Shown here one piece after another: positions 1-64,000 of a DNA stretch of 64,000 nt (positions are counted from its first letter, which is position 1; the number at the start of each line of letters is the position of its first letter). The DNA is from a virus. A program made the position numbers and the translations under genes. The DNA lies in the IMG/VR virus record IMGVR_UViG_3300030085_002431, positions 163,857 through 227,856 of that record, one strand, 5' to 3'. Below the pieces are notes generated by a model. That model ran no database searches. It worked only from the letters and a program-made list of their open reading frames with translations, and was not told the origin of the DNA.

Positions 1-717
1 GCGCTCCACGGAGCCTTTGCTCTCATCGGTTTTATGCTCAGGCAGTTTGAACTTGCTCGTCTAATCGGAATCCGTCCCTACAATGCGATTGCTTTCTCTG
101 GTCCTATTGCTGTTTTCGTTAGTGTCTTTCTCATCTACCCTTTGGGTCAATCGAGTTGGTTTTTCGCTCCATCTTTTGGGGTCGCAGCAATCTTCAGATT
201 CCTTCTCTTCCTTCAGGGATTCCACAACTGGACATTGAACCCCTTCCATATGATGGGTGTTGCTGGTATACTTGGTGGAGCACTCCTGTCTGCTATTCAT
301 GGGGTGACTGTAGAGAACACCCTGTATGAAGATGGAGAACAAGCAAACACATTTAAAGCATTTGATTCTACGCAAGAAGAGGAGACTTACTCAATGGTTA
401 CGGCGAACCGTTTCTGGTCTCAGATTTTCGGTATTGCCTTTTCTAATAAGAGGTGGTTGCATTTCTTTATGCTGTTTGTTCCTGTTATGGGTCTTTGGAC
501 ATCTAGCATCGGCATTATTGGTCTTGCTCTTAATCTTAGGGCTTATGATTTCGTGAGTCAGGAGATTCGTGCATCGGAAGACCCTGAGTTTGAAACGTTC
601 TATACCAAGAACATTCTCTTGAATGAAGGTCTCCGTGCTTGGATGGCACCTGTTGACCAACCACATGAACAGTTTGTATTCCCAGAGGAAGTTCTTCCTA
701 GAGGAAATGCACTGTAA
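1..717 (+). CDS. psbD: Photosystem II D2 protein, C-terminal part (5' end outside window)
   Basis: The reading frame is open from base 1 and encodes 238 residues, roughly the last two thirds of a D2 protein of about 352 residues; the missing start is only the window edge. D2 binds the photosystem II reaction-centre cofactors in the thylakoid membrane. Several hydrophobic helices are visible, as are [18 protein letters not shown], the [15 protein letters not shown] helix, a second His helix ([15 protein letters not shown]) and the C-terminal [12 protein letters not shown]. Cyanophages carry psbD to keep photosynthesis running in the infected cell. The next small gene starts inside its stop region (TAATGA). 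Confidence 0.97.
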
Positions 718-821
718 TGAAAACAAAATGCTGCCAGTTTGGTTGTCCCAATTGTCCATGGGGATTTAAGTTACCCAAACAGAAAGAAAAACAAAATGAT
801 AAGTTCGGAAACACCAGATAA
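717..821 (+). CDS. Tiny Cys-rich protein (CCxFGCPNCPWG motif)
   Basis: This is a 34-residue ORF whose ATG overlaps the psbD stop region. It begins [17 protein letters not shown] and ends in a Lys-rich tail. The CC-x3-C-x2-CPWG arrangement resembles the short cysteine motif I recall from DUF5522-type proteins and could bind a metal. Translational coupling to psbD suggests co-expression. The function is unknown, and the call rests on the motif and the gene packing. Confidence 0.55.
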   Translation: MKTKCCQFGCPNCPWGFKLPKQKEKQNDKFGNTR

Positions 822-909
822 ATTGGCAGAAATTATCCGAGATACATGGCCGATGATATATCGGCCACCAAAGGATTTTAAAAAAGAAAAGAAAAAGAAG
901 GAGGAATAA
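796..909 (+). CDS. Small Lys-rich hypothetical protein
   Basis: A 37-residue ORF overlaps the end of the preceding tiny gene in another frame. It reads MISSETPDKLAEIIRDTW, then a Pro-rich turn and a very basic KKEKKKKEE tail. The DNA at 847-867 forms a perfect 8-bp hairpin (TGGCCGAT/ATCGGCCA), and the ORF runs into a terminator. I do not recognise the product. Confidence 0.45.
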   Translation: MISSETPDKLAEIIRDTWPMIYRPPKDFKKEKKKKEE

Positions 910-924
910 AACCCTCCCTTTTTT
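898..924 (+). terminator. Intrinsic terminator after the psbD operon
   Basis: GGAGG (900-904) pairs with CCTCC (913-917), followed by C and a run of six T. It closes the psbD/small-gene transcript just before a late-promoter box. Confidence 0.55.
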
Positions 925-933
925 ATGCGATCC

Positions 934-940
934 CTAAATA
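934..940 (+). promoter_or_regulatory. Late promoter box CTAAATA
   Basis: CTAAATA lies 20 bases upstream of the ATG at 961 of the HNH gene and just after a terminator. The same heptamer recurs before several structural genes in this window, in keeping with the T4-like late box TATAAATA. Confidence 0.5.
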
Positions 941-960
941 GTAATAGGTCGCAGTATCGT

Positions 961-1341
961 ATGGAAGTACTCAACTCTCCCCAGGATTTTCTGTTCAATC
1001 TTAAAACCTGTTCTCCTTCAGAAGCACGACGAATGTGGAAGGAAAGCATAAAGAAAAAATGGAAACATAAGTGTGCATATTGCGGAGAGAAGAGTGAGGA
1101 GTTATCATTAGACCATATAGTTCCACAAGCAAAAGGTGGAAACGACCATATCACAAACGTTTGCTGTGCTTGCGTCAAGTGCAATAGAGACAAAGCACAT
1201 GAGCAGATGGAAGCATGGTATTTCAGACAGGACTTCTTTACAACTGCACGATATGATGCTATCGTGGCATGGCAGAAACAAATGACTAACCAAGAAGTCA
1301 CCCTACATAGATACAAACCCCGCAGGAATAAAGTCTTATGA
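961..1341 (+). CDS. HNH endonuclease (probable homing-type)
   Basis: This 126-residue protein carries a full HNH core: CAYCG, then LDHIVPQAKGG, then HITNVCCACVKCNRDK, that is two CxxC zinc pairs around the DH catalytic motif. An upstream ATG at 925 is in frame but lies in the terminator and before the late box, so 961 is preferred. Free-standing HNH nucleases beside photosystem genes in cyanophages act as intron-like homing elements, for example the F-CphI nuclease near psbA. The stop overlaps the glutaredoxin start (ATGA). The family is clear; a homing role is inferred. Confidence 0.88.
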   Translation: MEVLNSPQDFLFNLKTCSPSEARRMWKESIKKKWKHKCAYCGEKSEELSLDHIVPQAKGGNDHITNVCCACVKCNRDKAHEQMEAWYFRQDFFTTARYDAIVAWQKQMTNQEVTLHRYKPRRNKVL

Positions 1342-1574
1342 ACATCACTATTCATAGTAAGTATGGGTGCCCATACTGTGAAAAAATTAAAGCAGTACTC
1401 GACCAACGAGATATGGAATACAATGTTCTTACGTTGGAAGAAGATTTTACAGAAGACGAATTCAGGGAAGAGTTTGGTTTAGATGCAACTTTTCCTAGAG
1501 TAGTTATTGACGGTGCTATCATTGGTGGATGCCGTGACACTGTTGAGTACTTACTCAATAAGGATATGTTTTGA
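1338..1574 (+). CDS. grx: Glutaredoxin
   Basis: A 78-residue thioredoxin-fold protein with the redox motif CPYC near residue 12, the cis-proline loop (TFPRVVIDG) and the C-terminal GGCRDTVEYL helix, the usual length for phage glutaredoxins. It probably donates electrons to ribonucleotide reductase during phage deoxynucleotide synthesis, as T4 NrdC does. The ATG overlaps the HNH stop. A cysteine-less relative is encoded at 49276-49515. Confidence 0.93.
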   Translation: MNITIHSKYGCPYCEKIKAVLDQRDMEYNVLTLEEDFTEDEFREEFGLDATFPRVVIDGAIIGGCRDTVEYLLNKDMF

Positions 1575-1762
1575 TGTCCTCTATAAATAACAATGATACT
1601 TCTGGTGTAAACAGGGGTGTTGAGTTAATATTAAAAAAGAGGAGGGAATCCAAACCCAAGGAAATAAAGAAACCATTCTTTAGTTTTCTTAAGATGTTTT
1701 CCCTCTTCAAGAGGGAAATAAAGATTAGTTTTAGTATAGACGTTACTAAAAAATTAAATTAG
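1574..1762 (+). CDS. Small basic hypothetical protein
   Basis: A 62-residue, Lys/Arg-rich protein (RRESKPKEIKKPFF followed by a Phe/Ser-rich segment). The ATG at 1574 overlaps the glutaredoxin TGA; an in-frame TTG at 1571 is less likely. A perfect TATAAATA box at 1582-1589 lies inside its first codons and may serve the next gene or an internal start. Function unknown. Confidence 0.5.
   Translation: MSSINNNDTSGVNRGVELILKKRRESKPKEIKKPFFSFLKMFSLFKREIKISFSIDVTKKLN
1582..1589 (+). promoter_or_regulatory. Late promoter box TATAAATA (inside a small ORF)
   Basis: This is an exact copy of the T4 late-promoter octamer on the coding strand. It may drive the membrane-protein gene at 1783 or a shorter version of the ORF that contains it. 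Confidence 0.45.
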
Positions 1763-1782
1763 TTCTCTCGGAGGGTAGAGTC

Positions 1783-2001
1783 ATGTTAGCAGCAGAACTC
1801 ATTATTTTTTCAATGGTTTCAATTCTGTTCTTGTTTGTAGGAGGAATCGTTGGATGGTTAGCAAAAGACTACGTTTATCAGACTCAACCAGTATATACAC
1901 ACCCCGAAATGTTTGATGCAAACGGAAACATTTTACCAGATGAAATTTTAGCAGTACGATTTGAAAATGGCTATGACGACGACGAAGAAGACGACGAGTG
2001 A
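1783..2001 (+). CDS. Small single-pass membrane protein with acidic tail
   Basis: A 72-residue protein with one N-terminal hydrophobic helix (about residues 5-27, IIFSMVSILFLFVGGIVGWL) and a soluble C-terminus ending in DDDEEDDE. A good ribosome site (GGAGGGTAG) precedes the ATG. The last 10 codons overlap the next gene in another frame. I recognise no family. Confidence 0.7.
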   Translation: MLAAELIIFSMVSILFLFVGGIVGWLAKDYVYQTQPVYTHPEMFDANGNILPDEILAVRFENGYDDDEEDDE

Positions 2002-2557
2002 AGCAAAACCAAAAGTGAGCAGACGCAAGTCTGCTCCGAAAGCAATCGAACAACTTCCTCCCAATCCCTTCACTTTTGAAGTTTTGAATCTTGCTGCAAA
2101 GCAGAGAAGCAAAGCAAAGAAGATTGAAGTATTGCAGAAGTACGAGCACGATTCAATCAAAGCAATTCTAATTTGGAATTTTGATGAAACCGTGATTTCC
2201 GTACTTCCCCCAGGAGAGGTCCCGTACTATGATGATGAGGAAAGGTCCTTGTCTGAACGCATTGCAGAGGCAGTAGAGGCACTGAATGGTGGTAAGTCCG
2301 TAGGTGCATTAGACACCAAGTTCACCGCACTCAGAACCGAATATACCAAACTCTACAATTTCATTAAAGGTGGAAACGATAGATTGAATAGTCTCCGTAG
2401 AGAGAATATTTTTATTGACCTTCTCAAAGGTCTTCATCCCCTTGAAGCAGAAATTATTTGTCTCTGTAAAGACAAGTTACTGACTAATAGATACAACCTG
2501 ACAAAGGAGTTAGTATCTGAAGCATATCCTGATATTACCTGGGGAGGTAGAAGTTGA
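1973..2557 (+). CDS. Conserved cyanophage protein, DUF6433-like
   Basis: A 194-residue soluble protein. After a Lys/Thr/Ser-rich N-terminus it reads NPFTFEVLNLAAKQRSKAKK, then a charged helical body ending LLTNRYNLTKELVSEAYPDI. I associate this opening with the uncharacterised DUF6433 family of T4-like cyanophages. In-frame alternatives at 1961 (TTG) and 1967 (ATG) lie further inside the previous gene; ATG 1973 is preferred. It overlaps the next start by four bases (AGTTGA). Function unknown. Confidence 0.75.
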   Translation: MTTTKKTTSEAKPKVSRRKSAPKAIEQLPPNPFTFEVLNLAAKQRSKAKKIEVLQKYEHDSIKAILIWNFDETVISVLPPGEVPYYDDEERSLSERIAEAVEALNGGKSVGALDTKFTALRTEYTKLYNFIKGGNDRLNSLRRENIFIDLLKGLHPLEAEIICLCKDKLLTNRYNLTKELVSEAYPDITWGGRS

Positions 2558-2817
2558 AACAATTGAAGGTTATTCACAAAGAATGTGATCCCACCCTTGC
2601 ACAAGACAGAACACTTCCATACACTGCCTACATTGTAGAGTATGTACAGGATGGAATTACCAAGTTCGATATTGTAACTGCTTCAAAACAAGTAGAAATA
2701 TTCGATTACTACTGGGATAACTATCGGAGTGACTTCAAGAATATGACACAAACAGAGGGGAGAGCTAACCCCAAACTTTGGGGAAACAAAGGACCCTCAG
2801 ATAAAAAGAAAAAATGA
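2554..2817 (+). CDS. Conserved small phage protein, unknown function
   Basis: An 87-residue protein starting at a TTG that overlaps the upstream stop. It contains aromatic-rich YIVEYVQDGITKFDIVTAS and EIFDYYWDNYRSDFK, then a Lys-rich end (SDKKKK). The tight packing with the genes on both sides argues for an operon. I recall similar proteins in other cyanomyoviruses but no assigned role. Confidence 0.65.
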   Translation: MKQLKVIHKECDPTLAQDRTLPYTAYIVEYVQDGITKFDIVTASKQVEIFDYYWDNYRSDFKNMTQTEGRANPKLWGNKGPSDKKKK

Positions 2818-2978
2818 AAGAGAAATTTGAAGATGTCCTGAAGAGAGAACTCAAAGCAGAGTTTAAAAAACAGATGGATGTCGATGTCAATGAAGCAGAA
2901 CTAGATAAGGTTCTGAAACAGTACACCAAAGTAAAAAAGTCCAATCTTCATGAAATCAGGAGACTGGACAAGTCTTAA
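2814..2978 (+). CDS. Small charged helical protein
   Basis: A 54-residue ORF overlapping the previous stop (ATGA). The sequence is highly charged (MKEKFEDVLKRELKAEF...HEIRRLDKS) and should be mostly helical. It is last in the operon before a promoter region. Function unknown. Confidence 0.55.
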   Translation: MKEKFEDVLKRELKAEFKKQMDVDVNEAELDKVLKQYTKVKKSNLHEIRRLDKS

Positions 2979-3013
2979 GTTAGATTAAAATGTATCACAT
3001 GTTACACATGTGG

Positions 3014-3042
3014 TTGACTATATAAAAGACAGGGACTATAAT
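3014..3042 (+). promoter_or_regulatory. Strong sigma70-type (early) promoter
   Basis: TTGACT (3014-3019), a 17-base spacer and TATAAT (3037-3042) match the host housekeeping promoter closely. The 66-residue gene starts 20 bases downstream. This would be read by unmodified host polymerase, so the small genes that follow are probably early. Confidence 0.85.
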
Positions 3043-3062
3043 GTCCTCATACGTTCATCCTA

Positions 3063-3263
3063 ATGCTCAGTCTAATACTGGCATTGACCTTAGCCCATCA
3101 TGATGATGCTAATCCATATGGTTGGCATATGAGTTGTGAAAGGTTTTTAGAGAAACGAGTTGAAATCCTTATGGACGACAACTTGGACCGACGTGCAAAG
3201 TATAACCTTATAGGTTATTTTAAATCGAAGGTTCCAGGTGAATGCAATAGTATACTGACTTAG
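3063..3263 (+). CDS. Small protein with possible signal peptide
   Basis: A 66-residue ORF directly behind a strong promoter. The first residues (MLSLILALTLAHHDD) are hydrophobic with a possible cleavage site, suggesting export or membrane association. The rest is charged, with two cysteines (SCERFLEKR and GECNSILT). No family recognised. Confidence 0.5.
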   Translation: MLSLILALTLAHHDDANPYGWHMSCERFLEKRVEILMDDNLDRRAKYNLIGYFKSKVPGECNSILT

Positions 3264-3298
3264 GACGCAAGTAAGTCGCGGAACGGAGCGTTCATCCC
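3262..3298 (+). ncRNA. Candidate Downstream-peptide (glutamine) riboswitch 1
   Basis: The leader contains GGACGCAAGTA, then GGAACG, a GAG loop, and CGTTCATCCC immediately before the ATG. GAACG (3281-3285) pairs with CGTTC (3289-3293), and GGA (3263-3265) can pair with TCC (3295-3297). These blocks match, in permuted order, the conserved blocks of the glnA/Downstream-peptide glutamine aptamers of picocyanobacteria and their phages. The GGAG at 3285-3288 is the only ribosome site, so ligand binding could control translation of the 53-residue ORF. Confidence 0.68.
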
Positions 3299-3460
3299 AT
3301 GTTAGAATTACTACTCTACAGTAATATTCACTGCATTGATGCTGTTGAAATGATTCAACGCATTGAAGCAAATAAAAATGTGGATAAAGTTATTCGCACT
3401 GAGGTGATTGAGACCTTAAAGGAAGCAACACCTGAGTGTAATTGGGACGCAAACGACTGA
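3299..3460 (+). CDS. Short peptide gene behind the riboswitch
   Basis: A 53-residue ORF (MLELLLYSNIHCIDAVEMIQ...ATPECNWDAND). The AUG abuts the 3' strand of the candidate aptamer, and its last codons form the 5' strand of the second aptamer. It has two Cys and a helical middle. Downstream-peptide riboswitches are defined by such short ORFs; the peptide's role is unknown. Confidence 0.65.
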   Translation: MLELLLYSNIHCIDAVEMIQRIEANKNVDKVIRTEVIETLKEATPECNWDAND

Positions 3461-3480
3461 AGGAACGGGGCTACAATCCC
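3443..3480 (+). ncRNA. Candidate Downstream-peptide (glutamine) riboswitch 2
   Basis: GGGACGCAAAC, then GACTGAAGGAACG, then ATCCC repeats the conserved blocks of the first element. GGGA (3444-3447) can pair with TCCC (3477-3480). The CGTTC strand of element 1 is replaced by GGGCTAC, so this copy is less canonical. It overlaps the stop codon of the upstream peptide gene and precedes a separate ribosome site (TAGGAG, 3488-3493). Confidence 0.55.
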
Positions 3481-3500
3481 ATTCTTTTAGGAGACCTACA

Positions 3501-3668
3501 ATGAACACCCTCAATCTCATTCGCAAGCAAATCGAAAAGCAGGCAGCACTGCATGACGCACAAATCTCTCATACCGCATATCGTGGTGTTGAGTATGACC
3601 AACGTTGTGTAGAGTCCAAAGAGACTCATGGAACTTTCTGCTATCGTGGCAAAACTTACACCAAGTAA
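3501..3668 (+). CDS. DUF4278-like small protein
   Basis: A 55-residue protein with two copies of the YRG motif: HTAYRGVEYD near residue 27 and FCYRGKTYTK at the end. This is the signature I associate with DUF4278, a family common in cyanobacteria and cyanophages and of unknown function. It has a good ribosome site and lies behind the second candidate riboswitch. The gene at 3769 carries another copy of the motif. Confidence 0.72.
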   Translation: MNTLNLIRKQIEKQAALHDAQISHTAYRGVEYDQRCVESKETHGTFCYRGKTYTK

Positions 3669-3672
3669 ACCC

Positions 3673-3768
3673 ATGCAACAATTAACAGTCGTTGGATTAA
3701 TTTCCTTAGGTTGTATTGCATTTATCGGAATGATGTATGGTGAGATTCTCCTCCTGAATAGGAGGTAG
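3673..3768 (+). CDS. 31-residue single-helix membrane peptide
   Basis: This very short ORF is nearly all one hydrophobic helix (LTVVGLISLGCIAFIGMMYG) followed by LLLNRR, giving a positive-inside end. Its stop touches the next ATG (TAGATG), and its last codons (AGGAGG) provide that gene's ribosome site. It resembles small photosystem or inner-membrane peptides in size only; no identity is claimed. Confidence 0.5.
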   Translation: MQQLTVVGLISLGCIAFIGMMYGEILLLNRR

Positions 3769-3945
3769 ATGGAACACTACACTTATCATCATGATGATAA
3801 GGACAAAGATAGTAGACCACCAGCATGTTATCAACTCACATATAGAGGTGTTAACTACTGGTCCTGTTATCAAATCCACTTGGATGAATGGTTTGAAAAA
3901 TTATATACAACTTCAGCATTTTCTGAAGATTTAAAGGGGAGGTAA
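3769..3945 (+). CDS. DUF4278-like small protein, second copy
   Basis: A 58-residue protein with a His/Asp-rich start (HYTYHHDDKDKD) followed by CYQLTYRGVNYWSCY, the DUF4278-type motif, and a charged C-terminus. It has a strong coupled ribosome site and is last in the small-gene operon before a terminator. Confidence 0.68.
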   Translation: MEHYTYHHDDKDKDSRPPACYQLTYRGVNYWSCYQIHLDEWFEKLYTTSAFSEDLKGR

Positions 3946-3963
3946 AGTTACCTCTCTTTTTTT
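3936..3963 (+). terminator. Intrinsic terminator
   Basis: GAGGTAA and TTACCTC form a perfect stem overlapping the stop codon, followed by TC and seven T. It ends the small-gene operon that starts at the 3014 promoter. Confidence 0.8.
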
Positions 3964-4150
3964 ATGCAATCGTGTTTAGTTAATTGAAGATTCATTTCCT
4001 CTATGTAAAAAAGCAATAAATGTATATTAAGATACCAAAACTTGTCTAGATAGTATAGAATTTATGAGGTGAGCCATGCACTTAAACTTCTGGGGTTAGT
4101 GATCCCGAACTTTATATTATCTCTCTCCCGTTGAAATTTTGGAGGTTATG
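3964..4150 (+). other. Intergenic leader with a 7-codon ORF
   Basis: This stretch has no gene of normal size. It is AT-rich and holds a minimal ORF at 4077-4100 (ATG to TAG, peptide MHLNFWG) preceded by GAGGTGAG, then GGGGTTAGTGATCCC, which can form a short hairpin, and finally the ribosome site of the next gene. It may be a leader, but no known family is recognised. Confidence 0.3.
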
Positions 4151-4321
4151 ATGCACAACATCATTGCTAGAGAACAACTAACTGAATGGAGGCACTTTGA
4201 AGATACTATCGATGACCTAGAGTCTGAACTTCAAATCATTAACGACTACTACGAATGCCTAATCGAGTGCGATGAAGACCAAGCAACATGTAAGAGAATA
4301 TGTAGGAGACTCTTATCATGA
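4151..4321 (+). CDS. Small acidic helical protein
   Basis: A 56-residue protein (MHNIIAREQLTEWRHFEDTIDDLESELQ..., with Cys at YECLIECDEDQATCKRICRR). TTG 4139 and ATG 4148 are also in frame, but the GGAGG at 4141-4145 is correctly spaced only for ATG 4151. A terminator follows. Function unknown. Confidence 0.6.
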   Translation: MHNIIAREQLTEWRHFEDTIDDLESELQIINDYYECLIECDEDQATCKRICRRLLS

Positions 4322-4343
4322 ATGATTGCTAATATAGATTGCA

Positions 4344-4372
4344 AAGGAGACCTTGACGGGTCTCCTTTTTTT
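4344..4372 (+). terminator. Intrinsic terminator
   Basis: AAGGAGACC pairs with GGTCTCCTT across a six-base loop and ends in a run of seven T. It is a very strong hairpin. Confidence 0.9.
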
Positions 4373-4406
4373 ATGTAGAATCGAGGTTGATCCCTCACAT
4401 GGTTTT

Positions 4407-4583
4407 ATGGACAAGGAACGATTAAAACTAATTGTTAGAAATCTAGAATTGCTTGTCGATGGTCTGAAGTCGGAAGTCTATTCTGATGTTGACGCCTACA
4501 AGGCAGAGAACTATGATGACCCTCCTGAGTACTACCATGATTATGATGAGGTCTTCTCCGACGATGATGGATACCCCGACTGA
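4407..4583 (+). CDS. Small acidic protein upstream of thyX
   Basis: A 58-residue protein: an amphipathic helix (MDKERLKLIVRNLELLVDGL) and a very acidic, Tyr-rich tail (YYHDYDEVFSDDDGYPD). The frame is open back to 4353, but that start lies inside the terminator, so ATG 4407 is chosen. It ends 4 bases before thyX. I recall this helix from other cyanomyoviruses; function unknown. Confidence 0.62.
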   Translation: MDKERLKLIVRNLELLVDGLKSEVYSDVDAYKAENYDDPPEYYHDYDEVFSDDDGYPD

Positions 4584-4587
4584 ACGA

Positions 4588-5229
4588 ATGACCCAAACTG
4601 TAACTCTAGTCTCTGTTACTCCTGATGCAGAGAAGCACATGGCATATTGTGCCCGTGTAAGCAATCCTAATAATCAGGAAAATGAGAAGTTCTCTGGACT
4701 CCTCAAGTATTGTGTGAAGCACCAGCATTGGAGCATCTTTGAGCAAGCATTCATGACTCTGGAAATCAACACTACCAGGGGTCTGGCAGCTCAAATACTG
4801 CGCCATCGCTCATTTACATATCAAGAATTTTCACAACGGTATGCTGATTCTTCCCTACTCTCGGAGACGATCCCTCTACCTGAACTACGCAGACAAGACA
4901 CCAAGAATCGTCAGAATTCTATTGATGATGTTGACCCGTTTACGGTGCAGAAGTTTGAAATGCTGATGCAACAGCACTTTCAGGCAGGTATGGACCTCTA
5001 TCAGAAGATGCTCAATGAGGGGATCGCAAAGGAGTGTGCCCGCTTTGTGCTTCCTTTAGCATGTCCCACAAGACTTTACATGACGGGATCTGTGCGCTCA
5101 TGGATCCATTATATCGATTTGCGTTCTGCTAATGGAACACAGAAAGAACATATGGACATTGCCAATATGGCAAAGGGAATCTTTATTGAACAATTCCCTG
5201 CTGTTGCTGAGGCAATGGAGTGGGTCTAA
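4588..5229 (+). CDS. thyX: Flavin-dependent thymidylate synthase ThyX
   Basis: A 213-residue enzyme that makes dTMP from dUMP using FAD, methylene-tetrahydrofolate and NADPH. The ThyX signature RHR-x7-S is present as RHRSFTYQEFS (residues 72-82), with ARFVLPLACPTRLYMTGSVR and the RSANGTQKEH region further on. ATG 4588 is chosen because earlier in-frame ATGs lie inside the upstream gene. It supplies thymidine for phage DNA synthesis. The stop codon overlaps a CTAAATA late box. Confidence 0.96.
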   Translation: MTQTVTLVSVTPDAEKHMAYCARVSNPNNQENEKFSGLLKYCVKHQHWSIFEQAFMTLEINTTRGLAAQILRHRSFTYQEFSQRYADSSLLSETIPLPELRRQDTKNRQNSIDDVDPFTVQKFEMLMQQHFQAGMDLYQKMLNEGIAKECARFVLPLACPTRLYMTGSVRSWIHYIDLRSANGTQKEHMDIANMAKGIFIEQFPAVAEAMEWV

Positions 5230-5232
5230 ATA
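5226..5232 (+). promoter_or_regulatory. Late promoter box CTAAATA
   Basis: CTAAATA overlaps the thyX TAA stop and lies 20 bases before the ATG at 5252, the same spacing as at the HNH gene. Confidence 0.55.
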
Positions 5233-5251
5233 GAGTACATTGAGAAATATT

Positions 5252-5497
5252 ATGGCAACATACCCTGTTAAACACAAAGAAACTGGTGAAACAAAAGAAA
5301 TTGTCATGAGTATTCATGATTGGGACCAGTGGAAAGAAGATAATCCTGAGTGGGAAAGATATTACACTCCTGAAAATGCTCCTAAGTTTGGAGAGGTTGG
5401 TGATTTCCAAAACAAACTCGTTAAAAACCATCCTGGTTGGAACGAGGTACTAGAAAAAGCATCACAACAACCTGGAGCACGTAACCTGAAGATTTGA
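5252..5497 (+). CDS. Conserved small phage protein, zinc-ribbon-like fold without cysteines
   Basis: An 81-residue protein: MATYPVKHKETGETKEIVMS, then HDWDQWKEDNPEWERYY and KLVKNHPGWNEVLEKAS. The opening resembles FmdB-type zinc-ribbon proteins of phages, but the metal-binding cysteines are absent. It has a late promoter box upstream and sits just before phoH. Role unknown. An upstream in-frame start at 5240 is possible but lacks a ribosome site. Confidence 0.65.
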   Translation: MATYPVKHKETGETKEIVMSIHDWDQWKEDNPEWERYYTPENAPKFGEVGDFQNKLVKNHPGWNEVLEKASQQPGARNLKI

Positions 5498-5498
5498 C

Positions 5499-6251
5499 AT
5501 GGCAAGAAGAAAAAAGACAGGACAAAACATTGGGATTGGTCAAACTGCTAAACAGTTGAAAAGGAAAAAACCAATCAATCAAGATTTGCTCATTCCAATT
5601 GAACCACTAACAGACAATCAAAAATCATTCTTTGAGTCTTATGCAAATGATAAGCAAATTGTTGCTTATGGTTGTGCTGGAACAGGTAAGACATTCATTG
5701 CCTTGTACAATGCACTTAAAGATGTTCTGAATGAAATTACTCCTTACGAGCAAATTTATATTGTCCGTTCGTTGGTAGCAACCAGAGAAATTGGTTTTCT
5801 TCCTGGAGACCATGATGACAAAGCAGCACTTTATCAGATTCCATATAAGAATATGGTGAAGTATATGTTCCAGTTGCCAACTGAAACTGACTTTGAGATG
5901 CTTTACGGTAACCTCAAGCAGCAAGAAACTATCAAGTTCTGGTCTACTTCATTCCTTCGAGGAACTACTCTGGATAACTCCATTATTATTGTGGATGAAT
6001 TCCAGAATATGAATTTCCACGAACTTGATTCTATTATTACCCGTGTTGGTGAAAATAGTAGAATTATTTTCTGTGGTGATGGAAGACAGTCTGACCTTAT
6101 CAAAGACAAAGAACGTAATGGCATCAGTGACTTCATGGATGTCTTGAGAAAAATGCCATCCTTTGATATAATTGAATTTGATATCAATGATATTGTCCGT
6201 TCTGGACTTGTCAAAGAGTATCTTGTTGCAAAGATGGAAACAGGAATCTAA
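5499..6251 (+). CDS. phoH: PhoH-like P-loop ATPase
   Basis: A 250-residue ATPase with Walker A GCAGTGKT (residues 58-65), Walker B VDEFQN (165-170) and sensor RIIFCGDGRQSDL (about 188-200), the layout of PhoH proteins. phoH is widespread in cyanophages; the biochemical role is uncertain (RNA/phosphate-stress related in bacteria). It starts one base after the previous stop, and the next gene begins one base after its own stop. Confidence 0.93.
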   Translation: MARRKKTGQNIGIGQTAKQLKRKKPINQDLLIPIEPLTDNQKSFFESYANDKQIVAYGCAGTGKTFIALYNALKDVLNEITPYEQIYIVRSLVATREIGFLPGDHDDKAALYQIPYKNMVKYMFQLPTETDFEMLYGNLKQQETIKFWSTSFLRGTTLDNSIIIVDEFQNMNFHELDSIITRVGENSRIIFCGDGRQSDLIKDKERNGISDFMDVLRKMPSFDIIEFDINDIVRSGLVKEYLVAKMETGI

Positions 6252-6252
6252 T

Positions 6253-6924
6253 TTGGAATTTAACCACATCGATTTAAAATTACCTCGTCTGGAACGAGAA
6301 ACCATTGACGGAGTTCGGTTCTACAAAGTACCTGATGGAGATGAGTTAGTTAAACTTGTCTCTATCACTTCAGTCACTAGTCATAAGAACAAAGAGTTCT
6401 TCGCACAGTGGAGAAAAAAGGTCGGAGTAGAGAAAGCAGATAAGATTACAAAGCAGGCAACGAGTCGTGGAACTGACATGCATACGTTGACTGAGAACTA
6501 TCTGCTGAATATTCCAGAACTACCCAAAGTTCAACCACTATCTGAATTTTTATTCAAGATTGCCAAACCAGAGCTAGATAATATAAATAATATCCATGCT
6601 TTAGAAGGTTCTCTGTTTAGTCGGTATCTAGGGATTGCAGGAACTGTTGATTGTATTGCTGAGTACAACGGTGAATTAGCAATCATTGACTTCAAAACTT
6701 CCAAAAAACCTAAACCAGAAGAGTGGATTGAACACTACTTCGTGCAGTGTTGTGCATATGCATGTATGCTTCATGAAATGACTGGTATTTCAGTCAAAAA
6801 GTTCGTAATTTTAATGGCATGTGAAAATGGAGAATGCGTCGTCTATGAAAAGTATGACAAAGAAAAATACATCAGATTGCTCGTCCAATATATTAGAGAA
6901 TTTGTTAACAGTAGAACTTCTTAA
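6253..6924 (+). CDS. RecB-family (PD-(D/E)XK) exonuclease
   Basis: A 223-residue nuclease. The catalytic motifs are GTVDCIAEYNGELAIIDFKT (D133, D146, K148) and QCCAYA (Q165-x3-Y169), as in RecB/MGME1-type exonucleases. The frame is open back to 6172 inside phoH, but the TTG at 6253, one base after the phoH stop, gives the expected N-terminus. It is likely involved in recombination or host DNA breakdown. The next gene follows within two bases. Confidence 0.85.
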   Translation: MEFNHIDLKLPRLERETIDGVRFYKVPDGDELVKLVSITSVTSHKNKEFFAQWRKKVGVEKADKITKQATSRGTDMHTLTENYLLNIPELPKVQPLSEFLFKIAKPELDNINNIHALEGSLFSRYLGIAGTVDCIAEYNGELAIIDFKTSKKPKPEEWIEHYFVQCCAYACMLHEMTGISVKKFVILMACENGECVVYEKYDKEKYIRLLVQYIREFVNSRTS

Positions 6925-6925
6925 T

Positions 6926-7180
6926 ATGCAAAACAACATAAAGGATGCTATTAAAGATAAGTTTCTATGTCCTCAACGGTTTGCACAGGACATCGAATAT
7001 ATTGTGAAGACATCTAAAATCACTTACATTGATGCTATCATCACGTATTGTGAAGAAAAGAATATTGAGATTGAAACTGTACCTAAGTTAATTTCCAAAC
7101 CACTAAAAGAAAAACTTAAGTGCGAAGCAATTCAACTCAACTTCCTGAAGAAAACTAGTAGAGCAACTTTGAAATTTTGA
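6926..7180 (+). CDS. gp33: Late transcription accessory protein gp33
   Basis: An 84-residue protein. The N-terminal helical part (KFLCPQRFAQDIEYIVKTSK, then TYIDAIITYCEEKNIE) and the following KPLKEKLKCEAIQLNFLKK align with the T4 gp33 pattern PSGIIEKIQSEAIDENLL. In T4, gp33 links RNA polymerase to the sliding clamp and activates late promoters. Its place directly before gp59 and gp32 matches T4 order. The ATG at 6926 follows the upstream stop; the frame is open earlier but only as a shadow. Confidence 0.82.
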   Translation: MQNNIKDAIKDKFLCPQRFAQDIEYIVKTSKITYIDAIITYCEEKNIEIETVPKLISKPLKEKLKCEAIQLNFLKKTSRATLKF

Positions 7181-7773
7181 AAGTGACACCTTTTGATTGC
7201 TACAAAACTTATCTTGCTATAAAGAATCACTTTACCAAACCCAACTACGATTACTTCAAGTATTGTGGTAGGTCTAGAGCATCTGTTCAGTCCTTTCATA
7301 AACGGAAGGACCGATACTTTTTTGAGAAGATGTCTCGTCAAAAGAGTGATGATGAAATCAAGGCATATTTTGTTGCCAACTTTATACAATGCACCGACCC
7401 CAGTAAACTATGGATTGGGGAAATAATTGCCAGTGGTGAAGAAAATTATACTAATTGGCAAAAACGAATTCAAAGCCTCACTTACATGTTTAAGACAGAG
7501 AGTGAGGTTTTTTTGTCTGGTAATTTTGACTCTATGTTTGAGTGTAAAAAGAATCAACACCCAGACATACTCAAAAAGCATTTGCAGAATGCAATTACTA
7601 TAGAGACAATGGTTATCCTAGATATTATTCTTGGATATACAAAGAGGTTTGATAAAAAAATGGAGTCAGACCCTGTGTGGGAAACCGTAAGTACAAAGAT
7701 AAAAAAGTACAAACCTTTCCTAAATATTAATGAGAACAAATGTAAGCAAATCTTAAAAGAAATCGTGTTATGA
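7177..7773 (+). CDS. gp59: DNA helicase loader gp59
   Basis: A 198-residue protein matching T4 gp59 in length and in blocks: FDCYKTYLAIKNHF, then HKRKDRYFFEKMSRQKSDD, KLWIGEIIAS, LQNAITIETMVILDIILG and a C-terminal KIKKYKPFLNINENKCK. gp59 loads the replicative helicase on gp32-coated DNA at forks. The start is TTG 7177 (overlapping the gp33 stop) or GTG 7183. The neighbours gp33 and gp32 are those of T4. Confidence 0.9.
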   Translation: MKVTPFDCYKTYLAIKNHFTKPNYDYFKYCGRSRASVQSFHKRKDRYFFEKMSRQKSDDEIKAYFVANFIQCTDPSKLWIGEIIASGEENYTNWQKRIQSLTYMFKTESEVFLSGNFDSMFECKKNQHPDILKKHLQNAITIETMVILDIILGYTKRFDKKMESDPVWETVSTKIKKYKPFLNINENKCKQILKEIVL

Positions 7774-8105
7774 GTGGAGAATTTTTCGATTCCGAAGTGG
7801 TAAGAGAATCCGTAGCGGAACTCGACAAACTTCAAAAAGAACTCTTTGAGTCTGTTATGACACTTCCTTTTGCTGAGGAAGATGCAAAACGTGAACAACT
7901 AGATTTGATGAGAGAGTTTCTAGAGAAACAAAAAGTCTTCATCTTCAGGTTGTCTTTATCAGATGACCCAGAAGCAGTTGAAATGAAAGAACGAATTCTT
8001 GAATCTGCTCAATTATTTGGTCTCAAGGAGGGTCAAGGTATTAATGAGTTCTTTGATCTCATGCAGTCTCAAATAGACTATCTTGAGAGCACCCTTGACG
8101 ACTGA
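7770..8105 (+). CDS. DUF1825 family protein
   Basis: A 111-residue, helical, acidic protein beginning MSGEFFDSEVVRESVAELDK, with KQKVFIFRLSLSDDPEA in the middle. This matches the DUF1825 pattern I recall from cyanobacteria and cyanomyoviruses, where an FFDSEIV start and a central FMxRxxLS segment are typical. Function is unknown. It overlaps the gp59 stop by four bases, and the gp32 promoter begins inside its last codons. Confidence 0.82.
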   Translation: MSGEFFDSEVVRESVAELDKLQKELFESVMTLPFAEEDAKREQLDLMREFLEKQKVFIFRLSLSDDPEAVEMKERILESAQLFGLKEGQGINEFFDLMQSQIDYLESTLDD

Positions 8106-8124
8106 CCCCCAAACCTGCTATACT
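8095..8124 (+). promoter_or_regulatory. Promoter of gp32 (extended -10, TAGGT start motif)
   Basis: TTGACG (8095-8100), an 18-base spacer and TATACT (8119-8124) preceded by TGC. The bases after the -10 (TAGTAGGTCAATAC) match a motif found at several other promoters here. Confidence 0.75.
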
Positions 8125-8176
8125 TAGTAGGTCAATACGACACACACATCTAATACAATCAATACGGAGAATACGA

Positions 8177-9133
8177 ATGGGTTTTGCTGACCTCAAAAAA
8201 CAATCCCGCATGGGTAGCCTCACCGAGAAACTGGTGAAGCAAGTAGAAAAAATGAATTCTAACGGTTCTAACAAAGATGATGACCGTTTCTGGAAACCTG
8301 TCATGGATAAGAGCGGAGTTGGTTCCGCAGTGATTCGTTTCCTGCCCGCACCAGAAGGTAGTGAACTGCCTTGGGTACAAGTCTGGTCTCATGCTTTCCA
8401 AGGACCTGGTGGTTGGTTGATTGACAACTGCCTCACCACTGTCGGTGGAACCTGTCCTGTTTGCGAAAAGAACCGTGTTCTTTGGAACTCTGGTAGTGAT
8501 GCAGATAAGGAAGAAGCACGTAAGCAAAAGCGTAAACTGTCTTACTACGCAAACATCTATGTTGTAAAAGACCCTGCCAATCCTCAGAACGAAGGTAAAG
8601 TCTTCCTCTATAAGTTTGGTAAGAAAATCTTTGATAAGATTATGGGTGCTATGCAACCTGAGTTTGATGATGATGAACCCATCAACCCCTTCGACTTCTG
8701 GGAGGGTGCTAACTTCAAACTGAAACTGAAGAAGGTTGCAGGTTACTGGAACTATGATTCTTCGGAGTTCGCACGTCCATCTGCACTGCTTGATGGTGAT
8801 GATGATGAACTGGAAAGTCTCTACAACGACCTGCATGACTTGCAAGCATTCGTTGCTCCCTCTGAGTTCAAGTCATATGAAGACCTGAAGAAGCGTCTTG
8901 ACTTCACTCTCGGTCTTCGTGGTACACCTAAGATGCAAGACCAGGAGACCGTTGAAGAAGAAGCACAGTGGGAACGGGAACGTCGTGGTGACTTCTCTGA
9001 GAGCACTGCTGCTGCCCCCTCAATGCCCTCTGCTGACTTCAACTCCCCAGACATCACCCCAAGTCCTTCGTCCTCCAGTGACGAGGATGAGGATGACGCA
9101 CTGAGTTACTTCCAGAAGCTTGCTGAGTCCTGA
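8177..9133 (+). CDS. gp32: Single-stranded DNA-binding protein gp32
   Basis: A 318-residue homologue of T4 gp32, which coats single-stranded DNA at forks. The N-terminal KKQSRMGSLTEKL resembles the cooperative-binding motif. The zinc site is visible as HAF followed by DNCLTTVGGTCPVC (one His, three Cys). The core includes RFWKPVMDKSGVGSAVIRFLP and KVFLYKFGKKIFDKI, and the tail is Ser/Pro- and Asp/Glu-rich, as in T4 where it contacts other replication proteins. It has its own promoter and strong terminator. Confidence 0.96.
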   Translation: MGFADLKKQSRMGSLTEKLVKQVEKMNSNGSNKDDDRFWKPVMDKSGVGSAVIRFLPAPEGSELPWVQVWSHAFQGPGGWLIDNCLTTVGGTCPVCEKNRVLWNSGSDADKEEARKQKRKLSYYANIYVVKDPANPQNEGKVFLYKFGKKIFDKIMGAMQPEFDDDEPINPFDFWEGANFKLKLKKVAGYWNYDSSEFARPSALLDGDDDELESLYNDLHDLQAFVAPSEFKSYEDLKKRLDFTLGLRGTPKMQDQETVEEEAQWERERRGDFSESTAAAPSMPSADFNSPDITPSPSSSSDEDEDDALSYFQKLAES

Positions 9134-9177
9134 TTCTAAAATCGACCTTTAATTACAAAAAAGGTCCAAAAAATTTG

Positions 9178-9216
9178 CCCCCAAATTTTTGCTCTGTCAG
9201 GATTTGGGGGTTTTTT
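9178..9216 (+). terminator. gp32 terminator
   Basis: CCCCCAAAT (9178-9186) pairs with ATTTGGGGG (9202-9210), followed by six T. It separates gp32 from the converging minus-strand baseplate operon. Confidence 0.88.
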
Positions 9217-9217
9217 G

Positions 9218-9514
9218 CTACTTACTTGTTCTTGGGTTGTATGCTCGTTTCGTATTAGAATCTAAGAATTGTGAAGACCTACTATATTTCATCATATCTC
9301 TGATATCAGTCTCAACAAGACTTATAAACTCTGGATTTAAAATCTGAATACTTCTCTTTTTTTCATTTTCTTTCACTTCGTAATCATAATTTGACACAGG
9401 AGTATTCACATTCTTAATTGTTTGGACAGTATTATTGGTATCTAAGAATTCTAGAATCTGAGCATCAGACTCAATAAAAACTTTCATACCTGGACGTGGA
9501 AAACTAGAAGTCAT
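9218..9514 (-). CDS. Hypothetical protein after gp53 (probable virion/baseplate)
   Basis: A 98-residue protein: MTSSFPRPGMKVFIESDAQI, then NTPVSNYDYEVKENEKKRS and ILNPEFISLVETDIRDMMKY. It is last in the minus-strand structural operon, and its start overlaps the gp53 stop, so a virion role is likely. No family recognised. Confidence 0.65.
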   Translation of the reverse strand: MTSSFPRPGMKVFIESDAQILEFLDTNNTVQTIKNVNTPVSNYDYEVKENEKKRSIQILNPEFISLVETDIRDMMKYSRSSQFLDSNTKRAYNPRTSK

Positions 9515-10362
9515 GCTGGAAGCTCGTTAGTAAAGTTAAAAGTTGGTTGAACTACACCTTTTTCGTCTAATGTACCTGTAATTTCAAAAAGTCTTTCTGG
9601 TACTTTTACTTTATTATCTAATATTACGTCTTCAACCGTAATTGAAAACTCACTACCATCTCTTAAACCTACTGCAAGAGTTCCACCCCATCCAGAAGGC
9701 CAGTTTGATAAACTATTTAACACATTAATATCAGTATGACCTTCACCATCAGGACTTAGCACTTTTAATTTTGATACATTCGTTTGAATATCAGTGATAT
9801 TATAAAATGCTCTTAAATCTCTACCAATTATTTCAATTCTTTGATTCATATTAATAGAAATAATCGTATTTCCCTTTGAACTTGGAAATTCGTTTAATCT
9901 ATAACTGTTTGTAGTCGTGTTTGTTTCAATAACTTGTGATTTTGGAGGGTCAATTTGAACTCCCTCTTTAATAATTAGTCTGTCATGCTCATCTCTGTAT
10001 TCTTTAGTTTCATAATGATGAATTTCACTGAGTTTTTCTTCAGAACCATACTTATCTAGCATGTATCTGTAAAGGGATTCATTATCTAATGGCCATTCAT
10101 TATTAACATCAGTGATGTTATTGACCAAGAGGATAATCCACTCATTTTCTGGTGTTCCATAAAATTTATTGGAGATTTGATCTGGTCTCTCATTATCTCT
10201 TATCTCATATTGAGTAAATGCCGTAACTGAGTTGTTAATGTCATCTCTTAAAACGGGTCTTCTAAAAATATTTTTTGCCAGACTAAACTCATCAATGTTT
10301 CTTTTATTTTTAAAAGAAGCACTATACTGTAAGTTTGGTAACTCTCTAAAATAAAATCCCAT
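9511..10362 (-). CDS. gp53: Baseplate wedge protein gp53
   Basis: A 283-residue protein. The diagnostic block is ERPDQISNKFYGTPENEWII followed by LLVNNITDV, the LysM-like segment of T4 gp53 (PEELANAIYGNPQLYWVLL in T4). The N-terminus FYFRELPNLQYSASFKNK is also typical. gp53 joins wedges around the hub in the baseplate. It is longer than the T4 protein (196 residues), with an extra C-terminal beta-rich part. It lies downstream of gp48 on the minus strand. Confidence 0.87.
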   Translation of the reverse strand: MGFYFRELPNLQYSASFKNKRNIDEFSLAKNIFRRPVLRDDINNSVTAFTQYEIRDNERPDQISNKFYGTPENEWIILLVNNITDVNNEWPLDNESLYRYMLDKYGSEEKLSEIHHYETKEYRDEHDRLIIKEGVQIDPPKSQVIETNTTTNSYRLNEFPSSKGNTIISINMNQRIEIIGRDLRAFYNITDIQTNVSKLKVLSPDGEGHTDINVLNSLSNWPSGWGGTLAVGLRDGSEFSITVEDVILDNKVKVPERLFEITGTLDEKGVVQPTFNFTNELPA

Positions 10363-10364
10363 TT

Positions 10365-11969
10365 TTAGTACCCGATTTCGTCATCCATAACTTGTACTCC
10401 TGTAGTATCCGTGTTGGCAATTGACTTTCTACTATAATCACTATGATATACAGGTTCAAGTTCTTGAAAACTTAATGTCATTGTCATATGTGCTGGTTGT
10501 CCATCTTCAAATGATTGGTACATTCCACCAGAACTATAGTCCATTGCCATATTCGTCAATGCACACATCTTAAATCTATTTAACCCCTCGATGTGTTCTC
10601 CAGTAGGTCCATGAATATATTCTAATTGAAATACATTAGGAGTACCAAGGAATAGTGAAGATGACCCAGATGATGCAGCTATCTGTGAATCATCAGCAGA
10701 TACTCCCTGCGAAGCAATTCTTGCTGCCATACCTTGTTTAAAGAATCTTATGATTCTTCTGCATGATAATGCTTCCTCTTTACTTCTTGGTGACAACTTA
10801 AATCCAAAGTTAAATTGTCTAAGCACGACATTGTTGAAGAGTAATTCCAAATTTTGGTTTGGAATCATTCCATGTCCTCTAGACAAAATTGTTTCTGGTG
10901 AAATATCAAATCCTGCTTTTTGTGAAGCCATCGATGCAATTTGTGCCTGAATTTGTGCTTGTAGAGCATTCTTTTGTGCCTGAGTACCATTACTGTTTGA
11001 TGCTGCATCATTTAAAATTGAAATCATAGTTGCAAGAGGCATTGCATTTGCACCAGTAAATGCTTCCACAGCACCACTTACAGCCAATGCACCACCAGTA
11101 AAGGCTACATCTTTCATCATTGCTGCCATAACGGCAGCAGACATATTGTTCATTTTTTCTGGACCCCAACTTGCCGAATTGGTATCTGAGATTCCTTCTG
11201 GTATAGGAAGTATGACTGGTTTTCCTACTTGTTCCTTTTTGGCAGTTGTTCTTTGTAGACCTTCTGTAAGAATTTTTCCAGGGGAAGGCATCTGAGTGTT
11301 TCCATTTGCATCTTTTGGAAAAATTGCATCTCTATATGGTGCCTTATAATTATATTGTGTGATTTTTAAATGGTCTTGCAGAGTTTCTAGTATTGTTGAT
11401 GGATAATAGAGTAATCTGCTTGCTCGTGCAGATTCACCAAATAAATCTTGCTCATTAGCACTAGGGAACTGTGCTGCTGATGCTTCTCCCAAGTTTGCTA
11501 ATGGACCAGTTAAAACTACAGTTGGTGTTTGGTTTGGATTATATACCCCACCATTGGCTGGTGATGGTTGTCCCCTAGTATTAACACTAGGGTGAACAGT
11601 ATAACCACCAGCATTGCCACCAGCACCTTTATGTGCATTGCTTACTTGAGTTTTAACTTTATCTGTTAACTGTGTTGCACCAACAGTTTCTTTCTTTGTG
11701 GCTTGGTCAAATAACATTACATCCTGAGTTGCAATCTTATACCAAGTTCCATTTTTATAAAGGACATCATTCTGCCAAACAACATAGGGTTGTCCAATCA
11801 GATTATATCCAACTTCATAATGCTGTACTACATAATCACCAGTGTCGGGGTCATATCTTGTACCATATTTCCTTTTCCTTGTTCCTAATCCAGGTACATT
11901 AATATCTTGCTCATATATTGGATCAGAAGTACCGTCTGGTCTTACTTTAGTTATATCTTGTAGTGCCAT
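10365..11969 (-). CDS. gp48: Baseplate tail-tube cap gp48
   Basis: A 534-residue protein. The C-terminal half carries ILSRGHGMIPNQNLELLFNN, RQFNFGFKLSPRSKEEALSC and GLNRFKMCALTNMAMDYSSG, a tail-tube-like fold as in gp48/gp54, ending in the TMTLSFQELEPVYHSDY strand. gp48 binds the hub and, with gp54, starts the tail tube. The N-terminal half is an extended, low-complexity region not expected from the shorter T4 protein. Its ATG overlaps the neighbour's stop. Confidence 0.85.
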   Translation of the reverse strand: MALQDITKVRPDGTSDPIYEQDINVPGLGTRKRKYGTRYDPDTGDYVVQHYEVGYNLIGQPYVVWQNDVLYKNGTWYKIATQDVMLFDQATKKETVGATQLTDKVKTQVSNAHKGAGGNAGGYTVHPSVNTRGQPSPANGGVYNPNQTPTVVLTGPLANLGEASAAQFPSANEQDLFGESARASRLLYYPSTILETLQDHLKITQYNYKAPYRDAIFPKDANGNTQMPSPGKILTEGLQRTTAKKEQVGKPVILPIPEGISDTNSASWGPEKMNNMSAAVMAAMMKDVAFTGGALAVSGAVEAFTGANAMPLATMISILNDAASNSNGTQAQKNALQAQIQAQIASMASQKAGFDISPETILSRGHGMIPNQNLELLFNNVVLRQFNFGFKLSPRSKEEALSCRRIIRFFKQGMAARIASQGVSADDSQIAASSGSSSLFLGTPNVFQLEYIHGPTGEHIEGLNRFKMCALTNMAMDYSSGGMYQSFEDGQPAHMTMTLSFQELEPVYHSDYSRKSIANTDTTGVQVMDDEIGY

Positions 11970-12481
11970 TATGGTGAATCCCAGACTCTGTATTTCGGAA
12001 CTTTTTTACCAAGTTTATTAACAAACTGTTCAGTTGGTAATAATGAAACGTCAACCCAGTCACCTTGTGGGACTTTAAATAATTCAGTCATAACACCACT
12101 AAAGAGATACTTATGTATCGTTTTCTTTGGTGGGTTTGAGATACCTGTTTTATTTATGAGGGATCTCACAAATCCTCCTCGATACTGAGGATTTAGGTAA
12201 TGAACATTAAGTCCCGTGAAATGTCCTGTTCTGGGACTTACATCAATAATGAAGGATAGTGGATGTCTATCCCAAAATGGGTACTTATCTGGATATTTAG
12301 CAGAATAGAGAAAAAATACTAGGTCACCAGGAACAATGAATCTCGTATCAAATTCATGAATATTTTTGCTCTGTAGTGGTGCTAATTCATTCATTAAGGC
12401 ATCGGTATACCAATTACCACTTCTGAATTTTTTACCTGCTTTTGCCAGTACTGCTTCTGCTACACCAAATGATTCAGCCAT
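11969..12481 (-). CDS. Probable virion protein, unknown function
   Basis: A 170-residue protein with a compact motif series: FIVPGDLVFFLYSAKYPDKY, PFWDRHPLSFIID and HFTGLNVHYLNPQYR. Proteins with this PGxLxxFxYxxKxP...PFWDxxPL pattern occur among T4-like structural genes; I cannot name the T4 equivalent. Position between gp48 and gp4, in an operon of morphogenesis genes, supports a structural or assembly role. Confidence 0.65.
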   Translation of the reverse strand: MAESFGVAEAVLAKAGKKFRSGNWYTDALMNELAPLQSKNIHEFDTRFIVPGDLVFFLYSAKYPDKYPFWDRHPLSFIIDVSPRTGHFTGLNVHYLNPQYRGGFVRSLINKTGISNPPKKTIHKYLFSGVMTELFKVPQGDWVDVSLLPTEQFVNKLGKKVPKYRVWDSP

Positions 12482-12710
12482 CCTTATCTTTCTTATCAGA
12501 CTCTGTATAGTTAAAGCTGTAGTCTAATACTGCTCTATATAGGTTATCTCTTAAAACTTTTAAATGTTCTTGTTCTTCTGCTGGTCTTGCGGGTGAACCA
12601 GGCCATGTTCTAATGGTTTCTGATACACAATGGTATAAAAGACGAACATCTTCATATGGCACTTCTATTGTATAGAAAACCATGTCGTCTTCATTGTGGT
12701 CATTAGTCAT
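12474..12710 (-). CDS. Small acidic protein, paralogue of 53867-54082
   Basis: A 78-residue protein containing YEDVRLLYHCVSETIRTW and LRDNLYRAVLDYSFNY. The plus-strand product at 53867-54082 has the same framework (DVRAIFQSISGTLDTF, then LEDFLRRVILEYNFK), so the two look like paralogues. It overlaps both neighbours by a few bases. Function unknown. Confidence 0.65.
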   Translation of the reverse strand: MTNDHNEDDMVFYTIEVPYEDVRLLYHCVSETIRTWPGSPARPAEEQEHLKVLRDNLYRAVLDYSFNYTESDKKDKDG

Positions 12711-13174
12711 TTTAGAGTAATCCCCAATTCTTTTTCCGTTAAAATCCTAAATTCATACTTTCGATCTGCACACCACTCTTTTGCTGCTTTCCATTTTGCT
12801 TGGTTAATAGCCCAAGTCTTGACACTGTAAACCCAAGATTTGGTCCTTCTTTTAGGATTTGGGTCTGGTTCTTTCAGGTCCTTTAATGGTTTGATTTCAA
12901 CCACCATAACTCGGTTTTTTCCGTTTTTATCTTTGTATTTTACAAAGAAGTCTGGAAAGTAACGGTGTACTCTATTGTCGATTGGAGAACGGTACGGTAT
13001 AAAGAACTCTTCAGATTGCCATTGATTCACACTTTCTGTAAGGTCACAATATCGCATAAATTTAAGTTCATAAGATGACCGATAAACGATATTGGTTGGG
13101 TCACCTTTGTATTTCTCTGGTTTTTGCGGTCGGAATTTTCCTTGCTTATAACCAGAGTCATCTTTATGTGGCAT
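12707..13174 (-). CDS. gp4: Head completion protein gp4
   Basis: A 155-residue protein matching T4 gp4: KGDPTNIVYRSSYELKFMRY, QSEEFFIPYRSPID, HRYFPDFFVKYKD, VMVVEIKPLK and KYEFRILTEKELGI. It is a nuclease-fold protein (E...D...ExK, as in TnsA/VSR-like folds) needed to finish DNA-filled heads before tail joining. The frame is open to 13222, but ATG 13174 (MPHKDDSGYKQG) gives the expected N-terminus and leaves room for the promoter. Confidence 0.9.
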   Translation of the reverse strand: MPHKDDSGYKQGKFRPQKPEKYKGDPTNIVYRSSYELKFMRYCDLTESVNQWQSEEFFIPYRSPIDNRVHRYFPDFFVKYKDKNGKNRVMVVEIKPLKDLKEPDPNPKRRTKSWVYSVKTWAINQAKWKAAKEWCADRKYEFRILTEKELGITLK

Positions 13175-13202
13175 ACATAGTATAGGACAATAATCTCCAA
13201 AA

Positions 13203-13210
13203 TATTTATA
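13203..13210 (-). promoter_or_regulatory. Late promoter box TATAAATA for the gp4-gp53 operon
   Basis: The plus strand reads TATTTATA, so the minus strand carries an exact TATAAATA, 29 bases before the gp4 ATG. It sits in the 37-base gap between the divergent gp4 and gp54 genes. Confidence 0.7.
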
Positions 13211-13211
13211 A

Positions 13212-14189
13212 ATGGCCGACAACCCTCAAGTCCGATTAGAAAATCTGCCACAAGCACAAAGAAATTCGAGAGGATTCCCCAGTATTGGACCACTGTATAT
13301 GAATACAACCACTCCTAGGGGTGGAGAACCATATACAGATGCCAATCTTGCAGGGGCAAGAGATGTTTTTGGTGCATTATCGCAGTCATCACAATTTAAA
13401 ATCTCATTACATTTATCAGCAAATGGTTCTGCTGGTGATGAAAACTTGAATGCTTGGTTACAGGCATCTGGATTAACAGTTGATCCAGTTCAGAATGAGT
13501 ATTATAATTTTTACTGTGCAGAAGCAAGTTTACCTGGTTCTGCAATGCAAACAGTAGATATTAAAGGAAACTTTCAGGGCATGACTGAAAGACTTATAAC
13601 AGAGAGGACGTTTCTTCCAGTTAGTTTTACATTTTATGTTGATAATGATTATAGATTAATAAGATTATTTGAAGAGTGGATGAACTATATAAATCCACTT
13701 CATGGAAGTGGTGGTGCAGGAACTGGTGGTGCATATTCTCCAACTACGATTGGTCATGGAAATGCTAAATTTAGTAATGATATTTCTAGACTAAGATATC
13801 CAGATTCATATAGAAGAATTATTTCTATCACAAAGTTTGAACGTGACTTCAGAGAACAACCACAGAGGTCTGGAGGGAAATTAGGAGATCAGTCATCAAT
13901 AACATATCGTTTAATTGATGCATTCCCAACACAAATAAGTGGAGTTCCTTTATCTTATGAAGGAAGCACTATTTCCAAAGTTACTGTGCAGTTTGATTAC
14001 ACTCGTTACGTTTACGAGTTAAATCCAGATAAACGAACTTTCCCTGCTGGCACAAGACCATCACCAAAAGTAGAGAAACCACCAGTAAACTTACCAAGAA
14101 ATGCATCTCCTGTAGAAGAATATGGTAATACCAATGGACCAGGGACTAGATTTGTACCAAGAGACAGTGCTACAGGAGCTCCTATTTAA
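13212..14189 (+). CDS. gp54: Baseplate tail-tube initiator gp54
   Basis: A 325-residue tail-tube-fold protein: SQFKISLHLSANGSAGDENL, YYNFYCAEASLPGSAMQTVD, ITERTFLPVSFTFYVDNDYR and a C-terminal TVQFDYTRYVYELNPDK. These blocks fit gp54, which completes the baseplate and nucleates tail-tube polymerisation with gp48. It is divergent from gp4; ATG 13212 leaves almost no leader, so a slightly later start cannot be excluded. It is followed by a late box and gp26. Confidence 0.85.
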   Translation: MADNPQVRLENLPQAQRNSRGFPSIGPLYMNTTTPRGGEPYTDANLAGARDVFGALSQSSQFKISLHLSANGSAGDENLNAWLQASGLTVDPVQNEYYNFYCAEASLPGSAMQTVDIKGNFQGMTERLITERTFLPVSFTFYVDNDYRLIRLFEEWMNYINPLHGSGGAGTGGAYSPTTIGHGNAKFSNDISRLRYPDSYRRIISITKFERDFREQPQRSGGKLGDQSSITYRLIDAFPTQISGVPLSYEGSTISKVTVQFDYTRYVYELNPDKRTFPAGTRPSPKVEKPPVNLPRNASPVEEYGNTNGPGTRFVPRDSATGAPI

Positions 14190-14192
14190 CTG

Positions 14193-14199
14193 CTAAATA
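14193..14199 (+). promoter_or_regulatory. Late promoter box CTAAATA before gp26
   Basis: CTAAATA lies just after the gp54 stop and 22 bases before the gp26 ATG. Confidence 0.6.
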
Positions 14200-14220
14200 A
14201 AATTACTGAGTTGAAATACT

Positions 14221-14949
14221 ATGCCATTACCTAAGATTAGTACCCCTACTTATGAATTGGAATTACCCTCAAGTGGTAAAAAGGTCAAATACAGACCATT
14301 TCTGGTCAAGGAAGAAAAAGTTCTAATCATTGCACTAGAAAGTCAAGACACAAAACAAATTACTAACGCAATTAAGCAGGTATTGAAGGATTGTGTTTCA
14401 ACAAGGGGAATTAAAATTGAAGAATTGCCAACTTTTGATATTGAATACCTCTTCTTAAATGTAAGAGGTAAGTCAGTAGGTGAAGCAATTGAATTGGTTG
14501 TAACTTGTTACGATGATGGTGAAGGAACACAAGTTCCTGTTACTGTTTATACCGATGAGGTTCAAGTTCAAAAGAATCCAGAGCATAATCAAGATATTAA
14601 ACTTGATGATTCTCTTGTTCTTAGAATGAAGTATCCATCACTTGAACAGTTTGTTAAAAATAACTTTGATTTCTCAGAAGAGAGTGAAGATAATATCGAA
14701 AAGTCTTTTGATATTATTTCATCATGTATTGAAATGGTTTATAATAATGAAGATTCTTGGGCAGCAGCAGACTGCACTAAGAAAGAACTGAAAGATTTTG
14801 TTGAGCAACTAAGTTCTAAGCAATTCAAAGAAATTGAAAAGTTTTTTGAAACCATGCCAAAACTTTCTCATACAATTAATGTGAAAAATCCCAAAACTGG
14901 TGTTAATAATGAAGTGACGTTGGAGGGACTGACGAGTTTTTTCGGTTGA
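14221..14949 (+). CDS. gp26: Baseplate hub protein gp26 (T4_baseplate family)
   Basis: A 242-residue protein beginning MPLPKISTPTYELELPSSGK followed by KVKYRPFLVKEEKVLI, the signature of the T4 gp26 family, with FDIEYLFLNVRGKSVGE further on. It takes part in hub assembly. It is followed immediately by gp51, as in other cyanomyoviruses. The stop overlaps a possible TTG of the next frame, but gp51 most likely starts at 14952. Confidence 0.88.
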   Translation: MPLPKISTPTYELELPSSGKKVKYRPFLVKEEKVLIIALESQDTKQITNAIKQVLKDCVSTRGIKIEELPTFDIEYLFLNVRGKSVGEAIELVVTCYDDGEGTQVPVTVYTDEVQVQKNPEHNQDIKLDDSLVLRMKYPSLEQFVKNNFDFSEESEDNIEKSFDIISSCIEMVYNNEDSWAAADCTKKELKDFVEQLSSKQFKEIEKFFETMPKLSHTINVKNPKTGVNNEVTLEGLTSFFG

Positions 14950-14951
14950 TA

Positions 14952-15140
14952 ATGTCTCATATGGATCTTGAGGCATATTTTAGAATTAATTTTGCAATGA
15001 TGCAGTTCCACAAATATTCTTTGACTGAAATCGAAAATATGATTCCATGGGAAAGAGATATTTACGTTGGAATGTTACAGCAACACATAGAAGATGAGAA
15101 CTTGAAGGAAAAGCAGAGACAAGCAGCAGCAAATGCCTAG
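14952..15140 (+). CDS. gp51: Baseplate hub assembly protein gp51
   Basis: A 62-residue protein (MSHMDLEAYFRINFAMMQFH..., then MIPWERDIYVGMLQQHIEDEN). The short helical layout with a PWERDIYxxML block after gp26 is what cyanophages annotate as gp51, a catalyst of hub assembly. It overlaps the following giant gene by eight bases. Confidence 0.75.
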   Translation: MSHMDLEAYFRINFAMMQFHKYSLTEIENMIPWERDIYVGMLQQHIEDENLKEKQRQAAANA

Positions 15141-17166
15141 TTACTTCCCAAATAAAAGAAACAGACCACTAGGAGGGGGGATAAATCCCCGTGCTGCTTC
15201 AAATCGTGGAGGAAGAAAATATAATTTCAGTGGGAGTATGGACCCTGCTGAGTACAGCATGATGATGCGAAAGAAAAAGGGTGATGCATTAGCAGACGCA
15301 TATGGAATGGACCCAGAGCAGTTTGATGCACATATGCGAGATAAAATTTCTAAAGCAACAAATTTTGTTTCTGGTGGTCGTAAGATAGGTGAAGGAGTAG
15401 CTGCATCTGCCAAGAGCAACATTGTTGGTTTTAAACGTTCTGGTGTTCGTGGTTCCAGGAAAGGATTAGACGCACTAATTAAGACACTTTCTTCTAATAT
15501 TACGAGCAACGTTGAAAATATACAAAACAATGTCACTAACTTTGGTAAAGGGAGAGGGGATAATGCAAGAACAATATCCCCATCTACAACAAAAAGAGAT
15601 GTTACTAATGTAACTAGAGTTGTAAGACCTCAAGTATCAAATTTAAATAAGACTGTAAACAATGTAAGAAATCAGTCATTTAACACCATCAAGGCATTTA
15701 GAACTGCTGGAGAAGGAGATGGTAAAGAAGATACTGGACTGAAAGGAATAATTGGAAGACTAAAAGATGGTTTTGGGTTACTAAAACTTTTAACTAATAA
15801 AGCAACTCAAGAACAATTAAGTAAGTCAATAAAGAATCTTGAGCAATTTTTCACTGATGCGTATAGAGTTGCATATAGATTAAGAAGCAATCTATTAAAA
15901 ATATTTAAAGCACTCTCAAAAATCAGAGATAGCAAAGGTGCTGCTGGTCGTGCTGCTGGTGGGTTAATTGGTGGATTTGGTGCTGGTCTTGGTGCTACTG
16001 GACTAGGAGCAATGTTTGCAGGAGGAAAGCAAAAACCGAGAAGAGCACAACCAAGAAGAAGAGGTAGAGGTAGAGCAGGTTTATTGTTAGGTCTAGGTGC
16101 AGGTGCTTTGGGAGCGGGAATGGCAACCAATGCACTAGCAGGTGAAAGTCCACAAATACAATCTGCGGAAACTGCTCCAGTAATACCTGAGGGATTTATA
16201 GATAGATTCCAAGGTATTATAGAAAAATTTGGTGGAATCATTGATGGTCTGTTAAATGCTAAACCAAAACCTGCACCTGGTGGAGGTAGTGGTGCATCAC
16301 CATCACCAACAGCATCTGGATCCAAAGATTCTGTTGCTGGTTCCATGTCTTTAGGTGGTGGTGCAGAAACACCAGAAGAACAAGCATGGTTAAAAACTAT
16401 TAGAGATGCAGAAGGAACTGCAGGAAAAGATGGATATGGAACAGTATTTGGTGGGGAAGTAGTACCAGAATTAGCAGAAGGCAAAATGACTGTTAATGAG
16501 GTCATTCAACTGCAAAAAACTGGTAAAATGCCAGAACGTCTTGGTGGTAGGCAAGTTAATTTTGGAGAGTATGATGGACGTGTAAGTGGTGCATCTGGTG
16601 CATATCAGTTCATGCCTAAAACATTAGAAGGTCTTCTTAGAAATACTGGAACTTCTGGTGATGCTGCATTTACACCAAAGATGCAAGACCAATTTGCTCT
16701 TGAGTTGCTTAGAGGTAGGGGTATAGACCCCACAAAGGCAGCAACTATCGAGGGTATGAATAAGGCACAGGTCGAATGGGCTGGTCTTGGAACACATCAT
16801 GGTCAGACAAAAAGGACAACAGCAGAATCACTCAGAATGTATAATACATATCTGAACAACTCTGGTGTCCATACACCAGTTACACCACCACCTGCTATTG
16901 ACCCTGCGGGAGATCAGTCCTCAGCAAGAACAATGCAATCAAGGTCTATTGCTAGAACTGCTGCATCACAGAGGCAAACAAATGGACCTTCAATAGTTCC
17001 TATCAGCATAGGTTCAGGGACACAAAGTCCTGCCCCAGCACAAAGTTCTCAACAAGTTGATACTTCACCTCCAGTAAAGGCACCATCAATACCTTCTTTA
17101 CCTGCTGGTGATAGTGATAATTTCTTTGCTATGGCATCAAAACTAGCATATAACATTGTTGAATGA
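15133..17166 (+). CDS. Large baseplate-hub/tail protein with lysozyme-like muramidase domain
   Basis: A 677-residue protein. The N-terminus is basic and low-complexity; residues about 270-345 are Gly/Ala-rich hydrophobic stretches resembling membrane hairpins of tape-measure proteins. Residues about 415-575 form a muramidase-like domain of GH104 type: RDAEGTAGKDGYGTVFGGE with a candidate catalytic Glu near 427, SGASGAYQFMPKTLEGL, DQFALELLRGRG and VEWAGLG. The domain would cut peptidoglycan sugar chains at DNA injection. It overlaps gp51 upstream and the M23 gene downstream (ATGA). The position suggests a gp28/gp29-type hub or tape-measure role, which is inference. Confidence 0.72.
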   Translation: MPSYFPNKRNRPLGGGINPRAASNRGGRKYNFSGSMDPAEYSMMMRKKKGDALADAYGMDPEQFDAHMRDKISKATNFVSGGRKIGEGVAASAKSNIVGFKRSGVRGSRKGLDALIKTLSSNITSNVENIQNNVTNFGKGRGDNARTISPSTTKRDVTNVTRVVRPQVSNLNKTVNNVRNQSFNTIKAFRTAGEGDGKEDTGLKGIIGRLKDGFGLLKLLTNKATQEQLSKSIKNLEQFFTDAYRVAYRLRSNLLKIFKALSKIRDSKGAAGRAAGGLIGGFGAGLGATGLGAMFAGGKQKPRRAQPRRRGRGRAGLLLGLGAGALGAGMATNALAGESPQIQSAETAPVIPEGFIDRFQGIIEKFGGIIDGLLNAKPKPAPGGGSGASPSPTASGSKDSVAGSMSLGGGAETPEEQAWLKTIRDAEGTAGKDGYGTVFGGEVVPELAEGKMTVNEVIQLQKTGKMPERLGGRQVNFGEYDGRVSGASGAYQFMPKTLEGLLRNTGTSGDAAFTPKMQDQFALELLRGRGIDPTKAATIEGMNKAQVEWAGLGTHHGQTKRTTAESLRMYNTYLNNSGVHTPVTPPPAIDPAGDQSSARTMQSRSIARTAASQRQTNGPSIVPISIGSGTQSPAPAQSSQQVDTSPPVKAPSIPSLPAGDSDNFFAMASKLAYNIVE

Positions 17167-19202
17167 TGGCAGTATTAGAATCTCCCATAAAATCCTCAGT
17201 CAATAATATTCGCAAAACTTCTGCGTTTAGACGCAGAACGTCTAACCAAAATAAATTGACGACAGACTTTAAATCTTTAGAAAGAACATTAACTGTTGGA
17301 AATTCTAAGTTAAAACGGATAAAGAGTCTTCCAAAAAATAAAAAGATAGACAAACTTACATTGATGATACTTAGTAGTCGTCGTAATGAAGATAAGAAAG
17401 GTACTGGTACTGCTTCTGCTGGTCTTGGATTTGCAGTTGGTCGTGGTGTTGGTGCAGTAGGTTCTGGCTTAATGGGTCTTGCTGGTGGTGCAGTAGATTT
17501 GGTTGGTGGATTATTTGATAGAGGTGCAAAGAAAGGAGCACAAAAAGGAGTGCAAAAGGGAGCACAAAAAGCAACATCTAAGGCAGCAACAAAAGCAGCA
17601 GGAAAAGGTATAGGAAAAGGATTACTTAAAAAACTTCCTCTTGTTGGTCTTGGATTAGGAGCAGCATTTGCATTAGAACGGGCAGCAGGTGGAGATATGG
17701 TTGGTGCATTAGGGGAACTTGCTTCTGGTGCAGCAGCAATGGTTCCTGGATGGGGCACAGCAGCATCCGTTGCTATTGATGCTGGGTTGATTGCAAGAGA
17801 TATTGACAAATCAAATAAAAATGATAAAAAAGTTGAAGAAAAATTAGATGAGAAGAGGAAAAAACTTCTTGGACCAACATCTACAAGAGCAGTAAATGGT
17901 TTGCTTCCCGCATTAAACAAGTTTGAAAAATATGTAGAAAATTTTAAATCTTTCTCCGTTAGTGGTAGTTTTAATCAGGATATTGCACCAGGAACCGCAA
18001 CTGATAGCATGGGTTCAAAAAATCCCAACATGCATACTGGTGATTATCCAGGTTTTGATACAATGGAAAGAGTTGCACCTTTTGTTACTGGTCATGTAAG
18101 TACATATCCTGGTGCTCAATTTGGTGCTTCTAGAGGTGGTGGTACTAGAACTCACCTAGGACAGGACATTGATAAACAAGACCCAGGAGATCCTGTTCTT
18201 TCCATAATGAAGGGAACGGTTACGGAAGTTGGTACTGGTTTTAGATTCCAAAACGGTCAGGGTACAAGCCAAACCATCGGAATTCAACATCCAGATGGAA
18301 CAATGAGTAGATATGTTCATGTTCTTTCAGATGTTTCTGTTGGTGATGAAGTTCTAACAGGACAGAAAATTGGAACAGTATCACCAGCAGACGTTGCAAG
18401 TAGTAAAGATTTTCCTCACTTGCATTTTGAACTATATGCAAAAGGTGGTGGTGTAATCGACCCAAGACCATTCCTAAATTCTGCACCAAAGGGAACTCCA
18501 GCTGTTGCTCCAATTGCTCCTAATGGTGAAACTAAGATAAAACCAGAGAGGGATGGTGCTGATGATAGAGAGTCTGCACCAATGGATCCAACTGTTGATC
18601 CAGGCAACGATGGTTATGATATGACAAGAACCAGGGAAGGATTCTTGCGTAGTGAAGTTATGGATGATGATACAGGGTTTACCCGAGGTGATATGGAGGA
18701 TATGAGGGTTGCCAAGGAAAGAAGGCAGGCAATGGTAAAGGCACTTGGAAGAGATGGTTTCGCACAAGCACTTGATAACCTAGGAGGAAATGCAACGGTT
18801 GAAAATTATTCAGCAATGATGAAAGCTGCTGGTATGGAAGACCAATTGAAAGATATTCTCCAGCAATATAGACCAGGGCAGTTAATTGATAGTGGTGCTG
18901 CAGCATCAACAAGGGGTCTAGTTGCTAATGACCCAATGGGAAGAAGATTTAGTGCAGAAGCACAAGCAATATTAGATTATGAAATTCCTAAGTTAGAGAC
19001 ATATCCAACATACAATCAGGAAGGTGGTAGTCCAACATTTATAATTATGGATTCTGGTGGTCAATCACAACCACAATCAAGACCATCACCACCTCAAACA
19101 AGGAATAGGGGTAAGTCAGAAACTGTCTTTGTGCCCATAGGTGGTGGTGGATTAAATAGAACTATGGATGAAATGTTACTAACTAAACTCTCTAGGTCAT
19201 AA
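17163..19202 (+). CDS. Large tail protein with M23 (LytM) endopeptidase domain
   Basis: A 679-residue protein with basic N-terminus, Gly/Ala-rich hydrophobic stretches (about residues 75-200) and an M23 zinc peptidase domain at about 325-445. The zinc ligands are visible: HLGQD (H331, D335), SRYVHV and HLHFE (H419, H421). The domain cuts peptide cross-links of murein. The overall plan (basic start, hydrophobic hairpins, hydrolase, disordered tail) mirrors the preceding protein, so the two may be related in scaffold. It overlaps the gp27 start by one base (ATAATG). Confidence 0.78.
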   Translation: MMAVLESPIKSSVNNIRKTSAFRRRTSNQNKLTTDFKSLERTLTVGNSKLKRIKSLPKNKKIDKLTLMILSSRRNEDKKGTGTASAGLGFAVGRGVGAVGSGLMGLAGGAVDLVGGLFDRGAKKGAQKGVQKGAQKATSKAATKAAGKGIGKGLLKKLPLVGLGLGAAFALERAAGGDMVGALGELASGAAAMVPGWGTAASVAIDAGLIARDIDKSNKNDKKVEEKLDEKRKKLLGPTSTRAVNGLLPALNKFEKYVENFKSFSVSGSFNQDIAPGTATDSMGSKNPNMHTGDYPGFDTMERVAPFVTGHVSTYPGAQFGASRGGGTRTHLGQDIDKQDPGDPVLSIMKGTVTEVGTGFRFQNGQGTSQTIGIQHPDGTMSRYVHVLSDVSVGDEVLTGQKIGTVSPADVASSKDFPHLHFELYAKGGGVIDPRPFLNSAPKGTPAVAPIAPNGETKIKPERDGADDRESAPMDPTVDPGNDGYDMTRTREGFLRSEVMDDDTGFTRGDMEDMRVAKERRQAMVKALGRDGFAQALDNLGGNATVENYSAMMKAAGMEDQLKDILQQYRPGQLIDSGAAASTRGLVANDPMGRRFSAEAQAILDYEIPKLETYPTYNQEGGSPTFIIMDSGGQSQPQSRPSPPQTRNRGKSETVFVPIGGGGLNRTMDEMLLTKLSRS

Positions 19203-20500
19203 TGGCAAATATAATCGAAGCACTTCAAACTAATTACATAAACATTACATTATCCGATGGATTTGTCTTTAGTTTAGCAGATAAAGTTTTATACATTGAT
19301 TACTTTGAGGACATTATGTCACCTGGTGTAACTCTTAATATGTTCTTATCATCATCAGAGTCAATAGTACAAGGTTTAAAAATACGTGGAGGAGAAAGAA
19401 TAGATATCAATTTAAATGTTGCTTCTGGCACATTTCAAAAAGATGAAGAATATTCATTCTATGTTTATAAAGTTAGTAATTTAAATTCTACAGATACTGC
19501 AGAAAATTTTAACATTCATTGTGTAACAAAGGAAAGTTTAAATAATGAGTTACTAAGAGTAGCAAAAAGATATGATGGGTCTTTGAAAACTACAGTTGAA
19601 TCCATCTTGGATGATGTATTAGAAACAGATCGTTATGATTCAGAGAATATTGAACAAACTGCTAACAACTATTCTTTTATTGGAAATAATAGAAATCCAC
19701 TGACTGTATTACAGTGGTTAGCACCTAAAGCTGTTCCAACAACTAGTGCTAGTGGTGCATCTGGTGATCAAAATGGAGAAGCAAAGGGAACTGCTGGGTA
19801 CTTATTCTGGGAGAATAGTGATGGGTATAATTTTAAAAGTGTTTCTAGTTTAGTTTCAAAAACAAAACTGGGTGTAAATTCTGCAGACAATAAAAATATT
19901 CCATCATACAAGTATAGTGGTGTAATAAAAACAACGAATGTAGAAAATATTTTCCAAATATTAGAGTATGACGTTGAAAAAAATATTGATTTAAGGAAAG
20001 CTCTGCGATTGGGAACTTATTGTAACGTAACAGAATTTTTTGACTTGTATACTGGTTCTATGGATACATATACATATAAATTATCAGAACAATTACGAGA
20101 AAAGTTAGGAACTGAGGATAAAATTCAGGTAGATGATGCGTTCTCAGAAAATTTTAGTAGAATAATGGTCAGAATGTCCGATAGGGGTGTTCTAGATAAT
20201 GATGGGGTCACTACTGATTCTGGGAGAGATATTGCTGATATGGCAAAATCCACATCACGTTACAATATCCTCTTCTCTCAGGCAATAAATATCACAGTAC
20301 CATTGAATATAAATCTCAAGGCAGGTGACCTCATTAATGCGATTTTTCCAGCAATTGAGGCATCGGAAATAAAAAGACCAGATGCTAATCAAAGTGGTAG
20401 ATACCTTGTTCAACAAGTCAGACACCATTTCCAGAAAAATCAAAATTTATCTTATCTGCGATTAGTTCGTGATAGTTATGGACTATATGGTAAAAACTAA
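19202..20500 (+). CDS. gp27: Baseplate hub protein gp27-like
   Basis: A 432-residue protein: IEALQTNYINITLSDGFVFS, LNMFLSSSESIVQGLKIRGG ERID as a continued block, NNYSFIGNNRNPLTVLQWLA and a C-terminal PLNINLKAGDLINAIFPAIE with GRYLVQQVRHHF. This fits the hub fold of gp27/VgrG-type proteins that carry the spike. It stands between the hydrolase genes and gp5, as expected for a hub gene. The identification is by motif pattern and context. Confidence 0.75.
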   Translation: MANIIEALQTNYINITLSDGFVFSLADKVLYIDYFEDIMSPGVTLNMFLSSSESIVQGLKIRGGERIDINLNVASGTFQKDEEYSFYVYKVSNLNSTDTAENFNIHCVTKESLNNELLRVAKRYDGSLKTTVESILDDVLETDRYDSENIEQTANNYSFIGNNRNPLTVLQWLAPKAVPTTSASGASGDQNGEAKGTAGYLFWENSDGYNFKSVSSLVSKTKLGVNSADNKNIPSYKYSGVIKTTNVENIFQILEYDVEKNIDLRKALRLGTYCNVTEFFDLYTGSMDTYTYKLSEQLREKLGTEDKIQVDDAFSENFSRIMVRMSDRGVLDNDGVTTDSGRDIADMAKSTSRYNILFSQAINITVPLNINLKAGDLINAIFPAIEASEIKRPDANQSGRYLVQQVRHHFQKNQNLSYLRLVRDSYGLYGKN

Positions 20501-20511
20501 GGAGACAAAAA

Positions 20512-20739
20512 ATGGAAAGTATCGAAAAGCATATTGAAAAGGATAAAGAAATCCTTCAAGACCCAACGACAAATCCACAAATGCGTCGTCACGTAGAAGA
20601 AGAACTACGTGAATTAGAAATTTATGCTGAAAATCATAAAAAAGAGATTGCAGCAGGGGATCACCATGACCCAACAGCACTGGAACTATTCTGTGAAGTA
20701 GAGCCAGATGCAGATGAATGTAGAATTTACGAAGACTAA
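20512..20739 (+). CDS. cp12: CP12-like Calvin cycle regulator
   Basis: A 75-residue acidic protein. The C-terminal block LELFCEVEPDADECRIYED (C61-x8-C70) is the CP12 motif that forms a redox disulfide and inhibits phosphoribulokinase and GAPDH. The N-terminal part is a charged helix (KDKEILQDPTTNPQMRRHVE) without the N-terminal cysteine pair of plant CP12. Cyanophage CP12 is thought to redirect carbon to the pentose phosphate pathway, in step with talC at 53221. It has a clear ribosome site (AGGAGAC) and lies inside the tail operon between gp27 and gp5. Confidence 0.85.
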   Translation: MESIEKHIEKDKEILQDPTTNPQMRRHVEEELRELEIYAENHKKEIAAGDHHDPTALELFCEVEPDADECRIYED

Positions 20740-20744
20740 TACTA

Positions 20745-23351
20745 ATGCTTGAAGGATCTTTATTACAATCTCATTATCTCGGAAGAGATGGTTTCGTATG
20801 GTGGATTGGAAAAATTGCTCCAGCAAAAGTCTGGCGTAATGAAAAATCCAGACTAGATGCTGGTACATATGAACCTGGAGAGGGTGAAGATTCTACTGGT
20901 GGTTCTTGGGCATATAGATGCAAAGTAAGAATTATCGGTTATCATACTTTTGTACAAGATGAACTACCAGACGAGGATTTGCCATGGGCACATGTCATGG
21001 CATCCAACGAAGCTGGAAGTTTCCAAGGTGGTTCTGGACAAACACATAAACTAAGTGGAGGGGAAACTGCTTTTGGTTTCTTCTTGGATGGTGATGATGC
21101 TCAACAACCAGTTGTTGTTGGTGTATTACATAGAAATGCTTCAGTTGAAAATGTTCCCGATGAAGATGCTAAGGATAGATTTAGACCTACTACTGGACAT
21201 AAAGGAAATTTGAGTCAATCACCGACTCAAATTAGAAAGAGAAACAAGGGACAGCAACAACCAGCAACAACTTCAACTACACCTGCTACTGGTGTTGCTC
21301 AAAAACCACCAGTACTTCCAAAGAATAAAAACGCAAAACGTAAAGAATCTCCCCCTGGTGCAGACCAAGCAGTAAGAGAAGACCTAGCATCACAACAATT
21401 TGCTGCGGAAGCAGCAGTAAAAATTGTTAGGGAAAATGGTTGCAGTGACAACCTTATTGGAAAAATATCACAAGAACTTAATAACTTCATTCAATTTATC
21501 TCAAGAATTGAGGATTTTATTGGTACTTACATTGACCCCGTTCTGAATACCTTTGTTGATATTGTTCAGGAAATTAAAGGGTTTGCTAGCAGAATTGTTG
21601 GTATCATTAAATTCATCATTAACAATATGAGAGGTGCGATTATTCAGTTAGTCACCTCATTGTTTAGAGATTTTATTGCTAAAATTCTCCCAATGCCACA
21701 GCATCCACCAGTGGCAGAAGCAACAAAAAATATTATTAACATAATATTCTGTCTCTTTGAAAAACTTATACCACTTCTAATAGATTACATTGTCAATCTT
21801 CTTACAAACATGATTGGTAAGGCAATCAATGCCCCAATGTGTGCAGTAGAAGAATGGACTGCGGGTATTCTTTCTAAATTGATGGACTTTATTGAGGACC
21901 TTTTGGGTCCAGTAATGTCTGGTCTTGATTGGTTACTAGGTGGAATTGGTCAAATCTCCGCAGTATTGGGTCAGGTATCATCACTCGCACAACAAATTTT
22001 AAACTTTATTGGTTGTGACCAATTGAAATGTGAGGCATCAACTACTTGGGATTCAAAATCAAAAGCAGCAAAAGCACAAAGAGATAGTTGGAATAGAACT
22101 CTTGGCAACATGAATGTTCTTAAAGGTGTTAATGATGACCTTGACGAAGCAATGGGTGCTATCTCATTGTATGGAAATACTGGTACATCACCATTCCGTG
22201 ATTGTGCAAGAAGAACTGCTAATCCAACAAAACAGTCTGACCAATCACCAATGCCTCCTGGCATGATTGCACCAAATTGCATACCACCAGAAATTGAAGT
22301 TTTTGGTGATGGTGTTCTAGGACAAGTCCTTCCAATTGTTGGTAAAGATGGTGGAATTTTAACTGTAAAGGTTATTAATCCAGGTAAGGGTTATTCAAAA
22401 CCACCATCAATTAATATTATTGATAATACCAATCATGGTAATGGTGCCAGATTACAAGCATCTATTGAAGATGGTAGAATAAGCAACGTTTATGTATTAA
22501 ACCCAGGTTCTGGGTATTGTCCAGGAAATTATTCATCCATAGTATCTGATCCATCTTATGTTGTTTTTGCTGATAAGTATTCTGTATTTGAAGGTGATAG
22601 TGTAACATTTACTATTCAAACTGAAAATGTTCCTGATGGAAATAAAGTAGAATGGTATTTTAGTGGAGATGTTTCAATAGATGACTTTGATTCTCCAACT
22701 GAACTGAGTGGTGAATTGGAAATCAAAAATGGTGAAGCAACTCTTATAGCAAAAATTAGACAAGACAGTGTTACTGAACCTGTAGAAACACTATTTTTCG
22801 ACTTATATGATAGTGGTGGAGATTATGTTGCAAGGACTAGGGTCTTCCTCAATAATAGACTTTCACCAGTTTTAACACCAGAACCAGACGAACCAGTAGA
22901 GTCTCCACCAGGAACACCAGTTCCAAAAACTCCAGACGGTGGTACTTCTCCTGGAATTGGAACTGGTGGTGGTATTATTCCTGGAATTGGAACTGGTGGC
23001 ACTGGTGGAACTGGAACTGGAGGTGGTGACCCTGGAATTGGAACTAATTTTGTTGGTATTATTACTAATATTATTGTTGATAGACCAGGATTTGGATATT
23101 CCACTGGTGATAGTGTTGAATTTGGTGGTTGTGTTTATAACCTTAAGGTCACTGAAACTGGTTCTATTGTTGGGGTTGAGTCTGCATCTTCATGTAAAAA
23201 TGCTTACGAAGAAAATCCTGGAGAAGGTGTTATTACCACAACTAATGGTCAAGCAGGAAGATTATTCGCAGTCTTAGAATTCACTCCTCTTACTAACAAA
23301 GTCACAGTTGTCGATGAGTTTGGTGTTATCTCAGTTGTTGATTGTGTCTAA
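20745..23351 (+). CDS. gp5: Baseplate hub/spike protein gp5-like (OB fold, no lysozyme)
   Basis: An 868-residue protein. Residues about 15-135 form an OB-fold as in T4 gp5 N-terminus: WWIGKIAPAKVW, YRCKVRIIGYH, DEDLPWAHVMASNEAG and PVVVGVLHRN. A long helical section follows (about 215-480). Then come two PGxGY motifs (560-600), a Calx-beta/Ig-like domain (about 610-700, FEGDSVTFTIQT...SVTEPVETLFFDL), a Gly/Thr-rich linker and a terminal domain. The lysozyme domain of T4 gp5 is absent. It would sit under the hub as part of the spike base. Confidence 0.78.
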   Translation: MLEGSLLQSHYLGRDGFVWWIGKIAPAKVWRNEKSRLDAGTYEPGEGEDSTGGSWAYRCKVRIIGYHTFVQDELPDEDLPWAHVMASNEAGSFQGGSGQTHKLSGGETAFGFFLDGDDAQQPVVVGVLHRNASVENVPDEDAKDRFRPTTGHKGNLSQSPTQIRKRNKGQQQPATTSTTPATGVAQKPPVLPKNKNAKRKESPPGADQAVREDLASQQFAAEAAVKIVRENGCSDNLIGKISQELNNFIQFISRIEDFIGTYIDPVLNTFVDIVQEIKGFASRIVGIIKFIINNMRGAIIQLVTSLFRDFIAKILPMPQHPPVAEATKNIINIIFCLFEKLIPLLIDYIVNLLTNMIGKAINAPMCAVEEWTAGILSKLMDFIEDLLGPVMSGLDWLLGGIGQISAVLGQVSSLAQQILNFIGCDQLKCEASTTWDSKSKAAKAQRDSWNRTLGNMNVLKGVNDDLDEAMGAISLYGNTGTSPFRDCARRTANPTKQSDQSPMPPGMIAPNCIPPEIEVFGDGVLGQVLPIVGKDGGILTVKVINPGKGYSKPPSINIIDNTNHGNGARLQASIEDGRISNVYVLNPGSGYCPGNYSSIVSDPSYVVFADKYSVFEGDSVTFTIQTENVPDGNKVEWYFSGDVSIDDFDSPTELSGELEIKNGEATLIAKIRQDSVTEPVETLFFDLYDSGGDYVARTRVFLNNRLSPVLTPEPDEPVESPPGTPVPKTPDGGTSPGIGTGGGIIPGIGTGGTGGTGTGGGDPGIGTNFVGIITNIIVDRPGFGYSTGDSVEFGGCVYNLKVTETGSIVGVESASSCKNAYEENPGEGVITTTNGQAGRLFAVLEFTPLTNKVTVVDEFGVISVVDCV

Positions 23352-23357
23352 TAAATA
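23350..23357 (+). promoter_or_regulatory. Late promoter box AATAAATA
   Basis: AATAAATA overlaps the stop of the gp5-like gene, 20 bases before the next ATG. Confidence 0.5.
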
Positions 23358-23377
23358 TCTAAAAATCCTTTTATAAA

Positions 23378-23929
23378 ATGACAGAACAACCAAAAGAGTG
23401 GTTTAGACAAGGATTCGGTTACAGAGAGCAATCTGGTGTCTACATTGAAGGTAGAGAAGTTGGATACTCTCTAATAACTGATGAAGGTGTTGGGTATACT
23501 TATTACAAAGATGGTGGAAAGGAGGATGTTGTTCTAGAAACTTCATTAGAAGTTTGTGGTAGGAGAGTAAAAGATAAAGAACCAGCAAAAGTAATCTATG
23601 CAAGAAATGGTGATATTCATTTTGAAGCACCAAATGGTCAGATAACATTAAAGGCAAAGAACATAAGATTAGTTTCTCAAGATGGTGATGGTGAAGTTAC
23701 CATTCAAGCAGGTAAAACCATCGAAATTGATGGTCCAACAGCTAGAGTCAAAGGAACCAATGTTGACATTACAGGAAAAAATTCTGTAAATATGATTGGA
23801 AATTATGTAGAATCTGCTGCTGGTGTGCAGCAATCAAGTGCATCACTTGTTGATATTTTTCAAGGTTCTTTTATAGGTCAACTTCTAAATTCTCTCGGAA
23901 ATCTTAAAAAATTCCTTCAACTTTTCTAA
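23378..23929 (+). CDS. Beta-helical spike/needle protein (gp5 C-terminal-like)
   Basis: A 183-residue protein. The middle (about residues 70-145) is a chain of short beta strands: NGDIHFEAPNGQITLKAKNI, VTIQAGKTIEIDGPTARVKG, TNVDITGKNSVNMIGN. This is the repeat style of VgrG and gp5 C-terminal beta-helices. A helical end (GSFIGQLLNSLGNLKKFLQL) follows. Coming right after the OB-fold gp5-like gene, it probably supplies the membrane-piercing needle as a separate chain. Confidence 0.7.
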   Translation: MTEQPKEWFRQGFGYREQSGVYIEGREVGYSLITDEGVGYTYYKDGGKEDVVLETSLEVCGRRVKDKEPAKVIYARNGDIHFEAPNGQITLKAKNIRLVSQDGDGEVTIQAGKTIEIDGPTARVKGTNVDITGKNSVNMIGNYVESAAGVQQSSASLVDIFQGSFIGQLLNSLGNLKKFLQLF

Positions 23930-23932
23930 ACT

Positions 23933-24850
23933 ATGCCTGCACTAGCCTCTATTTCAACAATTGGTGATAAACTAATTGTCGGACAAGTTGATACTTCATT
24001 TTTGACTGCTACTGGTAGAGTTACACCAGGAACAGCAGTTCTAAATGGACCTGTTTATATTGGTGCATCTCCTCAAATTGGTGTTGCTAGAGCAGCATGT
24101 ATGATTGGTCCTCCTCTTCCTGGACTGTCAGTTCCTGCTTCACTTGAAGTTACAGGAGTTGCAAATGTCATTGGTGTTTTCAATGTCATAGCTGTTAGTA
24201 CATTTACTGGTCTCACAACAAAACTTGGAACAACAATTAAGAATGCTCTAAGTCTTAAGAATGGTGTTGACCTGAAAAATGCTGTCAATATTGGTAATGG
24301 TGTTTCTATTGATAACGCAAAAGCAGTTGTAAATGGTGCAGAGACTGTTGCTGGTGTACTTTCTGCACCAGTTGCTAATATTCCATTGGTTAATGGATAT
24401 TGTACTGGAAATAAATCAATTGGTTCTTTTGATATTCCTCATTGGAGAAAAGAAAATACTAGAATTCGTCATATAGTTGCTGAGGGACCAGAACCAGGGA
24501 TATATGTCCGTGGACGTTTAACAGGAAACAATACAATTGAATTGCCAGAATATTGGGATGGTCTTGTTGACCCAGAATCAATCACCGTAACTCTTACACC
24601 TATTGGTTCTTCTCAAGATTTATTTGTTGATTCAATCCCTTGGGGAAGAAAGGTTATAATTAAATCTGGAAATGCATCTAATATTGATTGCTTTTATGAA
24701 GTTTGGGTAGCACGTTGGTTAGATCCAAGAGACCATAGCAAGAAACTCCATGTAACTTATGAAGGAAAAACACCAGATGATTACCCAGGTGATGCCAAAG
24801 ATTTCTTGGTTGGTGGATGGGACTATGACAGAAGAGAGTCTCAATGGTGA
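23933..24850 (+). CDS. Virion structural protein, beta-rich
   Basis: A 305-residue protein. The first half is a run of Val/Gly/Asn-rich short strands (TKLGTTIKNALSLKNGVDLK, NAVNIGNGVSIDNAKAVVNG), which suggests a stacked beta-structure. The second half has RHIVAEGPEPGIYVRGRL, IELPEYWDGLVDPESITVTL and TPIGSSQDLFVDSI, a block I recall from marine-phage fibre or tail proteins. Probably a tail or baseplate component; exact role unknown. Confidence 0.65.
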   Translation: MPALASISTIGDKLIVGQVDTSFLTATGRVTPGTAVLNGPVYIGASPQIGVARAACMIGPPLPGLSVPASLEVTGVANVIGVFNVIAVSTFTGLTTKLGTTIKNALSLKNGVDLKNAVNIGNGVSIDNAKAVVNGAETVAGVLSAPVANIPLVNGYCTGNKSIGSFDIPHWRKENTRIRHIVAEGPEPGIYVRGRLTGNNTIELPEYWDGLVDPESITVTLTPIGSSQDLFVDSIPWGRKVIIKSGNASNIDCFYEVWVARWLDPRDHSKKLHVTYEGKTPDDYPGDAKDFLVGGWDYDRRESQW

Positions 24851-24852
24851 CC

Positions 24853-24860
24853 TATAAATA
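24853..24860 (+). promoter_or_regulatory. Late promoter box TATAAATA
   Basis: This exact T4 late octamer lies just after the previous stop and 29 bases before the ATG at 24890. Confidence 0.75.
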
Positions 24861-24889
24861 ATTTGAACATATTATCTTAATCTATATTC

Positions 24890-26611
24890 ATGTCCACGAC
24901 ACAAGATATTGTTAATGAGCTGAAAGAAGAACTTGAGTCTAAAATCAAGCAACGTGAAGGTTGCCTAGACCAACTAAAGTTGGTTGACGTGACTTTGGAC
25001 AAAATGGATAAAATAATTAAAAGAATTGATAGAGATGCACAAAGTCATATTGATGCATTAAATCCATATCTTACTGCAGTTGCGGATGCATATAAAGCAA
25101 GAGTTGATGCTGGTTGTAGAAGTAATCTTGAATGGGTAGTTGTAAGTGAGGAGACTAGACGTTCAAAAGCATTCGTCAGTGATAGAGAGATAACAGTATG
25201 GGAGTGTAAAGAAATTGAAAGCCTTGCGAGGCAAGAAAATTATCATGGAATGAAGTACTACTCCAAACCATCAGATATAGATTATGGTTCATCTATAATT
25301 GGTGAGTTTTTTGGTTTGGTTTCTGCTGGTTCTACAGTCTTAGGAATTCATACCAGCTCTTTTGAAGCAGCTAATGCTGATGTTCTTGATTATGTCAATG
25401 GTATCGAAATTGGTCATGCCATTATTGATGATATTGAAAATCCAGAATTTTTCGATGCACAAGATATTCCAGTTGTTACTGGATTTGGGTTTACAGACTT
25501 TGTTGGTATTGTAACAACTCTTACTGGTGGTATTGATGCAGGCAGCAATGTTTTTAGACATTTTGGTGCTGGAATTACTACTGACGTGGTAAATTTGTTT
25601 AATGCAGGAGAAAGAATTGGTTTAAATGAACCGTTTGTGTCTGGAAATACAAATCCAGCAGATGTTTTTGCAGTTGGTTTTGCTACTGTTGTTGGATTTG
25701 GAACTTCGACTCAAATAATAGAATTTCAGGATCAATTTGGTATTCCACGACAGGATGAATTTGATATTCAAACTTTAATATTGTCGGAAAACGCAACGCA
25801 AGCTGTTGCTGAGCAAGAATTTACTGTTGGTATTCTGACTTCTATCGGATGTTATTTCCTCGATACTGCGGCAAAGAAGACATCAGGAATCACTTCATTC
25901 TTTGCTATTAGGCAAGATGAAGACTTAGATGCTTCATTTGATTCTACGGCAAATCCACATAGCCCAGTAAAAATTGGAATTATAAAAGGTGGTAAGATGG
26001 GTGTAGGACATAGTGTATTCTATGTTAAAAATGGTGACCCATTTAAACAGGAAAAATGGAGACCAGAGACTGCACATGATGAGATTAAAATTAAAAAAGG
26101 AAAAGATATTCCTGCAGTTAAAGAACCAAAAGTTGGTGCAGGAAATGCTCCATATAACGAAGGAAACTTCCAATGGCCAGTAAAGATTGAAACAGAAGAG
26201 GATGGAGGAAGTGGTCGTGGATGGAATTATGTTGACACTACATATGCTACGAAGGGGCAGCAGGTAATTATCAGCAGTGAAGATGTTGGAGCAGGAAGTA
26301 GTTCTGGTTCATCTGTTGGAGTTGGGTATCTGGCAACAAGTGCTCAAAATCCATCATCGTCAACTTGTTCTGCTCTCGATGATGCTATTTCGCAAGCAGA
26401 AGCAGCAAGAGATAATGCCGTTGCTATTCATGAACCACTTGCTCGGGGAATTATGGCATTATCAGCAACATTAAGAGAAAATAGAGCAGGGAAGCAGATG
26501 CTTGCTTGGTCACTTCTTCAAGCATCTAGGTCTTTACGTGATGATATTGAAAAATTGACAAAACAAGTTGCGAGTTTACAAAATACTGATTTATCTAAGT
26601 ATGACGAGTGA
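24890..26611 (+). CDS. Structural protein with terminal coiled coils
   Basis: A 573-residue protein. Both ends are helical and charged (ELKEELESKIKQREGCLDQL at the start; DDIEKLTKQVASLQN at the end) and may pair as coiled coils. The middle (about 120-480) is Gly/Phe/Thr-rich with strands such as FGFTDFVGIVTTLTGGI. A late promoter drives it. No T4 counterpart recognised; a tail or neck-fibre role is inferred from position. Confidence 0.6.
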   Translation: MSTTQDIVNELKEELESKIKQREGCLDQLKLVDVTLDKMDKIIKRIDRDAQSHIDALNPYLTAVADAYKARVDAGCRSNLEWVVVSEETRRSKAFVSDREITVWECKEIESLARQENYHGMKYYSKPSDIDYGSSIIGEFFGLVSAGSTVLGIHTSSFEAANADVLDYVNGIEIGHAIIDDIENPEFFDAQDIPVVTGFGFTDFVGIVTTLTGGIDAGSNVFRHFGAGITTDVVNLFNAGERIGLNEPFVSGNTNPADVFAVGFATVVGFGTSTQIIEFQDQFGIPRQDEFDIQTLILSENATQAVAEQEFTVGILTSIGCYFLDTAAKKTSGITSFFAIRQDEDLDASFDSTANPHSPVKIGIIKGGKMGVGHSVFYVKNGDPFKQEKWRPETAHDEIKIKKGKDIPAVKEPKVGAGNAPYNEGNFQWPVKIETEEDGGSGRGWNYVDTTYATKGQQVIISSEDVGAGSSSGSSVGVGYLATSAQNPSSSTCSALDDAISQAEAARDNAVAIHEPLARGIMALSATLRENRAGKQMLAWSLLQASRSLRDDIEKLTKQVASLQNTDLSKYDE

Positions 26612-26667
26612 TGTTCTTCGTGGTGACCTATATAGTATAAGAAAAAGTACACCGAACTTAGAGTCTA

Positions 26668-29600
26668 ATGGCGGACAGATATCCCTTAGTAGCCAACTCT
26701 TCCACAAATAGGATAGAAGAGTTAGCAATAAATGATAATTTAAATCTAAACAACAACGGAATTGTTGGTGCGTCTACAGTACGGGCAAGTAGTTTTATTG
26801 GTGACTTAGTTGGTACTGCAACAACTTCCACGCAATTAACAAGTGCTTCTAATATTTTAGATGGCATTCTGCCTACAGACAGATTAAGTGGTAATTATAA
26901 TATTGGTGTATCGACAGCAGATACTCTAACAAATGCTGCAAATATTTTAAGTGGAACTGTCCCTAGGGGTAGATTGGATGGTGAATATGATATTGATATA
27001 ACAGGAACTGCTTCAACTGCAGGTGCATTATCCAATGCTTCAGCAATTAGTGGTGGTACAATTCCAGCATCTGTACTATCTGGTACTTACAACATTGATA
27101 TTTCTGGTACGGCATATCGTTCAGTTGGTGCTGCATTATCAATTACTGTTCAAAATCAAACTGATAATCAGAATCAATACGTTCTTTTTGCTAAACATAC
27201 AAATACTGATGCTAGTGCGTTCGTAAATCCAGGTGGACTTACATATAATCCAGGACAAAACTACCTAGGCATTAATACAAGTTTACCAGAGTTTGAACTA
27301 GATGTTCTTGGTGATATTAGAGCATCTGGAATCAGTAGTTCAAATGTTTCTTTTGCAAACACTGCAACTATTGGTTCACTTAAAGGACTGACTGCTATTG
27401 ATTCAACCAGTATCAGTACGATTCAAGTATCACTTGGTCTTGACCAGTTAAATGACCTGACTGTTATTGGTATTAGTACATTTGAGACTCTCATAGTTCA
27501 AAACCAAACGACACTTAATGATTTAAATGCAACTGGTGTCTCTACTATTGCAAATGCAAATATAACAGAACTGACGGCAGGAAACTCCAACATTGGAATT
27601 GCTACTGCCACAGAACTCAGTGTAGGAATTGGAACTACGGCACAGACAGTAGTTAGTAGTACAAGAGAATTACAAAATATTGTTGGTGTTGATACTGTAA
27701 CTTCACAAACTCTCCGTGATAATCTAGGTCTAACTCAATTAGACAGCATTAATGTTACGGGTCTCAGTACATTTGCGGATATTGATGCAGATGAAGTAGG
27801 TGTCTCAACATTAACTGCAGGAACAGTAAATGCTACAACCTACTTAGGTAATGGTGCTGCACTTGCTGGAATCGTTACTCAAATCACCGCAGGGATTGGA
27901 GTTACACTATCACCATCTAATGGTGTAGGAAACGTACAAATCAATGCTTACAGACCAGTTGGCAAGACAATCTTTGTTGCTAAGTCTGGTGATGACAATA
28001 ATACTGGATTGACTGATAGTCATCCAAAACTAACAATTAAAGCTGCTGCAGCAGTTGCAGAAGCAGGTGATACTATTAAAGTATATCCTGGTCTTTATCA
28101 AGAAGCAAACCCAATTGTACTTAATAAGTTCGTTGCTGTTGAGGGTCTAGAACTAAGAAACTGCCAGGTAAGTGCATCAAATTCTGCTTTAGATCTCTTC
28201 CATGTTAATAATGGTTGCCATATTACTGACCTAAGTTTTGTTGGTCCTGATGCAACAGGTGGTGCTGCTGCTGTAGCATTCAACCCACTATCGGGTGTTT
28301 CTTCTGACAGATTCTTTGATGGTGCAAGACTCATCCGAATGAATCTGGATTACATTGCCCGTGAAGCAGTTGGTTTCCTTACCAGTACAGATTATCTAGA
28401 CCCACCATTTGAAGTAACACCAGGTGGTCCAACTGATTGTGCTGATGATATCAAAGATGTCTTCAGAGCAGTGATGTTTGATATCACTAGAGGAGGAAAC
28501 TCTAAGTGTGTTGGTGCTGGTAAGTCATACTTCTCTGAAGCAGGAGCACTTCTTCACGTTACTGGAACAGATGCAAATGGATATAGTGTAAAGGATGCAA
28601 CGATTGCAGCAATGAATAAGGCTGTTGGAATTGCATTTTCTTGTATTACTAATGTTTCTTGGACTGGTGGATATCAAAATGAATTCTATCAAGTAAAAGA
28701 CGTTGGAATTTACGCAGACTCTGCAACTGGTTCTAACCAAGACTTTGGTTCATGTGCAAATGTTAAATCTGCAATCAATACTTGCGTAGGTATTGTTACA
28801 ACAATCATTGGTGCTGGAACTACTGGAAACATTAACGCAGGAATCAATACAACATATCCTGGTAACAATGGTCAAGGTGCTCCAACCGAAAATCATTCTT
28901 CATTCTCCCCTGGTGTTGGTCCAATTACTCAAGGTCCATACATCAGAAACTGCACAAACTTTATCGGTAACAGCATTGGTCTAAAGGTTGATGGTTTCAA
29001 TGCAGAACCAGGAGACCTAGATGATATTGGTGTTACTGGTTCAATGTCAGTTGACTCCTACACTCAATTTAATCAAGGTGGCATTGGTGTTTCAGTTTCT
29101 AATGGTGCATATGCTCAGTTAGTTTCACTATTCACTATTTGCAATGAAGAAGCAGTTGTTTCAACTTCTGGTGGTCAACTCGACTTAACAAACTCCAACT
29201 CTTCTTTTGGAACTAAAGGTCTTGTTTCTAGAGGTGTTGGAAATAATGGAACTAAGTCAATTTATACATTAACTGGTGTAGGACAAACAGAAGCACTGGC
29301 AAGACAAAATGAAGTTGTTGTTTCTGGAGTAGGAACATTTAGACCATATGATGGTCAAGTCTTATACTTTGACCAACTATATCAGTCCGTCCAGGAAATT
29401 AGAGTGTTAGATGCAGGTAACAATTATACCACTGCACCTAGAGTTACTATTGATGCACCAGTAGGACAGAATGGAATTACGGCACAAGCAACTGCAACCG
29501 TAGAGAATGGAAGAATTGCAAGCATAACAGTTATTACTGCTGGTTCTCAATACGATACAACTCCAAGTGTTACTGTCGAAGGACCAGTTGGTGGTGGTGT

Positions 29601-30030
29601 AACCGCAACTGCAGAAGTAGCAGTAATGTCACCAATTTATTATAGAGTTACTGAAGCAACCTTACCTTCTGCAGGCATTACAACAATCACTCTTGCTAAC
29701 AATCTAAATAATACAGTAAGTGCGGGAAGTACAGTTTATTTCTCCAGATTGAGTCAGCAACTTGCATCATCTCACTCATTTGAGTTTATTGGTTCTGGAA
29801 CAAATATTCTCTTAGCAAAACCTGCTCTTGGTGGTGTAACAATCCAAGAAAATGAAATTGTGAAACTTGATGGTGGTGAAATCATCTTCACTAGCACAGA
29901 CCAAGCAGGTAACTTCAGAATTGGAGATGGTATTGTCATTAATCAGGCAACTGGTTCATTGACTGGTACTGACTTCACGAAGGCACTATTCACGACCATG
30001 ACCCCATTCATTCTCGCACTCGCAGACTAA
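26668..30030 (+). CDS. Long tail fibre-like structural protein with pectin-lyase-like domain
   Basis: An 1120-residue protein. The first third is made of repeats with GIST turns (VIGISTFETLIVQ, ATGVSTIANANI). About residues 430-530 resemble a parallel beta-helix of the DUF1565/pectin-lyase type (KTIFVAKSGDDNNTGLTDSH, GDTIKVYPGLYQEANPIVL). Two PGxGY-like repeats lie near 910-990, and the end (NFRIGDGIVINQATGSLTG, then FTTMTPFILAL) is a block I recall from cyanomyovirus fibre proteins. It probably binds or decorates the tail for host recognition. Confidence 0.72.
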   Translation: MADRYPLVANSSTNRIEELAINDNLNLNNNGIVGASTVRASSFIGDLVGTATTSTQLTSASNILDGILPTDRLSGNYNIGVSTADTLTNAANILSGTVPRGRLDGEYDIDITGTASTAGALSNASAISGGTIPASVLSGTYNIDISGTAYRSVGAALSITVQNQTDNQNQYVLFAKHTNTDASAFVNPGGLTYNPGQNYLGINTSLPEFELDVLGDIRASGISSSNVSFANTATIGSLKGLTAIDSTSISTIQVSLGLDQLNDLTVIGISTFETLIVQNQTTLNDLNATGVSTIANANITELTAGNSNIGIATATELSVGIGTTAQTVVSSTRELQNIVGVDTVTSQTLRDNLGLTQLDSINVTGLSTFADIDADEVGVSTLTAGTVNATTYLGNGAALAGIVTQITAGIGVTLSPSNGVGNVQINAYRPVGKTIFVAKSGDDNNTGLTDSHPKLTIKAAAAVAEAGDTIKVYPGLYQEANPIVLNKFVAVEGLELRNCQVSASNSALDLFHVNNGCHITDLSFVGPDATGGAAAVAFNPLSGVSSDRFFDGARLIRMNLDYIAREAVGFLTSTDYLDPPFEVTPGGPTDCADDIKDVFRAVMFDITRGGNSKCVGAGKSYFSEAGALLHVTGTDANGYSVKDATIAAMNKAVGIAFSCITNVSWTGGYQNEFYQVKDVGIYADSATGSNQDFGSCANVKSAINTCVGIVTTIIGAGTTGNINAGINTTYPGNNGQGAPTENHSSFSPGVGPITQGPYIRNCTNFIGNSIGLKVDGFNAEPGDLDDIGVTGSMSVDSYTQFNQGGIGVSVSNGAYAQLVSLFTICNEEAVVSTSGGQLDLTNSNSSFGTKGLVSRGVGNNGTKSIYTLTGVGQTEALARQNEVVVSGVGTFRPYDGQVLYFDQLYQSVQEIRVLDAGNNYTTAPRVTIDAPVGQNGITAQATATVENGRIASITVITAGSQYDTTPSVTVEGPVGGGVTATAEVAVMSPIYYRVTEATLPSAGITTITLANNLNNTVSAGSTVYFSRLSQQLASSHSFEFIGSGTNILLAKPALGGVTIQENEIVKLDGGEIIFTSTDQAGNFRIGDGIVINQATGSLTGTDFTKALFTTMTPFILALAD

Positions 30031-30045
30031 GGAGGAACTTAACAA

Positions 30046-30399
30046 ATGGCACTCGCAGCCGCAGCAGTTAATAATTTTAAGACTGTTACGAAAGTTGTTC
30101 AAACAACTACTGACGTTATCTATGAAGCACCAGTTGGTTTTGTTGGTGTTATTCTGCTTGCACAATGTGCAAACATTGGTTCTGATGAAGAGACACTAAC
30201 TTTCTTACATAATAGACAGGTTAGTGGTTCAACTGTAACTACGGAAATTATTAAAGATTTCCCAATTCCAGGAAACGACACCGCAAATGTTTTATCGGGT
30301 AAACTGGTACTAGAGACTGGAGACACCATTTCTGTTAGTGGAAGCAGTAATACAGATTTAAAATTTATCATCAGTATTCTTGAAACATTTAATCAGTAA
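30046..30399 (+). CDS. Small virion protein
   Basis: A 117-residue beta-rich protein (TDVIYEAPVGFVGVILLAQC, then VLSGKLVLETGDTISVSGSS) with a strong ribosome site (AAGGAGG). It lies between two fibre genes, 15 bases after one and 9 before the next, so it is probably a fibre or tail accessory. Function unknown. Confidence 0.65.
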   Translation: MALAAAAVNNFKTVTKVVQTTTDVIYEAPVGFVGVILLAQCANIGSDEETLTFLHNRQVSGSTVTTEIIKDFPIPGNDTANVLSGKLVLETGDTISVSGSSNTDLKFIISILETFNQ

Positions 30400-30408
30400 T
30401 ATTTAAAA

Positions 30409-32910
30409 ATGTCCGACTATTTAAGTAAAAGAGTAAAGAAGGTATTTGGGGAGGGTCTCTCCAACTCTCGTTATGATTACTTGTCACTAGAACAAGCAGA
30501 ACCTGACCTCGGAAATCCACTGGTTGGACCTTCTTCCATTGGTGCAAAACCAAACCCAACAGGGGTAGCATATATTCTTGCATCCTTTGCAACAACATCA
30601 AAGGCAGATAGATACTGGGTTCCACCATCGGAACTACAGGGTCTTGGTCTTGGATTGATTCCTGGTGCTTTCACAATTAGAGATGAAGGTGCTACAGTTG
30701 GTACTGCAAACAGTTTTACTACTCTAAATTTTGTCGGACAAGATGTCGATTTAGATTATGTTGGACCGAATCCAGATGAGCAAACTGGTATTGCAACAGT
30801 AAGAATTAATTCCAAAGGTAGAGGAGTTATTAGTGCTATTCAATACCATAGTTCAACAACTCTAACCGATGGTGCTCCAGACTTTGTTTATGATGAGAAT
30901 ACAAACTCAGTTGGTATTGGAACAACTACACCAATTGTTACTCTGGATGTAAGAGGTACAGCATCCATAAGTGGGATAAGCACATTTAAATCTAATGTTA
31001 ATTTAGATGATAACACTTCTTTAAGTATTGGAGTTAGTAGTGATTTTACTATCACTCATGATGGAACAGATACAAATATTGTAAGTAATACTGGTAAGTT
31101 AAATCTAGACTCAGATGATTTAAATATTGCTGCAACTAGGACAGGTAAAGAATATATTACTGCTGTTGATGGAGCAGCAGTCTCCATTTTCCATAATGGT
31201 TTAAATGACACTGGTGCTGGTTCTACTCATAAGAGAATAGAAACAACCAGATATGGAACTACATTTAAAGGTAGTGGCGTATTTGAAGAAGGACTTCACG
31301 TTGTAGATGATAAAGCAATTAGAGTTGGTACAGGAACTGACTTAACCATCTACCATGACGGAACAGATACTTATATTGATAATGAAGAAGGTTCTCTCTA
31401 TATTAGAGATACTTCCAATGGTGATGTTCGTATCCAAGCAAATTCTGGTGAAGACTCTGCTATCTTTAACGATGATGGTTCAGTAGAACTATACCATGAT
31501 AATGTTAAGAAGTTTGAGACTACTGGTATTGGTGCAACTGTATATGGTACGTTAGAATCAACGGCAGTAGATACAGAAACAGTCTCTGCTACTACTGTAA
31601 ATTCATCTGATATCTTTGTATCTGGTCTTACGACTACTACAGACTTTAGAACTAAGTATGCTAATGTATCCACAGCAGGTACAATTACAAACTTCTTTGC
31701 AACTCATGCAAATGTTGCGGGACTGACTACAACTACCAGATTTTACTCTGGTAAGGCATCTATTGGTTCAACCCTCACTGCTACTCATATTGGTATAAAC
31801 ACAGAACCAGAATATCCACTCGATGTCAATGGTGAAGCAAGATTTGGAGATTTGATTTATGTTAGTAATGGAACTGGTATCACTGGAGAAGTACTCCTTT
31901 CTCAAGGAGGTAGTAACCCACCTGTATGGGGTCCTCCAACTAACGTTACGGTTGGTTCTGCCCAGTCTGTTTACATCGATGACGTAACTGCTAACCAGAC
32001 ACATTTTCTCACATTCTCTACAGAGGCAGACGATACTGGATACATCAAAGTAGATACAGAAGGTCTGTTCTACAATCCTTCATCAAATACACTTGGTATT
32101 GGTAGCACTGCTAATCATACCCTGGATGTTCTAGGTGATATTAACTTTACTGGAACTCTTCTTCAAAATGGTGAACTTGGTGTATTCTCTCGATGGACTA
32201 TCGATGATGTATCACAAGATATTTTCCGTTTTGCAGGAAATATTGGTATTGGAACAAGTACTCTAAGTCATAAGTTCACAGTTCTTGGTGATACTTTACT
32301 AGAAGGTGATACAACAATCCGTGGACAGATTGCAAATGGTCTGACAGTATCTGGTATTGCAACTATTGACCAGTTCACTTCTGCGGATAGTAATATTGAC
32401 CTCTTAACTGTAGGTGCGGGTGGAACTGTATTGACTGCAAGTGCTGATGGCACTGTAGCAGTTGGTATTGGAACCACAACTGCATCTCTAACAGTAGTTG
32501 GTGAAACTATCCTTGATGGTGTTACCCACTTTGACGGAACAATCACCGAAAAGATTCATAATACTTATGGAACTGATATTCCATCTACAGGTGGAAAGAT
32601 GACTCTAGATGTCAACACAGGAACAGTGGTTGTTGGAGTTCTCACTGAGGCAGTAGGTGAGTGGGCATTTACTGGTGTGGACACTAGTGGTCCAAAAGCA
32701 ACAACAATGACTCTAATTATTGACTCCGACTCACTACTTGGATATGCAGAAACATGTAGTGTAAACGGTGGTGCTCCATTCGGTGTACGATGGGGTGGTG
32801 GTATTGCACCTCTGCCAACTAACAACGAGGATATTATTAGTTTCACAATTGCAACCGACTCTAATGGTCAAATAAGAGTCTTCGGTTCCTCCTCACTCAA
32901 CTTTAGCTGA
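30409..32910 (+). CDS. Tail fibre-like structural protein
   Basis: An 833-residue protein starting with a charged helix (MSDYLSKRVKKVFGEGLSNS), followed by fibre-type repeats: IYHDGTDTYIDNEEGSLYIR, VELYHDNVKKFETTGIG and many GIGT/LDVLGD turns. These repeats are common in marine myovirus fibres. The C-terminal 150 residues form a different, globular domain. It is likely a tail-fibre or hinge protein. It ends six bases before the next gene. Confidence 0.68.
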   Translation: MSDYLSKRVKKVFGEGLSNSRYDYLSLEQAEPDLGNPLVGPSSIGAKPNPTGVAYILASFATTSKADRYWVPPSELQGLGLGLIPGAFTIRDEGATVGTANSFTTLNFVGQDVDLDYVGPNPDEQTGIATVRINSKGRGVISAIQYHSSTTLTDGAPDFVYDENTNSVGIGTTTPIVTLDVRGTASISGISTFKSNVNLDDNTSLSIGVSSDFTITHDGTDTNIVSNTGKLNLDSDDLNIAATRTGKEYITAVDGAAVSIFHNGLNDTGAGSTHKRIETTRYGTTFKGSGVFEEGLHVVDDKAIRVGTGTDLTIYHDGTDTYIDNEEGSLYIRDTSNGDVRIQANSGEDSAIFNDDGSVELYHDNVKKFETTGIGATVYGTLESTAVDTETVSATTVNSSDIFVSGLTTTTDFRTKYANVSTAGTITNFFATHANVAGLTTTTRFYSGKASIGSTLTATHIGINTEPEYPLDVNGEARFGDLIYVSNGTGITGEVLLSQGGSNPPVWGPPTNVTVGSAQSVYIDDVTANQTHFLTFSTEADDTGYIKVDTEGLFYNPSSNTLGIGSTANHTLDVLGDINFTGTLLQNGELGVFSRWTIDDVSQDIFRFAGNIGIGTSTLSHKFTVLGDTLLEGDTTIRGQIANGLTVSGIATIDQFTSADSNIDLLTVGAGGTVLTASADGTVAVGIGTTTASLTVVGETILDGVTHFDGTITEKIHNTYGTDIPSTGGKMTLDVNTGTVVVGVLTEAVGEWAFTGVDTSGPKATTMTLIIDSDSLLGYAETCSVNGGAPFGVRWGGGIAPLPTNNEDIISFTIATDSNGQIRVFGSSSLNFS

Positions 32911-32916
32911 TAAGAT

Positions 32917-33486
32917 ATGCCTACTTCATTTGGTGTTGCCAAAGCATTCCGTTCTGGTGAATTCCGTGACCCAGCAGTTACATATGGTGACTTTTTTGTT
33001 TTTAATTTCATTATGACTGCTGGTTCTGACTTGGATATCAGGGCAAAACTTCTCAATCCAACAGGTGTCAATGAGACTATTGGGTGGGGTAGGGATAATA
33101 CAATGAGATATAATAATATTACCTTTGCATATTGGGGTGGAGATAACACGGGTGGTGGTAGAGAAACCTTCTATCTTGACAGGTCACAATTTCTACAAGC
33201 ATTTCCTACTGCAACATCTTTTGAGTTTGACTTAAGATGCTTTTGGAACGCAGTTTCTGGTGGTAATGTTATCACTAATATTGATGCATATCAAGGTGGT
33301 TCCATGGTTTTGAATACCAATACAAGAGTATGGGAAAATCCTACAGCAGACAATGATTTCCCAGCATCTAAATCTGCATCAAAAGTAATTACTCTACAAA
33401 CATCTAACGTAGAGACAGAAGGTCAGAGAGCATCTAGAGTGCAAGTCAACCTCAGTGCTGAAACCATTCAGTTCTTTGCCAACTGA
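32917..33486 (+). CDS. Structural protein after fibre gene, possible fibre tip/adhesin
   Basis: A 189-residue, aromatic and Asn/Thr-rich protein (VTYGDFFVFNFIMTAGSDLD, YNNITFAYWGGDNTGGG, SFEFDLRCFWNAVSGGN). It is expected to be all-beta. It follows the fibre gene directly and ends the structural block before an early-type promoter. It could be a tip or receptor-binding accessory, but no family is recognised. Confidence 0.55.
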   Translation: MPTSFGVAKAFRSGEFRDPAVTYGDFFVFNFIMTAGSDLDIRAKLLNPTGVNETIGWGRDNTMRYNNITFAYWGGDNTGGGRETFYLDRSQFLQAFPTATSFEFDLRCFWNAVSGGNVITNIDAYQGGSMVLNTNTRVWENPTADNDFPASKSASKVITLQTSNVETEGQRASRVQVNLSAETIQFFAN

Positions 33487-33504
33487 GGAACTGGCACAAG
33501 GTGC

Positions 33505-33533
33505 TTGACCTTACAGTTTCACTGTGCTATTAT
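33505..33533 (+). promoter_or_regulatory. Strong sigma70-type promoter
   Basis: TTGACC (33505-33510), a 17-base spacer and TATTAT (33528-33533). It lies between the late tail genes and a short block of small genes, so it likely switches this block to early expression. Confidence 0.82.
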
Positions 33534-33560
33534 AAGAAGGAACACCATTGGTTCACCTAA

Positions 33561-33740
33561 ATGATGATTACCCGAAACGCACTCACTGAGCTGCGTGAAC
33601 TGCATGAAGATGTGGCAGAAAATTTTACTGACACATACTTTCCTATCAGTGGAGAAACTTATTGGACTTGCGTTCAAGCACTTGCTGAAGCAAAACTTGC
33701 AGAACTGCGTGGAGAATTGAATGAGCTTGTTGAAGATTGA
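33561..33740 (+). CDS. Small helical protein
   Basis: A 59-residue protein (MMITRNALTELRELHEDVAE, ending AKLAELRGELNELVED), mostly helical and acidic. It is first after the strong promoter and overlaps the next gene by 20 bases. Function unknown. Confidence 0.6.
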   Translation: MMITRNALTELRELHEDVAENFTDTYFPISGETYWTCVQALAEAKLAELRGELNELVED

Positions 33741-33939
33741 TAAAGCATCTCTAGTTGAACCAAGAGTAAAAACTACCCCAACAAACGTCAATGAAGCACA
33801 TGAAGCATTGTTTCATTGCACAATGACTCTTCCTGCCGCAGCAAAGCACTGTGGCATGACTCAGAAAGAGTTAAAGATGACGTTTTTTGAATATCTTAAG
33901 TATAATCCTGTTACCTTTGATCCCGAGGACTCTAAATAA
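33721..33939 (+). CDS. Small protein with helix-turn-helix-like segment
   Basis: A 72-residue protein. The segment MTLPAAAKHCGMTQKELKMT has the spacing of a helix-turn-helix, preceded by NEAHEALFHC. I recall this block in many cyanomyoviruses. ATG 33721 overlaps the previous gene; a TTG at 33730 is an alternative. It could bind DNA, but this is not shown. Confidence 0.62.
   Translation: MSLLKIDKASLVEPRVKTTPTNVNEAHEALFHCTMTLPAAAKHCGMTQKELKMTFFEYLKYNPVTFDPEDSK
33932..33938 (+). promoter_or_regulatory. Late promoter box CTAAATA
   Basis: CTAAATA overlaps the previous stop region, 24 bases before the ATG at 33962. Confidence 0.5.
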
Positions 33940-33961
33940 TACAATCGTAGTAGATTGTATT

Positions 33962-34225
33962 ATGAAATACAAGATTACCAACAATTACTGTTTCCATAAT
34001 GGTATTATCGTTGATATGTATTTCGTCCAAGGCATACCTTTCACATTTGATGATATTGATCCTGCACTCCAGGACGACCCATATGTGAACATTGAAGCAG
34101 AAAACACAACAGCATATTCAACAGAAGATCTATACAAATGGTCTGGATATTTAATGCAAGAGGAGTGTCATCCTCTTCTATATCCACTAGAATTAGAAAA
34201 TCCTGAGGCACTTCCCCAGGACTGA
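33962..34225 (+). CDS. Hypothetical protein, 87 residues
   Basis: An acidic 87-residue protein (MKYKITNNYCFHNGIIVDMY, then PYVNIEAENTTAYSTEDLYK). The frame is open back to 33887 within the upstream gene, but ATG 33962 fits the late box. It ends two bases before tRNA-Thr. No family recognised. Confidence 0.58.
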   Translation: MKYKITNNYCFHNGIIVDMYFVQGIPFTFDDIDPALQDDPYVNIEAENTTAYSTEDLYKWSGYLMQEECHPLLYPLELENPEALPQD

Positions 34226-34227
34226 TT

Positions 34228-34299
34228 GCCCCCGTAGCTCAGTGGTAGAGCAGGGCTTTTGTAAAGCTCAGGTCGCAAGTTCAAATCTTGTCAGGGGCT
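34228..34299 (+). tRNA. tRNA-Thr (anticodon TGT)
   Basis: A full cloverleaf: acceptor GCCCCCG/CAGGGGC (one C-A mismatch), D arm GCTC...GAGC, anticodon stem GGGCT/AGCTC with loop TTTGTAA, and a T arm with loop TTCAAAT. Anticodon TGT reads ACA. Confidence 0.92.
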
Positions 34300-34338
34300 T
34301 AGGCGATACTGCCGAACCAATCCCTTCCGTGTGACTTT

Positions 34339-34366
34339 AGAAACCCTCCCAAAAGGAGGGTTTCTT
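34339..34366 (+). terminator. Hairpin terminator after tRNA-Thr
   Basis: AGAAACCCTCC pairs with GGAGGGTTTCT across a five-base loop. The T-run is short, but the 11-bp stem is strong. A late box follows at once. Confidence 0.7.
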
Positions 34367-34371
34367 AGTGT

Positions 34372-34378
34372 CTAAATA
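34372..34378 (+). promoter_or_regulatory. Late promoter box CTAAATA before the giant fibre gene
   Basis: CTAAATA lies 33 bases before the ATG at 34411. A second AT-rich element (GATATAAA) is closer to the start. Confidence 0.6.
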
Positions 34379-34410
34379 GAAAAAGATTAGTATTCTTACG
34401 CGGATATAAA

Positions 34411-37400
34411 ATGCCTCTTTCAAGATTAGAGAATTTCCTTAAGAACGCAGAAGGCAATATTCTTTATGTTAACCCTTCGGACTTCGATGCTACCGATAGT
34501 TTTGAGAACCAAGGTAACTCACTAACGAGACCTTTCAAGAGTATTCAGAGAGCACTTGTTGAAGCCGCAAGATTTTCATATCAAGCAGGTGATAACAACG
34601 ATAAGATTGATAGGACAACTATTCTAGTTTATCCTGGTACTCATTACATTGATAACCGTCCAGGTTTTTCTATCGAAGAAATCAATGGTTCTGCAGTATT
34701 TAAGGAACAAGTTGCACCAGGACAGTGGGAAGAAAGGAGTCTTCCAGAATTTGGTGAAACTACCAACTTTGATATTTTTGACCCAGCAAACGATTTAAGA
34801 AAATATAACGCAGTTGCTGGTGGTGCAGTTCTTCCTAGAGGTACTTCAATTATTGGTCTGGACCTAAGAAAGACAAAAATTAGACCACTATATGTTCCAG
34901 ACCCATATGATAATAATGTAGAAGAATCAAGTATCTTTAATGTTACTGGTACTTGCTACTTTACTGCTTTCACTATTTTTGACGGTGACCCAACAAAGAC
35001 TGTTTATAATAACTATTCTGAAAATAGAGTAGTACCAAACTTCTCTCACCATAAATTAACAACATTTACATATATTGATGGTGTAAACAAAGTTAAGTTA
35101 GGTAATTATCAAACATACCTAACTGACCTTGACATGTATTACTATAAGGTCGCAAAGGCATATGGTGATATAACTGGTAGAGGTCTGGCAGATTTCCCAG
35201 TTGGAACTGATTTTGAACCATCTATTGATGAATTTAGAATTGTTGGTGCTCTAGAAGCAAACCCACTAGGAATTTCTAGTATTCGTGCTGGTAATGGAGA
35301 TGGTACTGGTGATATTAATGTCATCACAGTTACTACGGCAGATAGATTAACTGGTTCTACAGCACCTCATAACTTATTTGTAAATAGTCCATTCCTCCTT
35401 AACGGAGTTGAGGTTGACCCAGATTCCTATAATGGTTCATTTACTGTTAAGGAAGTCGTTGGAATTAACACATTTACCTTCACAACAAATCAATCACCAT
35501 TAGAATTTTTACCAAATCCTACAGAAATTGATACTGCAACAGTATCTGCTGGTTCTGATACTGTAAGTTCTGCTTCACCATACATTTTCAACGTATCTTT
35601 GCGTTCCGTCTTTGGCATGTGCGGTATGCACGCTGATGGTAGCAAGGCTGCTGGTTTTAAATCAATGGTTGTGGCACAGTATACTGGTGTCTCACTACAA
35701 AAAGATGATAATGCATTCATTCTTTATGATGAAGGTGCTTTTTATGATGAGAATACTCTCCCAGAAAATAGCCCAGAGAGACCTCTCCATACCAATTCAA
35801 AAGCAATCTTCAAACCAGATTTTGAGAACTCTCACATAAGAGCATCCAACAATGCTTTCATTCAGGCAGTTTCTATCTTTGCTATTGGTTACTCTCATCA
35901 CTTCTTGACTGAAAGTGGTGGTGATATGTCAATCACCAACTCAAACTCCAACTTTGGTAATACATCACTCGAATCTACTGGATTCAAACCAGATGCATTT
36001 AACAGAGATGACACTGGATTCATTACACATATCATTCCACCAAGAGAATTAGTTGCTGATGAAAACTCTGTTACTTGGTTGTCTCTTGATGCTGAAAAAA
36101 TTATTAATGCTGTAGATACTAGCAAACTCTATATTGCTGGTGCGAGAAATGAAGAAGTTCCACCAGCATATCAAGTTGATGGTTACAGAGTTGGTGCTAG
36201 AGACGATGATGAATTAAATCTAACTATTACTATTGGTACTGCACAAACCAATTACACAGCACCAATTTTAATGCCAGTAAGTGGTGGAAATGGTGTATCT
36301 GCAAGAAAATCATATCAAATCGTAAGATCAAATAATGAAAATGACATTGTAAATGATACAATTTCATTAACACAAGGTCATCAACTAATTAATGGTGAAA
36401 AAGTAAGAATTTTTGCAGATAATGGTCAAACACCAGATGGTCTAGACAATGAAGGTATTTACTTTGCAATCACAACAGGTGTTGGTGCAAATCAAATTAA
36501 ACTAGCACAATCTGTTAATGATGCACTTGCTAACCAACCTATCCTAGGAATTTCTAATAACGGTGGTGTCATTACTGTTGTTTCCAGAGTTTCTGATAAA
36601 CTTCCTGGAGACTTAGGACATCCAATTCAGTTTGATGAAACAGAATCAAACTGGTATTTACAATCGGATTCAAATAACAATATCAGAGAAGCAATTGTTG
36701 ATATTGGTATTACAGAACTTGGTTCAGAAACTTCAACTTCATTCATTAATAGAAAATTAGATAATCGTTCTATTGATGATAAGATTTATAAGGTTCGTTA
36801 TGTTATTCCAAAGGAATATACAAATGCAAAACCACCAGAAGCAGGATATGTAATTCAAGAATCTGGTAATGTTGGTGTTAGTAGCATTTCATTTACTAAT
36901 GATACTCTTACGGATTCTACCGAGCTTAGGAATGAAAAAGTTATTTCATCTGCATCTGCAGGTCCTATCATTTCAAATGCCCAAGTAGTAACTTTAACAA
37001 CTGAACTTCCTCATGGTTTAAGTTCTGGTGATACTGTAGAAATTAAAAACGTAAGGAGTGTTAACAACTCTTTAGCAACAGGAATTACTTCTTCCTTTAA
37101 TGGAAGATATGAAATTGAGTCTGTACTTAACAGCAAGCAATTCCAGTATACAATTTCTGGTGTTTCAACTAATCCTGGTGCATTTTCTAATGATATTAAC
37201 CAGAGAGCAACAAGACAACAGAGAGAAGCACTACCAACTTTCTCAAGGGCAGCATTTGATAATACATTCTTTATCTACAGGGCTGCACAGGTTAAGAGAC
37301 ATATACCAGGAGCAGATGGACAAGATGGTATTTACCATCTAATTTGTTTGCAGTCCAATGTTTCTCCACCATCATCAGTTGGATTTAATCTTGATAGTAA

Positions 37401-40400
37401 AGAATTTAATCAAGATGTTATTAATCTCTATCCACAGTTAGATAGAGATAATCTGAACACAAACCCCAAATCATCTACATCATACGCAAATCTACAAATT
37501 CTAGGTAGTGTTGTTACAAATGATAAGAGAAATTCAATTACTAGAGAAGCAATTGATTATTTCACTAAGAATAGTTCTGTAGGTATTGCAATTACTTCTG
37601 TAATTATTGCACCAAGTCCTAATCATTCTGGTGATACTGTAACTATTGGAACAGAAGTTGAGCACGGACTCAACAAAATTAAAGAAATAACATTTACTAG
37701 TGGTGCTGGTTATACACCATCTACTATTTTCTATTCAGTACCATTAAACCCAATATCTTCTAGTGGAGAGGGTGCGACAGCAAAAGTAACTACAAATGCT
37801 TCAGGTGAAGTTATTGATGTTTCCTTAGTAGACCCAGGTTCTGCCTATACGACTAACAATACATTAGAAATTCCTGGAGGAACAACTAATTCTATTGTAA
37901 CAGTTAGCTCAGTAGTTACTAATGCTCAAGTAACAGCAGTCGAAATTCATGGTTACAATGAAGATTCATTCAATGGAGTTTATAAGATTGAATCAGTAAG
38001 TGGTCCCAAAACACTTATATTGGATGCACCAACTGGAATTTCAACATATAGAGAAAATACAACTGGTGAAAAGGGTTATGTAATACCATCTAATGATATT
38101 GTTGGACTTACTTCTGCATATATGACCAATGCAGAAACAGGAATCACAACAGTTACCGTATCATCTGCTCATGGATTGCTTCCTGGTAATTCTATTAAAA
38201 TCCTATTTGACTCGGGGTCTCTTCCCAGTGGAGATTATGTTGTTAATGACGTAGTTGGACTAACAACATTTACATATGTATCTACTGGTTCAACTTCCTA
38301 TCTAGATTCTTCTAGTGGTTCAATCTTAAGAAAGACACTTGCACCTAATGCTCTTAATCTTGGTTCTGGTGAAGAAAATCTAGGTTCCCGTGCAAGTGTA
38401 TTTTATGATGGACTGACTGCAACAACAAACGTACAGTTCGATACTACAAGTTCAACAATTAGTTTCTCAAATCCTGAAGGAGTAAAAAGAGGAGACTTCT
38501 TAGATATAAGAGGTGAAATTGTTAGAGTTGCAAGTACATCTAACCCATTTGATGTTATTCGTGGTCAACTTGGAACTGTAAAAACAAGTGCTCAATCTGG
38601 ATCTAAGGTAAGAAGGATTAAGATTCTACCTATTGAGGTAAGAAGACCATCATTCATGAGAGCATCTGGACATACTTTTGAGTATCTAGGTTTCGGTCCT
38701 GGTAACTACTCAACTGGTATGCCACAAAAACAGGATAGAATCCTTAGTGAAACTGAGGTAATTGTTTCTCAGTCTAAGGAACAAAGAGGTGGTCAGGTTG
38801 TTTACACAGGTATGAATGACCTGGGTGAATTCTTCTCTGGTAGTAAGAAACTAAGTTCTGCAACTGGTGAAGAAACAGTTATTGACGCACCAATTCTTAC
38901 CTATACTGGTGATGACTCACAGGGTGAATCCAGTGCAGTTTCTAGTGGTATCTTCGATGAACTACTTGTAAGACAAAGATTAACTGTTGAAGGTGGTGAG
39001 AATAATAACCAGTCTTCACAGTTCTATGGTCCTGTTAACTTTACTCAGAAAGTTACTAACTTATCTGAATATGGCATAGAAACCAAAGACTTATTCATCA
39101 AGGGTACTGCTGCACAGTCTAAACTAATAACAGTTGGTATTTCGACTCCAACTTCAACTACTGTCAAATCACCAAGAGTTGGTGATATTCAACTATTATC
39201 AAACCCATCCGATGGTTATATTGGACATGTAAGGGTTGATAATGAATGGAAGTCTTTTGGATTAATTAGCAGAACTGCAGATGAATTAGATGTAAGAGTT
39301 GATAAACTTCATGTCAATACTACTTCAACTAGTAATTTTGATTTTGATGTTGATGGAAACTCTAGAGTTGAAAACTTAGTTGTCTCTGGTTCAATCGTAT
39401 TCCAGCAACCACAGAGTCTTGGTAATGCAACATTTGAAGACATCATTGTAAATAGAACTGCTAGATTCACATTGATTGGTTTAGACCCAGTTACGGGTCT
39501 TTCAACAAACTATAATATGATTATGAGTGGGGGCATCTCCCAGCTGAACGACCTTGATGTAACGGGAATCTCTACATTTGCTGGAAGAGCAGACTTTGAA
39601 TCTAATATATTTGGTATTGGTGCTAAGTTTGGTAATATCAGAATTGGTATTACCGATGATAACACAATTGATACAACAGCAGGTGATATTGTTCTAAACT
39701 CTGACAATGGAACTACTAATATTGTTGACAATCTAATTGTTAACGGTGATAAAATTGAACTTGCTAAGGGAGATGGAGTTTCTCTTGGTGGAACTATCAC
39801 ATCAAGAAATGATGCTAGGGTATTCCAACTTGGCATGGGTAGTACTGATGGTGAATCTAAGATTGTTCTACACTCAAATGATACAACATCTGGACTTTCC
39901 AAAGAAGGAATTACAGCACCAGAAGGTTCTCTTACCATTCATAGAACTGCTGATAATGAAACTACTAGTACTGTTGGTGATTCTCTAATTACACACCAAG
40001 GTGCATCTGATTTAGTTGTTTCTGGTGCAAGTTCTGGAAGTAGAATTATTTTAAAGACTGATAATACAGAACGTGTAAATGTTGGTACATCAGGAACAAT
40101 AACTTTCTCAAATACAAATAATGGAACTGCTCTACAGGGACACCATGTAAGTCTTGTTCAGTCTGGTGATGGTGATTCTGCACTATCTTGGGTACATGAT
40201 AAGAACAATATTAACCAGAGATGGTATGCTGGTATTGACGCAAGTGATAACTATGCTTGGAAACTTGCACATCCAGACCCAACACTAGCATTTAATTCTG
40301 AAGATTGGAATAACTCTCAGGAAACCAAACTAACTGTTGATGCTAATGGCGATACAGTTGTTGGTGGTGGTTTAACTATTGGTGGTGCATTCCTAAATTC

Positions 40401-42132
40401 TTCAGCATCTGTCGTAACACTCTTTAGGACACCTGTTCAAGCAACTGTACTTAATTCTGCACATACAATTAATATCGGAAGTAATTCCAATACGTCATTT
40501 GTAAACATCAGAGGAACTAAGGAAGCAAATAGTACAACTACTGGTGCATTAACTGTTGGTGGTGGTGCTGGTATTGGTGGAAACCTATATGTTGGTGGTC
40601 ATATGAATGACACAGACATTCAGGGAACTCTAGATGTAACTGGAAATGTTACTGTTGGAGGGAATGAGCTTTCTATTAATGCTTCAAATGGTGATATAAC
40701 AACTCAAGGAAGAGGATCATTTGGTAGTGATTGTACTATTACTGGTTACCTTGATGTATCTAGTTACATTGAGGCTGATGGAAATGGTATTTTTGGTGGT
40801 AATGTTTCTGCTGCTAAACTTATTAAGAATAACCCAGGAGCAGGAAGCAACTTCTTAAGAGCAAATGGTGAAGATTCTAAATTAACCGACCAAGACTATA
40901 TTAATTCTCTTGGATTTGTTCCTGGTCAACCAGTTACTTTGAGTGCATACCCAATTGGTAACTCTATTCTTCTTAAATCTATTGATAGTCAATTTAATGG
41001 AAGTAAGCGGGAGTTTAACCTCAAAGCACCAGATGATACGAATTTCATACCAATTGGTCCTGTAAACTTACTTGTTTCACTTGGTGGTGTTATCCAAGAA
41101 GCAGGTAGAGCCTATAATATCAAACAGTCAGGTGGTACATATACAAATGTAATTAGATTCACTGATCCACCTCCATCAGGAATGGATTGCTACATTATTG
41201 CACTTGGTGGACAAGGTTCCTTAACTGCAAACCCAGAGTGGACGAAAAAGGGTCAACTCTTGGTAGGCAAGGGCGCCAATCAAGCAAATTTACTTCCTGT
41301 TGGTTCTAATGACAAAGTTTTAACAGCAGATTCATCTACTGCACTTGGAGTGGCATGGAAGGATATTCCACCTGGTGTTGTTACTGGTGCTATTTTTTAC
41401 TGGCCAAGTACAACTATTCCTGCTGGTTATCAAAAATGTGATGGTTCTGCTGCAAAAACACAAGAACTGAGAAACATTGTTGGAAATAATGTTCCAAACA
41501 TGATTAACAGGTTTGTTCTCAGTGGAAACAGTGTTGGAGGAACTGGGGGTAAGTGGCAGCATAAACTTGAACAAGATGAAATACCATACCACCGTCATAC
41601 AATTACTGAAGAGGGAGACCATAACCATACCAAAGGAAAGTATAAAGCTGGTCGATCTATTGCTGTATCGCATGACGGTCACACGCACCCTGGTTCTGTT
41701 GTATCTGGTGAGGGTGGACACGACCACACTATTAGTAAGGGTGGAAAGCACTCTCATGGTTATGATGACCCTGGACATGACCACGCATACTCAGAAACAG
41801 CATTTAGTTCAAACCGTAAACTAGATGGTCAAGGAGAGAAAGCATATAAACTTTCCAAAGATGGTTCTAGAACAGGTAAAGATGGAGTTGGAATTAAAAT
41901 CAAGGCTGAAAACACTGGTCACGATCACAATATAGAGGCTAATACTGGCAAGCACGGACATAAGGTTTCTGTTGACAAAGGTGGTGGCCATGACCATGAC
42001 GTTACTATTCAACCTCATGGAAAGCACAGTCATGGTGGGAACACTGGGTATTTTGGCAGAAATACCAACGATATTGTACCAATCCCTATTGTACCTCAAT
42101 ACATCTACTTAATTCCTATTATCAAAACTTAA
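34411..42132 (+). CDS. Giant structural/tail-fibre protein with C-terminal collar domain
   Basis: A 2573-residue protein, the largest here. The N-terminus (ILYVNPSDFDATDSFENQGN, then LTRPFKSIQRALVEAARFSY and YPGTHYIDNRPGFSI) is a beta-helix-like block typical of a large cyanomyovirus structural protein. A long fibre with GIST and PGxGY repeats follows. Residues about 2320-2380 form a phage collar domain (TGAIFYWPSTTIPAGYQKCD, then VPNMINRFVLSGNSVGG). The last 190 residues are rich in HxH pairs, which in T4 short and long fibres bind metal ions at the tip. It probably works in host attachment. A late box precedes it. Confidence 0.78.
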   Translation: MPLSRLENFLKNAEGNILYVNPSDFDATDSFENQGNSLTRPFKSIQRALVEAARFSYQAGDNNDKIDRTTILVYPGTHYIDNRPGFSIEEINGSAVFKEQVAPGQWEERSLPEFGETTNFDIFDPANDLRKYNAVAGGAVLPRGTSIIGLDLRKTKIRPLYVPDPYDNNVEESSIFNVTGTCYFTAFTIFDGDPTKTVYNNYSENRVVPNFSHHKLTTFTYIDGVNKVKLGNYQTYLTDLDMYYYKVAKAYGDITGRGLADFPVGTDFEPSIDEFRIVGALEANPLGISSIRAGNGDGTGDINVITVTTADRLTGSTAPHNLFVNSPFLLNGVEVDPDSYNGSFTVKEVVGINTFTFTTNQSPLEFLPNPTEIDTATVSAGSDTVSSASPYIFNVSLRSVFGMCGMHADGSKAAGFKSMVVAQYTGVSLQKDDNAFILYDEGAFYDENTLPENSPERPLHTNSKAIFKPDFENSHIRASNNAFIQAVSIFAIGYSHHFLTESGGDMSITNSNSNFGNTSLESTGFKPDAFNRDDTGFITHIIPPRELVADENSVTWLSLDAEKIINAVDTSKLYIAGARNEEVPPAYQVDGYRVGARDDDELNLTITIGTAQTNYTAPILMPVSGGNGVSARKSYQIVRSNNENDIVNDTISLTQGHQLINGEKVRIFADNGQTPDGLDNEGIYFAITTGVGANQIKLAQSVNDALANQPILGISNNGGVITVVSRVSDKLPGDLGHPIQFDETESNWYLQSDSNNNIREAIVDIGITELGSETSTSFINRKLDNRSIDDKIYKVRYVIPKEYTNAKPPEAGYVIQESGNVGVSSISFTNDTLTDSTELRNEKVISSASAGPIISNAQVVTLTTELPHGLSSGDTVEIKNVRSVNNSLATGITSSFNGRYEIESVLNSKQFQYTISGVSTNPGAFSNDINQRATRQQREALPTFSRAAFDNTFFIYRAAQVKRHIPGADGQDGIYHLICLQSNVSPPSSVGFNLDSKEFNQDVINLYPQLDRDNLNTNPKSSTSYANLQILGSVVTNDKRNSITREAIDYFTKNSSVGIAITSVIIAPSPNHSGDTVTIGTEVEHGLNKIKEITFTSGAGYTPSTIFYSVPLNPISSSGEGATAKVTTNASGEVIDVSLVDPGSAYTTNNTLEIPGGTTNSIVTVSSVVTNAQVTAVEIHGYNEDSFNGVYKIESVSGPKTLILDAPTGISTYRENTTGEKGYVIPSNDIVGLTSAYMTNAETGITTVTVSSAHGLLPGNSIKILFDSGSLPSGDYVVNDVVGLTTFTYVSTGSTSYLDSSSGSILRKTLAPNALNLGSGEENLGSRASVFYDGLTATTNVQFDTTSSTISFSNPEGVKRGDFLDIRGEIVRVASTSNPFDVIRGQLGTVKTSAQSGSKVRRIKILPIEVRRPSFMRASGHTFEYLGFGPGNYSTGMPQKQDRILSETEVIVSQSKEQRGGQVVYTGMNDLGEFFSGSKKLSSATGEETVIDAPILTYTGDDSQGESSAVSSGIFDELLVRQRLTVEGGENNNQSSQFYGPVNFTQKVTNLSEYGIETKDLFIKGTAAQSKLITVGISTPTSTTVKSPRVGDIQLLSNPSDGYIGHVRVDNEWKSFGLISRTADELDVRVDKLHVNTTSTSNFDFDVDGNSRVENLVVSGSIVFQQPQSLGNATFEDIIVNRTARFTLIGLDPVTGLSTNYNMIMSGGISQLNDLDVTGISTFAGRADFESNIFGIGAKFGNIRIGITDDNTIDTTAGDIVLNSDNGTTNIVDNLIVNGDKIELAKGDGVSLGGTITSRNDARVFQLGMGSTDGESKIVLHSNDTTSGLSKEGITAPEGSLTIHRTADNETTSTVGDSLITHQGASDLVVSGASSGSRIILKTDNTERVNVGTSGTITFSNTNNGTALQGHHVSLVQSGDGDSALSWVHDKNNINQRWYAGIDASDNYAWKLAHPDPTLAFNSEDWNNSQETKLTVDANGDTVVGGGLTIGGAFLNSSASVVTLFRTPVQATVLNSAHTINIGSNSNTSFVNIRGTKEANSTTTGALTVGGGAGIGGNLYVGGHMNDTDIQGTLDVTGNVTVGGNELSINASNGDITTQGRGSFGSDCTITGYLDVSSYIEADGNGIFGGNVSAAKLIKNNPGAGSNFLRANGEDSKLTDQDYINSLGFVPGQPVTLSAYPIGNSILLKSIDSQFNGSKREFNLKAPDDTNFIPIGPVNLLVSLGGVIQEAGRAYNIKQSGGTYTNVIRFTDPPPSGMDCYIIALGGQGSLTANPEWTKKGQLLVGKGANQANLLPVGSNDKVLTADSSTALGVAWKDIPPGVVTGAIFYWPSTTIPAGYQKCDGSAAKTQELRNIVGNNVPNMINRFVLSGNSVGGTGGKWQHKLEQDEIPYHRHTITEEGDHNHTKGKYKAGRSIAVSHDGHTHPGSVVSGEGGHDHTISKGGKHSHGYDDPGHDHAYSETAFSSNRKLDGQGEKAYKLSKDGSRTGKDGVGIKIKAENTGHDHNIEANTGKHGHKVSVDKGGGHDHDVTIQPHGKHSHGGNTGYFGRNTNDIVPIPIVPQYIYLIPIIKT

Positions 42133-42149
42133 TTTTATAATTTTTTATT

Positions 42150-42755
42150 ATGGATAGTATACAAACTCAAATGTTTCTCCCGTCACAAGTTGTTTCGGGA
42201 GATATTGAAAATTTCTCAAAACAAAGTCATCTGTTAATAGATTGGATTTACAATTACAGGGATAGATTTCCAAGAAGTGCAGAAATAAGCAATGAAAATG
42301 GATGGCAAAGTTATGATAAAAAGTTTTATAGAACAGAAGAAACTTTTGAACCATGGTTAAAACTATTAGTTCAAGAAATTGCAGATTTAGTTGATTCTTA
42401 TCGTCTCAATTGTGCGATTGACTTGACTTCTTTATGGTTTAATATCAATAGTCAATATTCTTACAATGTAAAGCATTCACATCCTGGTGCTCTACTATCT
42501 GGAGTTTTGTGGGTAAAAGTTCCAAAAGATTCTGGTAAATTTCATTTTGTTTTACCCGATTCTTACTTCCAACCTGAATTGATAGAAAACACAGAAGAGT
42601 CTTATGCTAATGAAATGAATTTATTTGGAACTTATCCAGTAGATGATAGAGAGGGTAGGTTGATGATATTCCCTTCTAATATGCCACATCGAGTAACGAT
42701 GAATAAATCTACTGAAGATAGAATATCCATATCTTTTAATCTAATTGCAAAATGA
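42150..42755 (+). CDS. 2-oxoglutarate/Fe(II) oxygenase (2OG-FeII_Oxy_5 type)
   Basis: A 201-residue protein. The jelly-roll motifs are NVKHSHPGALLSGVLWVKVP (proximal His), GRLMIFPSNMPHRVTMNKST (distal His) and DRISISFNL (Arg for 2-oxoglutarate). This matches the small putative oxygenases often found in cyanophages beside tail genes. The substrate is unknown; protein, DNA or metabolite hydroxylation are all possible. It lies between the two collar-domain genes. Confidence 0.8.
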   Translation: MDSIQTQMFLPSQVVSGDIENFSKQSHLLIDWIYNYRDRFPRSAEISNENGWQSYDKKFYRTEETFEPWLKLLVQEIADLVDSYRLNCAIDLTSLWFNINSQYSYNVKHSHPGALLSGVLWVKVPKDSGKFHFVLPDSYFQPELIENTEESYANEMNLFGTYPVDDREGRLMIFPSNMPHRVTMNKSTEDRISISFNLIAK

Positions 42756-42761
42756 TAAATA
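42754..42761 (+). promoter_or_regulatory. Late promoter box GATAAATA
   Basis: GATAAATA overlaps the end of the dioxygenase gene, 18 bases before the collar-protein ATG. Confidence 0.6.
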
Positions 42762-42779
42762 ATCAAAACACAATAAGTT

Positions 42780-43628
42780 ATGGCAAGAACAGAAATTGAA
42801 ATAATTAAGGATGGAAAGGTTGTAGAAAACGACCTGGACACTGGTTGTGTTTCCGCAGATAAATTAGCAACTGATGCGGTTCTTACTGCAAAAATCAAAA
42901 ATAAGCAAGTTACTCAAGAAAAACTAGCTGATGATATTTCCTTCTTTCCCACAGGGGGTATTATTATGTGGTCTGGTCAAGCATCAACTATTCCAGGTGG
43001 TTGGAAATTGTGTGATGGCAATAATGGAACACCAGACTTAAGAGGTAGATTTATTGTTGGTGCTAGTGCAAGTGGTGGATACGATCCTGGTGCAACGGGA
43101 GGTTCAAACGAAGTAACTTTAACAGAAGCACAACTTGCCACACATAAACATGATATAACATCTAACGGAGCCCACGGACATACTACTGGTGGTAGTTCGT
43201 CAACTGATAGTGCTGGAGCTCATTCTCATGGTGGTGGGACATCACGTCAAGATAGAAACCATACTCATAGTGGTTCAACTACTGAAAATGGATATCATCA
43301 TCATCCCCCTGTTACTCAAGTTGGTTTTGATAATGAAGGTAATGGTAATCCACTAAGAATTCTTGCTGAAGATGGTCCTCCATGGGCTGGAACAGTATGG
43401 GATTCTGGTGGTGGATCACATGGACACCAATTTACAACTGCTGGTATTAGTAACGACCACGCTCATACTATTACTACTGATAATCATTCCGGCCATTCAC
43501 ATCCTGTTAGTCTATCAATCGCAGAAAATGGTGCTCACCAACATCCATGTGAAAATGTAGGGAGTAGTCAACCACATGAAAATAGACCACCATATTATGC
43601 TTTAGCATTCATCATGAAAGTGGCATAA
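42780..43628 (+). CDS. Tail collar domain protein (short fibre-like)
   Basis: A 282-residue protein. An N-terminal coil (LDTGCVSADKLATDAVLTAK, then VTQEKLADD) precedes the collar domain (PTGGIIMWSGQASTIPGGWK, LCDGNNGTPDLRGRFIVGA). The rest is His/Gly/Ser-rich with many HxH pairs and ends HENRPPYYALAFIMKVA, the usual end of collar proteins. It resembles T4 gp12-type adhesins and bacterial microcystin-dependent protein homologues. It probably forms part of the receptor-binding apparatus. A late box precedes it. Confidence 0.85.
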   Translation: MARTEIEIIKDGKVVENDLDTGCVSADKLATDAVLTAKIKNKQVTQEKLADDISFFPTGGIIMWSGQASTIPGGWKLCDGNNGTPDLRGRFIVGASASGGYDPGATGGSNEVTLTEAQLATHKHDITSNGAHGHTTGGSSSTDSAGAHSHGGGTSRQDRNHTHSGSTTENGYHHHPPVTQVGFDNEGNGNPLRILAEDGPPWAGTVWDSGGGSHGHQFTTAGISNDHAHTITTDNHSGHSHPVSLSIAENGAHQHPCENVGSSQPHENRPPYYALAFIMKVA

Positions 43629-43631
43629 ATA
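43624..43631 (+). promoter_or_regulatory. Late promoter box CATAAATA
   Basis: CATAAATA overlaps the stop of the collar gene and lies 31 bases before the next ATG. Confidence 0.55.
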
Positions 43632-43662
43632 CAAACGTAATCATTCGATATCATTCAAAAAC

Positions 43663-43839
43663 ATGGAAGCGACTAAGATGAGAGAAACTCTCACATTGAG
43701 AGCAACAGAAATTCGTGATGAACTTCTGGAACTAGAAAAGACATTCAATCAAAAGAAAGAACAGTTTCTTAAACTCACTGGTGCTTTAGAAGCTCTTGAT
43801 CAATTAGATGCAGATGTCCCATCAACGGCAACAGAGTGA
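43663..43839 (+). CDS. Small coiled-coil protein (possible fibre chaperone)
   Basis: A 58-residue, helical protein with heptad-like Leu/Ile spacing (LTLRATEIRDELLELEKTFN, then QFLKLTGALEALDQLD). A late box precedes it, and it follows the fibre genes. T4 uses a similar small coiled-coil protein (gp57A) to fold fibres; that role here is a guess from size, fold and position. Confidence 0.6.
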   Translation: MEATKMRETLTLRATEIRDELLELEKTFNQKKEQFLKLTGALEALDQLDADVPSTATE

Positions 43840-43870
43840 TTGTAAAGCAATCCTCTAGGTCATGTCAATG

Positions 43871-43899
43871 TTGACAAACGGATTATCTAGTGGTATTCT
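43871..43899 (+). promoter_or_regulatory. Sigma70-type promoter of a candidate small RNA
   Basis: TTGACA (43871-43876) is a perfect -35; after 17 bases comes TATTCT (43894-43899). No ORF of useful size starts downstream before the terminator, so it appears to drive a non-coding transcript. Confidence 0.78.
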
Positions 43900-43905
43900 A
43901 ATTAA

Positions 43906-43969
43906 GTCTTGAGATGTTCTTTGCGTCTTTGAGAACTCAAGACCCGTCTTTGGTGATGGACGGTTTTTT
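43906..43969 (+). ncRNA. Candidate phage small RNA of about 64 nt
   Basis: Transcription from the promoter above should start near 43906. From that base GTCTTGAG (43906-43913) pairs with CTCAAGAC (43936-43943), with an inner TTCT/AGAA pairing. Directly after it, CCGTC (43944-43948) pairs with GACGG (43959-43963) and six T follow. The unit is thus promoter, first hairpin, terminator hairpin, with no coding room. No known RNA family is recognised. Confidence 0.65.
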
Positions 43970-43978
43970 ACATAAACT

Positions 43979-44009
43979 GAGGAGGGGTTGGTGTCCCTCC
44001 TCTTTTTTT
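43979..44009 (+). terminator. Strong intrinsic terminator
   Basis: GAGGAGGG pairs with CCCTCCTC (43995-44002), followed by seven T. It backs up the small-RNA terminator and isolates the cobT/cobS region from the fibre genes. Confidence 0.88.
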
Positions 44010-44060
44010 GTGCCAATTTTAAAGGTGTCTACCAAACCACCCACGCACCACCAAATGCCC

Positions 44061-44080
44061 TATACTACTAAGGTATTCAA
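44061..44080 (+). promoter_or_regulatory. Promoter of the CobT-like gene
   Basis: TATACT (44061-44066) is followed by ACTAAGGTATTCAAC, a variant of the start-site motif seen at gp32, cobS and 59564. No clear -35 is present; a C/A-rich stretch lies upstream. Confidence 0.6.
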
Positions 44081-44092
44081 CGGACAGACCCG

Positions 44093-46225
44093 ATGGCAGT
44101 TAATCTTGAAGTCAAAGGTTCCCTGGCAAAGTGCCTGGCAACTGAAAACCTCATCATTGAACATAAGAAAGTTCCTACTGCATCTTTCGATGTTGACCGT
44201 CGTGTGCTGACTCTCCCTAACTGGGACCGAGCATCTGCAACTGTCTATGACCTTCTTGTTGGTCATGAAGTCGGTCATGCTTTGTTTACTGACAATGTTG
44301 ACTGGACTGTTGAATACCCTGATGTTCCCAAAGATTTTGTGAATGTCCTTGAAGATGTTCGTGTCGAACGTCTTATGAAGAAAAAGTTTGCTGGTCTTTC
44401 CAGAACTTTTTACAATGGATACAATGAACTGAATGATGAGGACTTCTTCTCTACTCGGGATGAAGACCTTGACAAGTGTTCTTTCATTGACCGTATCAAT
44501 CTGTATTTCAAGATTGGTGCGTTCCATAACATTGCATTCTCCGATGAAGAGAATGAATTCCTCACCCGTGCATCTCAGACAGAATCTTTTGATGATGTAC
44601 TGCGTCTGTCCAAGGATGTTACTGACTTTGTAAAAGCAACAAAGCAGGAACCGATGCAATCTCCCCTCCCTCAGCAGGGACAGGGAGAGGAAGGTGAGGA
44701 TGAGGAGCAGGACTCCCCTGAAACCTCCCCTGAGGGGTCTCAGGCACCCCAGGAGGACGGTCAGCAGGAACCCGTCAAGAACGGCAGCATCCCTGAGGAG
44801 AAGCAATCATCTCCTGGTGGTGGTGGCAGTCAACAGCAGGACAATGAACTTGAGTCTAAAACTCAAGATTCTTTTGATGAGCAACTTGAAAGTCTCACTA
44901 ACAAATACAGAAGTGAGGATACTTATTATGTTGAACTTCCTACCTTTGACCTGGATAAACTGATTATCACTAATGAGTATATTCATAACTACTGCGATAA
45001 CTGGTATGAAAGTGCCGAAGAAAATCGTTCTTGGGTTGGTGAAGGTACTAAGATTGCCATGCGTCAGTATGCTACCTTCAAAAAATCTGCTCAGAAGGAA
45101 GTCAACTACATGGTGAAAGAGTTCGAGTGCCGTAAGTCTGCTGACCAGTATGCTCGTTCCTCCACTGCTCGTACTGGTGTCCTTGATACAGCAAAACTTC
45201 ACACTTACAAGTACAATGAAGACCTCTTCAAGAAAGTCTCTGTTGTTCCTGATGGCAAGAATCACGGTCTGATTTTCATCATTGACTGGTCTGGTTCTAT
45301 GTGCAACTTTATCTTGGATGCATATAAGCAACTTTGCAGTCTGATGTGGTTCTGTAAGAAAGTGAATATTCCTTTCGAGGTGTATGCTTTCACTCTTGAA
45401 CCTTCTGCTTACATTGAGACACAACCTAACCACCCAGATACTTACAATCGAAAAGAAGGATTGTTGGTTCCCGAATCATCTTTCCGTCTTCTCAATCTGT
45501 TTACCAGCAAGGTAAACAATCCTACTCTGGAAAAGCAGATGGGTACTGTTTGGAAGACTGTTTACAGTCACCAATATCGTCAGTATGAGTCACCCAACAT
45601 TCTGGATTTGTCTGGAACTCCTCTGGGAGAAACTATCATGGCTCTCCATCAGGTGATTCCTGCATTCCAATCTGCTAACAAACTTCAGAAGGTGAATTGT
45701 GTCTTCCTTACTGATGGTGAAGGTTATCAAAATGCCATCACTGTCAAGAAGAAAAGGTTCTATGATGATGAAGAAATCATTGGAACTACTCGTAAACCGC
45801 ACGTTGCTATCCGCAATCGTAAACTTGGACGTGTTTATCCTGAATTTGATTGGAATCATTTCCCAATGTATTCCAAGATTCTTTTGAACACTGTTCGTGA
45901 TGCATTCCCTTCAGTGAATCTCATCAACTTCCGTATCACTCCTGCCCGTGAGTTTTCTAACTGCTGGCACTGGTACGGTAACGGTTCCTCCGACCTGTAT
46001 GAGAAACTGAAAATGGTTTATCGTAAGCAACAGTGTGTGCAATTTGATGACACTGGTTATGACCAGTTCAATGTCCTTGCTGCATCCGCACTTAACCAAG
46101 ATGATGAATTCATCGTCAAGGAAAATGCGACCAAGGCACAAATCAAAAAGAGTTTCACTAAGATGCTCGGAAGCAAGAAAACTAACAAAAAGATTCTTGG
46201 TTCCTTCATCGAACTCATTGCCTGA
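44093..46225 (+). CDS. CobT-like protein with HExxH motif and von Willebrand A domain
   Basis: A 710-residue protein. Near residue 58 it carries HEVGHALF, a zinc-protease-like HExxH motif. Residues about 195-265 are a Gln/Glu/Pro-rich linker. The C-terminal half is a VWA domain with the metal site DWSGSM (near 397-402) and GTPLGE (near 508). This domain order matches CobT, the partner of CobS, and also MoxR-linked VWA proteins. Cyanophages commonly label it a peptidase. No cobaltochelatase large subunit is visible nearby, so a chaperone or protease role with the next gene is at least as likely. Confidence 0.8.
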   Translation: MAVNLEVKGSLAKCLATENLIIEHKKVPTASFDVDRRVLTLPNWDRASATVYDLLVGHEVGHALFTDNVDWTVEYPDVPKDFVNVLEDVRVERLMKKKFAGLSRTFYNGYNELNDEDFFSTRDEDLDKCSFIDRINLYFKIGAFHNIAFSDEENEFLTRASQTESFDDVLRLSKDVTDFVKATKQEPMQSPLPQQGQGEEGEDEEQDSPETSPEGSQAPQEDGQQEPVKNGSIPEEKQSSPGGGGSQQQDNELESKTQDSFDEQLESLTNKYRSEDTYYVELPTFDLDKLIITNEYIHNYCDNWYESAEENRSWVGEGTKIAMRQYATFKKSAQKEVNYMVKEFECRKSADQYARSSTARTGVLDTAKLHTYKYNEDLFKKVSVVPDGKNHGLIFIIDWSGSMCNFILDAYKQLCSLMWFCKKVNIPFEVYAFTLEPSAYIETQPNHPDTYNRKEGLLVPESSFRLLNLFTSKVNNPTLEKQMGTVWKTVYSHQYRQYESPNILDLSGTPLGETIMALHQVIPAFQSANKLQKVNCVFLTDGEGYQNAITVKKKRFYDDEEIIGTTRKPHVAIRNRKLGRVYPEFDWNHFPMYSKILLNTVRDAFPSVNLINFRITPAREFSNCWHWYGNGSSDLYEKLKMVYRKQQCVQFDDTGYDQFNVLAASALNQDDEFIVKENATKAQIKKSFTKMLGSKKTNKKILGSFIELIA

Positions 46226-46232
46226 CCACCTG

Positions 46233-46257
46233 GGAGGGTGTCCACTCGGACCCCTCC
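46233..46257 (+). other. GC-rich hairpin between cobT-like gene and cobS promoter
   Basis: GGAGGG-T-GTCC pairs with GGAC-CCCTCC around an ACTC loop, a 10-bp stem with one bulge. No T-run follows. It may protect the upstream mRNA 3' end or weaken read-through. Confidence 0.5.
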
Positions 46258-46274
46258 ACCCCCCTCAGACCTGC

Positions 46275-46292
46275 TACAATTACTAGGTAATC
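46275..46292 (+). promoter_or_regulatory. Promoter of cobS with TACTAGGTAATC start motif
   Basis: TGC followed by TACAAT (46275-46280), then TACTAGGTAATC. The last 12 bases are identical to those at 59570-59581. There is no -35 match, so it may depend on the extended -10. Confidence 0.65.
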
Positions 46293-46304
46293 AACAGAGA
46301 ACAC

Positions 46305-47396
46305 ATGACTGACCAAGCACTTGCTCTTCTTAAAGAAAAGTATGGCACTGAGTTCGGTGCTAATGCTGTGAAAGAAGTTGCTAAGGAATTGAATACTTCT
46401 TATGCTACTCTCTCTAAGTATCTGAACCAGTACAAGGTTGGTCGTGGTAAGTGGTCCCTGGAGCAAACTGTCCAGGAATTGGAAGAAACTCTTGCCTCCT
46501 CTGTTCCAACAATGACTTCTGTAGAGCAAAACCTTATCCCTCAGAAAGATGATTCCTTCGTCCAGTTTGGTAACTTCAGTGATATTAAAAAGGTTATTGC
46601 ATCCCGCATGTTCTATCCTACGTTCATTACGGGACTCTCTGGAAACGGTAAAACGTTCGGTGTGGAACAAGCATGTGCCCAACTCGGACGAGAACTGATT
46701 CGTGTGAACATTACAATTGAGACCGATGAAGATGACCTTATTGGTGGTTTCCGTCTTGTTGATGGTGAAACCGTCTGGCACAATGGCCCAGTCATTGAGG
46801 CCCTGCAACGGGGTGCTGTGTTGCTCCTTGACGAAATCGACCTCGCAAGCAACAAAATTCTCTGTCTTCAATCTATTCTCGAAGGAAAAGGTGTTTTCCT
46901 CAAGAAGATTGGCAAGTTCATTGCACCCTCAGAAGGTTTCCAAGTATTCGCAACCGCAAATACAAAGGGCAAAGGTTCCGACGACGGACGATTCATTGGA
47001 ACTAACGTGCTCAACGAAGCATTCCTTGAACGATTCCCCGTCACCTTTGAGCAGTCTTATCCGACAGTAGCCATTGAGTCTAAAATCTTGACTAAAGTGG
47101 CAGAGTCTCTTAACATTCCTATGGTTGGTGAGCACACTGACTTCATTAAGCATCTGTGCGATTGGGCAGACATCATCCGCAAGACCTTCTATGATGGTGG
47201 TGTTGATGAGGTTATCTCTACCCGTCGTCTTGTTCACATTATCAAAGCATACTCTATCTTTGGTAAGAAAGACAAAGCAATGAAGGTATGTCTGAATCGT
47301 TTCGATGATGAAACCAAAGCAACCTTTGTCGAACTCTATGACAAGATTGATGCTAACTTTGAAGTCCAGGAAGATGCTCAAGTTCCTGCCAACTGA
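46305..47396 (+). CDS. cobS: CobS-like MoxR-family AAA+ ATPase
   Basis: A 363-residue ATPase. The first 70 residues look like a small DNA-binding-like helical domain (VKEVAKELNTSYATLSKYLN). Walker A is TGLSGNGKTFG near residue 108, Walker B VLLLDEIDLA near 170, and sensor residues are in FATANTKGKGSDDGRF. Cyanophages regularly carry cobS, proposed to help insert cobalt during cobalamin synthesis for phage ribonucleotide reductase or host methionine synthase. Here it forms a unit with the CobT-like gene, but its own promoter separates them. Confidence 0.88.
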   Translation: MTDQALALLKEKYGTEFGANAVKEVAKELNTSYATLSKYLNQYKVGRGKWSLEQTVQELEETLASSVPTMTSVEQNLIPQKDDSFVQFGNFSDIKKVIASRMFYPTFITGLSGNGKTFGVEQACAQLGRELIRVNITIETDEDDLIGGFRLVDGETVWHNGPVIEALQRGAVLLLDEIDLASNKILCLQSILEGKGVFLKKIGKFIAPSEGFQVFATANTKGKGSDDGRFIGTNVLNEAFLERFPVTFEQSYPTVAIESKILTKVAESLNIPMVGEHTDFIKHLCDWADIIRKTFYDGGVDEVISTRRLVHIIKAYSIFGKKDKAMKVCLNRFDDETKATFVELYDKIDANFEVQEDAQVPAN

Positions 47397-47407
47397 TTAG
47401 TCTATCG

Positions 47408-47439
47408 TGTGGGTTTGCAGGTTTTTCTACAAACCCACA
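47408..47439 (+). terminator. Hairpin after cobS
   Basis: TGTGGGTTTG (47408-47417) pairs perfectly with CAAACCCACA (47430-47439). The T-run is inside the loop, not after the stem, so termination is plausible but not certain. Confidence 0.55.
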
Positions 47440-47482
47440 TATATAGATATGTGTCAAATCCCCCACTACCTTCCACACTCAA

Positions 47483-47623
47483 ATGTCCACGTTACTCTAC
47501 GAACTAGACGCAGATTCGATTTACGAGCAAATTATTGAGAATTTTGATGAAGTTCATGATGTAGAAGATGATGATGACTATCGTGAAGATAGAATGGAAC
47601 AGATGATTTCTCGTCACGGATGA
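47483..47623 (+). CDS. Small very acidic protein
   Basis: A 46-residue ORF (MSTLLYELDADSIYEQIIEN, then an Asp run). Acidity and size are typical of early host-takeover genes. It starts a block of small genes. Function unknown. Confidence 0.5.
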   Translation: MSTLLYELDADSIYEQIIENFDEVHDVEDDDDYREDRMEQMISRHG

Positions 47624-47632
47624 AGGAGAGTC

Positions 47633-47776
47633 ATGCAAACAATTATTTCCGAGGAACTAACAAAGCATGATGACCTTGAAGCATTTGCTGAATATCTTGG
47701 TATAGATTACGAAGATTTCTATGAAATGCTTGTTTTAGAGAATTTTTATGAGTATGATTACGACGATTTGTCTTAA
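47633..47776 (+). CDS. Small acidic protein with helix-turn-helix-like core
   Basis: A 47-residue ORF (KHDDLEAFAEYLGIDYEDFY, ending EYDYDDLS) with a strong ribosome site (AAGGAGAG). Function unknown. Confidence 0.5.
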   Translation: MQTIISEELTKHDDLEAFAEYLGIDYEDFYEMLVLENFYEYDYDDLS

Positions 47777-47824
47777 GAAACATTGCAACTTTGTTGCATC
47801 TTGAACACTTTTATCTAAAATACT

Positions 47825-48091
47825 ATGTCTATTTCCGTCATCTATGATATCGATTTAGTCGATGAGAACTATGACGAGGACTTCAAGCAGTTCTATGTCA
47901 AAGCAATTGTCGAAGATATGGCACTTGATTATATGGGTGACTATTGGAACCCACCTGAATATGGACCCGCAGTTTGTGAAGCAAACTTTATCCTGGAGAA
48001 AGAGGAACTACTCCCACACGACCCAAACAATCTAATCGAGTTCATTGAAGCACTTGAGTTAGATTGGGAAATCGTAAGAGACGACTACTGA
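47825..48091 (+). CDS. Acidic hypothetical protein, 88 residues
   Basis: An 88-residue protein (MSISVIYDIDLVDENYDEDF, then ALDYMGDYWNPPEYGPAVCE). Strand and helix content is mixed, and aromatic and acidic residues dominate. It lies in the small-gene block after cobS, nine bases before the next gene. No family recognised. Confidence 0.6.
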   Translation: MSISVIYDIDLVDENYDEDFKQFYVKAIVEDMALDYMGDYWNPPEYGPAVCEANFILEKEELLPHDPNNLIEFIEALELDWEIVRDDY

Positions 48092-48099
48092 CTTAACAA

Positions 48100-48300
48100 A
48101 TGAAAGACCAAAACACTATTGTCGATACTGAATCCAAACAAGATAAATGGAATCGTGGACTAGATTTGTTTATTGAATCGGTCATGAAACCAGACTCTTC
48201 ACTACGACAATGTGCTCATAATCAAAAGTGTTACCATGAATTGATGGATGTTAGGAATGACGTTCTCGATTACTTAAAGACACTAAGATGGAACAATTAA
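48100..48300 (+). CDS. Hypothetical protein, 66 residues
   Basis: A 66-residue, probably helical protein (QDKWNRGLDLFIESVMKPDS, then QKCYHELMDVRNDVLDYLKT) with two cysteines. It overlaps the next gene by 13 bases. Function unknown. Confidence 0.58.
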   Translation: MKDQNTIVDTESKQDKWNRGLDLFIESVMKPDSSLRQCAHNQKCYHELMDVRNDVLDYLKTLRWNN

Positions 48301-48539
48301 ACGGTTATTATTACGGTTTACTATTATTCTTTGGAGTTCTATTTTACATAGTAGGAACTCAACCTAACGCAGCAAGATATGTAGTTCTTGTACAAAAATA
48401 TGCTGAAACAAAGTATAGAATGACTAAGTGGTGGTTAGTAAATAACCCCAGAAATCCAATAGTCAAATACTTTATGTGGAGACGTTCTCTCAAGTTAGCA
48501 GAAGAGGTGAGAAAACGTATAGAAGAGAATAATAAATAA
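48288..48539 (+). CDS. Small single-pass membrane protein
   Basis: An 83-residue protein with one N-terminal helix (YYYGLLLFFGVLFYIVGT, about residues 7-24) and a strongly basic C-terminus (KYRMTKWWLV, WRRSLKLAEEVRKRIEENNK). The basic tail is likely cytoplasmic. Its stop overlaps an AATAAATA box. Function unknown. Confidence 0.65.
   Translation: MEQLNGYYYGLLLFFGVLFYIVGTQPNAARYVVLVQKYAETKYRMTKWWLVNNPRNPIVKYFMWRRSLKLAEEVRKRIEENNK
48531..48538 (+). promoter_or_regulatory. Possible late box AATAAATA
   Basis: AATAAATA overlaps the previous stop, 33 bases before the ATG at 48571. The AT-rich setting makes chance occurrence possible. Confidence 0.35.
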
Positions 48540-48570
48540 ATCGGAATGACCTTATTCTTTATTTTTTATC

Positions 48571-48768
48571 ATGCATTACAAACCGTATAGCCCTGAATGG
48601 CATAGATATAGGTATTTGAAAGAGGCACTGGACAAGTATCTTGATGATTATGTTGAGAATGACGTAATCATGGATGATATTCTTGATGTGCTGGAGAGTC
48701 GTTCTGATTCAGCATATGCTGAATACAACAAAATTACAGAATTAGAATCGAAACTGCGAAGAGGGTAA
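48571..48768 (+). CDS. Hypothetical protein, 65 residues
   Basis: A 65-residue charged helical protein (HYKPYSPEWHRYRYLKEALD, then ENDVIMDDILDVLESRSDSA). It ends three bases before the next start. I recall similar proteins in cyanomyoviruses without a function. Confidence 0.58.
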   Translation: MHYKPYSPEWHRYRYLKEALDKYLDDYVENDVIMDDILDVLESRSDSAYAEYNKITELESKLRRG

Positions 48769-48771
48769 GGT

Positions 48772-49083
48772 ATGCTGTCTACGAAGTACAGACTCCGTTT
48801 AGAATTTATTTGTAAGAAAATTGCAAATAAAGAAGAAGTTCAACTAGAAGATATGATTTGGGCAGAGAAACTTGCCAAATCTCATACCACTGCTAGAGAC
48901 TGGTTAAACAAAGCACGTCGTCAATCCAACGGGATTGAGGAGGGTAGTATTGACGATTTTATGAATAGGATGGGATTAGGAGACCCCGACCCTTCCAATC
49001 ATAAAACGGGGTTTGATGGTGCTGATGAAATCGTAGACTGGTTCCAACGTGATAAACCTGATGATTGGAGGCAACGTGACTGA
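48772..49083 (+). CDS. Conserved hypothetical protein, 103 residues
   Basis: A 103-residue protein. The N-terminal half is helical (LEFICKKIANKEEVQLEDMI, WAEKLAKSHTTARDWLNKAR) and could bind nucleic acid. The C-terminal half is acidic (FMNRMGLGDPDPSNHKTGFD). It overlaps the next gene by eight bases. Function unknown. Confidence 0.62.
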   Translation: MLSTKYRLRLEFICKKIANKEEVQLEDMIWAEKLAKSHTTARDWLNKARRQSNGIEEGSIDDFMNRMGLGDPDPSNHKTGFDGADEIVDWFQRDKPDDWRQRD

Positions 49084-49279
49084 CGATATTATTGTTAATA
49101 TGGATGGTGGTGTCGGTGGTTCATGGAATGGAGATGAAGTGACCAAAATGAATATTGCCAAGAATTTGGTAGAAAAAATTGAAGAACTTTTGGATGGCAA
49201 AGCACACTACGTTGAGTGCTGTGACCGTACCACACAACACAACAAAATTGTAATCGAATATAATCACACGAACAAATGA
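49076..49279 (+). CDS. Hypothetical protein, 67 residues (GTG start)
   Basis: A 67-residue protein (TDDIIVNMDGGVGGSWNGDE, then YVECCDRTTQHNKIVIEYNH). GGAGG at 49067-49071 is correctly spaced for GTG 49076, which decides the start against the in-frame ATG at 49049. It overlaps the next ATG by four bases. Function unknown. Confidence 0.6.
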   Translation: MTDDIIVNMDGGVGGSWNGDEVTKMNIAKNLVEKIEELLDGKAHYVECCDRTTQHNKIVIEYNHTNK

Positions 49280-49515
49280 TTCAAGCATTAGTTTATGGTA
49301 ACGGTAGTCAAGAATCTGAAAGAGCAAAGATGGTTCTTGAAGCATGTGGTCAGGAGGTAAGAGAGTTCTTCCTTGGTGTCCACTTTAGTGACAAACAGTT
49401 TCGTGATGAGTTTGGTAGTGAAGCAGAATATCCACAAGTTTCTATTGGTTTAGACCATCGTGGCACTTTGAAAGAAACCCTAAAGTACATGAGTGATAAC
49501 GGAATGTTCTTATGA
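49276..49515 (+). CDS. Glutaredoxin-like protein lacking the redox cysteines
   Basis: A 79-residue protein that follows the glutaredoxin at 1338-1574 along its whole length. YGNGSQESERAKMVLEACG stands where YGCPYCEKIKAVLDQRD is, then FSDKQFRDEFG matches FTEDEFREEFG and the cis-proline loop EYPQVSI matches TFPRVVI. Both catalytic cysteines are replaced by Ser. It cannot be a dithiol or monothiol enzyme and may be a binding or regulatory relative. Confidence 0.75.
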   Translation: MIQALVYGNGSQESERAKMVLEACGQEVREFFLGVHFSDKQFRDEFGSEAEYPQVSIGLDHRGTLKETLKYMSDNGMFL

Positions 49516-49709
49516 ACTATGATGAGTTTGTAAGTCGTGATATTCAATACTATAAAAGCATGGTTATTTTAGTTGACACCAAGATAAAGTATGGTATGAA
49601 GTTCACTGATGAAGAACTCATAATAAAAGATTTAATAATGCAAGTTGAAGAAAATAATAAAATCAACCAATTGAGGAATAAATATGAAAAACTCTGGGAA
49701 TCAGAGTGA
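49512..49709 (+). CDS. Small helical protein
   Basis: A 65-residue protein (NYDEFVSRDIQYYKSMVILV, then DLIMQVEENNKINQLRNKYE), predicted helical with coiled-coil character. It overlaps the previous stop (ATGA) and precedes a terminator. Function unknown. Confidence 0.55.
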   Translation: MNYDEFVSRDIQYYKSMVILVDTKIKYGMKFTDEELIIKDLIMQVEENNKINQLRNKYEKLWESE

Positions 49710-49718
49710 CACCCTATG

Positions 49719-49756
49719 AACTGTCCCTTAGTCCTAGACTAGAGGGCAGTTTTTTG
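49719..49756 (+). terminator. Intrinsic terminator
   Basis: AACTGTCCCT pairs with AGGGCAGTT (one bulged T), followed by six T. It closes the small-gene operon. Confidence 0.8.
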
Positions 49757-49763
49757 CTATAAT
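49735..49763 (+). promoter_or_regulatory. Sigma70-type promoter overlapping the terminator
   Basis: TAGACT (49735-49740), a 17-base spacer and a perfect TATAAT (49758-49763), seven bases before the ATG. The -35 is weak, and the hairpin lies in the spacer. Confidence 0.55.
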
Positions 49764-49769
49764 GACTGT

Positions 49770-50144
49770 ATGCCCAAGAAAGCAACCCCTGCATCTAAGA
49801 CAAGTGCAAACAAACGTGCAACTAAATCGACTGCAACAACTTCTAGTGACCCTAAGTCAAAAGGAACTGGAAGAGCAACCTCTGCTGCTAAGAAAGCACC
49901 TGCAAAGAAGAAAAGAGCAACTAAAAGAAAGCAACCAAAACCAACTCTAAAGAATCTAAAAGTTTCTGCAGCTGAAGGAAAAAGATTTCCTTGGCCTTCT
50001 TTCCCTTACAAGGTTGTTCATAGAGATGGGAAAGATTTGCAGGATATAAAGACCTGCTACTTTGAATGCGAAGAGCATATGAAAAAGTATCTTGTTAGAT
50101 ACGGATTCAAGAAAAACGAATACCACATGTTTACCAATGTCTGA
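49770..50144 (+). CDS. Protein with histone-H1-like basic tail
   Basis: A 124-residue protein in two parts. Residues 1-65 are Lys/Ala/Thr-rich and disordered (SAAKKAPAKKKRATKRKQPK), like histone H1 tails. Residues 66-124 form a small folded part (RFPWPSFPYKVVHRDGKDLQ, then CYFECEEHMKKYLVRYGF). The basic tail should bind DNA or RNA. It follows a promoter closely, so the leader is very short. Function unknown. Confidence 0.65.
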   Translation: MPKKATPASKTSANKRATKSTATTSSDPKSKGTGRATSAAKKAPAKKKRATKRKQPKPTLKNLKVSAAEGKRFPWPSFPYKVVHRDGKDLQDIKTCYFECEEHMKKYLVRYGFKKNEYHMFTNV

Positions 50145-50451
50145 AACAGAAACTACAACCGAACAAACAATTCACCCAAAATTGAAACAATCACTAGGTC
50201 CAAACAATACTGTTGAAAAGGACATTCCAGAAGATGTTGTTTGGATTGATGATGCGTTTTATGTCAAGAAAACACGATTCGGTCTTTATACTTCTATCCT
50301 AAAGAATCCTCTGGGTGCCAACTTCATTACTGGTGCTACAGAAGATGGTGTTATCACAATGACGAGATGGCATCTGATGTGTATTCAGGACGGTTCTATT
50401 GATGATTACACTAGAGTTGTAAACAATGGTATTGTCGGTGGCAAACTCTAA
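50137..50451 (+). CDS. Conserved cyanophage protein, 104 residues
   Basis: A 104-residue protein with an acidic Thr/Glu start and a core DDAFYVKKTRFGLYTSILKN, then FITGATEDGVITMTRWHL. I recall this block in many cyanomyoviruses, but with no known function. It overlaps the histone-like gene by eight bases (ATGTCTGA) and the next ORF by 14. Confidence 0.68.
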   Translation: MSETETTTEQTIHPKLKQSLGPNNTVEKDIPEDVVWIDDAFYVKKTRFGLYTSILKNPLGANFITGATEDGVITMTRWHLMCIQDGSIDDYTRVVNNGIVGGKL

Positions 50452-50584
50452 CAATAATTTGCCGTTGACATTGGCATTCATTGGAGTTATACTGCTGACA
50501 CTATCAGTAATTCTTGCTGGGTATTTTCATGGTGACATGCATCTACTCACTACACTGAAAAATGCAAAGGAGTTTTATGACTAA
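50438..50584 (+). CDS. 48-residue membrane peptide (GTG start)
   Basis: A short ORF that overlaps both neighbours. It has one clear hydrophobic helix (LTLAFIGVILLTLSVILAGY) followed by a soluble tail. A perfect promoter lies inside it, so it could also be a non-coding promoter region; both readings are possible. Confidence 0.45.
   Translation: MANSNNNLPLTLAFIGVILLTLSVILAGYFHGDMHLLTTLKNAKEFYD
50465..50493 (+). promoter_or_regulatory. Consensus sigma70 promoter inside a small ORF
   Basis: TTGACA (50465-50470), exactly 17 bases, TATACT (50488-50493). It would drive the genes from 50577 onward. Confidence 0.75.
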
Positions 50585-50822
50585 ACGAGAATTTACAGGA
50601 AAAGGTGGAGAAACCTGGGAATGGGAAGAAACCCCTGAAGTCGTTGCAGCAATCAAAAAACTGCATGAGTCATCTAAAGCAGTTCAAGAAATCAACAGCA
50701 AACCTAAGTTCAAAGGGAACTATCAAGGTCCACTTTATGCACCTCATCCTGAGTTAAAAAAACCCAAGAGAATTGTTAATACCCAAAAAGTAGTAATTAC
50801 AGAAAAGGAAGGTGAAGAATGA
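50577..50822 (+). CDS. Small charged protein, 81 residues
   Basis: An 81-residue protein (MTKREFTGKGGETWEWEETP, then KPKFKGNYQGPLYAPHPELK). AAGGAG decides the start against an in-frame ATG at 50562. It ends four bases into the next gene. Function unknown. Confidence 0.6.
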   Translation: MTKREFTGKGGETWEWEETPEVVAAIKKLHESSKAVQEINSKPKFKGNYQGPLYAPHPELKKPKRIVNTQKVVITEKEGEE

Positions 50823-51070
50823 ATCCAACTAAACCACTAACACCCGAAGAAGTTGCAGATGCAGCAGAACAATTCTTTCCTCTGTTTGATATTGTGCATC
50901 GTCAAATGCCAGAAAATTCAAACGTTGAAGATACTTTGAAAGTTATGGAGTCTGTTTGTGGTCTTGCTCATAAACTGAGAATGCAGTCTGATAACGATAA
51001 GGCAGGTCCGTTTGGTTTTAATAAAAAGGTAGAAACCGATGAAGATTCTTCATCTAACGAAGAAACCTGA
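50819..51070 (+). CDS. Small acidic protein, 83 residues
   Basis: An 83-residue, helical, acidic protein (LTPEEVADAAEQFFPLFDIV, then ending DEDSSSNEET). Its last 32 bases overlap the following dioxygenase gene. Function unknown. Confidence 0.58.
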   Translation: MNPTKPLTPEEVADAAEQFFPLFDIVHRQMPENSNVEDTLKVMESVCGLAHKLRMQSDNDKAGPFGFNKKVETDEDSSSNEET

Positions 51071-51620
51071 TTCCTATGATTTCAGAGAATACATCTATGT
51101 ATGGGATAATTTCCTATCAGATGAATTCTCTGATTTTTTGGATGAAGAGATTTATATGCATACCAACTGGAGATACTGTAACTGCGTAGATACTCCAGAA
51201 TGTTCTCATACAATATGGGGTAGAACTTATAAAGATTGGAGACCAGAGTATATAAATGACCTAACTGAAGTTCTTGAAAGTAAAACTGGTATTCTAATTC
51301 CATCTCCAGAATACGTTGGATTGAATGGGCAAACAATGGGAATGAATGCTTGTTTACATCAAGACTGTGCTTCATTAGAAGCAAACAAAACAGCATCATT
51401 TCTTTATTACATTGGTACAGATGATGCAGATGGAGACTTAATCATTTACAATAATGAGAGAGAACCTATTGAAAGAATTGAGTTTGTAAAAAACAGAATG
51501 GTTCTTTTTGATGGAAGCATTCCACACTCTGCTGATGGACCAACGAGTATGACATTACGAATGTCATTAGTGTATAGAGGTTACTATGAAAACAATAACG
51601 GGAATGCGAGTAGTAGGTAG
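51039..51620 (+). CDS. 2-oxoglutarate/Fe(II) oxygenase (prolyl-hydroxylase-like)
   Basis: A 193-residue protein. LHQDCAS gives the HxD iron ligands (near residues 107-109), GDLIIYNN the core strand, NRMVLFDGSIPHSADGP the distal His and MTLRMSLVYRG an Arg for 2-oxoglutarate. It resembles small prolyl-4-hydroxylase-type enzymes of phages; the substrate is unknown. ATG 51039 lies inside the upstream gene, and a later start cannot be excluded. Confidence 0.78.
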   Translation: MKILHLTKKPDSYDFREYIYVWDNFLSDEFSDFLDEEIYMHTNWRYCNCVDTPECSHTIWGRTYKDWRPEYINDLTEVLESKTGILIPSPEYVGLNGQTMGMNACLHQDCASLEANKTASFLYYIGTDDADGDLIIYNNEREPIERIEFVKNRMVLFDGSIPHSADGPTSMTLRMSLVYRGYYENNNGNASSR

Positions 51621-51798
51621 CATTGGTGTTATCGTTGCTTACTTTGTAATTCTCCATGTAAATATTCTAGCAGGTGTAATAATTAATTTTATTGCTGACC
51701 TGATTTCAATTCCATACTTTGTAAAAACAAAAGCATGGGATGTTGTACTAATGCTATCTTTCCTTCTTGCTATTAGCATGAGCAAGTTAATGACATGA
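51604..51798 (+). CDS. Small membrane protein, tandem paralogue 1
   Basis: A 64-residue protein with two hydrophobic helices (MRVVGSIGVIVAYFVILHVN and WDVVLMLSFLLAISMSKLM). ATG 51586 is also in frame but lies deeper in the previous gene. It shares its layout with the gene that follows: RVVGS..., then PY/PF, then K-x-WDVV. Function unknown. Confidence 0.62.
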   Translation: MRVVGSIGVIVAYFVILHVNILAGVIINFIADLISIPYFVKTKAWDVVLMLSFLLAISMSKLMT

Positions 51799-52013
51799 AT
51801 GCAAACACCTTAAGAATTGTAGGAAGTGCCAGTCTTTTGATTGGATACTTCCTTCTTTTGTATTTGGATGTTAGGATTGGATGTACGTTCCGACTGGTTG
51901 GTGGTTGCATGATGATTCCATTTGCAGTTTCAATCAAGACTTGGGATGTAGTAGGACTACAATCATTCTTTGCAGTGATTGACGCAACAAAAATTATTCA
52001 ACTATCAATATGA
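51795..52013 (+). CDS. Small membrane protein, tandem paralogue 2
   Basis: A 72-residue protein with two to three hydrophobic helices (LRIVGSASLLIGYFLLLYLD, MMIPFAVSIKTWDVVGLQSF). It matches the preceding protein position by position (RIVGS/RVVGS, IPFAVSIKTWDVV/IPYFVKTKAWDVV). It overlaps both neighbours by four bases. Function unknown. Confidence 0.66.
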   Translation: MNANTLRIVGSASLLIGYFLLLYLDVRIGCTFRLVGGCMMIPFAVSIKTWDVVGLQSFFAVIDATKIIQLSI

Positions 52014-52519
52014 CAGACTGGTTAGAACTATACGAAGCACTTCCAGGTGAAGAACTAGATAAAATTGCAGTTCTTCGGGTTATGGAATGTACCAACGGTA
52101 TTATTCAGTATGCACACCGAGATGATGCTGATTATAAACTTTCCATTGAAGAAACCCGAAAGGCAATGAACTTCAGTATGGGAAGCATCAAGAGGATGAC
52201 AATCGAACTCACTGATGAAACCATTACCTTTGAACCTGAGACAGAAATTCTGATGCGTAAAGCACGGGAACTCTACATCAGTGGTGCTAAGAAAGGAAAT
52301 GATGAGGACTACTCTGAGTTTCTGGCAATCTCTGCTGCTACAGCAAGAGCATGTGGTTTGGAGAGACTTGTGCAAGCTGTTAAGACTCTCAAAGAAAAGC
52401 AGACCGAAATCCCCTCTCGGTGTATAGTATGGGGACTAGAATACCTTCTTCAATTTTTTGACGATGAACATATTCGTGACTTCTTCGGATCCAAAGGACT
52501 CAGCGACTTATCTTCCTGA
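52010..52519 (+). CDS. Hypothetical protein, 169 residues
   Basis: A 169-residue, mainly helical protein (MTDWLELYEALPGEELDKIA, SIKRMTIELTDETITFEPET, SAATARACGLERLVQAVKTL). It overlaps the following gene by about 56 bases. I do not recognise a family. Confidence 0.62.
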   Translation: MTDWLELYEALPGEELDKIAVLRVMECTNGIIQYAHRDDADYKLSIEETRKAMNFSMGSIKRMTIELTDETITFEPETEILMRKARELYISGAKKGNDEDYSEFLAISAATARACGLERLVQAVKTLKEKQTEIPSRCIVWGLEYLLQFFDDEHIRDFFGSKGLSDLSS

Positions 52520-52979
52520 CAAACATATTGTCAAGATGCCGTTGGAGTGTTGCCAAATGCTTGCGGTCATTGCGTCGGACAGGTGGGGGCATGGGTACGG
52601 CACCCTCCCTAAGGCAGACGGAACCCCCTACAGGACCGAGAAGGGGGCATTCAGGAACCATCCCTGCACTGCCTGGGCACGGGACACCGTGGACAATGCC
52701 TGGTGGATGCTGATGTGGGGTCTGCACCTCTGCGATGAGTACAAGCATAGATATAACAAGACTCACTCTTGTTACAATACTTTACTTCATGCTCAAAATA
52801 TCTTCCCAAATGGTAATATAACTAAAGTAACTCCCTTTGCACGGGCAATGCCTGATGAATATAAATTTGACTCAAGCATTGATACTTTTACTGCTTACAA
52901 GAATTACATTAGCAGCAAACCTTGGGTTGCATCTAATTATCTTCGTGACCCATCCAGAAAACCAGATTGGGTAAATTAA
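52464..52979 (+). CDS. Conserved phage protein with MNIFV...DKHxVKM motif
   Basis: A 171-residue protein: MNIFVTSSDPKDSATYLPDK then HIVKMPLECCQMLAVI, NHPCTAWARDTVDNAWWMLM and HRYNKTHSCYN. This pattern (SxDPxxSAxxLxDKHxxKMxLExxQML, HPCxxWAR) belongs to an uncharacterised family I recall from T4-like and other phages. The start could also be TTG 52458. The middle third (52561-52740) is strikingly GC-rich (about 63 percent) compared with 30 percent right after it. Confidence 0.7.
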   Translation: MNIFVTSSDPKDSATYLPDKHIVKMPLECCQMLAVIASDRWGHGYGTLPKADGTPYRTEKGAFRNHPCTAWARDTVDNAWWMLMWGLHLCDEYKHRYNKTHSCYNTLLHAQNIFPNGNITKVTPFARAMPDEYKFDSSIDTFTAYKNYISSKPWVASNYLRDPSRKPDWVN

Positions 52980-53224
52980 TGCGTAACTTAATACGAGAGT
53001 TCTTTAAACCATCAGAGGATAAAATTTTGGCAAATCAGAATGCTTTTTACCTTGCAGACAAGGTAATTGAACTTCAAGAACAAGTTGCATTATTAAAAGA
53101 GGAGAATTCTTCATTGCGAGAAGAATTGTCAGAAGTTGAACGCAAACTTAACGCCATACAACCTGTGGTGTATAATATAACAAGTAGAGAGGACCTCTCA
53201 AATTATACCTTAGGAGACAAATGA
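52979..53224 (+). CDS. Small coiled-coil protein
   Basis: An 81-residue protein with a long heptad segment (VIELQEQVALLKEENSSLRE, then ELSEVERKLNAIQ). It starts at the upstream stop (TAATG) and contains the talC promoter in its last part. Function unknown. Confidence 0.62.
   Translation: MRNLIREFFKPSEDKILANQNAFYLADKVIELQEQVALLKEENSSLREELSEVERKLNAIQPVVYNITSREDLSNYTLGDK
53148..53176 (+). promoter_or_regulatory. Probable talC promoter
   Basis: TTAACG (53148-53153), 17 bases, perfect TATAAT (53171-53176), inside the end of the upstream gene. The leader then has GAGAGG/CCTCTC, a small hairpin, and ribosome site TAGGAGA. Confidence 0.65.
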
Positions 53225-53877
53225 AAATCTTTTTAGATACTGCCGATGTTGACCTGATTCAGGAGGCATACTCCACAGGTCTAATCAATGGTGTTACCAC
53301 CAACCCTACAATCATCAAAAGAAGTGGCAGAGACTTCGTTGAAGTAATTAAAGAGATTCAGAGTAAGTTTCCTAACCTTGAATCTATTTCTGCTGAAGTA
53401 GTTGCTGATACTGCTGAAGAAATGATTGACCAGGCAAACCAATTCCAAGGAATGTGGAATGTTACAATCAAAGTTCCTTGCACTGTTGAAGGTCTGAAGG
53501 CATGTACTGCACTTGCAGTAAATGGATACAAAGTTAATGTAACTCTTGTATTCTCTGTTGCTCAGGCAATTCTTGCAGAGAAAGCAGGTGCTACTTATAT
53601 CTCACCTTTTGTTGGTCGTTGGGAAGATAATTCTGTAGATGGTCTTGGTCTAATCAAGAACATCCGTGAAGTTTACACTGGTGATAACCGATTCACCACA
53701 ACTCAAATCCTTGGTGCATCTGTTCGTGATGTTCGTCAAGTTGAGCAGTGTGCTCTGTTTGGTGCAGATGTTGTGACTATTCCACCTCTTGTCTTCTGGT
53801 CCATGTATAAGAATGTAATGACTGAAAAGGGTCTGGCAACATTCCAAAAGGATTGGGAAGACGCAAATGGAATCTGA
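53221..53877 (+). CDS. talC: Transaldolase (TalC/fructose-6-phosphate aldolase type)
   Basis: A 218-residue enzyme of the pentose phosphate pathway. It begins MKIFLDTADVDLIQEAYSTG, then TNPTIIKRSGRDF. The Schiff-base lysine is in NVTIKVPCT (near residue 85), and TYISPFVGRWED, TQILGASVRDV and GADVVTIPP are typical of the short TalC group. With CP12 it would divert carbon to NADPH and ribose for nucleotides. It has its own promoter and overlaps the next gene by 11 bases. Confidence 0.96.
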   Translation: MKIFLDTADVDLIQEAYSTGLINGVTTNPTIIKRSGRDFVEVIKEIQSKFPNLESISAEVVADTAEEMIDQANQFQGMWNVTIKVPCTVEGLKACTALAVNGYKVNVTLVFSVAQAILAEKAGATYISPFVGRWEDNSVDGLGLIKNIREVYTGDNRFTTTQILGASVRDVRQVEQCALFGADVVTIPPLVFWSMYKNVMTEKGLATFQKDWEDANGI

Positions 53878-54082
53878 TAATGAAAACGTCCCTTATGTTG
53901 AACTTGAACTAGACATTAGGGACGTTCGTGCTATATTTCAATCTATATCTGGAACGTTAGATACGTTTGCGGATAATAAAGATGAACCAGAAGAATATGA
54001 AACTCGTTTGGTTGCATTAGAGGATTTTCTGAGACGAGTTATCTTAGAATATAATTTCAAGGTGGAATCTACTGAGGAGTAA
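53867..54082 (+). CDS. Small acidic protein, paralogue of 12474-12710
   Basis: A 71-residue protein (YVELELDIRDVRAIFQSISG, then LEDFLRRVILEYNFKV). Its framework matches the minus-strand gene in the baseplate operon. It is translationally coupled to talC. Function unknown. Confidence 0.65.
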   Translation: MESDNENVPYVELELDIRDVRAIFQSISGTLDTFADNKDEPEEYETRLVALEDFLRRVILEYNFKVESTEE

Positions 54083-54086
54083 ACTA

Positions 54087-54278
54087 ATGTATGAAGAACT
54101 AAATTGTTTTGAAGAAGCACTAAAACACTTTGGAACTCGTGTTGAAGTCATTTGTGCTATGGAACTTGGTGGTAGAATTACTGCTGAAGATGCCTATCAA
54201 ATGGTTAAAGATGAGTTGAAGGAAGTTAAAAAGTGTAGAAAACAATATAAAAAGGAAGGTATCTGTGGAAACGAATGA
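54087..54278 (+). CDS. Small helical protein
   Basis: A 63-residue protein (NCFEEALKHFGTRVEVICAM, then ITAEDAYQMVKDELKEVKKC), basic at the end with four Cys. It overlaps the next GTG start. Function unknown. Confidence 0.58.
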   Translation: MYEELNCFEEALKHFGTRVEVICAMELGGRITAEDAYQMVKDELKEVKKCRKQYKKEGICGNE

Positions 54279-54435
54279 AGACTCTTTGAAGATTCATCAA
54301 AATGAAGATGGGTCTTTTGCTATTGAGTGGGATAAAAATGACCCACGATGGAATTTCATGAACGGATTGACAAGTCAAGAAATTACTGATATCGTAGTGA
54401 AAGCAATTAAGGAGCAACTTGATGGCGACGGTTAG
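54265..54435 (+). CDS. Small conserved phage protein (GTG start)
   Basis: A 56-residue protein: SLKIHQNEDGSFAIEWDKND followed by LTSQEITDIVVKAIKEQL. The NEDGSFxIxWDxNDP pattern is common in short cyanophage ORFs as I recall. AAGGAAGG precedes GTG 54265. It overlaps the next ATG by 14 bases. Confidence 0.6.
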   Translation: METNEDSLKIHQNEDGSFAIEWDKNDPRWNFMNGLTSQEITDIVVKAIKEQLDGDG

Positions 54436-54904
54436 TGCGGATGGTTATTCTGTGAATATCAACATGGAACACGGTGAATTTCAAAAATTGGGTGAAATGA
54501 GCACACTTAATGATAAGTGGATTTATGAGTCCCCAGATGGGGGTAAGACAATCTATCGTCGTAAAGTTGGTTCCTCGCATGAAAGTCGTGAACTTTATGT
54601 TCAGGGAAAGTCTGAACATTATTATGATTATGACCGTAATGGGAATACTGAGAATCCATTTACTCCTAGACCTATCTCCAGTGAAATTGAAACTACATGG
54701 GCAGAGATGGATGCAATGGAACCTCTAACTCCCACTCCTCTTAGTACACCCAAAAAAGTATGGATTGCTGAGATGGATACTGATGTGACTGTAAAAGTTC
54801 CTAGAGAAGCACTCAAGTCTCTTAATTGGAAAGAGGGTGATTCACTTCAATGGTCTACTAATTCTGATGGTTCTTTGAGTTTGAGAAAACCTTATTCAGT
54901 ATGA
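54422..54904 (+). CDS. Protein with AbrB-like C-terminal domain
   Basis: A 160-residue protein. The last 40 residues (DVTVKVPREALKSLNWKEGD, then LQWSTNSDGSLSLRK) have the strand-helix-GD-strand pattern of AbrB/MazE swapped-hairpin DNA-binding domains. The N-terminal part (NINMEHGEFQKLGEMSTLND, KTIYRRKVGSSHESRELYV) is unassigned. It could be a DNA-binding regulator. It overlaps both neighbours by 4-14 bases. Confidence 0.6.
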   Translation: MATVSADGYSVNINMEHGEFQKLGEMSTLNDKWIYESPDGGKTIYRRKVGSSHESRELYVQGKSEHYYDYDRNGNTENPFTPRPISSEIETTWAEMDAMEPLTPTPLSTPKKVWIAEMDTDVTVKVPREALKSLNWKEGDSLQWSTNSDGSLSLRKPYSV

Positions 54905-56058
54905 ATGACAATTTAACAGAGAATAACTATATTATTATTCCTAATTTTATATCATATTCAAGAGCAAAAAGTTTAGCAAAACAATTTAATATCTATTGTG
55001 CGGAAAATAATGTAGACAGTGATTTACAAGTACAAAATTGTTCTGCAAAATATGACTTTATACCATTTGTTGAACTTTTGGTAGAAAAAAATGTAGAAGT
55101 TAGTCAGTTAGTGGGAGAGCACGTTCTACCAACATATTCTTACGCTAGAAATTATAGAAATGGTAACGTACTTGCTGGGCATGTAGATAAACCTGGATGT
55201 GATATTTCACTAACCGTAAACTTAGAGTGTGATAAAGTATGGGATATATGGATTGATACACCACATGGTAGAGAATATGTTTCTCTAAACTCAGGTGATG
55301 CTATGTTATACCTTGGTATGAAAGCACAACATGGTAGGGAACCATTTGATGGAAAATCATGCACTCAAGTATTTTTGCATTATGTAAGAAGCAATGGACC
55401 TTATTTTAGATGTTACTTTGATAAGGACTATGCAAAATCTAATGATGAAATTAAAACCAATTCAATTGTCTCTGAGATTGATTCTAAAATAAGTAAAAGT
55501 CCTATTGTTGATTATATCAGAGTCTATGAAGGAGTATTCACATCAGAAGAGTGTAAAACTATTTTGAATGAATATAAGAATGATAGTGGATGGGAAACTA
55601 GTAAAGTTGGTTTCAATGGCACAGAGGATAGTGATTATCGCAAATGTGATATACTGAATATCTCAAACCAAAAGGTTATAGAAAAAAATCAAAGTGTAAG
55701 ACTGGGCATTGATAATTTAATTCACAGAAAAGCAATTGGTGTTGCACAAAAATATGTCACAGAATTTCCATCATGCTGCTTAAGAACTGACAGTGGATAT
55801 GATTTACTAAGATATAAGACTGGGGGATTTTTTAAGCAACATACTGACAGTTATCTGGAACAACCAAGAGCATTGGCAATGTCTATAAATCTAAATGATG
55901 ACTATGAAGGTGGCAGTCTGGCATTCTTTGATGAAGAGGTAACTATTAAGGGTGGACTTGGGTCTGTAATCATATTCCCTGCCAATTACATGTATCCACA
56001 TCAAATTATGGAAGTAACCAAAGGGACAAGATATGCTATTGTCACTTGGTTGAGTTAA
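54901..56058 (+). CDS. Double-domain 2-oxoglutarate/Fe(II) oxygenase
   Basis: A 385-residue protein with two oxygenase domains in tandem. Domain 1 (about 1-185) has GHVDKPGCDISLTVNL (HxD near residues 94-96), GDAMLYLGMKAQHGREPF (distal His) and FLHYVRSNG. Domain 2 (about 195-385) has YKTGGFFKQHTDSYLEQPRA (HxD), GGSLAFFDEE, GSVIIFPANYMYPHQIMEV (distal His) and GTRYAIVTW (Arg). Both metal sites look intact. The substrate is unknown; protein hydroxylation is the usual guess for such folds. Confidence 0.82.
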   Translation: MNDNLTENNYIIIPNFISYSRAKSLAKQFNIYCAENNVDSDLQVQNCSAKYDFIPFVELLVEKNVEVSQLVGEHVLPTYSYARNYRNGNVLAGHVDKPGCDISLTVNLECDKVWDIWIDTPHGREYVSLNSGDAMLYLGMKAQHGREPFDGKSCTQVFLHYVRSNGPYFRCYFDKDYAKSNDEIKTNSIVSEIDSKISKSPIVDYIRVYEGVFTSEECKTILNEYKNDSGWETSKVGFNGTEDSDYRKCDILNISNQKVIEKNQSVRLGIDNLIHRKAIGVAQKYVTEFPSCCLRTDSGYDLLRYKTGGFFKQHTDSYLEQPRALAMSINLNDDYEGGSLAFFDEEVTIKGGLGSVIIFPANYMYPHQIMEVTKGTRYAIVTWLS

Positions 56059-56085
56059 TGATATAATCTGTAAAACAAGATAATT

Positions 56086-56313
56086 ATGGCACTATCTAAA
56101 TCGGTTGAAAATGCACTTAAAGATGCGGAGAACTCTTTGAGAGATGCTCTTGCATTTGCAGCAAGAGCAGAGAAACCATATATTGCAAAACACATTGCTG
56201 ATATGGTTCATCAGATTGATACTCTCGTTAGTACTGATGCTCTTATAGATAAATTGGAAAACAGAAATCCTGGTGACAAAGGAATGTGGGGTCCAATGGT
56301 TGACTTTGAGTAG
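56086..56313 (+). CDS. Small helical protein, 75 residues
   Basis: A 75-residue protein (LSKSVENALKDAENSLRDAL, then DTLVSTDALIDKLENRNPGD). I recall this helical pattern in cyanomyoviruses. It lies in a spaced position after the oxygenase gene. Function unknown. Confidence 0.6.
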   Translation: MALSKSVENALKDAENSLRDALAFAARAEKPYIAKHIADMVHQIDTLVSTDALIDKLENRNPGDKGMWGPMVDFE

Positions 56314-56399
56314 TGTAAAGCAATCCCAAAGACAATCTAAAGAACGACCCGTTTCTCCCCGACTTGTGTTAGGATACTTACACACAAACAGAGGAAACT

Positions 56400-56606
56400 A
56401 TGACTCTACCCAAAGACAAGCAAATCAAACAAGACCATATTGAGTCTATGAAAATTGCGGTAGAGCAATATGATATTCGTGCAATTCATCCCGAAAGAAT
56501 GGAAGAGTTTGCTGAGTACCTTGTGCAAAAACTAAAAGAACAAAATACAACTGTGGAACCTGTACAACCCAAACCTTGGAGAAACGGAAATCCACTATCT
56601 GAATAA
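56400..56606 (+). CDS. Small charged protein, 68 residues
   Basis: A 68-residue protein (KDKQIKQDHIESMKIAVEQY, then EEFAEYLVQKLKEQNTTVEP) with a good ribosome site (AGAGGAAA). Upstream, GATACT near 56371 could be a -10 but its -35 is poor. Function unknown. Confidence 0.58.
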   Translation: MTLPKDKQIKQDHIESMKIAVEQYDIRAIHPERMEEFAEYLVQKLKEQNTTVEPVQPKPWRNGNPLSE

Positions 56607-56615
56607 AATAGAAAA

Positions 56616-56756
56616 ATGACTACTTGCATCCTTGAACTACAGAATCAAATTCTAAGACTAGAAGAAAGAGTTTTATCTCTTGAAGAAGAGTCTGTTATTC
56701 TACAATTACAATACGACCTTCAGAAAGACGTTCTGGATGCAGCATTTGACCTCTGA
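56616..56756 (+). CDS. Short coiled-coil peptide
   Basis: A 46-residue ORF whose sequence is almost entirely a coiled coil (CILELQNQILRLEERVLSLE, then ILQLQYDLQKDVLDAAF). Its stop lies in the stem of the palindrome at 56750-56771. Function unknown. Confidence 0.55.
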   Translation: MTTCILELQNQILRLEERVLSLEEESVILQLQYDLQKDVLDAAFDL

Positions 56757-56778
56757 CTAAATAGTCAGAGGTATTTTT
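56750..56778 (+). terminator. Palindromic terminator with a late box in its loop
   Basis: CCTCTGACT (56750-56758) pairs perfectly with AGTCAGAGG (56763-56771); the loop is AAAT, and TATTTTT follows. The late box CTAAATA (56757-56763) spans the loop, so the same DNA can end the upstream transcript and start the late gene at 56786. Confidence 0.75.
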
Positions 56779-56785
56779 GTATCTG

Positions 56786-58597
56786 ATGCTTGACGAAGCA
56801 AGGAAAAGAGAAAAACTTGCTAACATGGCATTGTTGGCATCTCTTGGGTTGACTGCTGCTCAAAGTCAAAAAGACTTCTTGAGAACAGGTCACATTGAAG
56901 GTCCAGGTTCTGCTTTAATGCAGAGATTTGGGCAGAAGAGACGTGAGGCAGAAAGAAACCTAGACCACGGTGCTATTTCTCAAGCAGCAAGAAACATCAA
57001 AGATAGTGGAGCAAGGAACAAGAAAGTGAAACAGCAAAAGAAATCACTCAAAGAGTTCATGCATCTTTCTGAGATGCGTAAGGAAGATAAGGTAAAGGGT
57101 AAGGGTAGAACTCCGTTATATAAAACTACTACTAAAAAACGTATTGAACCAGATGAAACTGGTCATCTAAAAGTAAGAAGAATTAATAGAACAGTATTAG
57201 ATTCCCCTGCTGACATGGGTAGATTCAAGCAGGGAATGAAAGACCCAACAGCACTTGGACCTGGCATTGATTCTGGTGGTGGTAGACATCCACATGGTGG
57301 TGGAGGTTCTGGTGCTAAGAAACCAGGAATTTTGAGAGGTAAGAAGAGAGTTCCTGGTGAAAAGAAACCAAGAAATAAAATGGTGGATGGTCCTGCACCA
57401 GCAGAAAAGGTTGCAAATAGAAGAGCAGCAAAGAAAGCTCAAGATAGAATGAATCGTGGACGTAGAGCATTTGAGGGATTCTCTAATTGGAGAGATGATT
57501 ACTCACCACTAGAAGTTGAGTCATTTGATTTAATTACTAACAAACCTCTACAACCAACAGAGGGCATTGGAAGTAAAATTCTCGATGAAAAGTGCTGGCC
57601 TGGATATGAAAAGAAAGGCATGAAAACAATGTTTGGTAAGAGGTATCCAAACTGCGTAAAAAAGAAAACAAGAAAGGAAGAGGTTGAACTTACTGAAAGA
57701 GCACCACTTACCCCACCACCCCCAGTACCATCTTCTAGTTCTTCTAGTGGTAAGGCAACACTGTCTTCTTTCGGTCACGGTCGTCAATATGGTTCTTCAT
57801 CAAGTAATACATCAAGACCTGCATCAAGACCTGCATCAAGACCTGCACCACGTCGTGCTCCACTTACCCCACCACCTCCAGTACCTAAACCAAAGTCTAC
57901 AGGGGGTGTAGGAACTACTGATGATAACAAGAATGCAACAAGCATAAAGGTACAACCATATCAAGCTAAAAAAGGTGATAGTTACGATAGGGAGCAACTT
58001 CAGCAACTTAAGGATACGAAGTGGTATCCAGATGGTCAGAAGCGTAAACCTAAATCTCGTGATGTGTATATAAAGAGAACTCCTGGAGATGGATTACCTC
58101 CAGTCAAAATTGATAAAGCAGGGCAACCCGTTCCAGGACAATATGGTGTAGTGGGGTATAATGAAGAAGTTGAACTTGATGAGGTGACTCGTAGAGAAAT
58201 CTCTCTTACTGGTGATGAAGATAAGAAGTTCAAATCACTTTTAGATAAAGCAAGGCAGTCAAAGAAGAAACCAGACTCTAATTATAAAAAGGAAGGTGGT
58301 CCTGTAAGATTATCTTACTTTGAACGCAAGAAAAAGTTCTTCAATAAAGAAGAATTAGAACTTGAAGAAGCAAAGGAAGCAAAGTCTTGTCCTTCTGGTA
58401 AGTATTGGTGCTACGACTCAAAAAAGTGTAAGACCATCCCTACGGGATGGTATGTAGGACGTGGTGGATACCTTGAGAAAGAGGAAGAAACAAAGAAAAA
58501 GAATGGCAATGGTAATGGAAATGGTGACCATGGTAGTAATGGTGGAAGTGATGGTGGCGGGAGCAATGGAGGTGGCAACGGAGGAGGTGGAGAATGA
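56786..58597 (+). CDS. Large basic low-complexity late protein
   Basis: A 603-residue, Lys/Arg-rich and largely disordered protein. It contains two Cys motifs, CWPGYEKKGMKTMFGKRYPN followed by CVKK (about 275-300) and SCPSGKYWCYDSKKCKTIPT (about 530-550), then a Gly/Asn-rich tail. Two Pro-rich blocks (APLTPPPPVP) flank a Ser/Arg repeat. The DNA repeats ATCAAGACCTGC three times at 57811-57846. I recall the Cys motifs from marine-phage late proteins, probably packaged or scaffold-like. ATG 56786 is chosen over TTG 56777. Confidence 0.65.
   Translation: MLDEARKREKLANMALLASLGLTAAQSQKDFLRTGHIEGPGSALMQRFGQKRREAERNLDHGAISQAARNIKDSGARNKKVKQQKKSLKEFMHLSEMRKEDKVKGKGRTPLYKTTTKKRIEPDETGHLKVRRINRTVLDSPADMGRFKQGMKDPTALGPGIDSGGGRHPHGGGGSGAKKPGILRGKKRVPGEKKPRNKMVDGPAPAEKVANRRAAKKAQDRMNRGRRAFEGFSNWRDDYSPLEVESFDLITNKPLQPTEGIGSKILDEKCWPGYEKKGMKTMFGKRYPNCVKKKTRKEEVELTERAPLTPPPPVPSSSSSSGKATLSSFGHGRQYGSSSSNTSRPASRPASRPAPRRAPLTPPPPVPKPKSTGGVGTTDDNKNATSIKVQPYQAKKGDSYDREQLQQLKDTKWYPDGQKRKPKSRDVYIKRTPGDGLPPVKIDKAGQPVPGQYGVVGYNEEVELDEVTRREISLTGDEDKKFKSLLDKARQSKKKPDSNYKKEGGPVRLSYFERKKKFFNKEELELEEAKEAKSCPSGKYWCYDSKKCKTIPTGWYVGRGGYLEKEEETKKKNGNGNGNGDHGSNGGSDGGGSNGGGNGGGGE
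57811..57846 (+). repeat. Three tandem 12-base repeats
   Basis: ATCAAGACCTGC occurs three times in a row within the large basic gene, encoding SRPASRPASRPA. The flanking Pro-rich block CCACTTACCCCACCACC occurs on both sides (near 57704 and 57860). The region may vary by slippage. Confidence 0.85.
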
Positions 58598-59361
58598 CTA
58601 GAAAGTTTCTCCATGAAATGCTAGACGAGGCAAGAAGTAAAGACCAGCAAATCAAAGGTCAGCAGGCAATGCTCGACCAAAAGATTAAAGCAGAGTATGA
58701 TTCTATAACTAAAGACATTCCTCGGAAAAAGAAAAAAGTAACTACAGGAACTGGTGCTTCACCATATCAGGTTTATAAAGCACCTCCTGCTGGTAACTAT
58801 GTTCCTGCACCAAAGAGAGTTTCTGAAGACTATAAGAATCTTCCTAGAGATAGAATGGCAAAACAATATGACAGGAAGAAAGATAAGAACTATGATGAGT
58901 TCCATAAGCAAAATCCTATGGGCATAGGACCAAGGGTTTCCAGAGGAAAGAGTGACACTCAGATTGACCAACATGGCAATAGTAAAGAAACTAAGGCAAT
59001 TAGTGGACAATTAAAGAACAATCCTAGATTCTATGATTCTAGTCATGAACAATGGCAGAGAATGCAATCCAAGTTCAAGAGTAAAAAGAACTCTGATGCT
59101 ACTGGTGAAGTAGCAAGAAGATTAAATCCTAAATCTTATGGTGAAGAATATAAAAATTTTCCTTCCGATAAAGTAGAGAGAAAACTTAAAAAGGTTGTGG
59201 ATTCTATTGAGAAGAATCCAAAAGACCTCGGTTTTAAAAATACTCTTAAGAAGAGGAGAATTGGCAATCTAAAAGCAGAACTTTCTACTGACGAAAGGGA
59301 AAGAGAATCTCAATCTAAGTTCATAAGTAAAATAAATAAAAGAAAAGAAAGCAGACAATGA
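58594..59361 (+). CDS. Basic late protein, 255 residues
   Basis: A 255-residue, Lys-rich, mostly disordered protein starting MTRKFLHEMLDEARSKDQQI, an opening (MLDEAR) shared with the preceding gene. It contains PYQVYKAPPAGNYVPAPKR and a helical charged C-terminus. It overlaps the upstream stop (ATGA). It is probably virion-associated by analogy with its neighbour; function unknown. Confidence 0.6.
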   Translation: MTRKFLHEMLDEARSKDQQIKGQQAMLDQKIKAEYDSITKDIPRKKKKVTTGTGASPYQVYKAPPAGNYVPAPKRVSEDYKNLPRDRMAKQYDRKKDKNYDEFHKQNPMGIGPRVSRGKSDTQIDQHGNSKETKAISGQLKNNPRFYDSSHEQWQRMQSKFKSKKNSDATGEVARRLNPKSYGEEYKNFPSDKVERKLKKVVDSIEKNPKDLGFKNTLKKRRIGNLKAELSTDERERESQSKFISKINKRKESRQ

Positions 59362-59513
59362 AACCTACTCCAAGAGAAGCAAAAGTAATCCACGAGCACT
59401 ACGAGAAGGTAGTTGAGCATCTCCTAGCAGAAGGATATGCAGAAGATAAAGAAGCAGCAGATAAGATTATCGAGGGAATGAGTGCTGCATGGTATAGTCT
59501 AATTGTAGACTGA
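59358..59513 (+). CDS. Small helical protein, 51 residues
   Basis: A 51-residue ORF (REAKVIHEHYEKVVEHLLAE, then AADKIIEGMSAAWYSLIVD) overlapping the previous stop (ATGA). It is followed by a 7-bp hairpin (GGACGGT/ACTGTCC, 59514-59533) without a T-run. I recall similar short helical proteins in cyanomyoviruses. Function unknown. Confidence 0.6.
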   Translation: MKPTPREAKVIHEHYEKVVEHLLAEGYAEDKEAADKIIEGMSAAWYSLIVD

Positions 59514-59563
59514 GGACGGTCTGGTAACTGTCCACAGACGTTGCCAGAGACCCCAACCCATGC

Positions 59564-59581
59564 TATGATTACTAGGTAATC
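59564..59581 (+). promoter_or_regulatory. Promoter with TACTAGGTAATC start motif
   Basis: TGC then TATGAT (59564-59569), then TACTAGGTAATC, identical to the cobS promoter. A C-rich block (CCCCAACCC) lies upstream in place of a -35. Confidence 0.65.
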
Positions 59582-59597
59582 GAGAGAGGAACGACCA

Positions 59598-59828
59598 ATG
59601 CATTTCGTTGAGTTTACTCAATCTTCCGCAATCGCAAAGGTTGCGTTTGACCATGATAATGGTGAAATTGGTGTTGCTTTTACTGCTGACCCCGACAAGT
59701 TTTACTTCTTTGAGTGTGACGATACGGATGGGTTTGTGACTAAACTTGAAGAGACAGTGAACAAAAACGAATCACTGGGACGGTTTATCTCCGAATTACG
59801 GAAAGACGGAACTCTAGTTTCCGTCTGA
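59598..59828 (+). CDS. KTSC-like small protein
   Basis: A 76-residue protein (FVEFTQSSAIAKVAFDHDNG, VAFTADPDKFYFFECDD, ESLGRFISELRKDGTLV). The order of strands and the final helix with S-x-G-xFI resemble the KTSC domain (normally Lys-Thr-Ser-Cys-containing small proteins tied to nucleic acid work). The match is partial. It has its own promoter and stands before the tRNA genes. Confidence 0.55.
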   Translation: MHFVEFTQSSAIAKVAFDHDNGEIGVAFTADPDKFYFFECDDTDGFVTKLEETVNKNESLGRFISELRKDGTLVSV

Positions 59829-59835
59829 CCTAAAC

Positions 59836-59907
59836 GGGACTGTCGCATATTGGTTAATGCTCACTGCTTATAACGGTGTAAACTGGGTTCAATTCCCAGC
59901 AGTCCTA
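59836..59907 (+). tRNA. tRNA-Ile (anticodon TAT)
   Basis: A cloverleaf with acceptor GGGACTG/CAGTCCT (first pair G-T), D stem GCAT/ATGC, anticodon stem CACTG/CGGTG with loop CTTATAA, and T arm CTGGG/CCCAG with loop TTCAATT. Anticodon TAT reads ATA, a codon that AT-rich phage genes use more than the host. Confidence 0.85.
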
Positions 59908-60087
59908 CTGAGGAACTTGAGACGTTCCCGACCAAAGGTGCCCAGCGGTTCGGATATACCGAAACCCTGTAGTTGGGAATCAGCCCCCTTTGGATATTTG
60001 CGGAGGACCTGCATCTTACTCCGTTACAAACTGTCAGTATGTTGGGTCTAGTGCCCCATAGCAAGCATACGGATAAGTGTAATGTAT
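59908..60087 (+). ncRNA. Structured spacer RNA between two tRNAs (candidate)
   Basis: There is no ORF of merit here, but several stems are visible: GGAAC/GTTCC early; an outer CCAAAGG/CCTTTGG enclosing GGTTCGG/CCGAAACC (one bulge); TTTG-CGGAG/CTCCG-TTA-CAAA; and GTATG/CATAC enclosing TGGG/CCCA. Such density argues for a folded RNA. No match to tRNA, 6S, tmRNA or group I intron cores is seen. It would be co-transcribed with the tRNAs. Confidence 0.5.
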
Positions 60088-60171
60088 GGGAGTGTGGCGG
60101 AATCGGTAGACGCACCAGACTTAAAATCTGTTGGGAGTAATCCCGTGGGGGTTCAAGTCCCCCCACTCCTA
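60088..60171 (+). tRNA. tRNA-Leu (anticodon TAA)
   Basis: A class II tRNA with acceptor GGGAGTG/CACTCCT (first pair G-T), D arm GGCGGAATCGGTAGACGC, anticodon stem CAGA/TCTG with loop CTTAAAA, a long variable arm (TTGGGAGTAATCCCG) and T arm GGGGG/CCCCC with loop TTCAAGT. Anticodon TAA reads TTA. Confidence 0.93.
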
Positions 60172-60186
60172 CTATTTCATTTTATT

Positions 60187-60768
60187 ATGATTACAACTGA
60201 ACAATTCAAAGAAATCTGCGAGACTCAAGTTGATTGGAATAAAGTCTTTGGCACTTTCCGAGATGTTTCTGAAGACCCTGGACTGAAGAGTAACTCTGAT
60301 AACTTCTTCCGTTCAAAAGCATTTGAACTTGCTGTTTGTTGCTGTTCCCCATTCAAATATGTGGATGAGGATGGTGTAGACTTTCACATGGAATATAATG
60401 GTGAAACTATTCGCATCGAACAGAAGGCACTGAAGGGTTTCTTTTATGGGAATGGTAAGTGTAAACAAGTTAAGATGAAAAACTATCGGGGTGATGTCAG
60501 TGAGGCAACATTCAACCGATACAAAACAGAAAACAAATTTGACTTCGTGATGATTGTTGATTACAAGAATCATAAAGTTGCCATCGCATCAAGAGAGACA
60601 GCACAGAAGTGTTATGTCAGTAAAGGTGATGGAGTGTTCTCCATGTTCACACCAAGTGATATGACTATTTTGAATCTAGACTTAGATTACTTTTCTTTTC
60701 CATCTTCTCAAATTCGTCTATCTGATGTGATAAATGATACTATAGTTAATTGGATTAGAGAAAGATGA
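60187..60768 (+). CDS. Candidate PD-(D/E)XK endonuclease
   Basis: A 193-residue protein. KAFELAVCCC (E47) precedes DGVDFHMEYNGETIRIEQKA, which gives D65-x12-E78-x-K80, the spacing of type II restriction enzymes and related nucleases; KFDFVMIVDYKNHKVAIAS follows as the next core strand. The frame is open back into tRNA-Leu, but ATG 60187 is the natural start. Two genes downstream lies a DNA adenine methylase, so a restriction-modification-like pair is possible. The family assignment is from motif spacing only. Confidence 0.6.
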   Translation: MITTEQFKEICETQVDWNKVFGTFRDVSEDPGLKSNSDNFFRSKAFELAVCCCSPFKYVDEDGVDFHMEYNGETIRIEQKALKGFFYGNGKCKQVKMKNYRGDVSEATFNRYKTENKFDFVMIVDYKNHKVAIASRETAQKCYVSKGDGVFSMFTPSDMTILNLDLDYFSFPSSQIRLSDVINDTIVNWIRER

Positions 60769-60926
60769 TTAACCTATTCAAACTAAGCATTGCTAGAGGA
60801 CGTTGGGGTGCTCTGAGCAGAGTAGATAAAGAATTGGTAAGAAATGCTTCCTTTGGCAAATTGATGGGAGCATGTTATATTAGAAGTAGTAGATTATCTT
60901 CCTGGAGTTGTAATACCTTAGAATGA
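60765..60926 (+). CDS. Small basic protein between nuclease and methylase
   Basis: A 53-residue ORF (NLFKLSIARGRWGALSRVDK, ending SSWSCNTLE). It overlaps the nuclease stop and the methylase start (both ATGA), so the three are translationally linked. Its second half contains a promoter (60853-60881). Function unknown. Confidence 0.5.
   Translation: MINLFKLSIARGRWGALSRVDKELVRNASFGKLMGACYIRSSRLSSWSCNTLE
60853..60881 (+). promoter_or_regulatory. Internal promoter before the methylase
   Basis: TTGGCA (60853-60858), 17 bases, TATATT (60876-60881), 42 bases before the methylase ATG. It would allow the methylase to be made separately from the nuclease. Confidence 0.6.
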
Positions 60927-61765
60927 AACAATTTCCACTTAAAACATGTCTGCGGTATCCAGGTGGCAAGAGTAAAGCACTGAAAACTCTTGCTCCCTGG
61001 TTTCCTAGTGACTTCAAAGAGTTTCGTGAACCATTTCTAGGTGGGGGTAGTATCTCCCTGCTCATCAGTCAGAACTATACGAGTTGCCCTATCTGGGTGA
61101 ATGACAAGTATTTTTATTTGTATAATTTCTGGGTTCAACTTCGGGATAATGGTCTTGTATTAACAGAGAAACTGAGAAACATCAAACAAGAAGCTCTTGG
61201 TGATGATGAAGCACATAAAGAACTGTTCAAAAGGTATCAGAGTGACATTGAAACTCTGGAACCCATTGAGCAGGCAGTTGCTTTCTTCGTGATGAATAAG
61301 TGTTCTTATTCTGGTTTGACTGAGAACTCCACTTTCTCTGTTCAGGCATCACGTTCTAACTTCTCTCTTGTTGGTATTGATAAACTGCCAAAGTATTCTT
61401 ATATTATTAGAAACTGGAAGATTACTAACATTGACTATGCTGAAGTAATGAATGCTCCAGGTGAAGATGCTTTTGTATTCCTCGACCCTCCTTACGACAT
61501 TAAAGACTTTCTTTATGGTACTGGTCGTAAACTTCATAGTTCTTTCAGTCATGAAAGGTTTGCTGATGATGTGGACTCGTGCCCGCATCGGTTCATGATT
61601 ACATATAACGTGAATGACTGGTTGTTGAACCGTTACAAGGAGTATAATCTCAATGAATGGAAACTCCGTTATTCAATGGTACACAGGGGTCAGAAGGGCA
61701 CACAGGACAATGTGAAGACTGAATTGCTGGTTACTAACTATGACCTGCCTGAGGTTGAAGTATAA
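60923..61765 (+). CDS. dam: D12-class DNA adenine methyltransferase (Dam-like)
   Basis: A 280-residue enzyme that methylates adenine N6. The motifs are in D12 order: LRYPGGKSK (residues 11-19), REPFLGGGSISLL (about 34-46), FLDPPYD (about 186-192). Length and order match Dam/DpnM-type enzymes. Phages use such enzymes to mark their own DNA. The target cannot be read from sequence. It is coupled to the small ORF and nuclease gene upstream. Confidence 0.92.
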   Translation: MKQFPLKTCLRYPGGKSKALKTLAPWFPSDFKEFREPFLGGGSISLLISQNYTSCPIWVNDKYFYLYNFWVQLRDNGLVLTEKLRNIKQEALGDDEAHKELFKRYQSDIETLEPIEQAVAFFVMNKCSYSGLTENSTFSVQASRSNFSLVGIDKLPKYSYIIRNWKITNIDYAEVMNAPGEDAFVFLDPPYDIKDFLYGTGRKLHSSFSHERFADDVDSCPHRFMITYNVNDWLLNRYKEYNLNEWKLRYSMVHRGQKGTQDNVKTELLVTNYDLPEVEV

Positions 61766-61768
61766 ATA
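61761..61768 (+). promoter_or_regulatory. Late promoter box TATAAATA
   Basis: This exact late octamer overlaps the methylase stop, 23 bases before the ATG at 61792. Confidence 0.75.
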
Positions 61769-61791
61769 TACTTACGACCTGCTGAACGATA

Positions 61792-62526
61792 ATGAACCTC
61801 AACGACATTAACAATTTAACTAATAATATTCTTTCTGAGTCAACACACCAGAAAGATGATTTCTTGAATCGTTGGCCTTACACTTCACCATATTTGGAAG
61901 AGAAGAAGAGTTACAAGTACAAGAATTGTGGATGTGGTAAGAACCCATGTGAAACTTATGGTGATAAAGCAGAACCAGTATCTGAAGGTGCAACCCATAA
62001 AGGTCTCGAAAAGGTAGCAAGCAAGTTAGAGGGTGCAAGTAAAGCACATGCAAAACAAGCAGCAAAGATTAGAGACCATGTTGAAGACATGAAGGAAGAG
62101 AATCTTGCTGAAATTGCACCTGCTCTTGCTGGTGTTCTAAAAATGGGAGCAAAAGCAGCAGGAAAAGCAGCACTAAGAAAAGGTGCGATGAAGGTAGCAA
62201 ACAAAGTTACTCAGAATCCTTCTGATGATGAGGAGATGAGTGAAGAACTCAATCCTAAACTCAAAGCAATTGATGCTAAGAATAAGGCAAGAGTTGAAGC
62301 AGAAGGTCGTGCCGCAGCAGCAGAAAGACAAAAGAGACGTGAATCTGCCGATGCTTACAGAAAACATAAGAATGAAGTAATGGCAAAAGGTGGAAGACCT
62401 GTTGATGCACTTGATTCTTGGATGAGAAAGAAATTAGGTATGGAACATGTTGAGACTGTATCTAAACTCATCGAATCCAATCAATTCTCTGAAGAAGAAC
62501 TACTTAAAATTATTGAATCAATGTGA
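61792..62526 (+). CDS. Alanine/lysine-rich late protein
   Basis: A 244-residue protein. The N-terminal part holds a Cys cluster (YKNCGCGKNPCETYG), followed by long Ala/Lys/Glu helices (KGLEKVASKLEGASKAHAKQ, AAGKAALRKGAMKVANKV) and ending in a helix (SEEELLKIIESM). The exact late box makes it a late, probably virion-associated or internal protein. I recall relatives in cyanomyoviruses but no role. Confidence 0.62.
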   Translation: MNLNDINNLTNNILSESTHQKDDFLNRWPYTSPYLEEKKSYKYKNCGCGKNPCETYGDKAEPVSEGATHKGLEKVASKLEGASKAHAKQAAKIRDHVEDMKEENLAEIAPALAGVLKMGAKAAGKAALRKGAMKVANKVTQNPSDDEEMSEELNPKLKAIDAKNKARVEAEGRAAAAERQKRRESADAYRKHKNEVMAKGGRPVDALDSWMRKKLGMEHVETVSKLIESNQFSEEELLKIIESM

Positions 62527-62541
62527 ACTAATATCATTATT

Positions 62542-63120
62542 ATGAATTTTGAAATAATAAATGAAGACCTTTATTCGGTCACAGATTGTTTATCTTCGAC
62601 CGATTTTTCATTGATTGATGATGAATTCAATTGTAGATATAATAATTGGTTATTTACCAAAAAAGAAACTGATAGACCAGATTGGTATCCTTTAAGGGGA
62701 TTTTTAGAAAAGAATGATACTGAGGATTGGAATCTAGGATATAATTTTCAATTAATTAGAGTAGGAACAACAATAAAATTACATTGTGAGCATTTGTTGA
62801 AAAAAAAGTTGCTCTTTAAAAGAGTGCATACAAACATACAATTTTTTGGACAAGAATCTACATTTCATCAAGACACTGAAGAAAGAGAAAGTGGTAAAGA
62901 TTGGTCTTTTTTAATTTTTGTTGATACTCATTGGAATACTGAACATGGTGGTGATTTTATTTGTATGTTAGAAAATGGTAAGTACAAAAATATTCCATTT
63001 ATTCCTAATAACGGTGCTTTATTTAATTCTGTATTGGAACATAGAGGTGCTGCACCAAATGCACTTTGTTTACACAAACCAAGAAAAACTGTACAATTCT
63101 TATTTAATGAAATAGATTAA
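62542..63120 (+). CDS. 2-oxoglutarate/Fe(II) oxygenase
   Basis: A 192-residue protein. HTNIQFFGQESTFHQDTEE contains the HxD iron ligands, GGDFICMLENG the core, NNGALFNSVLEHRGAAPN the distal His and KPRKTVQFLF the Arg for 2-oxoglutarate. It resembles phage prolyl-hydroxylase-like enzymes; the substrate is unknown. It stands directly before another oxygenase gene and is strongly AT-rich. Confidence 0.76.
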   Translation: MNFEIINEDLYSVTDCLSSTDFSLIDDEFNCRYNNWLFTKKETDRPDWYPLRGFLEKNDTEDWNLGYNFQLIRVGTTIKLHCEHLLKKKLLFKRVHTNIQFFGQESTFHQDTEERESGKDWSFLIFVDTHWNTEHGGDFICMLENGKYKNIPFIPNNGALFNSVLEHRGAAPNALCLHKPRKTVQFLFNEID

Positions 63121-63127
63121 TTTTGTT

Positions 63128-63724
63128 ATGGATTTTATTTTAGAAACTTACATTAAAGATATTTCTATCTGTGACCGTTTAGTTGACTTTTTCAATAATT
63201 CAGAGTATTCTAGATTAAGAAAGAGACCAGGGACTACAAGTGGTGGAATTACTCCTACACAAAAAGAGTCTACGGATCTTTCAATTTTTCCTCAAGAATT
63301 TAGTGAACCAGAATTAAGTCCAATTGGTGATTACATCCCACAATTATTTGGTTGTGTAGATGAATATGTTGCAAAATATGCATGGTGTAACGCATCTACA
63401 GCTCAATTTGGAATCCTAGAAAGAATTAATATTCAGTTCTACAAACCTGGAGAGGCATTTCATGGATGGCATTTTGAACGTGGTAGTTCTGATTTCCCTG
63501 CTTGCGGAAGACATCTAGTTTGGATGACATATTTGAACGATGTTGATGATGGTGGTGGTACAGAATTCTTTTATCAAGAAAAAGTAACCACTGCAAGAAA
63601 AGGAAAAACTGTTATTTGGCCAGCAGATTGGACACATACACATAAAGGTGAAGTTTCCAACACTGAGCACAAATATATAATTACTGGTTGGTTAAATTAC
63701 GACCTTACTTCTATAAAGATGTAA
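63128..63724 (+). CDS. 2-oxoglutarate/Fe(II) oxygenase (HxE variant)
   Basis: A 198-residue protein: NIQFYKPGEAFHGWHFERGS, LVWMTYLNDVDDGGGTEFFY, GKTVIWPADWTHTHKGEVS, KYIITGW. The first iron pair reads HFE instead of the usual HxD; the distal His is in HTHKGE and a Lys replaces the Arg. This pattern (KxxYITGW) is widespread in cyanophage prolyl-hydroxylase-like genes as I recall. The substrate is unknown. It follows the previous oxygenase after seven bases. Confidence 0.8.
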   Translation: MDFILETYIKDISICDRLVDFFNNSEYSRLRKRPGTTSGGITPTQKESTDLSIFPQEFSEPELSPIGDYIPQLFGCVDEYVAKYAWCNASTAQFGILERINIQFYKPGEAFHGWHFERGSSDFPACGRHLVWMTYLNDVDDGGGTEFFYQEKVTTARKGKTVIWPADWTHTHKGEVSNTEHKYIITGWLNYDLTSIKM

Positions 63725-63732
63725 TAAGTATT

Positions 63733-63817
63733 GGAGAGGTGGTCGAGTGGTTTATGGCACTGGTCTTGAAAACCAGCGATGTGCAAGCATCCGTGGGTTC
63801 AAATCCCACCCTCTCCG
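63733..63817 (+). tRNA. tRNA-Ser (anticodon TGA)
   Basis: A class II tRNA with acceptor GGAGAGG/CCTCTCC, anticodon stem CTGGT/ACCAG with loop CTTGAAA, a long variable arm (CGATGTGCAAGCATCCG) and T arm TGGG/CCCA with loop TTCAAAT. Anticodon TGA reads TCA. Confidence 0.93.
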
Positions 63818-63846
63818 TTGACAGCACTAGCATTTTATGTTATACT
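63818..63846 (+). promoter_or_regulatory. Consensus promoter before tRNA-Val
   Basis: TTGACA (63818-63823), exactly 17 bases, TATACT (63841-63846), followed by GTCTAGGTCAAG, which fits the start-site motif family. It begins one base after the tRNA-Ser 3' end. Confidence 0.85.
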
Positions 63847-63848
63847 GT

Positions 63849-63922
63849 CTAGGTCAAGCAAATTACTTGACTGCGGTATTCCCCTTTGATGGATTCAGGA
63901 ATAGCGGCGATAGGAATCCATC
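63849..63922 (+). other. Structured leader between promoter and tRNA-Val
   Basis: TCAAG/CTTGA forms one stem near 63853-63870, and GATGGATTC (63888-63896) pairs perfectly with GAATCCATC (63914-63922). The 9-bp hairpin ends four bases before the tRNA and could guide processing. No ORF is present. Confidence 0.5.
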
Positions 63923-63926
63923 ATAT

Positions 63927-63998
63927 GCTTGAATAGCTCAGAGGTAGAGCATCTCCTTTACACGGAGGCGGTCGGGGGTTCGATCCCCTCTTCAAGCA
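63927..63998 (+). tRNA. tRNA-Val (anticodon TAC)
   Basis: A cloverleaf with acceptor GCTTGAA/TTCAAGC, D arm GCTC/GAGC, anticodon stem CTCCT/CGGAG region with loop TTTACAC, and T arm GGGG/CCCC with loop TTCGATC; CC follows at the window end. Anticodon TAC reads GTA. Confidence 0.92.
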
Positions 63999-64000
63999 CC

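Follow-up and report, generated by a model that had tools for sequence, protein, structure and literature searches.

A cyanophage glutamine riboswitch candidate with a permuted core nested in its P3 helix and small genes in its aptamer loops

The closest described systems are the two classes of glutamine riboswitches. The glutamine-I class (glnA motif, RF01739) shares with the phage element considered here P1 (CGUUC/GGAACG), P2, the CGx linking strand with its 19:41 pair, loop E and P3, as well as the DUF4278 genes found downstream in the hosts (PMC6316151), but is ~55 nt long, compared with 417 nt here, has G at residue 19, where the outer core of the phage element usually has C, and contains neither a permuted second core in P3 nor genes of 160–200 nt in the P2 loops. 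The host glutamine riboswitches are ON switches, some of them located ahead of DUF4278 genes, and DUF4278 spans the N-terminal part of IF17, the glutamine synthetase inactivating factor (PMC6316151). The glutamine-II class (Downstream-peptide motif, RF01704) has in common with the phage element the pocket residues (in the crystal structure, C1:G40, G18 in a triple with G2:C39 and the long-range pair 19:41; PMC6698751), short downstream proteins and the picocyanobacterial setting, but carries an H-type pseudoknot after GGAACGG, in place of which the phage element apparently has a conserved P3 and loop E. Tandem riboswitches also place two pocket cores of the same kind in one leader, but as independent units in series, whereas here the cores are interleaved and have a common helix. 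A rotated strand order with the pairing kept is shared with natural permuted RNAs (hammerhead, twister, 5S rRNA and group II introns), and the 2023 list of known permuted RNAs names no riboswitch (PMC10085705). Among phages, the accessible text of two reports gives Rfam-annotated glnA elements for cyanophage S-CREM1 (PMC9964418) and the marine methylophage Melnitz (PMC9004378); the S-CREM1 match, which belongs to the same family, is 99 nt long, enough for a nested copy. This text describes no nesting and no loop genes for either element, and, taken together with the accessible text on tandem glnA RNAs (PMC2864571), no nested or permuted form of glnA.

The element lies in a 64,000-nt stretch of DNA (hereafter, the window; all features are on the + strand) that covers positions 163,857 to 227,856 of the 250,613-base virus record IMGVR_UViG_3300030085_002431. 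The gene at 34–717 is presumably psbD-like, judging by the look of its protein; together with DNA matches to T4-like cyanophages, it points to a cyanomyovirus as the probable origin. A blastn search with 2990–3700 as the query matched 422 phage records, every one of which carries the name Synechococcus, Prochlorococcus or cyanophage. The initial annotation of the window proposed two tandem glutamine-type riboswitches on tiny genes, on the strength of two GGACGCAA...GGAACG blocks. Both blocks are confirmed, at 3263–3285 and 3445–3467, and the pattern GGACGCAAN{4,14}GGAACG, which occurs twice in the window, is absent from 100 shuffles. The association with small genes, one of them DUF4278-like, stands as well, but the tandem layout does not, given that the 19:41 pair covaries as expected under nesting. 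Instead of two riboswitches in series, the region contains a single 417-nt element (3052–3468), the outer 5′ strand of which (CGTTCATCCTAATG, beginning at 3052) had been missed: its CGTTC (3052–3056) is located ~210 nt upstream of the blocks, ahead of the ORF at 3063–3263.

The outer, glutamine-I-type aptamer consists of a 5′ strand CGTTCATCC at 3052–3060 and a 3′ strand GGAACGG at 3462–3468, with the rest of the element between them. Outer P1 is made of CGUUC (C1–C5), followed by A6 (3052–3057; invariant in 29 aligned compact relatives), and GGAACG with G41 (3462–3468; placed by the 19:41 pair and the alignment of the compact relatives). In outer P2, UCCUAA (3058–3063), which takes in the initial A of the ORF1 start codon, pairs with UUAGGA (3260–3265), which contains the ORF1 stop codon UAG. 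The outer linking strand CGC (C17, G18, C19) and the 5′ half of loop E come next (3266–3273; RF01739 alignment of relatives and 19:41 covariation), and loop E itself joins AAGUA (3269–3273) with GAA (3459–3461). P3 is formed by AGUCG (3274–3278) and CGACU (3454–3458), which covary in relatives; the segment that combines the P3 3′ strand with the GAA half of loop E (3454–3461) contains the ORF2 stop codon, and its assignment draws on covariation and on the fixed position of this stop in homologues. The core occurs a second time, in circularly permuted form, within the P3 arm, so that P3 is common to both cores. P1 with the adjacent P2 is located at 3052/3462 in the outer core and, permuted, at 3289/3280 in the inner one. 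Here, the P1′ hairpin GGAACG-GAG-CGUUC (3280–3293, with G41′ at 3286; 19:41 covariation) is followed by the P2′ 5′ strand UCCCA (3295–3299; pairing test on ORF-holding P2′), which extends to the initial base of the ORF2 start codon, and, across the loop, by the P2′ 3′ strand UGGGA and the inner linking strand CGC (C17′, G18′, C19′; 3443–3450; comparison of relatives and 19:41 covariation). The inner core has no loop E and its junctions are shorter than the outer ones. The permuted order perceived in the initial annotation is thus real, the inner core being circularly permuted and nested in its outer counterpart. The same annotation held that the second copy had lost its CGTTC strand and might be a divergent variant. 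However, the CGTTC at 3289–3293, which had been assigned to the first copy, pairs locally with the preceding GGAACG and belongs to the inner core, where the partner set includes CGCAA (3448–3452); decay of the second copy is unsupported.

The strand order is the same in every relative compared: CGTTC-A-P2 strand / loop / P2 strand-CGxAAGTA-P3 strand-GGAACG-short loop-CGTTC-A-P2′ strand / loop / P2′ strand-CGxAA-P3 strand-NAAGGAACG. Each of the P2 and P2′ loops contains either a short hairpin or a small gene. Among the 101 unique complete elements of this kind (composites), 31 have no gene, 39 have the inner gene only, 12 the outer gene only and 19 both, as does the window composite. The hairpin ATTCGCTATTCGCAAATAGCGAA is a recurrent P2 or P2′ filler in ORF-less composites (L035, L072, L108, L123, L126 and numerous others), perhaps a palindrome that spreads. 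In three composites (L478, L480 and L313), the core is partly deleted or altered, with the GGAACG junction lost or a truncated unit fused to ORF2, and these are possibly decaying; another variant (L050) has a longer P3 (GAGCATA/TATGCTC) and an additional hairpin next to the inner copy.

The pairing between residues 19 and 41, numbered after the glutamine-II crystal structure (PMC6698751), distinguishes nested from tandem folding. Nesting implies that the partner of the outer residue 19 immediately follows the last GGAACG and that the partner of the inner residue 19 opens the short loop. In the window, 19:41 is C:G at both sites. The nested pair is standard at both sites in 101 of the 101 composites and, among 289 parsed composites, once the apparent exceptions L138 and L144 are set aside as parse artefacts, in all but two (L354 and L731). 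Changes of 19:41 at the inner site are confined to a few lineages; in a targeted search for composites with a C at the beginning of the short loop (inner-junction C41), the inner strand was CGG in all eight cases, as nesting predicts. The helices themselves covary too. P3 shows compensated variants (AGUCG/CGACU, AGUCA/UGACU and GGACGGC/CCGCCC) and an eighth pair that varies (U-A, A-U or G-C), and permutation tests for covariation in P2, P2′ and P3 gave z-values of 4.7–13.7; the stems of ORF-holding loops pair better than with shuffled partners (z = 7.2 for P2 and 9.4 for P2′). In the 29 compact sequences, 99.7% of the pair cells are standard, 12 pairs have changes on both sides, and neither the paired fraction nor the covariation score was matched in any of 500 shuffles; as the structure was drawn by the authors, the slid controls on this set are biased in its favour, a bias that does not affect the 19:41 test and the follow-up search.

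Two ordinary tandem aptamers, each folding on its own, would correspond to a unit A, from the outer CGTTC to 3285, and a unit B, from 3289 to 3467. Each of the units does get its own weak Rfam match in some composites (27.8 and 35.3 bits in L042; also in L548 and L549), and certain glnA RNAs are reported in tandem in the accessible text of PMC2864571, but of the 101 composites, 14 are variable, and the tandem pairing breaks 19:41 in 13 of these; in the set of 289, it fails throughout the two mixed classes (33 composites). Furthermore, loop E forms in neither unit, GAA being absent from unit A and AGUA from unit B; the two halves are placed such that nesting alone joins them, and in the short class neither unit has a P3 of its own; the tandem arrangement is highly improbable. 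The chance that the blocks are DNA repeats or protein-binding sites without a riboswitch function is negligible: no match in the window reaches an Rfam riboswitch cut-off, as such an origin would have it, but two-sided covariation, the Rfam matches of relatives and the conservation of the pocket all speak against it. Comparison among the relatives establishes the nested architecture and the placement of the ORFs.

The failure of Rfam to recognize the window itself has a simple cause, namely, that ORFs of ~200 and ~150 nt split both cores, and the Rfam models do not span such lengths. The Infernal search put forward with the initial annotation yielded no riboswitch match in the window at the gathering threshold, and in 3100–3700 at E ≤ 10, it gave unrelated weak matches only, none of the glutamine type. 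The proposed membership in the glutamine riboswitch family is nevertheless borne out by ORF-less relatives (L030, L041, L093, L002 and L042), which pass the RF01739 cut-off of 35 bits. In L030 and L041, the RF01739 alignment joins the outer halves across 38 additional nucleotides in P3 and scores 43.6 bits; in L093, there are 41 additional nucleotides, and the score is 38.4 bits. This P3 insert (38–41 nt) is the inner copy. RF01704 (cut-off 33 bits) also matches L093, at 34 bits; with this model, relatives other than L093 have non-standard pairs in the H-type pseudoknot helix 3′ of GGAACGG. The pattern CGGAACGN{1,12}CGTTCATYC gave scattered matches to unrelated bacteria in genome contigs and is uninformative because it is largely self-complementary.

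A pattern scan of viral contigs returned at least 120 stretches, some of them outside cyanophages; in the true relatives among these, the two copies are often 180–200 nt or ~40 nt apart. A covariance model built on the composite (R1) matches S-PM2 (107.6 bits) and Bellamy (81.9 bits), in both of which the stretch is unannotated. In Syn9, gp196, gp197 and gp198 correspond to the three genes and lie between nrdB and talC. The composite is common in cyanophages and invisible to Rfam where its loops hold genes. When 386 cyanobacterial genomes were searched with R1 under strict filters, nine matches of 50–61 nt were obtained, and those shown in the alignment are ordinary single aptamers with P3 closed, which suggests, without proving, that the hosts lack the nested form.

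ORF1 (3063–3263; 66 aa, phrog_6471) lies within the outer P2 loop and ORF2 (3299–3460; 53 aa, phrog_504) within the inner P2′ loop; homologue searches were anchored on the ORF proteins so as not to favour loci with the RNA motif. In 77 of 78 loci, ORF1 has CGTTC ahead of it and CGxAAGTA at its stop codon, and 67 of 74 ORF2 homologues have both flanking halves. Both genes are subject to purifying selection, with the median dN/dS of 0.115 and 0.26, respectively. As the initial annotation noticed, the second block overlaps a stop codon (UGA, 3458–3460); the position of this codon within the block is unchanged in 67 of the 70 homologues with a downstream block, the last ORF2 codons (WDAND*) are aptamer sequence, and third-position entropy is zero in the last five. 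The P1′ loop contains GAG in 37 of 57 composites with ORF2, compared with 0 of 44 without it (related composites counted individually), and GGAG at 3285–3288 is likely to be the ORF2 ribosome-binding site. A common origin of ORF1 and ORF2, suggested by their similar layout, was rejected, no similarity between the two being detected by BLASTP. The ORF1 and ORF2 mRNAs (window and homologues) fold better than codon-shuffled copies by ~18 and ~10 kcal/mol, compared with 3 kcal/mol for other window genes and 7 kcal/mol for DUF4278 genes; these mRNAs may be selected for compact structure, but the excess is not specific to them and is only suggestive, because DUF4278 and other genes show a smaller one.

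The composite is followed by a DUF4278-like gene predicted to be under its control (3501–3668; 55 aa). The protein is a strong member of phrog_545 and scores 22.4 bits (E = 1.6e-4) with the Pfam DUF4278 model (PF14105), below the curated cut-off of 25.3; a full composite is located upstream in 69 of 75 loci of its relatives. A second small gene, at 3769–3945, has a weak DUF4278 match (E = 0.019) and no composite ahead of it. When the 417-nt element is folded without the platform, pair probabilities are ~0.9 in P1, P2, P1′ and P2′ and 0.2–0.4 in P3, which is thermodynamically weak alone. When the platform is included (3046–3503), the probability is 0.0 for outer P1 and 0.99 for a competing hairpin (3457–3490), in which CUGAAGGAA (3457–3465) pairs with UUCUUUUAG (3482–3490), adjoining the Shine–Dalgarno sequence AGGAG (3489–3493). 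The aptamer and the blocking hairpin are therefore predicted to be mutually exclusive, with an OFF state when free of ligand. One G/A with C/U pair of the blocking helix covaries (22 A-U, 14 G-U, 9 G-C and never an A-C clash; p = 0.0015), the covariation of the helix overall being modest (3.74 pairs observed versus the mean of 3.26 and the maximum of 3.77 in shuffles). Composites with CGGAAGTA seem to use another platform.

By analogy with the host ON switches ahead of DUF4278 genes and the relation to IF17 (PMC6316151), and in keeping with the folding model, the phage element is most likely a translational ON switch. In the ligand-free state, the strand CUGAAGGAACG would block the DUF4278 ribosome site by pairing with the sequence there, and when glutamine is plentiful, P1 would capture GGAACG and free the site. 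Translation of ORF1 and ORF2 is probably coupled to the aptamer fold because the first bases of their start codons are part of P2 and P2′, and the putative ORF2 ribosome site is in the P1′ loop; a ribosome halted at the UGA of ORF2 would, in addition, disrupt the blocking hairpin. We infer that glutamine is, very probably, the ligand, that two sites are occupied, that the direction is ON and that the ORFs are controlled.

Altogether, the probability that this is a phage-borne glutamine riboswitch, with two pocket cores in one RNA, the permuted one nested in the outer P3, and acting as a translational ON switch, can be put at roughly three in four. Direct control of three phage genes, two of them inside the loops of the element, by two glutamine pockets, one permuted and nested, with the translation of the loop genes competing with the folding of the sensor to give a cooperative or self-tuning nitrogen response, is a tentative proposal, somewhat short of an even chance. 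The inner core, given its missing loop E and short junctions, may not bind, in which case only the outer aptamer would sense glutamine, and the inner copy would be a structural remnant of a duplication, extending P3 and hosting ORF2. This is unlikely: the pocket residues CGUUC, A6, CGC and GGAACGG are kept in the inner copy, along with a compensated 19:41, and such conservation is hard to explain for an unused pocket. It is somewhat doubtful that the ORFs are passengers, merely tolerated by the P2 loops and translated independently of the fold. Composites with neither, one or both ORFs (31, 51 and 19 of the 101) indicate that the element persists without them, but the presence of GGAG in the P1′ loop tracks that of ORF2, start and stop codons touch the stems, covariation persists in the ORF-holding P2 stems, and the folding excess of ORF1 and ORF2 goes beyond that of other window genes, with DUF4278 genes also in excess. 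Compared with the open-licence literature, the phage element appears to be the first natural riboswitch aptamer in a circularly permuted form and the first riboswitch with conserved protein genes in aptamer loops; given this coverage, its novelty is probable rather than certain.

The region upstream of the element contains a candidate sigma-70 promoter, recognized by sequence (TTGACT-17-TATAAT, 3014–3042). A short inverted repeat with varying arms surrounds the -10 box (~3032–3046 in the window and the same place in relatives, e.g. GGTCTATAATAGACC), the arms having at least 6 bases in 64 of the 101 composites versus ~7 in shuffles. The repeat may serve as a regulator site; alternatively, it may form a 5′ hairpin, provided that the late-promoter-like CTAAATA/CTATATA immediately upstream directs transcription as well. 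Upstream of the promoter, there is a candidate site for the nitrogen regulator NtcA (GTAN8TAC, 2992–3005); sites of this kind, already known in cyanophages (PMC3037559), precede 73 of the 101 composites, compared with 1.4 in shuffles, and lie ~58 nt before the aptamer in most of them, so that transcription may also follow the nitrogen status. The combination of an NtcA site, a glutamine switch and a DUF4278 protein suggests that cyanophages copy the nitrogen circuit of their hosts.
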